In this document: piece by piece, positions 1-38,529 of the stretch
Position numbering within the stretch: position 1 is the first letter of the stretch
How the letters are laid out: each line of letters opens with the position of its first letter
DNA from: Basidiobolus heterosporus B8920
Taxonomy: Eukaryota > Basidiobolomycota > Basidiobolomycetes > Basidiobolales > Basidiobolaceae
Direction of reading: 5' to 3'
Length of the DNA stretch: 38,529 nt
NCBI GenBank assembly: GCA_000697455.1
Contig: JNET01034587.1
Coordinates: forward strand, 1 to 38,529
Notes under the pieces: model-generated
Seen by the model: only the letters and a program-made list of their open reading frames with translations
Databases searched by the model: none
Told to the model about the DNA's origin: nothing
Made by a program: the position numbers and the translations under genes

Positions 1-1247
1 TCTTGGTTGGGTTCGTAATCTTCCTTGTCACGTTCGGGTACCAGTGGATGTACGCTGGCTTATTGTGGAACCCTCTGGGACGGATTTCTCACCTTGAGGT
101 TGCTCTGGTCAACCATGATAAAGGATTTAATATGGCAAATACTCCTACTCAGATACAGCAACTTATGGCCGAGCTATTCAACGGCCGTTCAGCCGGCGCC
201 GTAATGTCAAGTGCCATAATGGATCCAGACCTTCCGTTAAACCATGTATTTGATTGGAGTCAACTGCCTAATATTACCTCTAGAGATGAAGCAATAGACA
301 TCATAAGTCATGGCGACTATTGGGCAATGCTCTATATTCCCTCAAACTTTTCACAGAACTTCTTGTCAGCTACCAATACCGCTACCCGTAAGCCTTGGGA
401 GGCAGAGTGGATTTTTGACCAAGGGAGAAATTACAATACGCAAAGTTTCCTAAGCGAAACAAGCACATTAGCTTTTGGAGAATTCTCCTCCTCCTTAGCC
501 AAGCAATTCTTGACGAGCAAAGCAGGGCCTATTGTAGTCAAAGTATTTGAGCCCACTTTCTGGGTTGACTTCTTTCAGATACACGAAACAGCTGTTCATC
601 CCGTTTCTGTCTATGGGTCGAATTTTGCCTCATACACGATGTTCGTAGTCTCTTATATTGGCTGTCTTTTGACCGTAGCCATTGTCAATTTATTTCAACG
701 GATGAGAGAGGCATCAAAGTCTTCGAAATTCCCAGCTATTCAAGTTGTGATAGCATGGGGACTTTTGGCGGCTATTTTGACTTTATTTCAAACTGTAGCC
801 ATCCTGATCCCATCATTCGCACTCAAGAATCACCAATTTGATTGGAAAAACGCCGGATATGCAATTGCTTTTGTTTGGTATACTAGCCTTGCCTTCTTGA
901 GCATATTGTTTCTACTACTCCAACTCTTGACAGATAAAGGCTTCCAAGTTCCCGGTGCAATGTTCTTGATTCTTCAGCTGACCACCAGTGGCGGTATCAT
1001 CAGTAACATATTGCAGCCCGGTATCGCCAAGATCGGCATTGCTTTCCCAATGTACTATGGCGTCCGAGGGGTTCGCAGTATCTTTTATGGCTCACTGACG
1101 CACAAGATGTGGATTAACTGGCTAGTCATAACAGCCTGGATCGTTATTCCAGGCGTGATTTCTATCATTTGGGCCAGCTACAAGATCAAGAATGTAAGAA
1201 AAGCAAGTGATGAGTTGGGTGATAAAGCACTTCAACAGGGTGTATGA
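1..1247 (+). CDS. DUF3533 / SNG1-like membrane protein, 5' end missing
   Basis: The frame is open from the left edge to the stop at 1245-1247, so this is the C-terminal 414 or so residues of a longer protein. A first hydrophobic segment (near VGFVIFLVTFGYQW) is followed by a roughly 190-residue non-membrane loop containing NHDKGF and several potential N-glycosylation sites. About five more membrane helices follow (from near TMFVVSYIGCLLTV to WLVITAWIVIPGVI). A single N-terminal helix, a large loop and a C-terminal helix bundle is the layout of the DUF3533 family, which includes yeast Sng1 (nitrosoguanidine resistance, plasma-membrane phospholipid asymmetry) and is related to ABC-2/YhgE-type membrane proteins. 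The short Lys-rich tail probably faces the cytoplasm. No intron is needed in the visible part. The family call is fairly firm; the substrate is unknown. Confidence 0.75.
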   Translation, partial: LVGFVIFLVTFGYQWMYAGLLWNPLGRISHLEVALVNHDKGFNMANTPTQIQQLMAELFNGRSAGAVMSSAIMDPDLPLNHVFDWSQLPNITSRDEAIDIISHGDYWAMLYIPSNFSQNFLSATNTATRKPWEAEWIFDQGRNYNTQSFLSETSTLAFGEFSSSLAKQFLTSKAGPIVVKVFEPTFWVDFFQIHETAVHPVSVYGSNFASYTMFVVSYIGCLLTVAIVNLFQRMREASKSSKFPAIQVVIAWGLLAAILTLFQTVAILIPSFALKNHQFDWKNAGYAIAFVWYTSLAFLSILFLLLQLLTDKGFQVPGAMFLILQLTTSGGIISNILQPGIAKIGIAFPMYYGVRGVRSIFYGSLTHKMWINWLVITAWIVIPGVISIIWASYKIKNVRKASDELGDKALQQGV

Positions 1248-1469
1248 AGCAGGAATATTTAGATTTCTTCACGTACTTAATCAAACATACGAAACCTGTA
1301 TAAATTTCTAATCATATTTTATTGAGTTTGATGAACACTAGCAACCTTGTCATGATTTAATGTGCTTGACTTTCTGTTTTCCATATTTGCAAATCAATCT
1401 ACAGAAGAGTTTTATAATTTGTGAAAGTGTTGTAAGTGAAATGGATTGCACAAAATGGATTACACACAG

Positions 1470-1500
1470 TTTCAATCCTTATCCAAAAATTGGATTGAAA
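1470..1500. repeat. Inverted repeat / hairpin
   Basis: TTTCAATCC (1470-1478) and GGATTGAAA (1492-1500) are perfect 9-base complements around a 13-base spacer. The same CAATCC/GGATTG words recur singly nearby (about 1443, 1455, 1555, 1568). It lies about 220 bases past the stop of the DUF3533 gene. It could be a transcript 3'-end structure or a remnant of a small palindromic repeat; the sequence does not decide. Confidence 0.45.
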
Positions 1501-2392
1501 ACACATAACCAACTTGTACCATTTGAACTTTCCGATCAAATTGCAAAAAACTTCAATCCTAATCATCGGATTCCAAATAAGGTTAGGTCCCAGAGTTTTG
1601 TACGTTTGAATCAGCCTCTAGTATATGCTCGTGTCACGCAGAATATTCTATTCAGTAGTGAATGTAGAAGATGATTGGGTATGAGGCTTAGGCCTGTCAA
1701 TATGTGGTTAGGGTTCCCAGATTACGATCTTGTCTCGATATACATGATCTGTCGATCAGATGCGATCGGATTTTTCCATGGTTTTGTTCACCATTTCATC
1801 AGACACTTTCTAACATTTGTGCTACCAAGTCACTTTTGTATTGACTTTTATTTAATTTGTTGAATTATTTCCACATATACAATTGTCTTATTCTGAGAGC
1901 TATCCAAATAATAGAAAAGGACTTGCTGATATGAGGATCAACATAAAATATTTTATTGCCCTTCTTGCCTTAATGGGTAGCAGTGCTTATATTAAATTTC
2001 TATACCAAGGGCGGTGGTGCGTACGGAATATTAGGACAGAAGCGTTCTAGATCATTATGCGTGGGTTAATTGGTTTAACACAGCCTAGTATTCTCGCCTA
2101 GCATCCTACTTCGCAATAACATCATGTCGTAGAGTAGATTGCAAAGTAACACTGGAGTCCTTCATGTTAAGCCCATATGGAATATTAGATTGGTAACTTT
2201 GACCTAATAGTACGGACAGTCCATGTATCTTTTTCATTGGACTCCCTAAAAGAGTATGTGGAACTAGAGGAGGAAATCACCCGGTTCATATTATCTTCTA
2301 TATTAGCACTTATCTTGCTTCAGCTACAAAGCTCAATACCAAATTTCCTTTATCAATGAGTTCTTCGAGATGGTTTTTGCAAAATACGATAT

Positions 2393-2400
2393 TATAAAAG
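2393..2400 (+). promoter_or_regulatory. TATA box of the CHAP gene
   Basis: TATAAAAG lies 50 bases before the ATG at 2450, a normal distance for a fungal core promoter with a short 5' UTR. This is a consensus match only; the transcription start is not visible. Confidence 0.5.
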
Positions 2401-2449
2401 CTTGAAGTAAATCACTCTTGCAAAGTATCGGATTTCGTTCATATTCAAA

Positions 2450-3270
2450 ATGATTCTCGCCACAGCTCTCTTCGCTTTTTGTGCCCTTTCTGTCGCCGAA
2501 GCTCGCATTAACTGCCCTTACGGTAATGGGCTCTATTGTGGCAACACATTAGGTAGGCTTCATTGAACCTATATGATCCTGGTTCGTTTACTGACTTGCG
2601 TAATTCTTAACTAGGACTTGACCCAAACGTCTTATACAACTGTGACTCGGACGCCTGGAGCTGGAGTTACAACTCAGTAGAACAATGTAGCAACGGTTGC
2701 GTCAATGCCGGTGCTGGGTACCCTGATTATTGCGCGGATGAGAACACCAATAACGGCAATAACAATAACAATAATGGCGACGACAATAACAACAGCAACA
2801 ACACCAACGTTAGCAATAACGAGAACAATGATAATAACAGTCATAGCAACAATGACAACAGCAATAATAGTGGCAATGTCACTTATACCAATACACTTAA
2901 TGTTGCCAACTACCCACTTGTATTCAGATTCCATAATGGTCAGTGTACCGATTGGGCGGATGCTCGTTATGCCCAAATCACCGGACATCATGTTACATGG
3001 TGGGGCGACGCACGCTTCTGGGCAGTCCGTGCCCGTGAAGCTGGCTGGGTTGTTTCCAAAACTCCCAAGGTTCCTTCTATCATAGTTATTCAGCCAGGAT
3101 ATCAAGGAGTCGGATCCGACGGGCATGTTGCTGTTGTGGAGAGAATCAATCCTGATGGAAGCGTTTACACCAGTGATTACAACTACATCATAAATGGATA
3201 CGGTGGGCCATACATCAAGACATATGTCACCTTCTATCCTGGCGAGGGTGTTGATTTCATCTGGTACTAG
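2450..3270 (+). CDS. Secreted CHAP-domain amidase/peptidase with six-Cys module
   Basis: Two exons, 2450-2552 and 2615-3270, joined over a 62-base GT-AG intron, encode 252 residues. A signal peptide (about 1-18) precedes a six-cysteine module (C22, C30, C44, C59, C63, C74) containing NGLYCG and ending in DYC. A low-complexity Asn/Asp/Ser linker (about 75-120) follows. The C-terminal part fits a CHAP fold: catalytic Cys145 in GQCTDWA, His205 in GHVAVVE, and Glu210 or an Asn downstream as third residue. CHAP enzymes cleave peptidoglycan amide or peptide bonds and are mostly bacterial or phage proteins, so a secreted fungal copy suggests bacterial origin and a role against bacteria or in nutrition. 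The intron and eukaryotic signal peptide show it is settled in the fungal genome. The Cys module may bind substrate, but this is unproven. Confidence 0.8.
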
Positions 3271-3305
3271 GCTTGTGTATTGGTTAAAGTGATTTTAATA
3301 AGTAG

Positions 3306-3311
3306 AATAAA
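3306..3311 (+). terminator. Possible poly(A) signal of the CHAP gene
   Basis: AATAAA lies 36 bases past the stop of the CHAP gene, in the 123-base gap between this gene and the convergent AA11 gene (stop at 3394). It is a consensus match only. Confidence 0.4.
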
Positions 3312-3393
3312 ATTTCCTGGACATAATTCAATGATAAATATGCAAGTGATTTCAAGGGAATAATAAAAGGCTACATAGTTCAACTTGGGTATC

Positions 3394-4084
3394 TCATCTC
3401 TTAATGGAAATTATCTCCCGTTCATCAAGTAGGCTTTGTCCATCGTCATTCCAATCGTAGTAAAACTCCTCAACAACAGGGTACCCAGGTATATTTGCCA
3501 CTAGTAGGCGCGGGCCCGTCACGTACCCATTGGGTTTGCTTCCAGTGATTGCAATGTCTGCACAGTTCATATAATACTCGCGACGTCCCTGGGCGTTGAT
3601 CCAGGACCAAGCAAATACAACGACTCCGTTGCCAATGGTACGTGGCAATCGTACGTTAAAGTAGGAGCCAGATTCGGTTAAACATGTATGAAGCACCTCT
3701 CTTATCACTACAAAATTGACCCCATCATAGCTGACTGCAAACTGGCAATGACCACCTTCATGATTGTTTGGGCCCATAATCCTTACTGGAATATAAGAGC
3801 CTGGTCGAAAGATTGCTTGAACTGGACCTCGTGATTTTCCCTGGCATGGGTAACTCTGGTGAAAGCATGTTAGTATTGATGCAGGAATACTGGATCAGGT
3901 AATATTCAAGCCTTACTCGATCTCCTTCAATAGGGGATGCCACATCCCAATCTGGGCTATACTGACGGTAGTACGGACTGAAGATTGAATCCCTGGGGTA
4001 AGGATAAACCATCTCCATATGGCAAAATGCGGTGTCCATGCCAAGAGACAGCAAGAGGAGCTTTACGGTGTGTGTGGGTTTCAT
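3394..4084 (-). CDS. AA11-type lytic polysaccharide monooxygenase, secreted
   Basis: Exon 1 is 4084-3917 and exon 2 is 3855-3394. The 61-base intron has donor GTAAGG, a perfect TACTAAC branch site and a CAG acceptor. The product has 209 residues. The signal peptide (1-21) ends so that mature residue 1 would be His22 (HMEMVYPYP), as needed for the copper histidine brace, which is formed by that N-terminal His and an internal one. The second His is probably His88 in NNHEGGHCQFAVSYDG. SYPCQGK and the end motif FAWSWIN...REYYMNCADIAI match family AA11, copper-dependent oxidative chitin-cleaving enzymes. The protein is essentially the catalytic domain alone, with no chitin-binding module. It is convergent with the CHAP gene and would attack fungal or arthropod chitin outside the cell. 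Confidence 0.82.
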
Positions 4085-4512
4085 ATGTTCACGAAACAGA
4101 GGGGAAGTACGAGTATATAATGAACACGCTACCTATTCCATTTATAAGTGCGTGGGATTCACTAGTTGCATGCCTGCACACCGCGGAAATTATTTGATCG
4201 TTTCTGCAAGTTTAGACTAGCTTCCGTTATACAGATACGATGGTTCATTCTGCTTATCATGTCAATGTATAGAAAAATCTCCTGAGTGGTGATCATATGC
4301 TCCGATGAAATAATGAGCAAAGATTGTTATTGAGGCAGAATTGCCGGAGTTTAGATCATCAAAGCGCCGAACGAACTGCTATTCTACCGTTCGATCAGTA
4401 AGAGAAAGTAATGGTTTATTAAGGATATGCTACACGAAAATTACTCGAACCTGAGTGATGCTTAAGCGTTATACATACAACATCCACGACTAGAAAGTAT
4501 GAAGGGAATTTT
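4085..4512. other. Intergenic, promoter region of the AA11 gene
   Basis: No gene seen. On the minus strand, TATA-like words lie upstream of the AA11 ATG: TATATAC (within 4111-4122) and TTATAAATGG (within 4138-4149), about 30 and 55-65 bases before the start. The remainder lies 3' of the small secreted protein gene and has no recognised motif. Confidence 0.5.
4139..4149 (-). promoter_or_regulatory. TATA-like box of the AA11 gene
   Basis: On the minus strand the sequence reads CTTATAAATGG, about 55-65 bases before the ATG at 4084. The position resembles that of the TATA box of the neighbouring CHAP gene. This is only a consensus match. Confidence 0.4.
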
Positions 4513-4938
4513 TCACAGTTTATAAAGTGTTTCATTTTTTCGACGCAGCAGACCGAGGTGAAGCTGCTCGAGCTTTGGGCCCAAGTTATCTCTCAACGAG
4601 CGAATCATCCTCTGAATCTCTGATGTGATGATCTTGTCGACTTGATGTAACTCAGCTTTTTTGTATTGAGCTTGAGAAGAGTACCTTTGTATCAGAAACT
4701 GCCCATCATTTTGATATTCATCTTGTATCTGCTTGAGTTTTCTCAAGGCCTTTGTAACATCGAATTGTGGCCGAAGAACATCCTTCGCTACCTCTTTAAT
4801 CACGGGGAGCACCTTCTCATAGTGCAGTTTCTTCAATTCTCGTACTACGTCAGGCTCCCGATCCTTAAACTTTGATAGATCTGGAATAGCCGCATGGGAC
4901 ACGAAAACTAAGCACAGCAGTACAACGGTTGAGCGCAT
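4513..4938 (-). CDS. Small secreted helical protein, unknown function
   Basis: A single exon encodes 141 residues from ATG 4938. Residues 1-16 form a classic signal peptide (MRSTVVLLCLVFVSHA), followed by AIPDLSKF. The mature part (about 125 residues) is rich in Lys, Glu, Leu and Gln with heptad-like spacing, and is probably almost all alpha-helical or coiled coil. It has no cysteine after the signal peptide, unlike typical small secreted cysteine-rich effectors. I recognise no family. It lies in the run of secreted-enzyme genes and in the same direction as the AA11 and lipase genes, which supports its being real. A TATA-like CTTAAATACC lies about 60 bases upstream on the minus strand. Confidence 0.6.
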   Translation of the reverse strand: MRSTVVLLCLVFVSHAAIPDLSKFKDREPDVVRELKKLHYEKVLPVIKEVAKDVLRPQFDVTKALRKLKQIQDEYQNDGQFLIQRYSSQAQYKKAELHQVDKIITSEIQRMIRSLRDNLGPKLEQLHLGLLRRKNETLYKL

Positions 4939-5325
4939 ATTCAGGTAGAAGGACGGGAAAGACGGGGAACCTGAATGTCTGGTCAGATGAAAACACGGTA
5001 TTTAAGTGGTGTCTGTCAATGGTCTGGATCCGATCTCATTTGTTTCAATTTCATCCAAATCTAATTCACTATAATGCCATCGTTGTCATGTTTGAGGCGA
5101 GAAATTTTGATCTACTCTGGCATATATACTGCATATAGTTCCAAGCAAAACTAGAATATATCTTGAGACAGCGTCTATTAATCTATGCATCCACGTTAGG
5201 AGCGTTTATTACAGCAGACATCATATTGTTAAGGGTTAGGATGATATCAAGGTCAGGTGGAATAAGTGATGTGACGAGTTACGCTTTCTGTCCTCTACTA
5301 TGGGAATAATACATGTGATCGAGTT
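4939..5325. other. Intergenic, no gene seen
   Basis: This is the gap between the start of the small secreted protein gene and the 3' end of the lipase gene. It holds a telomere-like AAGGGTTAGG (5231-5240) and the presumed promoter of the small secreted protein. No ORF here has a recognisable motif. Confidence 0.5.
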
Positions 5326-6445
5326 TTATCTACAAGAGCTGCCAAATCGTATATCCCAATAACTTAAATGATCTTCAGTGTCAAAGAGGATCTTATTTCC
5401 GCGTAAACAGGATAAATCCTCCACGAACTCTCCATTTTCTATCATGTTTCTGCACTGTATCGTGAGGCCTTCTTCTCTTATCCAATTCTCCTGTGGAAAA
5501 TGCCTAAATCCGAGGAAGGTGGGCGGAAAATGGGGAACTGGATCCTTTCGCGAGGTTACTCTTACTAAGTTCGAGCTATCTTCTGATGAAGACAACGTAT
5601 CATAGACTAATCGAGCAAAGCCAGCGTTCCCCATCCGGGGTCCACCGTACGTATGAACAAACATTTTACTTGGGTTGATAATGAAGTTCTCTTTAAAGGA
5701 AATAGAATTGTCGCTGGTCGCATAATTCTGTGAGATATCCATGGCAGCAAAAACTGCTACTGCTGCTCCCTATTTTATGAAATAAGTTAATAAGATCGAG
5801 GTTTTTATAACACGTAAGGTCAGTCCAAACCAAAGAATGCCCGGTGAGCACTAGTTCGTACTCCGAAAACTCATCTGCTAGAATCGAACCAAGAAGCTCG
5901 ATGGCATCTCTTACTTGAGTTCGGACCGACTCATATGCTCGAAAGAACCCCCCATGAACCTGGATACCGAGTGGGTAGGCAGCAGTTTGGTGTGGATATT
6001 CAAAGTCTATTGGTAGGAATTGGATGTCATGCACCCAATTTTGAATATTACTTGACCTGGGCTCCGAGTTAGTCTATGTGGCAGTGATATGAAAGGATGT
6101 GACTTACCCTCGGAAAGAGATCACTATCTTGCGTTTGTACGGGTTATATCCAACATAACCAGCGACATGGCTCTCAGGGGACACAAAATAGGACGTTACA
6201 TTTAGCCCACTTTCACACCGATAGCCACAACTCCAGCTCATCACTCTATCTATCGGACAATATGCAGCAGCAGCATATTTTGCGTGTAGCCTAAGGTTTT
6301 CTACAAACCCGTCTTCCACCAAACTGAATTCGGAAACTTCGCTTGGCCGTTGATTCCAGATGTTCGGAAAGTAGGAAAATGGATTCCATGGAGATGCTTT
6401 AGCAAGTGATACAGTGACGGTTAGTAAAATTAAAAGCTGGCGCAT
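5326..6445 (-). CDS. Secreted class 3 (triacylglycerol) lipase
   Basis: Three exons, 6445-6108, 6056-5831 and 5769-5326, encode 335 residues. Introns are 51 bases (GTAAGT, branch GACTAAC, CAG) and 61 bases (unusual donor GTTTGG, acceptor TAG). A signal peptide occupies about 1-18. The lipase_3 oxyanion region reads VISFRGSSNIQNWVHDIQF across the first junction. The nucleophile elbow GHSLGAAV holds Ser187, Asp264 lies in SRKDPVPHFPP and His322 in EDHLSYW, so the Ser-Asp-His triad is complete. The VHGGFFRAY motif is also typical. The enzyme should hydrolyse triglycerides or related esters outside the cell. The second intron falls between the codons of GHSL and GAA, inside the catalytic elbow. 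The stretch GYRCESGLNVTSYF before the core resembles Rhizomucor-type lipases. Confidence 0.88.
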
Positions 6446-6935
6446 GGCACAGGTTAGAATTAGATTTAAATGGTTATGAAGGAATTTGGTAAAAGCTGGC
6501 AGGGGCTTGGAGATTTAAGTAATTGGATTGTGATCAACTGTCTCCTTACTTGCATTCAAATCAACATCATGTCAATCGGAAATATTCCGAGTTAGCAGGT
6601 TGTCTCATGGATGAATTCAAAATCTACTCTCCACTCTCAAAATCTACTCGTTAATTCAATCAAATCCAGATACATTCAATCAAATCCAAATACACTCAAT
6701 CAAATCCAAATACACTCAACCAAATCCAAATCTACTCGTGAACTCAATCACACTGCTAAATGTAAAAGCCAAAGAGCCTCATTCTTTTCTTTAATTATCA
6801 TTTCTTTTGCAGTGATTGAAAGCGACACGGGTGAAAGAGGTAAATATAGAATGGTGGTGGGTTTAGGGGAAAGAGGAGAATCGGAGATAGAGTTATCAAT
6901 GCCAGGTTAGCGGATGAATAGATGCCAATTCGTTT
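6446..6935. other. Intergenic with 20-bp tandem repeat
   Basis: Upstream region of the lipase gene and 3' flank of the clathrin light chain gene. No gene is visible. An ORF at 6611-6910 is only the translation of the tandem repeat and its flank. Confidence 0.5.
6661..6740. repeat. 20-bp tandem repeat, about 4 copies
   Basis: The unit CAAATCCAAATACACTCAAT repeats in exact 20-base register at 6661, 6681, 6701 and 6721, the last copy diverged. A partial copy precedes it (6641-6660, sharing CTACTCG and TCAAT), and related AATCTACTC words occur from about 6621. The bottom strand is T/G-rich. It lies 216 bases upstream of the lipase start. Confidence 0.85.
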
Positions 6936-7989
6936 TTAGTTCTCCTCTTTGGCGATGTAGGATCCAGGTGCGTGTGGATCTTTTCTCAAATCCAACAAGA
7001 GTTCCTTCATTCTTGAGGTATCTCTGGTGGATTTCACATTACGATTTCCAGAGTTTGCTACATCAATCTCGCGCCATACCAACTCCCAGGGAGAACCTGC
7101 TTCAGAGGCATGTCCTTCAAGACCACCATTTTCTCTAAATTATTTAGGGGATAGATGAATGATGTTAGAGTATAATTGAAACCAGGAGAGACCAAGGAAC
7201 TTAATGGTGTACCTATTTCTTTCGAAGTTACGCTCCTTCTTGGAATTATATTCCTCATAGAAATCGTCAATTGCTTTACGAGCCTCTTCTTTAGTTTCTA
7301 GATGCTTAGCTTCAGCTGCTTCATCTCGCTCGGCAATGACTACATTCTGTTTCTCGCGCCATTCCCTATCGGATAGGTCACGTATTAGTATCAGCATAAA
7401 AAGTATATCAAACACGAAAGAACGCGAGAAGAGTACTTGATGAACTCCGAATCGGGCTCAGGTTGCTTGTAAGTACTTTTACTAAGGTTTGGAGATTTGA
7501 AGCCGGATTGTGGAGAAGCCATAGAATATCCGGGGTTATTGGTCTTAGGGCTAGTGAGGAAGTTCTAAAGAAAGAAGAAAGAGAAGATGAGAAAAATTCT
7601 TTGCCCTAGTATTGAGTCAAGTGTTTGGATATACTTACAGAAGCCGAGGTATCCAGTGCGGGGAATTCACTTGAAAAAGCAGCCAAGTCAGGATCTTGGC
7701 TAAGCTGACTATGCTGAGTTTGAGAATTGGGAAGAGGCACGTTTTCGGGCTCGGGGAAGCTGTCCAAAGAGGGGAACTTATCTAGAGTATAGTTACTCTG
7801 AGATTGAGATTGAGGAAGTGGGACATCTTCTGGTGCAGATATATTATCCAAAGGTGGAAATTTATCCATACTACTATCATCAAACTTCAAGTCGTTATTT
7901 TCACCAGTAAGAAAATTGGCATCATCTCCTAGAAGCTCGCGCTCCCGAGCGAGAAAATCGGCCGTAGGATCTTCGTTAAAATCAGCCAT
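6936..7989 (-). CDS. CLC1: Clathrin light chain
   Basis: Four exons, 7989-7639, 7564-7437, 7365-7213 and 7134-6936, encode 276 residues; the introns are 74, 71 and 78 bases. The N-terminus has the fungal light-chain motif DPTADFLARERELLGDDA. The middle is a Ser/Gln/Pro-rich disordered segment in which FP(P/S)LD...LPxSQSQ is repeated. The third exon holds the heavy-chain-binding helix (EWREKQNVVIAERDEAAEAK...). The C-terminus WELV...RDTSRMKELLLDLRKDPHAPG is the conserved end of the family. It binds the hub of the clathrin triskelion and regulates coat assembly in endocytosis and Golgi sorting. The joined exons keep frame throughout. The last exon was placed from the acceptor TTTAG and the conserved C-terminus. 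Confidence 0.9.
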
Positions 7990-8831
7990 TGTACTTTTGT
8001 TTCTAACAAAAAGAGAAGAAAAGGCAAGGAAGAGAAAGCGGTGAATAAAACTTTGGTAGTAATATAAGGATGTACGTAATTCCTTTGGTTACTCTAAAGT
8101 CAAAGGAAAGTATGATAAGTAAGAGGAAAGTAACTCACCAGCAAGTGGTAATAATCACACGTATAACTCACCTGAGTGGATTTTCCAATGGAATAACAAT
8201 GTTGCAAGAACCAACATCACATCAATGCCTATGCGTAATTCATTATTAACGAATGGCAATCCACCGAGTTTGGGGGAAGATATTGATAAACATCCAAGAA
8301 TTATCTGTCAATTACGTCACTCAACTCCAGACATATTTGATGCTTAAGGGTTAGGGTTAGGCTGTCAATGAAAAGGATTGACGCCTCTATATGAACCTAA
8401 TTCTGTTTTGTTAATTTTCACTGGCGAAGTTTCAAATGAATTTAACTAGTAGTTGGTTTTTTGATCAATTTACTTGCGAAAGTGAGGGTTGAGTGAGGGT
8501 TAAGTGAGCAGTAAAGGGAAATCGATCAACATGCAATGAAAGAAATGCTCGTGAGGATGGGATCTCTATGTACATATAAATGCAACTTGAACCAGAGAAT
8601 ATTGAGAAAATAAAAAGAACGAATTGCAACCACAAACAGACCAGACAATGCAAAGAATAAGTGCAACAACAATGATAACAGCAGACCCGACGAAAAATAT
8701 AGAACGATGGAATGAAACGATGAACATATATCAACAAAGTGAGAGTAAAGACTAACAAATGAGCGATGGTTTTTTAGGTATTAGAGGTGATATAAACAGT
8801 GATTCGCGCGTGTGGGAATGGGATTGGGTAC
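7990..8831. other. Intergenic, telomere-like motif, no gene seen
   Basis: Shared flank of the clathrin light chain promoter (minus strand, from 7990) and the 3' end of the APSES/GDS1 regulator. GGGTTAGGGTTAGG occurs at 8348-8361, and two GTGAGGGTT(G/A)A-like units at about 8480-8500. The minus-strand ORF at 8465-8758 has no motif and strongly biased hydrophobic content, so I do not call it. Confidence 0.5.
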
Positions 8832-11240
8832 TCAGGGATGTTTACAAAAGGTTGGTTCAACATCTCGCCCATTAATGTTGATATCTACATTATCTTCAAT
8901 GGCCGAAGGAACCGAATCCTCATTCTCAAAGTCAAGGAAGCTAGAGAAGTCCTCTTCGAACTCTTCGCCGTCTACTTCCGAGCCTTCTTCGATTAAATAA
9001 TCCGTTTCGGTTTGAATCTCGTCAAACTCGTTGGAATTTGGCTTGCTCTTGGATGGACGACGTGGGTTGTTGGAATTTTCAAGGGCGGAGTAGCTCTTCA
9101 TCTGCTTTGATTGTAATCCTAGTATTTGATTCAACTGATGCCCAACGCCAGAGAAGAAGCTCTTGCTAGTTGGATGTAAGCAGCGAGGTGCGATCCCAAT
9201 GTTCGCCACAGTATTATCGCGGGGCTTTAGGCTAGCAGCCCGAGACCGAATAAATTGCCGGAGTCTTGAAGACACTTGAGCGGGATTGAAGGCGGCGATG
9301 TGAGGGGGCAATTGGGAAGGAAAGTAATTAGGGAGATCATAGTCAAGAAAAGGCCCGAGCTTTTGCTGGAGAGAGCATGTGGCAGCCAATTGGCGAGCTC
9401 TTGGCAAGGGGATCCATGTACCAAATAAAGGGCTCTCTCGACGACGAATACGAATCCTTCCGATCTCCAAACTTAGAACTACGGCTTGTTCTTTTTCACT
9501 CTCCACGCCGCCGACACTAAGTAGCGTGGTAGCATTGACATAGCCCGAATCGTAACGGCGGAGTAATTGATAAGTGTTGTTGAAGCCATCGGCTGGACCA
9601 ACAGTAGTGACGTAAAATGGTAGAGACTCCACCATTGTTATAAATATTTGAGGTGAGATGGGGGTGATCGATGAGATCAGCATGTTAGGATTGGACTCCG
9701 GGCCACTGATGTTCCGGGTCTTGTTCTTTGTGTTTTTTGATTTAGGCTTGGCAGTCATAATGGGGCCAGGAATCTGCAGTGGATGTCTGACTTGGTCCTG
9801 AGGTGCTGTAGGCTTGACCACTGCAGATGTATCTTTCCCCAAGTCTTCATCGAGGCAAAGAAACGATGTGACCTCATCGTCTGTCTGTTGAGCTACAACG
9901 CTCGCCTTCGTAGGAAGTGTGTAGGCCAAATCACTAGAGTGCTCGACTGAGGCAGTTTTGAGCTGATCGAGAGATCTGTCGCCAAGTAAATGGGCCTCTT
10001 TGATTGGCTCCGGGTTCGTAATTAATTTATCCATAACGGAATCAACGCTGGCATTTTCATGCTCAAGACTACCCTCGTTAATACCTAGAAGCTCGTCTAA
10101 TTCAGGGATCTGTAGATTTTCAAGGCGAAGCATATCATTATAGCCATATTTGGTGTTGGGTTCGTTTTGAAAGCCTTGATTCTCCCAAAGATCGATAACG
10201 CTATCAAAGAAGGGAGACGGCTGGACTGTAGAGATGGCATCCAGAACTTCGGAACCCCTTCTTGGTGACGGCTCTGGGGTCAAAAGTGGTGACGCACTAC
10301 TGATCCCACTCTCAAAGCTGCTATGTGAAGAATCGGAATGAAATTCTTGATCTGACAGCAGGCTGGAGACCCCATTGTCAACGCTATCGGTCAACAGATC
10401 AAAATCGAGATTACCGTTCATCATGTCCTCACAGAAGTCATTCTGCATGTCACTCTGCTCAACCTCACTCTCACTATCAAAGGATTCCGCATCGGATTTG
10501 GAATCCGAATCAATGCGATCATCGATAGATCCATCGCTATCGTTGGGTGACTCTTCGCTTTCATATTCGATGGGGATGATGGTGTCAAACTCATAAGCAT
10601 CTCTGCTTTGGCCGAAGAGCTCCATACCAGTCAATATTCCATTGTCGGTGACCCAACTATCATCAAAAGTCAGCACTTCTGACTCGTCAGACTTAAGTTT
10701 CTTGACCGACTGTTCCACATAGGAAGATGGCCTTTTCTTATTCAGCGAGCTATGAACATCGTTGGATGATTGAAGTCTGTTACAGTATGACAAGTAGTAT
10801 TTAGTCTTCTCTGGATTCGTCTGATCCTCCAGCTTGGATAGAAGCAAGGGAACAGTAGATTGGAGCGCGGAGACATACTCAAAATACTGAGATATGCGTG
10901 CGGAAACTGTGCCAGATGGATTTGATCCACTGTATATACGTATTATAGTTAGCACTGGCTTTGGAGACATTGAATGAAAAGACGGTACACAGTGGCCGAC
11001 CGTTAGTTAGCGAAGAAATGCTTACCCAAGCACTGTTAGTTCATATTTCAGTATACAAGTGGCTATTTCTTGAGGGGAGCAGGGCTTGTTACCCAGCAGT
11101 ACTAACGCCTTTAAAATAGCAGCAAAAAGCTTATCCTCGGAGTGGGTATTCAACTCCCATGATACTGCGGACTTGTGAACGTTTGGAAGTTGACCGCCTT
11201 CGAAAAATTGGGGGAAACTTTCAAACGCAAGCTCGGCCAT
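8832..11240 (-). CDS. Putative transcription regulator: GDS1-type winged helix plus APSES/KilA-N-like domain
   Basis: Exons 11240-11026 and 10929-8832 encode 770 residues; the 96-base intron has donor GTAAGC, branch GCTAAC and acceptor CAG. The ATG at 11240 is the first in frame. The intron splits an N-terminal winged-helix module (KPCSPQEIATCILKYEL then GTVSARISQYF) that resembles the GDS1-type domain of fungal regulators. A long acidic Ser/Asp/Glu-rich region follows (about 100-330), a likely disordered activation segment. Near residues 504-615 is an APSES/KilA-N-like block (FYVTTVGP, YQLLRRYDSGYVNATTLL, GTWIPLPRARQLA), where the GTWIPL/ARQLA end is typical of APSES DNA-binding proteins. 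The tail is again acidic. It probably acts in the nucleus as a sequence-specific regulator; target genes are unknown. Domain names rest on motif recall, so the exact family is less certain than the general role. Confidence 0.7.
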
Positions 11241-11972
11241 TGACAAAAATAAATAGCATGCAACAAAAGAGTCTTAAACGTTAATTAATGTGCAATCCTG
11301 TTGCACTCCTCCAGTCCACTTAAAGTAAGGGTAAGTTTAGGGTGAAGCTGAAAGAGATAGAAGATATCCAAGGTAACCCTCACGCCAGCCCTCCACTATT
11401 TATGCTACAGTATTTGGTTAACGGATCTTGGTTTCGTCAAGTATCAACTCGAGCCTTAATTGGGAAAGTCAAATACAGGTGGCCGAAGATCAAAGGATTC
11501 TATTCGATCCGGACGTTGGATCATTTTATTGGTTCTTGACTATGTAATATAATTGGAGAATTCAGTGGCTTTTAGATATCCCCTCATTTACAGCAGTTAG
11601 AAATGGTAATAAATTGGGGATATATTGGGGATTGATGGATTTGGTGATATATGACTTCAATTATCGATCATTTAATCTCTACAGGTTTAGCAATCTCACT
11701 AACCTGTCTTCTATTGCTGACATGAAAACAGTCGATGTACCCAGCTGTGTCAACCAAGACTACTACCTAGAGAATAGACGCGTAATCTGAGGCTTCTGAT
11801 TCGAATGTGACCTATCCGCACCAAAATTTAGACTCCATATGCTTGTTGTATGCTCACGATAATGCCATATGATCTACCCGCAATCGTAGGATGTCTGCGC
11901 ATTGTCAGTTTTATTTTATGTATTTTTTGTATATTATAGCTTCGCTTTGTAGCTTCGACTTGAGCTTTAATG

Positions 11973-12049
11973 TAGGTCAGGTCGGGTCAGGTCGGGTTAG
12001 GTTGGGTTAGGTTGGCTGGTTGGTTGGTCGGTCGGCTAGTCGGTTGACC
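11973..12049. repeat. G/T-rich degenerate telomere-like repeat
   Basis: The plus strand is a run of GGTYRGG-type units: GTCGGGTCAG appears almost in tandem, then GGGTTAGGTTGGGTTAGG, then GGTTGGTTGGTCGGTCGG. It has almost no C outside the TCGG/TCAG units and a strong strand asymmetry in G. Several GGG and GG runs could stack into a two-layer G-quadruplex. The centre contains GGGTTAGG, the telomeric word with slips. Confidence 0.75.
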
Positions 12050-14530
12050 TAATGGGCATCACTTTCTTCACTTGAGACCCGACTGATTGGCCAACTTCAA
12101 ATATATTGAGCGGGGCATTAAATCAGCCTGCTGATTTCCCCAGATCGTAGATCCAATTTATCTTCCCTTTCTTATTGTGCTCACTACATCGATCCATTCG
12201 CGGAGGCCATTTTAAATATAGCGATGTCAAGGATATTTAGAAGGGGGAAAGCCTCCATTCTTTCTATTGGACAATGTCTGCCAATGTTGACAATATGAAT
12301 ATTCTGCCGGTTGCTGGCTATTGGCCCCATTGAATACGATCGTGGTCTATTGAGTTGTGTAAGTGTGGGTATCACTCAACAATCTTATGCAGTGTAAATT
12401 CGGGTAATACAACACCGATTTAAATGGGAAATGCGATGAGCAGTAACGAACGTGCTAGTGTGTCATACACAAGATTGCTGCGTATTCGGATTATACGGAG
12501 GGTTTCGGAGTTCGATGTCACTCGGAGGCTCTTGATCATACACCTCAACTTCAACCTCAACCTTACCAACCTTCAGTTACGATTTGACTAGTTGTGGGTT
12601 GAAAGTGATTGTGAGGCCTCACGCGAAGTCAAGCATCCAATCAAGGAAGTTTCTTTAACCGAACTCGCACGGTGTTTCTCACGAAAGTTTGCGCACATCC
12701 AAAGTTAGATTTTCTTCGGATCTTACCGCGAGCCGGATTGTCCATTTGAAACTAAAAGTTACAGTGCTGTCATCCCGGTTTGACAGGCATGGCGCTGAAA
12801 CATTCCATGTCTCGCTTACTTGCATACTTCTCCTTTACACACTGCTATTGTTGATTGCTTGTTTCAATGAGAATCGGAGATATATCACCTGATTAGAAGG
12901 TTTCAAAGTTGGATGGAGTGAAAACTACAGTGAATTTGAATCTGTCTCTTGACGCTACCTCAAATATTGCTCAAACTGTAATTAGAGCTGTCAAGGTTAT
13001 AGTGCAAAGATAGAATCATCTGGACTCTACAAGAATCACCAGACATAGTTTGTACCTTGTGAGTCATAACGTCAAGTTAGTGTTTCCTGTCATACTAAGC
13101 GGATAAAAACACATCTCAAACTGGGTTGAGTATTACAGGGTGCCTTGATTAGATAAGCACCAAGTACAAATTCCTTGTATATATAGTTGGCATGTGTAAC
13201 TCAATGTAATAAGCAGTTCTTTGGCCGCAGCTAGCTAAACAGCTAGCTAAACATATTGCCAAATCAGTACACTCGATCTACCCTATTGTAACGTTCTTCT
13301 ACACAATACATCCGACATCTTATATCGCACTGCCTGTTTGTCCACAGCGCAAGTACCCATGACATTAATTGCCTCACAACTTTGCTACGTAACAGCCGCA
13401 CTTAGGGACAATCCTGGTTAAGAATTAATTTGGTTACTTAATTTAGGGAATGAAAGACTTGAGCCGTTGACATGAGATATATTACAACCCAAAAGATTGA
13501 CGAATTGGGTTGAATCTTGAACAGCTGCAAGATAATTTATCCATAAAACAGACAATTGGCCACTGCTAGGCTCCGGAAATTCGTTCTTCATATTACCAGA
13601 TTCACAAATTTATTCAATAATTAGTGCATATCCGGCAGACAAAACTGACTTTAATTACACGCTCCAAAATTATCTCCGTGGCTTTTTTCATTCATTTCTA
13701 TAGGTGTTTGAACTAACTTGTCGCCACCTATGGTTGGGATGACCTACGTGATTCTTAAACAGATTCATTGCTGGGCTCTATATAAGCATCCAAGGTGTGT
13801 AGGGAACCAGGTCATCTCTAGACCTCGTATGTATTATTCGAATGAACATCAACAAAATAAACACAACACACTAGGACTAACCCTAACTCTCTCGATGTAT
13901 GTATTACAAAGCCATCTTAGCGCACAGACTTGCTCATGTGACTCTCTGCCAATTTATTGTTCAATCCACCCGATTTCAAGCTTATCACACACCTTTATTT
14001 ATTTAGGTGCCTTAGACATTGTTATAATCGTAGCCAGTGTAGAGATTTGGAATTGCTAAAGACGGAGTTGTGGATATTACGGAGGTACCTTTATCAATAA
14101 CATGGTATTGACATGGTGCAGCCAATGGGGATTTAGAGCTTCCCCACATTCTAATCTATATTGCTATCTTGGGTCCATCATAAACATTACTAGCTGTGGA
14201 TTTTTCTGCACAATCTGGCCAATTAAACACACTTTGAATATTTGGCTCTTTCACGATTAACTTTATTCGGAATTGTTTAATCAGTTATTCAAGCAGATCA
14301 ACACCCAATGGATTCTTGTTATTTTGGCATAGATGTTAACCTAACCCTATACCATCGGCGATTGTGCTCGACACCTGATTGTTGAATGGGTTTCACTGCA
14401 TTTTATATTCTATGTATACATTGATGAGTCGCCCTTTCTCTAACCAATTTAGTCTAGCGGGTAAGCTGGTATCAATGATGCATCCCAACTTTTAGTGATT
14501 TGATTTATTCTTGGATACAACTTACATGCT

Positions 14531-14640
14531 ACCTGCTCTTCGTACTCTCTGTATCATTTTACCTGCTCTTCGTATTCTCTGAATCATGTTACCTGCTCTT
14601 CGTACTCTCTGAATCATGTTACCAACACTTCGTGTTGTGG
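14531..14640. repeat. 30-bp tandem repeat, three full copies plus a diverged one
   Basis: Units start at 14531, 14561 and 14591, each beginning ACCTGCTCTTCGTA(C/T)TCTCT. A fourth, diverged unit starts at 14621. The period of 30 is a multiple of three. On the minus strand an ATG-started 66-codon ORF (14722-14522) reads through it as a 10-residue cationic repeat (GNMIQRVRRA-like). Whether this is coding is open. Confidence 0.85.
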
Positions 14641-14951
14641 CCAACGCCGATACGATCGATGCATTAGCCATCGTCCATTTTACCTCTTGAAACTTCACCA
14701 CTCCTAAATTGGATGGTCCCATTTAAAGCCCGACAGTCACTGATCGTTTTACATTGCCTGTCTGCTCCTACATTACTACATCCATTTCTCTCTCTCGTTT
14801 TCTAAGAACCAGGCCTCAGCACCTATCCTATTATCGTGAGCAGCCTTGAGCGAGTAATTTCTTTGCCTGCTACACCAGGATAGCAATAAATTTTACGTAG
14901 CTTTGTAAAATACTTCACTCAGCGAACTGTTTCACGTACTTCTCAAAGTCC

Positions 14952-17900
14952 ATGTTAAAAACTCCCCCTTCTATACATTCTGCTAAAGAGTGTAACCCTT
15001 CAGTAAATATGCCATACCTCAAGTTCAATAAAAATAATGTGGACAGCTATATTACCGAAACGAAAAGTCCCGGACTTGCGGTTTCTGAACTAATTGAAGT
15101 GAAAGATTGGTCTAAAACTTCTTTAGGCTCAAAAGAAAATTGGTCTGAGCACTTGAAGTGGATTCTCAACCTAATCCTTCATTCCCCTTTCCCAATGGCG
15201 GTATATTACGGAGAGGACCATCTGCTTTTGTATAACCAGGCCTGGTTACCAGTACTTGGGGGTAAACACCCTGAAGGTAACATTACTGTTTTTGGATTCC
15301 AACTTGACTTATTAATAACATTATTTACTAAAGCTTTAGGTGAACCCGGCCACAAAGTATGGCCTGAAATATGGCAACTTGTTGAGCCAATGATAGCGAA
15401 AACTTATCGAACTGGCGAGACCACATATGTAGACAATTATCTTTTAATGCTTCAACGTGGTGGTTATGAAGAAGAGACTTGGTTCCGCTTTTCGCTTTCA
15501 CCCATTTTCAACTCAGATGGAAAAATCGAAGGCGTACTGAATACCACGTATGAGCAAACTCAACAATTTATTGGGCAAAGACAGCTAGCTGCGTTGAATG
15601 AAGTTGGTAAGCTTACTCGTGGAGCTCAAACTCACTTGGAAGCTTGTGATTTGGTTATCTCTGCACTCAAGAAAAACAACACAGATGTTCCTTGGTCAAT
15701 GATATATTATCCTCATCAATTCAACAATGTAAACACACTAAAGCTCGTCTCGAGTAGTTTCAGTGAAGACACTGGATGCAGTGCACCCAACCCCTGTATC
15801 TCTATAGATTTGGTAAGCGAGATCGATTGCTTAAATCTATGCCCGAGCTACTGGCCTGTTACTCAGGTTGCTACCTCCAGAGAAGCTGAGCTTACTAGAC
15901 TCCCAGACAAGACAAGGGCAGTGTTTCTTCCACTCTTTATTTCCCGAGCTTCAAAGGAACATTTAGTACCAGTGATGGTATGTGGGCTTAACCCCTCAAG
16001 GCTTTTCGATGATAACTATCAAGATTTCTTATCGCATCTTGCTGCATATGTCACTGTAGCAATAAACTCGGGAATTACATGTGAAGAAGAAAAAAAACAA
16101 CTTGAAAATCTAGCCGAGCTAAACCGTTCGAAGACGGCATTTTTTCAAAATGTATCTCATGAGCTTCGAACACCCTTAACATTGATTCTTAGTCCGATGG
16201 CGCAAATATTACTTGATCAAGCGCTTCCCTTCAAGATAAGGAAGAGCCTGTTGATGATTCAGAGGAATGCCAGACGTCTACTCAAATTGGTGAATACCCT
16301 TCTTGAGTTCGGGAAGATCGAGGCGGGAAAGAGCACTGCTATCTTCCAGAAAACCCCCGTTTCACGGTTTACTCGAGAATTGCTTGCATCTTTTGATTCG
16401 ACAGCAGAAACTTTGGGAGTGAGATTCTTAAGTGAGATTCCAGAGATCCTCACTGGACACCCGGTCTATCTTGATCGAGATATGTGGGAGAAAATTCTCT
16501 TCAATTTAGTGTCAAACGCCTTCAAATTTACCAAAAATGGCTCCGTGACGGTTAGACTACAACCAGATGTCCTTGAGATGGCTGACTCCCAAGTGGTAGA
16601 AGCTATTCATTTATCGGTAGCAGACACTGGAGTGGGAATTTCAAAAGAAGACATGAAACACTTATTCAATCGCTTTTATTGTGTAAGAAGTTCTGAGGCT
16701 CGCTCATACGAAGGCACAGGGATAGGGCTTGCCCTTGTCAAAGAGTTGGTCACCTTTCATACCGGAGTTGTAACTGTGAAGTCGCAAGAGTCGGTTGGAA
16801 CAACATTCGATGTGTTTATTCCGACCGGAAAAGCACACATTTCGCCGAAATTTATATTGGAAGACACTGATACATCCCACAGAGTTGATATCCAAAAAAC
16901 TGCAACACTTTTTATAGATGAAATGCAGCAATGGACCTCCACAAATCTGATGCCATTATACCAAGACAACTCAGATGAAAAACAATGCATCTCTCCTACC
17001 GTAAGCACCACTTCAAATACATCCATGTCTAATTCACAAAAGCCGTGTGTTCTTTTGGTGGATGATAACTGTGATATGCAAAGATATATACACTCTCTGC
17101 TTGAAGTTGAATTTGAAGTCCTGTTGACATCGAATGGTCTTGAAGCTTTGGAGCTGATGAAATCTCGCACACCGGATCTAGTTCTCACAGGCAAGTATTG
17201 CTCAGCTTATTTCATGATTTCGAAATACTTCTAACCATCGAATTCATAGATATGATGATGCCTCATTTAGATGGCTTGGGGTTGCTAAAAGCTCTAAGGG
17301 AAGACCACAGAACATCTACCATCCCTATTATCTTTTTGTCAGCTCGAGCAGGAGCTGAAGCCTCCATAGAGGGTGTAGAGGCTGGTGCCGACGACTATCT
17401 GGTGAAGCCATTTTCGACTCAAGAGCTACTTGCTCGTGTACGCACCAATATCAAATTGAGTAAACTACGACACGAGCTCCTAGAGCAGCAAAAGATGCAA
17501 ACAGAGTCCAAGCAAATGGTACTCAATATATCAGGGAAAATCCGGGCTAGATTTGGTCTTGAAAGTATCCTAAAAGAAACAGTCGATGAGGTCAGAGCAG
17601 CCTTGGACGCTGACGGATTACTGATTTGTCGTAATGTCAACCAACAACGGGAATTCACTGTCCTAGCAGAGTCATGTTGCTCCAACTCCGTATTCCGCTC
17701 ATTCGTAAATCAAACCTTTGGTTATCGCCCAAGCCAAGTAATTAATGAATATAGTACGGTCGATCCAGCGGAACTGTTTCCTCCTGATTTCAGTCAAGAT
17801 CATTGCTTTTGGGGGGTTCCGATTGTACTGGATGATGAACAGTGGGGCTGGATTATAGCGCGCCAGAGATCTGGTCTTATCTGGAGTAAGCTACAGTGCT

Positions 17901-19821
17901 CTCTGATTGAACAGATAGCGACACAAGTTGGTCTGGCCTTATCTCATGATAAATTGGTAAGCGAAAAAATCGATCAAGAAATTCAGATTGAGGCGGTGAA
18001 TGCTGCCAACAGAGCAAAGAATGTTATTCTAGCGAACACCTCGCATGGTATGTTTATATCTATTTCACAATATGAATGTGTATTTATTGCTCACTTCTAG
18101 AAATTCGCACGCCACTAAATGCGATTATCGGCTTGGTGAGTGCTTTCGAGGATACGCAGTTAACCCTGGAGCAAAGAGAAATGCTGAAAATCATGCTGAC
18201 TGCTAGCGATGTGCTACTGAGGGTGGTCAATGATATTCTTGATATGGCCAAATTGGAGGCTGGCAAAATCAAACTTAAGCCTATGGATTTCAATCTTCCT
18301 GACTTACTGCAATCCACTATGGATGTTTTCTCTGAGCAAAGGGAAGAAAAGAACCTGAACCTGACATGCAGTTACAGCCCACATGTTCCAGAACTTGTCA
18401 TTGGAGATTCGGCTCGCGTCCAACAAGTATTAATGAACCTCTTAAGCAACGCATTTAAATTCACGGATCAAGGAGAAATTTCGATCAATGTAGATGTCGT
18501 CAAGCCCCGGAAAGAATCCCATCCTTCAGACACCAAAAAAGTGGTTCTCCGGTTTCGAGTTACGGACACTGGCATTGGTATTCCCAAAGAAGCAATCAAC
18601 ACACATCTTTTTCGCTCCTTCCATCAAATTGATGGTTCGATGACACGCAAATATGAAGGTATAGGGCTCGGATTAGCCATTTGCAAAGAGCTAGTTGAGA
18701 TTGGAGACGGAGACATTGGAGTTGACTCCACTCCTGGAAAAGGCTCATCTTTCTGGTTCACCTGGCATTTCACTACACCGGACACTAATCTGGTGATAGA
18801 GAGCCAATATCTTGATGTAATTCACACGCAGAAATGCCTGACCATATGTTCAGGCGATGCTGAGGATAATTCTATTGCTATGCTAATTCAAGATTTAGTC
18901 AGATCTCATACACACGCCAAAACGTATAGCGAAGGCCTCAATTTCTTAAAGCAAACTCAATCGTCACCGGATCCCTTTCAGTGTGTGTTTCTCAGCGTAT
19001 TGGGGAATGAATCCGTCAACTCTCTCTCGGACAATGTATCCAAATTTAAAGCGCTGGATCCCGCATTACACGTTATGGTCATCTTTCCATTATCATCCCT
19101 TCATTTAGCGCAATCGGCCGTTAGCCATTTCGATGATACTGTCGTGGGGATGTCAATGCCAGTGACCAAGTTCAAGCTAACATGTGCTTTACTCAGCCTT
19201 TATCAAATGAAACTAGGCCTCGAGTTAGAGCAAAGAAAATGTGGAGAACCACCGATCTATACCGAGCTCCCAACATCTACCACTCTACCTGATTCAGATC
19301 TATCTGTACGTGTTTCCTCAGCCAAGAAACCCTCTCACAAATCATCATCAATATCTAAGGGGACCCGAAAGATATCACGCAACTCCAAGAAAGAAGAATG
19401 CAAAATAGGTTCTAATGATACTATCACCCACATTAACGAAGCCTACATGATACTAGTAGTAGAGGATAATCCAGTCAACATGGAAGTGGTTCATAGACAG
19501 TTGAAACGCTTGGGCTACCGATCAGTAGGTGCCAAAAATGGTGCAGAGGCAGTTGACATCTTAAAAAAGGCACCTGAAGACACGTTCTCATTAGTTCTGA
19601 TGGACTGTGCCATGCCTGTTAAAGATGGATTCGAGGCTACCAGAGATGTCAGACAATTCTTGCGAGCCCCCATCCGAGATATCCCAATAGTTGCATTAAG
19701 TGCCAGTTGTATTGAAAGTACGCAAAAGGAATGCATCGTATCAGGAATGAATGATTTCCTAGCCAAGCCAGTAAAACTTGGAGAACTAAATCAGATGCTT
19801 CAGAAATGGTTAGCAAAGTGA
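14952..19821 (+). CDS. Dual hybrid histidine kinase (HK-REC-HK-pseudoREC-REC)
   Basis: Exons 14952-15276, 15334-17190, 17250-18047 and 18101-19821 encode 1566 residues. Intron 1 (57 bases) is stop-free and in frame, recognised because removal restores [17 protein letters not shown]. Intron 2 is GC-AG. Intron 3 is GT-AG. Order: PAS-like sensor (about 40-250), GAF-like region, HisKA with His384 ([10 protein letters not shown]), HATPase (N box [27 protein letters not shown]), receiver with Asp728 ([13 protein letters not shown]), GAF (about 820-960), second HisKA with His993 (NTSHEIRTPL), second HATPase ([21 protein letters not shown]), a receiver-like segment lacking the Asp (about 1240-1355), and a terminal receiver with Asp1495 ([19 protein letters not shown]). 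It has no membrane segments, so it is a cytosolic sensor that should feed an HPt protein such as Ypd1. The signal is unknown. Confidence 0.9.
15277..15333 (+). other. Stop-free 57-nt intron in the kinase sensor domain
   Basis: Donor GTAACA, branch-like TTAATAAC, acceptor AAAG. The length of 57 is a multiple of three with no stop, so retention would insert 19 residues (NITVFGF... in content) in the PAS-like domain. Removal joins HPE to ALGEPG, the motif expected in this family. Confidence 0.8.
17191..17249 (+). other. GC-AG intron splitting the phospho-acceptor Asp codon
   Basis: The donor is GCAAGT after ACAG and the acceptor TTCATAG, 59 bases. Joining gives G+AT, the codon of Asp728 in LVLTDMMMP. 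No GT donor nearby restores this motif. Retention meets a stop at 17232-17234. Confidence 0.85.
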
Positions 19822-22054
19822 ATGTATGTAATATAGCCTTACCCGTGATATATTAACTTGATGTTCCACGTTTCCTAGTTTTAAAAAGCAATCCGAAACA
19901 CGTGGGTTTACAATGTAGCCTCGTGTTTTTTCAATGTATTATTTATCTGCGTAGTCAGCCTTCATTGTTCCTCCTCAATGTCTATTACCAACATTCTCAC
20001 CATCAAATGAAATTTATCTTCTGCTTAAGATTAATGGGAGCTTTTGTAAATAAACATTCAGTGACTCGTACTTCACAGGCCCTACCTCCTATCATTGCCT
20101 CCTTTTCTTACTCACAAATCAAATCATCACTTGCCATTGTGCTAAATAGAAAAATCGTCTCAGCCCTAAAGCCAAAATCTTAGCACATGATGGTAGGTTA
20201 TGGTAATAGTAGGAATGAGAAATGGGTAAGAAACCAAGGAATAGAAGTGATCATTGAGGAATCCCGAGATCGATCGGCCATGAGGTAGGAGTCAAAAACT
20301 GAAGATCGGCAATTCGAAGGATTGTTTTCTACCGGGATTTCCGAAAAAGGGAGGAACTGATGGTAGCAATATGGTCTGTAGCTATCGACAAATAGGCAAT
20401 GTAATACGCACAAATTTAACAGTAATGGTAATGATAAAGTGAGTGCATGTATGTGTGGCTAGTTCAAACTTCTATGTGCACAGACTAGGTTAAATCAAGT
20501 GAATGTTTCAGATGAAGTTAGTGAGGTTTCTGCAAGATTGTCATAATAATTATCGAGATGAAAGCGTACTTGAGGATTAAGAGATATCAAGGAATCTCTA
20601 CTCATTTACAACATTTCACATGCTTATCTCTATACGAAATGCCAGAGATGCTATTAACCAACATTTACATAAACGGGAGTGAAGAAATATGCCTAAAGTA
20701 TGGCTGTGTACGTACATATATCAGAATTTGGTCATTAACGCCTATATGGACGGGGACAATATGATTTCTAGCGTTGCCCTGTAATAATCTGCTCCCATCA
20801 CTGCCACGACAGGCAAATAGATATCACCTTCAGTAAGACTGAGAAGGTACCATTTAAAGGGTATATGAATAGCTATTTACTGATTGAAACATACCCACTG
20901 TTGTAACAGCTAATGATACCATATTCTAGATCAGTGATTCACCCTCTTCTCCAAGTCAGGAAGTGATAATTTACTCAGGTTCTAAAAATTATGCATGATA
21001 ATCATCACTAAATAACCATAATAACTCACAATAAGTCCAAGAACGTTACTAGTGGTACTTATCAAAACAGGACAAAGAATGAAAGTGATTCATGTTACTG
21101 TGTTCTTGGATAATAGTCAGGATATTCATGGACATGGACATGTATATATGAATGCTACTAGAATGGAGGAAAACTCAGCACACCCAGTTTAACGGAAGTT
21201 GGGACAAAGTAAGAAACCATAAAACTATCTATGTTAGATATACCGGAAACAATCAAACCTTCGTCATAAACCAAATTAGGGTTTGGGTATATACGTAAAA
21301 TACTGAAATACGAGTTAAACATTAGTTAAATCAAGTATGAATCAACGTTATCATCATGTTACTGGAAATATTGAATGGATGCCAAGGAATGCTCTGTACG
21401 ACTAATATTTCCTTTTAGAAGGACTAATCAGCATGCTAAATGATCATACCGCTTTTAAACCAATCAATCCCTTTTCTTCAGCAATTATTGCGTAATTCTG
21501 ACCAGCCCAGGTCCGTTTGGCCAACCATCGATCAACGCTCTAAGCCTAGACGAACAGCCAGGGAATTAGACTTGTCCACATCCTTGGTAATGCGATATTG
21601 CACGCGGAAACTAGTAACACTCGTGCTCAGGTCTTTATATATACCGTTCAAATACTTTTCAATATTAACCATCCAAATAGTGCTTTGTTTGGCTTCCATC
21701 TCGAAGATATGTCACCAATCCACCCATTGATAACTTGCTGCGATTGGATATCATGATGAGTAATACCGATCATCTTCTTACCATATTAAGAGAAATATAC
21801 TTTTAAATTTGTTATACTTTTGATTTCAGCCCTGAATTCAACTCTATTCTATAAATGCGCTCTTTTTCTCGAGTTGACTCCTGGTTCGTTAGCAAGCGTC
21901 GAGCGACAGCTCTTTCTTTCCTTTAAACATATGATACTTATCCTTAACCTTTCGTATAGTAAAATATTCTCTAAATTTTTGTAAGAACTTTCTTCAAAAC
22001 AGTGTACCGTAAGCCTACCCTGTACATTGTCAGCACTCCTTATCCAAAAGTGTT
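19822..22054. other. Intergenic, no recognisable gene
   Basis: 2.2 kb. AATAAA near 20049 could serve the kinase transcript. ORFs at 19902-20183, 20198-20413 (minus), 20558-20764 and 21440-21730 carry no clear family motif; the last has a weak helix-turn-helix-like stretch. TTAGGGTTTGGG occurs at 21276-21287. The right end is the promoter of the RGS gene. Confidence 0.5.
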
Positions 22055-23266
22055 ATGGCTAATAGTGAACTTGGTTTAATTCTAGCCGTGTCATTTTACG
22101 ACTTCTTTATTCTCTTGACAGTTGGCCTTCTAATATACTACCGAAATGATCCATACTTTACCCATCGCAACATCCTTATAACCTCAATCATCGGCTTAAC
22201 CTCGGCAATTCTACTTCCTGTTGTTGTTTTCATCCCTTTCATTCCACCTTGGTTATTTCTATATTTTGTCAACATTTTCTTCCCTCTTCTATTCATTTGT
22301 GTCACTGGGAAGGTAATCCAACTCACATTTTTGTACTACTCCAGTCAAGCCAAACTTAGCCGGGGCGAGGACTATGCTTCAAGTGAAACCTCACAAACTA
22401 TCTTGGCTAGCTCTGGAGTAAACGTCTTTTATCGATACCAGCGTTATTTCAACAATCGCGTATGGCTCGCCTGGTGTGGAGTAGAACTCACACTCTATCT
22501 TATTCTGACCTCTATTATACTCTTCACCGCACCCTCACTCCCAACAGACTTCTCTAATATCCGGACTATGGCTTTTGCACCAACATTCATAAGTTATTCT
22601 TTTCATATTTTGATACAATGGCCACTCTTTGTCTGGTATCTGCGATATGTGGATGACGCCTTTCACATTCGATTCGGACTGCTTATAGTGGAATTGGTTG
22701 AGGTCTTCAGCTTTGTTGGGCTGATACTTCGTATATCCATTGACTACATCAAAAATCATTGGGAGATTTACGCTATATATTGCGCCGTGCGAATTATTTT
22801 AGTTCACATTGCTGTTATAGTGATTCCACTTTGTCGTCGTCCACGAACACCTAAAGTCGACAAATCATTCCATCCAGGCTATGATATCAGCTCACTACTC
22901 TCAATCATGAAAGATCCGGTGTTGTACGAAGATTTCAAGAGTTTCTCTCTGCGTGTTTTTGCCGTTGAAAATACTCTATTTTATCGGAAATGTATGGATC
23001 TGAAGGCCAATAATATGTCAGCATCGGTCATCACTAACAAAAAAGAAGTTCACAACATATACAATATGTTCATTCGTCCCAATAGCGAGATGGAAATCAA
23101 CATAACAGAGGATGTCCAGAACCAGATCACCTTCATTATGATGAAACCTCATCTTGACGGATATCCAATAGATATATTCGACCAAGCAATGAACCAGGTC
23201 CTTGACCTCATTTACCAGGATATCTTCCCAAGATATTTAGCCCACAAAAACTACCTACGCGTTTAA
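22055..23266 (+). CDS. Seven-TM protein with C-terminal RGS domain
   Basis: A single exon encodes 403 residues. Seven hydrophobic segments can be placed at about 6-29, 39-60, 64-95, 135-156, 172-199, 207-229 and 236-261. A basic patch (LCRRPRTPK) follows, then an RGS domain at about 278-400 (LLSIMKDPVLYEDFKSFS, FAVENTLFYRKC, ending in DIFDQAMNQVLDLIYQDIFPRY). RGS domains speed GTP hydrolysis by G-alpha, so a receptor-like membrane part with an RGS tail, as in fungal GprK-type proteins and plant RGS1, suggests ligand-controlled shut-off of G-protein signalling at the plasma membrane. The ligand is not predictable. The gene is intronless, in contrast to most of its neighbours. Confidence 0.8.
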   Translation: MANSELGLILAVSFYDFFILLTVGLLIYYRNDPYFTHRNILITSIIGLTSAILLPVVVFIPFIPPWLFLYFVNIFFPLLFICVTGKVIQLTFLYYSSQAKLSRGEDYASSETSQTILASSGVNVFYRYQRYFNNRVWLAWCGVELTLYLILTSIILFTAPSLPTDFSNIRTMAFAPTFISYSFHILIQWPLFVWYLRYVDDAFHIRFGLLIVELVEVFSFVGLILRISIDYIKNHWEIYAIYCAVRIILVHIAVIVIPLCRRPRTPKVDKSFHPGYDISSLLSIMKDPVLYEDFKSFSLRVFAVENTLFYRKCMDLKANNMSASVITNKKEVHNIYNMFIRPNSEMEINITEDVQNQITFIMMKPHLDGYPIDIFDQAMNQVLDLIYQDIFPRYLAHKNYLRV

Positions 23267-23837
23267 TCATTTATAGAGAAGGGCATTTCATGTTGGCGAC
23301 TGTCTCTCTTGTCATATCAGTATTGAGGAGAATTTGTAATTTCATCTGGCCATTTTAGAACGCCACACCCATTTTCATTTGATTTATTCTAAGCTCGACT
23401 GTAAATAGCTAATCAGCGTATGTGTAAATAAATTTTTGTGACAACCCCAAGGATGGTGAGAGATGGTCGTTAGGGTTTAGGATTAGTGACCAAGGACTAA
23501 AGGTTGCCTCTACAAAACTACTCACTCTTCCTGAAGATAAATTAACCTTTGTTTTCGTATTTATATTGGGTACGATTTATGTGATTTATGTGGTTTATGT
23601 AAACTGTGACTGCTCGTGCCGCAATTTCCGAGAAATGAGTACCATTGGTTACTTTGTTGATTTTTGATTTATTTTTACCTTGAGTAATCAACATGATTTT
23701 ATGGTTAGATACTCATTCAGCCAAGACCGCTGTCACTGAGAACCGAAGATATTTTCTTTACGTCAAAGTATAGAGAAGTCAAATATACTTATACATAGTT
23801 TATTTTCTATATAAGACAACGTAATACTTAGATACCT
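23267..23837. other. Intergenic between the RGS and FANCD2 genes
   Basis: No gene seen. AATAAA at 23427-23432 is a plausible poly(A) signal for the RGS gene. GTTAGGGTTTAGG lies at 23469-23481, and three GATTTATGTG-like units at about 23573-23600. The FANCD2 promoter must lie at the right end; no clear TATA box is visible. Confidence 0.5.
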
Positions 23838-26800
23838 ATGTTGGCTTCGGAAGAGGGTAATTGTCAATCTTCCTGTTAACTGCCTGAAGGTTTATATTCT
23901 AATATATACCAAAATCGGTTCCACTCTTGTAGATCCCAAGAGCTTCTTCGAGAGAACAATAGAGAAGGCAGGTCTGAAAGTAGCAGAGGACGCCTTTACA
24001 CTAGGTAGTTCTTTCAAAAAAGCCATTTTTCTGTTAAACCAATTGAAGCTTACATAGTCTGTTGAATTCTTAACCATAAGCCGTTGAGCAATCGATATTC
24101 CGTCGAAATATACAATTGGAAATTATCAAAGCGAATACAAAAAACAATGTTGTTGAGGATTTCATTCAGCAATTTGAAACATTCGTCGAAGATCTGAATG
24201 TTCTCAAGCTTTGTTTACAGCCCACCACCATCGCCGGCTCAATCAAAGGAACTTACACAACTGACAGCCTAACTCGAATTCTCCTTAGTATCGATTCTAT
24301 ACAACCAGACTTATTAGATTTGTTGTTGGAAAAGTTGACCCACTTTATCTCCGCTGGTGACGACATGTATGTAGATAGCATTATGCCTATATCCCCAATT
24401 ACGGCCACGTGGAATTCCTACTGATTCTATACTATCAAGCGAGTTAGAAAGTTTCCCAAAGTCAATTCTACACCAGCTGAGATGGTTGGATCACATAGTT
24501 GAACCCGAAAGATTGACTGCGAAGATCATCGAGGTAGTTTCCATTGACATGTGCACCAAGGGTGTATACAAGTTGCTTATTGAGTGCGCTATTTAGATCA
24601 TATCAATCACTCCCATCGAGATTCAACGAGAACTCATTGTAAATCTTCCAGAAATAGTAAACGACTCCGAACACAAGGTTCGCTCAGGTTTATGAATTAC
24701 ATTTAATCACCTGCAACAGCACCATTGACACGAATGAAAAATAAAGGTGGTTGTTGCAGAGTTACAGAACTTGATGGAGGAAAATGCCGATCTCATGGCG
24801 CCTATCCTTGACGCGTTGTCCAATCTAAATCTCCACAAAGAGCTGTTGGTAAGTCGGTTAACATCCATGCGTACACCTCGTCGTATACTAAAATAGCAAA
24901 CCTACAGGACAACATACGGGAACCTATAATAGATCGTCTTGAGTCTGCCGATCTAGACGACCTACCAATCATGATCAAGTTCTTGCTCCAGTCTGTTGAT
25001 GCTGACAACGCTCAATATGTAGGTATATGGGAGGCAAGGTCTTCAGCCGCCAATGCTGATCATTCCATCTAGGTTATCGGCCGTATCCGATCTAAATTAG
25101 ACTTAAAATCCATCTACCGTTTACGTGACGATAAACTGTTTTCTCAGAGTGCAAGCTCGAAATCCGCACAGAAGATCAAGAAGATGCCCGAAACCTTGAT
25201 TCTAGGTATTCCTTTAATATTAACATCTTCCTCGGTTCTCGCAAGTCTTAACATCTCTGGATAAGAATCTCTAAGGTCGGGGCTTCAATTCAATAAGATG
25301 CTTCGTGACGTCTGGCTCAAAGTTATCAGCGAAGTTGGGGATGAGCAGGACTACCAGCTGATCGATTTTATTATATTGATCATCATGCACTCATTGAAGA
25401 ACATCAAGAAAAAGGCTGAAAGTATATTTCGCAAGAAAATCTCTTCTGGTATCTTCTCGCTTGCCCTTCTTGAAGAGACCATTACCAATCACCATGAGGC
25501 CTTGCGAGAATACTTTGGCTCATTGCTCTCTCTTGCAGAAGCGCAATTACGAGCGTGTCAAAACAACATGATCCTTGGTCGGGCAGCCAGCGTCATTTAT
25601 GAGTCTTGTTTTCGGATTTTTGATTCGTATTATCGACAAGAGGTCATTGGTTCATTGGTAACTCATATCGGAAGTGGTGCTTCCTGGGAAATCGATACTG
25701 CATTAGATTGTTTGTTGAATATTGTTACTGCAAGTGCAAAGGAAGCGGTTCCCTTTTCTATATTTATCAAGGGAATTCTTGATTACCTTGACAACCTATC
25801 TATTACTCAGATCAGAGTCTTATTCAGCATCTTTAGCGCATTAGCTTCTGAGGTAACTATAAGTATAGACCGCACTAGAACGTAAGTCTTCTAATGTTCT
25901 TCTTTGGTCGGATTAGGGACAGAAAAAAGGAGATGATGGGATATTGAATGATCTCAATATTGTCATAAGAAAGCAGCTGTCAAGCTCAGTTGAAAAATAT
26001 CGACAAATGGGCGTTGTCGGGGCCTTGGCCATTGTTAAAAGAATAGGCTCCAAAGACAATGTGGCGTTACGAGCCGGAAGTAGTCGTACAGGTTTAAAGC
26101 TTGGTATCACTTGTAACAAGTTAGATTACTCTCTAACTGATTTCACATATCATAGATGACAATATCTCTCAGTCGCTGAAGAATCCTCAACTTCGCCAGG
26201 CAATATCTGTAATCGAAATGACCATGGAATCTTGCAAGAAGTCATCAGTTAGTTTCCACCTACTCCATCGGTATTGATAGTAGTAATATATATTGACATC
26301 TGCATAAGAGCTCACTAGCGCTAGCCTACGACGAACTGTCAGCCATTGTAGAATCCAACCTCTTAGATCAGCGTTTAGCTTATTGGGTCAACGAAAACAT
26401 CGCCTGCAACTTTGCAGATGTCTTTCTTTGCGAAAAATCAGAGATTTTCAACTCGGATACCAACACATTCCTTAGCACACTACCAACAGAAATATGGATG
26501 GATATCGATGGAGAGGTACTGACTAAACGATTTTTAACCATTGACCTACTCAAACCTATTGTTGATCAATTAATTCTTTAGAACTCAGCTGTTACGCTCA
26601 AAATATATCCGATGTTGAGTGGAACGTACAATAGCGAAGAGGACTTTGCCTCAACTGCAGGAATTCACTCTCAAAATCACTTGAGATACATGTGCTCACT
26701 ATTCAGGCTAATGCAAAACTGTACGAAAGCCCTAAACAATGGCTCCTTGGATGATATCGATGCGCTTCTAGGATGTGGGCTTGCTATGTATTCTAAAGTG

Positions 26801-29619
26801 AAACTCGAGGTTTGTTCAATCATTTTTCACACACAAACTAAGTCTAGTTCTTTTATTTCTGATACCATTTTCTGTAGCATGCTATATCTGGCCAAACAGA
26901 GAGTATGAAAACTTTGACATACTCGACCCTCTTCTACGCAATTAACTGGTGACTATTGTCCCTTTGACCTATATTTCTATCGCTTTATCTCATGTTTGGA
27001 TTTCAAAGGTTCCGCGAACTTCTGAATGCATTCAGTGATCAAAAGGATGAAGAGATGTTAGGTATCCCATATATTCACTAATTTATGGAAATAGCTACTT
27101 TTATTCAATCTAACCTAAATCAATATCAGGAAAGTGTCTTTCTCGTTTGAGCCATATTGAAGCTCTTGAGCGTGAATTAGAGAGCATCCTCTCTTACATG
27201 CCCAAAATAGCTCCCTCACTTCATCTACTCGATTCCTCTGAAACTCAGGAAGCAAACGGTGTGAATCGTTCAACGCAAAACAAAGAAATTTCTATTCAGG
27301 TGCGACTTTATGGTTGTATTCTTTTTCCAACAAATATTCATTGTTGCGTAGGCACCAAAGAAGCGACATACGGAAAAGATTGGTTCTGACAAAGAGGATG
27401 ATTCAGCAAGTACAAAAGTACCGGGCCCTATGAGTGTCACTGGAATTCACACCCATTTCAGAGAACTAGAGGTACACTCGCTGTAGTATCATGAATCTCT
27501 CAAGTACTAAGCCTTACTATTTGTAGATGAACGTGTTCAAACTGCTTCGCTGTGAACAGCTGATCAAAGCCAGCTCTGACCAAAACATCCCACAGCAAGA
27601 CAAGTTTGCATTAACTGTATGTTCGTGAAAAAAAGCTCGAATAGTTCATTGGCAATTCACTAACGCGCACTTGCAACAATCTTAGTACTCTGATTTACGT
27701 TTTCTTATGAAGGATCTGAGAGAGAAGCTTGCATTCAAACTTGGACAAACATCCTCCTCAGCATTTGGAAGGCCAAAAAAGAAAGACAACGAGCAAAAGT
27801 CCCGTTTCCAGATATTAGCACGTAAAGCACCGCAAGAAGTAATGACAGAGGTAGGTCATCCGTTTTCTGGTTTTGGGCAACAATTACTTAGTTGATTTAA
27901 TGGACCAGGTCAACGAGATTTTACCGTATCTTTGTAGACATCTTGAAAATGCAGCGCAGGAAATTCAAGTCTTGGTATGATTAACGAATTTTTGTATTGA
28001 TCAATTGAAGCTTATTTCTTTGGCCTAGGGAACGGATGGCGAGACGACATCGGAGGTATTCTTCGGGCCTTTAAGATTTGGTTTATCATAATTCACTAAA
28101 ACCGTATATTATTGGTCAACAGCGGATTGAGGTTGAATGCGTTGAAATTATACTGAACGTCTTGATTATCATCTTTTCGTGGCCTGATCTCTCGAGTCCG
28201 GACAATGAACCAATCCTTTCTGTAAGTGATTTACCGACGATTTGCACAATACTTGTTAGAGCTATCCTCGTACTGACGCACTGGCTACGACTAGAAAACA
28301 TTGAATTGCTTAGCATCCAGAATCAAACTATCGACCGAATCTCCCACGCACCAAATCCAGGAGTTGGTCCAGGAGGCCTTCGAATATGCTTACAAATTTT
28401 CCGAACTTTTCCAAACAGCTGGCTTATCCATTCTACTACACAAACTATTGGTAAAGATCATGGAACTTGCGCCACAAGCCCAATTACTCTCACCCGAAAT
28501 TGGAAAGTTCTCAGAGAAACTTCTCACCTGTCAATGGAATGACATTCTCTTCATCAAGGTAGTATCATTGTTCTCTAGTCGAAGCCTGAAATGTCGCTGA
28601 TTTCTTTATGTGGTTAACTGTAGAGCGATGATCTTGGGTATTTGTTGCGGCAACAAATCATTCATTCGGACAATCCCTTAAACACAATTGAAGAGTACGC
28701 ATCCGTCATTCTTCCGGGCCTGTTCTCCGGTGATGCTGACCTGTTAGAAGACCATCCTTTACTTACTCGCGAAACTTTTTTGACCTTCTACAAGACGGTA
28801 AACAACGAATTGATCAACATAGTCGGACAATTCGAAGACCGGTTGGATGAACGAGATTCATCGATCTTTCACATATCCAAGATTGTGGTCAGTTGGCAAA
28901 ACTTGGTCGGATTTGCCAAGAATTGCGAAAAACGACCCTTACTTACGCTTGTACTGAAAAATGGACGCACCTTCATCGAATTATTCCTCAAAAAGATCAT
29001 GCCATGTTTAGATGTCAACTTTCGTACATACCGAGATGAAATCCTTTCGATTTTTAAGAAAATTCAAAATGCCACCCGTATCCTGCAAAATGTTTGCTCC
29101 CACTCCAAGGTAACCAAAGATTTGGTTCTTACCGCCAATGTACCATTGATGCGTAAAGCTTTGGAAATGCTACTATTTAGGGTCAAGGCCTTATTAGAGC
29201 ATAACCACTGTCTAGGTGCATTCTGGCTAGGAAATCTCAAACACCGGAGTATTACTGGTGAAGAAGTATCCTCCCAAATTCCACAAGATGATATTCAGGA
29301 ACAAGAATCTGAAGAATACGGCTCAAAGCCTCATTCTCTTTTGAAAAGTGCCAAAATTCGAAGAAAACGTAAGGCGCCAGTCAACTCCAATACTACCTTG
29401 GGCGCGGAGGGCTATGAAGAGGAAACCAACAAACACATTCGAACTGATGATGGCCCAGAAAATAGAAAGCTATCTAATACTCAAATTTCAAACAGTGATG
29501 TTGAGGAGGAAACTGCTGAACAATATCTGAATTTGGAATCTATCGAGGACGATATGGAAGAGGAGGAGGAAGAGGAAGAGGATGATGTACAAGATTCTGA
29601 TGGATCTATTTTAATTTAA
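23838..29619 (+). CDS. FANCD2: FANCD2, Fanconi anemia group D2 protein
   Basis: Exons: 23838-23856, 23933-24004, 24081-24366, 24440-24533, 24597-24677, 24747-24848, 24908-25018, 25073-25205, 25266-25852, 25917-26103, 26156-26247, 26309-26515, 26582-26809, 26878-26948, 27009-27061, 27130-27299, 27352-27471, 27527-27616, 27686-27850, 27909-27974, 28029-28055, 28123-28221, 28295-28558, 28624-29619. They join in frame to 1439 residues (human about 1450). FANCD2 motifs run in order: HQLRWLDHIV, VNLPEIVNDSEH, DDLPIMIKFLLQSVDA, QEVIGSLVTHIGSG, FIKGILDYLDNLS, VIRKQLSSSVEKY (Lys514 matches the monoubiquitinated human Lys561), KPFL-free C-terminal helices, and CLGAFWLGNLKHR. The tail has a basic NLS-like KIRRKRK and an acidic run. 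With FANCI it clamps DNA at interstrand crosslinks and stalled forks. Some splice sites are weak (GTTCGC, GTGACT donors; AAG acceptors), so single boundaries may shift. Confidence 0.93.
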
Positions 29620-30528
29620 ATTGCGAAACAGTCGTTGAATAACTAATAGTAATTGCGTTTTACAAAACTCCAGAGCTAAAATCCTTTTAACAACATAAAA
29701 ACCAGGAATTTAAAGTCTTCAAGAGTACACATTTTATCTACATGTATATCTCTTCCCCTTTGTCAGTATGCAATAATCAACCTTCCCTTGCCTTTGTATA
29801 TGTAGTCAGCAAAAAGACGTAAAGAAGCTTTCTTTCAATACAACAGAAACCATTATCTTGATACTCAATTAGCATATACCGCCTTGATTCGTGGTGTAAA
29901 ATGAGAACTACTAAACAGTAAACAATGCCATTAGTTTTTCTGGATGAGTGACATCATAATAAACTAGCGACCAATCTGGGAAAATCAAATAGAAAGAATT
30001 GCACCACCAAATCAATCCAAAGCAACAATGGTACTTTCCACAAGAGAATTTGGGGAGATAAATAAACATCAGAAAAGAAATAAACATGGGACTTTTTTAG
30101 TAGAAATCGTCCAAAATTCCGGTGATTAAATTGGAGTTACTGAAACTGGTATAGACCAAATTTACCGTAAACATTGAAAATTTTTGTGAGGAAATCTTTT
30201 TTTTTTCTCGAAACGAATCGAAGGAATTGGATGACGGGGGTTTGATTCAGTCCAACCCTCACCATCACAATACTGACTGAATGGATTAAGTGGGGCTTTA
30301 ATAAGAATCTTGAAAAGCAGTATGGTCTAAAATCATTGTCCACACTCGGTGAGTATTGTCCAGGGATCCACTAGGATTACGTATATTTGAGTACTTTAAA
30401 ATTCATTTCTATAGGGGGTCCCTGACCATCAGAAAAGGGTTTTCCTTATCCAGAGTTCCTAATAAAAGGAGACCATCTGAGTATTCCAACTCTCGTCTCT
30501 CTTCTCTTTATCCTCAGAGTATACAATC
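29620..30528. other. Intergenic, Ran promoter at the right end
   Basis: No gene seen; ORFs here are short and lack motifs. A T10-type run lies at about 30188-30197. The last 50 bases before the Ran ATG are pyrimidine-rich (CTCTCGTCTCTCTTCTCTTT), as is common upstream of highly expressed fungal genes, and TAAAAGG occurs about 65 bases before the ATG. Confidence 0.5.
30462..30469 (+). promoter_or_regulatory. Possible TATA-like element of the Ran gene
   Basis: ATAAAAGG lies about 60-67 bases before the ATG at 30529 and is followed by a C/T-rich tract up to about 30515. The spacing resembles that of the TATA boxes of the CHAP and AA11 genes. It is a weak consensus match. Confidence 0.3.
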
Positions 30529-31238
30529 ATGGCCGCTGAAGTTCCTACTTTCAAACTTGTCCTTGGTAAGACCTATGATTACGTAGTAATTTATTCTCTT
30601 AACTGTGATGATTAACCTATTTCTTCTCTTTAGTTGGTGATGGTGGTACCGGTAAGACTACTTTCGTCAAACGCCATTTGACTGGTGAATTCGAAAAGAA
30701 GTACGTTGCTACCCTTGGTGTCGAAGTCCATCCCTTGACTTTCCACACCAACTTCGGTGCCATCTGCTTCAACACCTGGGATACCGCTGGTCAAGAGAAG
30801 TTCGGTGGTCTTCGTGATGGTTACTACATCCAAGGACAATGTGCCATCATCATGTTCGATGTCACTTCTCGTATTACCTACAAGAACGTTCCTAACTGGC
30901 ATCGTGATTTGGTCCGTGTTTGCGAGAACATTCCTATTGTTCTTTGCGGTAACAAGGTCGATATCAAGGAAAGAAAGGTCAAGGCCAAGACCATCACTTT
31001 CCACCGTAAGAAGAACCTTCAATACTACGATATCTCCGCCAAATCCAACTACAACTTCGAGAAGCCTTTCCTTTGGTTGGCTCGTAAGTTGGTTGGTAAC
31101 CCTAACCTTGAGTTCGTCGCTTCCCCTGCTTTGGCTCCTCCTGAAGTCAGTGTTGACCCCGCTCTCATGGCTGAATACAACAGGGAACTCGAGGCTGCTG
31201 CTAACCAACCTCTTCCCGAAGAAGACGAAGATTTGTAA
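30529..31238 (+). CDS. GSP1: Ran GTPase (nuclear transport)
   Basis: Exons 30529-30565 and 30634-31238 encode 213 residues; the 68-base intron has donor GTAAGA and acceptor TTTAG. The protein is a full-length Ran: P-loop [10 protein letters not shown], effector loop [41 protein letters not shown], and the acidic EEDEDL end that the Ran family has instead of a prenylation cysteine. It drives importin/exportin cargo exchange and spindle and envelope assembly. Codon choice is strikingly uniform (GGT, AAG, ATC, CTT), unlike neighbouring genes, as expected for very high expression; this also explains the long open frames on the other strand. It runs in tandem after FANCD2 and converges on the TBC gene. 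Confidence 0.97.
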
Positions 31239-31645
31239 ATGTATTGCTAGCCTATTACCTATACTGCCCATCATTAGTTTCTTGCTATGACCCGTAACTT
31301 GAAACCTGTATTCTTTAATAGAAAATCATAAAGTTTATCATCAAACTCACTTTCCATACAAAATGTTGTCACAGTGTAATAATCTCTCATACAATAGATC
31401 CAGCCGAGTAGACCATTTAATTACGGTGGTTTGATTGTCGAAATACAATACTTCAGGTATTTAACAGTTGATTACTTCAGCCAAAGGTATTTTATGGGTG
31501 AAGGGATGGAAGATTTACGGAATTCGGAAGTGAACTACTAAGCTTGATGAGTGTCGCTAAGTTAGAATAGATTAGGGATTGGGCTAACCCTAACCGTTGA
31601 CCAAAAACTGGGATCGATGATGGAATGGATGATCGGACTACAAGA
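31239..31645. other. Intergenic between convergent Ran and TBC genes
   Basis: Both neighbouring genes end here. CTAACCCTAACC, two telomeric units, lies at 31584-31595, about 50 bases past the TBC stop. No gene is seen; ORF 31492-31719 (minus) overlaps the TBC 3' end and is a shadow. Confidence 0.5.
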
Positions 31646-33563
31646 TTAGTGACTAAAATGACTTGGTGCGTTATGGAATAATGTTTTCCAGATATATGCT
31701 TGGGACAGTAGCATCTCAATTTCCTGCTCCGTCCAATGTTGTGTGGGAAGGGATTGTAAGTACATGATGATCTCTTGAAATTCCAATTTTCTCAAATGCT
31801 CCGACCAATGGACGAGAAATGCCGCACACATGTAAAGATGGAAGTCTGAAAACCCTGTTTCCCCTTCAGCCTATGAAATCGGGGGTGATATGAATGTCAG
31901 TAGCCACTTTATCAAATTAGATACACGAAACATACCAGGTAAGTGTCCCACATCCGAATGGTGGCATTCATCGGGATTTCGCGCATCAGCAAGCAGTTCA
32001 TCCAGCGAAAAGTGAATTGAATATATTCCACTCCCTCAGCCGCAAGATGAGCAGCTAATGGGGCTGAGGTTTGAAGATTGGTCAATATACGACTAGTCAT
32101 TGTTATACATGAGCATTGGATCGCTGTAGGCTTACCATCGACTCGCTCTATAAACTCCCGCAGTTTGAAGATTTGTCGTTGAATACCAGGTTGAGCAAAC
32201 GTATAGTTATCCTACTTAACATGGTGAGAAACACATAAACAACGTCGAGTAATCTGTCCCTTATTCAACCTGAATACCGTCCAGTAGCTTAGTCAAGCAC
32301 CAGAAGCTATCTGCTTCCAATGTATTCAAGGTTTCTTTGGAAAGGGTTCCAATATCAAAGGTTTCTGGATCTACGCCTTCATCTAGATACAAGTCAAAAT
32401 ATGCATTAATGTTCATCAAATTGGATGGATGTCATGGTGTGAAGTAGTTACGCTACCTATATAAGTAGTTAGAAATACTTGAAAGAACGGGGTCACAAGG
32501 TCATTGATGCCCTGAACATAGCCACTTGCGGGGTGCTGAACCGCCCAACAATATAGAATGCGTTTAAGACACTAGGAATACTTAATGTGAACACAATGAA
32601 GTGTATATATAACATGCGATGTTTCGCACTGACCTCTTGAGTAACTGGGTGGCGATATAGGGCGACTTCTGGGTTAGTTCTAGGCACATCAATTGAGATC
32701 TGGAATCAATTGATAAGTCAAGTCTTGTTGATGAAGTCCATTAGGGATTACTTGAGTTTACCTGATGCCACATCGCTTCATCTAGACTGGCTTCACCACG
32801 ACCGAAGGTTTGAGTAATGGCATCCTCATATTCTTTACGTTTCCGAGCCAATGTTTGTGCACGGCGTTCAGCATTACATGGTAAATACCCCTTGATGATG
32901 CCGCTATGAGTCACAGAGTCATAAAATCATTCAGAATATATACATACTAGCATGTGTTGCCAAGCAGTGGGTCGAAGGTCTACGGGTATACCATTCCAAC
33001 ATAACTCTTGTAGCTTGACTAGAAGTATTGGAGATCAAGAACAATTAAGCTACGACCAGTTACGATATAGTAGAGTTGATTCTTGAACTTACCCAAGTCA
33101 ACACTGGGTGCCTGAAGTAGGTCCTTCAAGCGGGTATACTTCGACAATTGCGAAGCCGACATCTTCGATCTCAAGAAGGGCCGAGACGATGAATTTGGGG
33201 AATCCGTGCTTGAACGAGGAGTTTCTACAAGATTTAAGCGTCAGAGGTGGGTTCTTTAATTTTTGTTTGAATATCAAGGAAGTAATAATTACTTGGAGGT
33301 GGGGTTCGTCCTCTAGTCAGTTGTGCTGATAGATCACCTTCAAAGTCGCAATCCACCTCCCCCATATTTTGGGCATTGAAGAATGGTACTTGTAAGGTAT
33401 CTTTACTTGAATGGATTTCACCATTTACGTCAGAGTCCCAGTCTTGGTTGATGTTGTCAATAAAATCAGTTGGACTAATCCTCCCAGAATATCGATTGCG
33501 TTGTGAATTTCCCCCATGTCGATAGGAATTTCTATACAAAGGTACGAAAGTATGGATGGGCAA
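31646..33563 (-). CDS. GYP1: TBC domain RabGAP, Gyp1/TBC1D22 type (5' end unresolved)
   Basis: Exons: 33563-33293, 33224-33093, 33018-32948, 32890-32762, 32699-32634, 32571-32457, 32382-32270, 32211-32136, 32063-31936, 31870-31646; all nine introns are GT-AG and keep frame (441 codons). The TBC core has the arginine finger ISIDVPR (Arg208) and glutamine finger YVQG (Gln243), plus WNGIPVDLRPTAW, HPASGYVQGINDLVTPFF, NYTFAQPGIQ, FRWMNCLLMREIP, IRMWDTYL and CAAFLVHW, a close match to Gyp1/TBC1D22 proteins that stimulate GTP hydrolysis by Ypt1/Rab1-like GTPases at the Golgi. The N-terminal 110 or so residues are Ser/Pro-rich and probably disordered. The first open codon of exon 1 is TTG, not ATG; the first in-frame ATG is codon 67 (33365), so a small upstream exon is likely missing. 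Confidence 0.88.
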
Positions 33564-34680
33564 TTTTAGAAGACGGCGATAAATCAGTGGACTGGATTAT
33601 TTTAGGAAACTATATAGGTGATGCTTACGATAAATCTGAGCCAGTGATGGTAGCTCCATGGGAGTATTGTGCACCAAATACATTAAGACCATTTTGTTCG
33701 GAGTTCCTTTAAATTAAAAACAAACTTGGTTTAGTGTTTTCATAGAGAAGTAAGGGGTATGTTGAGTCCATTAAGATATCCGTTATCACTACGATCCAGC
33801 AGAAGGAGAATATAGAATGCCACTTACTTCTCTGGAAGTTTTTTGAAAGAACGTCTCCAAAAAGATTTGGTATCTGTTTCGCTACAAATAGGCAAAAGAG
33901 ATTCAGCTTTCAAATAAACAAATTGTTGAAGGAGTTAACAATGAATGTAATCACACAAAAACTACGTGTTCTTACATACGACAAGACTAGAAAAAAACAC
34001 CAAGCTTCCATTGTACGCTACCTTGTATTCATATTGCGCTGTCTAGAACAAAGAAAAACACGAAATAGCTCTAGTGTAGTTTCGAGACGTATATATCGGA
34101 CGTATATATCGGACGTATATATCAAATCTAAGGTCACTTCAGAAATGAACTAATATTATCAAGTTGGTTCGAGAATCGGCCAAAGTAACCAGGCGCCCAT
34201 ATTGATCCAATGTCTATTTGAAAAGCCACTCTGGATCACAAAATAGCTAATATTAAGGTCTCACCAATCAATGGCTCCATGGATCGTTATGTACTGACGA
34301 TCAATTGGTGTATGATGTAGCGGAACTCAGGGAAACTCAAATAGTTCTTAAATTGCATGTGCAGATGACCTATACAGAACAGCGCATTTATCTTCGTTCT
34401 GACATTGTTTCAAAAGTGCAAATAATCGAACATTCTGCATAAATCATCAATTTGCCTATTCTTCCATCGAAATAATACGGATGACCATTATGCCTACAAT
34501 GGTTAGAAGATGGTTGATTAAGTAACTAGGAAGTATATCTGGACAGCAAGTAGCGTAGTAATTCTCTCAGACAGCAGTGAAGTTAAAGCACAACGTAAAA
34601 GCAATGGATACTGACGACTAATAAAGCCAGCCCAGGTTCGATATTTATTACAAAAATTCAAAATTTAGAACAACAACAAA
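33564..34680. other. Intergenic, upstream of the TBC gene and 3' of the oxidase
   Basis: The near end must contain the promoter and probably the unresolved first exon of the TBC gene; ATG-started minus-strand candidates lie near 33630-33680, but their phase does not fit the next exon. A 13-bp tandem repeat lies at 34087-34123. No other gene is seen. Confidence 0.45.
34087..34123. repeat. 13-bp tandem repeat
   Basis: ACGTATATATCGG repeats at 34087 and 34100, with 11 bases of a third copy from 34113. The core GTATATAT is AT-alternating. Its function is unknown. Confidence 0.8.
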
Positions 34681-37600
34681 CTACCTCTGAACACGGAAAA
34701 TCCCCCAATTCTCCAAGAGGAACTCAGTATTCAACCAACCGGTACGGTAAGCCCAATCACCCGTATAGTTACTGGCGAAGAACTGGTTAGTAATACTGGT
34801 GCCTGTACTGATCGCGTTGTTCACTGAAGAAACACCGTGTTGTGGTGCCTTAAGTTGGTCTTCCCAGGCGTGACCGTGAAGGTGGAAAGGTAGTGGTCTT
34901 GGCTTATCTAGACCACTAACAACACGAAGAATTTGTTGAGTGCCGGGAAGTGCGTGGAACACTTCAGTCGATGGCATACTGTTTTTCAACCAGTTTGGCG
35001 CAGAAGCAGGTTGGTTTCGATAATTCATGGCCTTCAATCCAGCATCCTGAAAAGCAACAGTGGTCTCATTTGCCACGGGTACATTAGGGCCTGATAAAAT
35101 TTGAACCGGTGACTCGTTGGCATATGGGACAGGTGCATTGACTTGATTATTTTGGAACAGACGAAGACCAGATTGTAAAACTACAACCTTATCTTGGTAT
35201 AATAGTCTATTGTGTTTTGACGACTTGCCATAGACATTAGTGTGATAGTACACATTAGATTCGGGACCGTACCATTTCTCAGGCACTTGGTGAGAGTCCA
35301 ATATTACTAATGCCCCGATTAGCCCGTGATGCTTGTGATTTCTAATATCTGCGTGATCTTGTAATGGAAGAGCTCCCAAGTGCTGATCTGCAAACAGACT
35401 GTAGGTAATTGTCTTACCCGGGGCAACTGTAGAGTCAGGATTGTAGCCAATATTCGTGCCATCATCGTACCGGACATCATGCTGAATGAGTGGCGCATGC
35501 AAGGACACTCTGCTGGATACCTTACGTTCTGGATCATCCACCGGCACAGGAACAGCAAATGGCTCGGGGCTGAGGCTCTTTGGAAGAGCGTTGTGCAGTT
35601 CAATGAGTATGCGTTCGCCGACCAATCCTCTGATGATCAAGGGGTCGACTTTGTTATCCTTCACGTTGAAGCACTCACCATGCTGAGGCTTGACGATCTT
35701 GGGTGAGCGAGGCTCTTGATATCCTGTCAAACAGTAAATCAGGCCGAAAGGATCACTCCAGCCATCAGAGTTGTACACGATCTCCTGGCGCTTAGCAGTT
35801 ACGAAGTACTTTCGCTCACCACTCACCTTAGACCTGTATTTGCTGGCCGCTCTGGTGAGACTCTTACCCACACCCTTTGACTTTCTGGTATGTGCGAATC
35901 GCTCCTTGACGATGCTCTTCAGTAAGGGTGAGTGGTAGAAGGAAGACACCTTCTCTTCAGGACCTGGGATTCGTGGCAGATGCTTCTGAGTGGAATCATA
36001 TACACGAGTGATACCCCAGTTACCAAGCCATAAGTCGTCAACACCACCCAGTTTGTAGAGATGATCACCAGCACTATAATCAGCCTGAACTCTGAATGTG
36101 AATCCTTCAGAAACTCCGATAGTCTGCTGACTGGTCACATTAACATTTGCCAAATCTTGGAATTTTTGCCAACGCATTCCGTGCACTTCAAAGCTGTGCG
36201 GCTTATCATGAGCGCCTTGTACCAGACGTACAATAATGTTGTCTCCTTGATAGGCCTCGAACAAAGTTGTAGAAGGATCCCCATATTTGTTCTTACTGCT
36301 AAACCACTCGGATGGATCTAATCCCTTCCTCTCCGATAATGGCTCGTTTCGGTAGTTTAGTACCACAATGCCCTGGTCTAGAAATTCGTTTTGGCCTGGT
36401 GGTGGATTGATTGCGGTACCGTTTGCATAGAACGCTGGCGTATAATCGCCAATAAAGACGACTTGTTCACGGAATGACTCTTCGGGCCCAACAACCACAG
36501 CACTTGTTGTGTACCGTTGCTCAGTCTTTACATCCTTTGGACTTAAGAACTTCGAGCCTTCAGGAGCTACAGGGGCTATTCCGTAAAGACCCTTCTTTTG
36601 ACGGTAATTGGCGAATAGATGGTCATGGAAGAAGATGTGACCCAAGGCATCATCAACCCACCAACGGTTGAACAAGTATTTACCAAACCGAGCCCCGCTC
36701 AAATAATTCCAACCAACAGAAGCACCATCACTGGTGAGAACATCAAACTTGACTAGATGTACGTGCATACCAGCCTCACCCTCGTGAGCTACTGCCTTAC
36801 ATCTAGGGAAATCCTGATCGAATGGTGTAGCAGGGATACTACGAGGGAGGTTGTTGGTGTACTTGCTGACGGCAACGCTGTTCTGAGTTACACGCATCGT
36901 AAAAGGCTCGTACTTAGCAGGACGGCCAGGGTCGGGCTTGACAGTTTCTTCTGCAGCAAACATGTGGCCATATGGATAGTGCCATCCATATTTGTTGTAC
37001 TCAACGTCGCGGGTCAAGATACTAATATTAAATCGATGAGTGTCAATTTTTTTGGGTGTCGGGATTAAAGTGAAAAAGTTTCCGGGTTGAGGATCTGAAT
37101 TCATATTTGCGACTTCGACTTCGGTAGCAGGACGATAATCCGAGCCTTCAGGAATTTCACCCAAGAGCTCTACTGGCCATGGAACTCTAGGAGACTTCTG
37201 ACCAGGTGTGCCAGCAATAAAGTTGGGATAACCTGGATTCATTTCAGATTTGTAGGGAGGATGAGGTCTGCCTGGCAATGGAATCAATTTAGGGATCGGT
37301 GTACCGTCGGGATAGGTGTAACGGCCATCTCATAACGATCCAGGACGCGCATCATACCCCACATTCCAGTTTCGAAGTGAACATACAGATGACAATGGAG
37401 AATAACATCTCCGATCAATTTCAGTCTAGAACCAGCTCCGAAGTGAACATCCAAGTCCCACGTGGTCAGAGGTGACAAAGAAAAGGAATCAATAATGTCA
37501 CTCTTACGATCACCTCTGCCTGAACTCCACTGGTGACCGTGTAAATGGAAAACGTGAGTTTCAGTTACACCAGTGTCGATAACCCTGTATCTGACGGGGT

Positions 37601-38521
37601 CACCAGCATATGCTCGGAAAATAGGAGTAGCCGGATCACCAAACAACCAACTGGAGTGATGCTGTTCTTCACCATTCACATCTGACACCAAGCCCTGGTT
37701 GATCATTCTCCATAACGCCAATTCTCTGTTTTTCATTGGCTCTGAACGGTAGTTGAAGAAGTTGATAACAGGGACTCCTGTACTGTTGTCACCAGTACAC
37801 GGATCAACAGTAGGCACAGCATTGTTCTTGATAGTCGTCGATCTTGGAAGAAGAGGGTAAACTCTCTGAATGGACAATCAGGGTGTGCATGCTGTCTCTC
37901 TTCACCATAGAAATCATGAACTTTCGGACATCCTCCGTTCAACGGGTATGGATGAATATCGACATGTGTACCGTCAATCGTTGGCTTTCCAGTAACAGGG
38001 TCGGTCCACAGAGAACCTCTGGGCTCGACAATAATGGCTCCGAATAGACCATGAACTACAGTACCGGCCGATGACCCGTCGTAGCTACCACCGTCAGAGA
38101 TCAAGTAGGTTCCTTCCTTCATGCATGGCCAGATGTATTCTTTCTCTTCATCTGTGCTGATCAGGCTACTGTAGTTATCGCCCACAGCGGTTCCATCACT
38201 CTTGATGTCATATCCGAAGAGGTATGGGTGCATCCCAACCTGACGACCCTTGATATAGTTTGTAAATTTGACATGCATCTTGTCACCTTGGTTACAGCGA
38301 AGCACTAGAGGAGTGACTAAGGGATCCATTGGCAGATTGCTAGAGTTCTGACTCAGCAACCCTAGAAGATTTTCACGATAAGTGAGAAGGTGTTTTAAAT
38401 TCTTCTTCAGCGTAAACATAACCCCATCCTCGTCATAGTCACCCCATCTGTTGGAAACCAATGGCATATCTATCGCTGCTACTTCGTAATAACGTGTCTG
38501 AGGTTGGAGCCTCTTTGGCAT
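34681..38521 (-). pseudogene. MnxG-like giant multicopper oxidase with two frameshifts
   Basis: Three overlapping minus-strand frames (38521-37733, 37877-37284, 37287-34681) together give about 1275 residues of one multicopper oxidase. Cupredoxin copper motifs: HPYLFGYD, HGLFGAIIVEP (about 38040), VFHLHGHQW (about 37540), HCHLYVHFETGM (about 37380, the HCHx3Hx4M type 1/3 motif), MHVHLVKFD, FFHDHLFANYRQKKGLYG (about 36610), EVHGMRW, DHADIRNHKHHGL and FHLHGHAWE near the end. Motif order and size resemble bacterial MnxG/McoA-type manganese or copper oxidases rather than fungal laccases. No intron is seen over 3.8 kb. The frame slips between about 37822 and 37846 and again near 37325-37335; each acts like one missing base, and no intron explains either. 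The visible ATG (38521) lies 8 bases from the window edge, so the true start may be outside. Either a decaying gene or local assembly errors. Confidence 0.75.
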
Positions 38522-38529
38522 GTGTTGTA

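Follow-up and report, generated by a model that had tools for sequence, protein, structure and literature searches.

The steps of FA (Fanconi) crosslink repair are established in vertebrates and Dictyostelium, and the locus described here raises the question of whether a fungus of the genus Basidiobolus carries an intact FANCD2 with its ubiquitin-acceptor lysine and, if so, in the company of which partners. We examined the gene within a 38,529-nucleotide stretch (hereafter the window; contig JNET01034587.1 of the Basidiobolus heterosporus B8920 assembly), in which an initial annotation had proposed a full-length FANCD2 of 1439 residues.

Gene model and identity of the FANCD2 locus

To describe the gene, we built a splice model with two Basidiobolus proteins as guides. 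This model came to 1454 aa and, after correction by hand at three junctions against the B. meristosporus protein P0001, yielded a final gene of 24 exons encoding 1435 aa (Table 1). Its ends (ATG at 23838, stop codon through 29619) coincide exactly with those of the initial annotation, whereas the residue count is lower by four. A separate model based on codon usage (1388 aa) was dropped, as several of its junctions were wrong. All 23 introns of the protein-guided model are of 52–76 nt (median 64) and bounded by GT-AG, 19 of them would introduce an in-frame stop if retained (read in the incoming frame), and every exon is open, with no stop across the entire coding sequence.

Table 1 Coordinates of the FANCD2 gene in the window and of the FANCL gene in the same assembly
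Feature	Position	Strand	Basis
FANCD2 gene, ATG to stop (24 exons, 1435 aa)	23838..29619	+	protein-guided splice model, PF14631
Exon 10, contains ubiquitin-acceptor motif VIRKQLSS	25917..26091	+	splice model
Lys514 codon AAG, aligned with human Lys561	25971..25973	+	splice model and alignments
Exons 12–14, mostly missing from public B. meristosporus P0001, present in B. ranarum P0002	26309..26948	+	alignment; blastp gap
Last exon, with conserved C-terminal AFWLGNLKHRSITGEEVSSQ region and acidic tail	28624..29619	+	alignment
FANCL gene, 9 exons	G000:C123:2323-3889	minus	FANCL_C matches on contig C123

The Pfam FancD2 model (PF14631) matches residues 7–1334 over profile positions 43–1417 of 1418 (853.4 bits, E = 4.4e-256), and a match of this strength across nearly the whole profile does not arise by chance. 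On the same spliced protein, FANCI_S2 reaches 22.5 bits, below its cut-off of 37.8. Furthermore, a profile built from 22 FANCD2 proteins matched seven PDB sequences, all of them FANCD2, including the FANCD2 chain of 6VAA (which we take to be human) at 1547 bits over chain residues 42–1436 of 1451. The matched structures (6VAA, 6TNF and others), presumably all vertebrate FANCD2, match the profile over nearly their full length, although the two vertebrate proteins that we aligned, from Xenopus and Heterodontus, are only 32% identical to the window protein. Judged by these profile matches, the window protein is a FANCD2 rather than the paralogous FANCI; the proposal of a full-length FANCD2 in a fungus is borne out by an intact gene that PF14631 matches end to end.

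The acceptor motif VIRKQLSS occupies residues 511–518, with the lysine at 514. The 6VAA chain contains the same motif, and its Lys561, presumably the monoubiquitination site of human FANCD2, aligns with Lys514, in agreement with the correspondence initially drawn. All 121 aligned proteins have lysine in the acceptor column, namely the window protein and the 120 listed of 407 homologues, which came from scoring only the 7993 candidates sharing most words with the query. Over the 35 residues around Lys514, the window protein is 100% identical to B. ranarum, a value above that of 94% of 987 comparison windows; its 94% identity to B. meristosporus exceeds that of 63% of 1202 such windows, so that conservation here is not unusual in the comparison with B. 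meristosporus. Relaxed selection on the acceptor region, together with a genome lacking FANCI or FANCL, had been named as a finding that would count against the initial reading; the identities to both species give no sign of such relaxed constraint.

Origin of the gene and its neighbours

P0001 (B. meristosporus CBS 931.73) and P0002 (B. ranarum) represent the same gene, colinear with the window FANCD2 and with an identical VIRKQLSS. By blastp, P0001 is 91% identical over residues 1–633 and 79% over residues 754–1435 (88% across the multiple alignment), and P0002 is 86% identical over residues 1–1016 (84% in the multiple alignment), although P0002 ends early, unlike the complete window gene. 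Proteins from Mucoromycota (Mortierella, Phycomyces, Rhizopus, Mucor, Scutellospora and others) are likewise FancD2 with the lysine but are more distant, at 34–38% identity in the nine aligned. In a maximum-likelihood tree of 22 hand-picked rows (the window protein and 21 of the 120 listed homologues), the Basidiobolus clade including the window protein and the split between 14 fungi and 8 animals each have support of 100/100; the placing of Basidiobolus deeper among the fungi is weak (59/89), and Dimargaris forms a long branch.

The initial annotation had named animal contamination of the contig as fatal to its reading. An identity of 32–35% to the eight aligned animal FANCD2 proteins is what could be cited for an animal source of the gene or contig, but the 88% identity to B. 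meristosporus, the short introns and the fully supported grouping with Basidiobolus lead us to reject this source as vanishingly improbable. Instead, the identities and the tree position indicate that the contig derives from a species of Basidiobolus or a near relative rather than from an animal.

Relative to the window protein, P0001 has a gap of ~120 residues between residues 633 and 754 (blastp), comprising most of exons 12–14, and it also lacks a short C-terminal AFWLGNL segment; the window gene is complete in both respects. These missing parts of the public protein are the one point in favour of regarding the window FANCD2 as a decaying pseudogene, a reading that we reject as extremely unlikely given that its exons are all open and 23 of 23 introns are GT-AG. 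Moreover, the ~120-residue block is kept in B. ranarum P0002, and the AFWLGNL segment, before which P0002 ends, is present in Mortierella, Phycomyces and Nematostella. With block and segment present in these species, the gap in P0001 probably reflects a fault of exon prediction or annotation rather than decay.

The window carries several further genes. An RGS-domain ORF lies upstream of FANCD2 (22055–23266, plus strand), and three plus-strand ORFs at 14952–19821, with the domain order HisKA-HATPase-receiver-GAF-HisKA-HATPase-receiver, resemble a hybrid histidine kinase of two modules, which two short introns probably divide. Also present are a DUF3533/ABC2-type membrane protein (3–1247, plus) and, at 8832–10970 (minus), a protein containing the GDS1 winged-helix domain. 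At the contig end, three minus-strand ORFs (34681–38521) correspond, in order, to a manganese oxidase MnxG-like multicopper oxidase, their best stretches matching residues 3–176, 215–356 and 372–995 of PDB 9BXA (156, 231 and 438 bits), an MnxG that we take to be bacterial. This stretch has 47% G+C compared to 41.5% for the window. The gene, which has frame changes between its ORFs, may have been acquired from bacteria; among the matches listed in our literature search, no title concerned a fungal MnxG.

FANCL and the search for further partners

FANCL, for which the initial annotation had suggested searching the same genome, was found on contig C123 (Table 1). Its translation comprises 384 aa with the last exon read through to the stop, and searches used 368 aa of it, cut where the FANCL_C match ends. 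The four domains d1, d2, d3 and C all score above their cut-offs (PF09765, PF18890, PF18891 and PF11793), the composition of a FANCL E3 ligase that has three UBC-like domains and a RING at its C-terminus, and the protein matches FANCL of PDB 6SRI at 319 bits. FANCL_C is matched to profile position 61 of 69 and the final residues are not fixed, such that the C-terminal end is uncertain, as is one 39-nt intron. A PP2C gene on the same contig gave eight matches (threshold E 1e-30), four from Basidiobolus at 57–74% identity and four others at 38–41%; since the best matches are to Basidiobolus, C123 is, by this comparison, Basidiobolus-like, and its PP2C is less close to that genus than the window FANCD2 is.

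Among the 120 FANCL homologues listed of 478, none is named Basidiobolus and none exceeds 48% identity, the best listed match being from Acaulospora; some of these rows are unnamed, and proteins far from the query length were not candidates. As a genus-mate should rank first, the simplest reading is a missing annotation or a gene model in fragments, while loss of FANCL in the two sequenced Basidiobolus species could also account for this result.

The FANCL contig also holds a 19-base sequence at G000:C123:3994 (also L026:3994) and at C123:4450, the latter copy coming solely from L026+L027 as joined. We take this sequence to be the Nextera transposase end, and its presence points to adapter remaining in the assembly. 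The window contains no copy, with up to one mismatch allowed.

An exon-by-exon search of the assembly returned no match to the FANCI Pfam models S1, S2, S3, S4, HD1 and HD2 at E up to 0.1 (0.001 for S4); these are six of the seven models named in PMC11061109, without PF14674. This search is insensitive, because it proceeds exon by exon and because FANCI_S2, despite its weak match to spliced FANCD2, missed that gene in the genome; the FANCI models also matched in none of 14 control genomes. By the same search, FAN1 (VRR_NUC) had no match in the assembly, the VRR_NUC model having matches in 5 of the 14 control genomes, and UQ_con gave ten matches on six contigs, none of them UBE2T-like by eye, in an assembly whose completeness is uncertain.

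The assembly comprises 8.1 Mb in 428 contigs. For the proteasome, 14 subunit genes are expected, and six matches were found on only three contigs. For the chaperonin, 21 matches fall on nine contigs: typed by eye, five loci are CCT-like (mutually 26–32% identical) and one is Hsp60-like, two more contigs (C34 and C251) hold matches in pieces, of which the C34 loci that were translated yielded no usable frame, and the match on C360 lies in a 1522-aa frame that is probably another kind of protein. Most chaperonin genes thus seem to be present, and the two completeness gauges conflict. Given this conflict and the insensitive search, we do not take the missing FANCI, UBE2T and FAN1 matches as absence.

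A lineage that kept FANCD2 and FANCL and lost FANCI, leaving FANCD2 to act by itself or as a homodimer and its ubiquitination altered or lost, would agree with the silence of six FANCI models in a method that recovered both other genes exon by exon. We consider this decidedly unlikely: the genome is intron-rich, the models were equally silent in all control genomes, FANCI_S2 overlooked even the window FANCD2, and the assembly may be incomplete by the proteasome gauge, though most chaperonin genes were found. In addition, Barua et al. (PMC11061109) report FANCI from fungi that diverged early. Very unlikely, too, is a Basidiobolus FANCD2–FANCL module in which FANCI has been lost and FANCD2 is ubiquitinated without its usual partner. 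The initial annotation had extended the acceptor lysine to a persisting ubiquitination system; for FANCL, with its four domains, this expectation held, whereas neither a UBE2T-like E2 nor FANCI was seen in the insensitive search.

Place in the FA pathway of early diverging fungi

Taken together, the intact gene, its acceptor lysine, the two Basidiobolus orthologues and the four-domain FANCL in the same assembly make it highly likely that the locus is an ordinary, vertically inherited and functional FANCD2 of a Basidiobolus species. Counted against this explanation are the FANCI, FAN1 and UBE2T-like E2 that the insensitive search did not detect, the lack of a Basidiobolus-named FANCL among the homologues listed, the lower similarity of the PP2C neighbour of FANCL to Basidiobolus, and the unexceptional identity to B. 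meristosporus around Lys514. By analogy with animal and Dictyostelium biology, FANCD2 would pair with FANCI, and the pair would clamp DNA at interstrand crosslinks. FANCL, with a UBE2T-type E2, would then add one ubiquitin to Lys514, which would lock the FANCD2 clamp on DNA, and the locked, ubiquitinated FANCD2 would recruit unhooking nucleases. This FANCD2–FANCI and FANCL–UBE2T crosslink mechanism is partly restated in PMC11061109.

That study scanned 183 fungal proteomes and reports, for early diverging fungi, a minimal FA pathway of FANCD2, FANCI, FANCL and UBE2T, with the ID complex lost and FANCD2 missing in Dikarya (Barua et al. 2024, PMC11061109). FANCD2 and FANCL are common to this pathway and the Basidiobolus assembly. 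Its main text does not name Basidiobolus, and our literature search found no paper joining Basidiobolus and Fanconi. FANCD2 is already named in database records for Basidiobolus and Mucoromycota. In view of these records and the published report, FANCD2 in Basidiobolus is correct but already known in kind; Dikarya lack FANCD2, but the novelty initially seen in a fungal FANCD2 does not stand beside the reported occurrence in early diverging fungi (PMC11061109).

What is added is a complete gene model of FANCD2 in Basidiobolus, where the public model from B. meristosporus probably lacks some exons, and the placing of a four-domain FANCL in this lineage, with none named Basidiobolus among the database matches listed. 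The FANCD2 and FANCL result is useful detail and no surprise, and FANCD2 agrees with the view in print of a FANCD2 crosslink-repair branch that was present in the fungal ancestor and was lost towards Dikarya.
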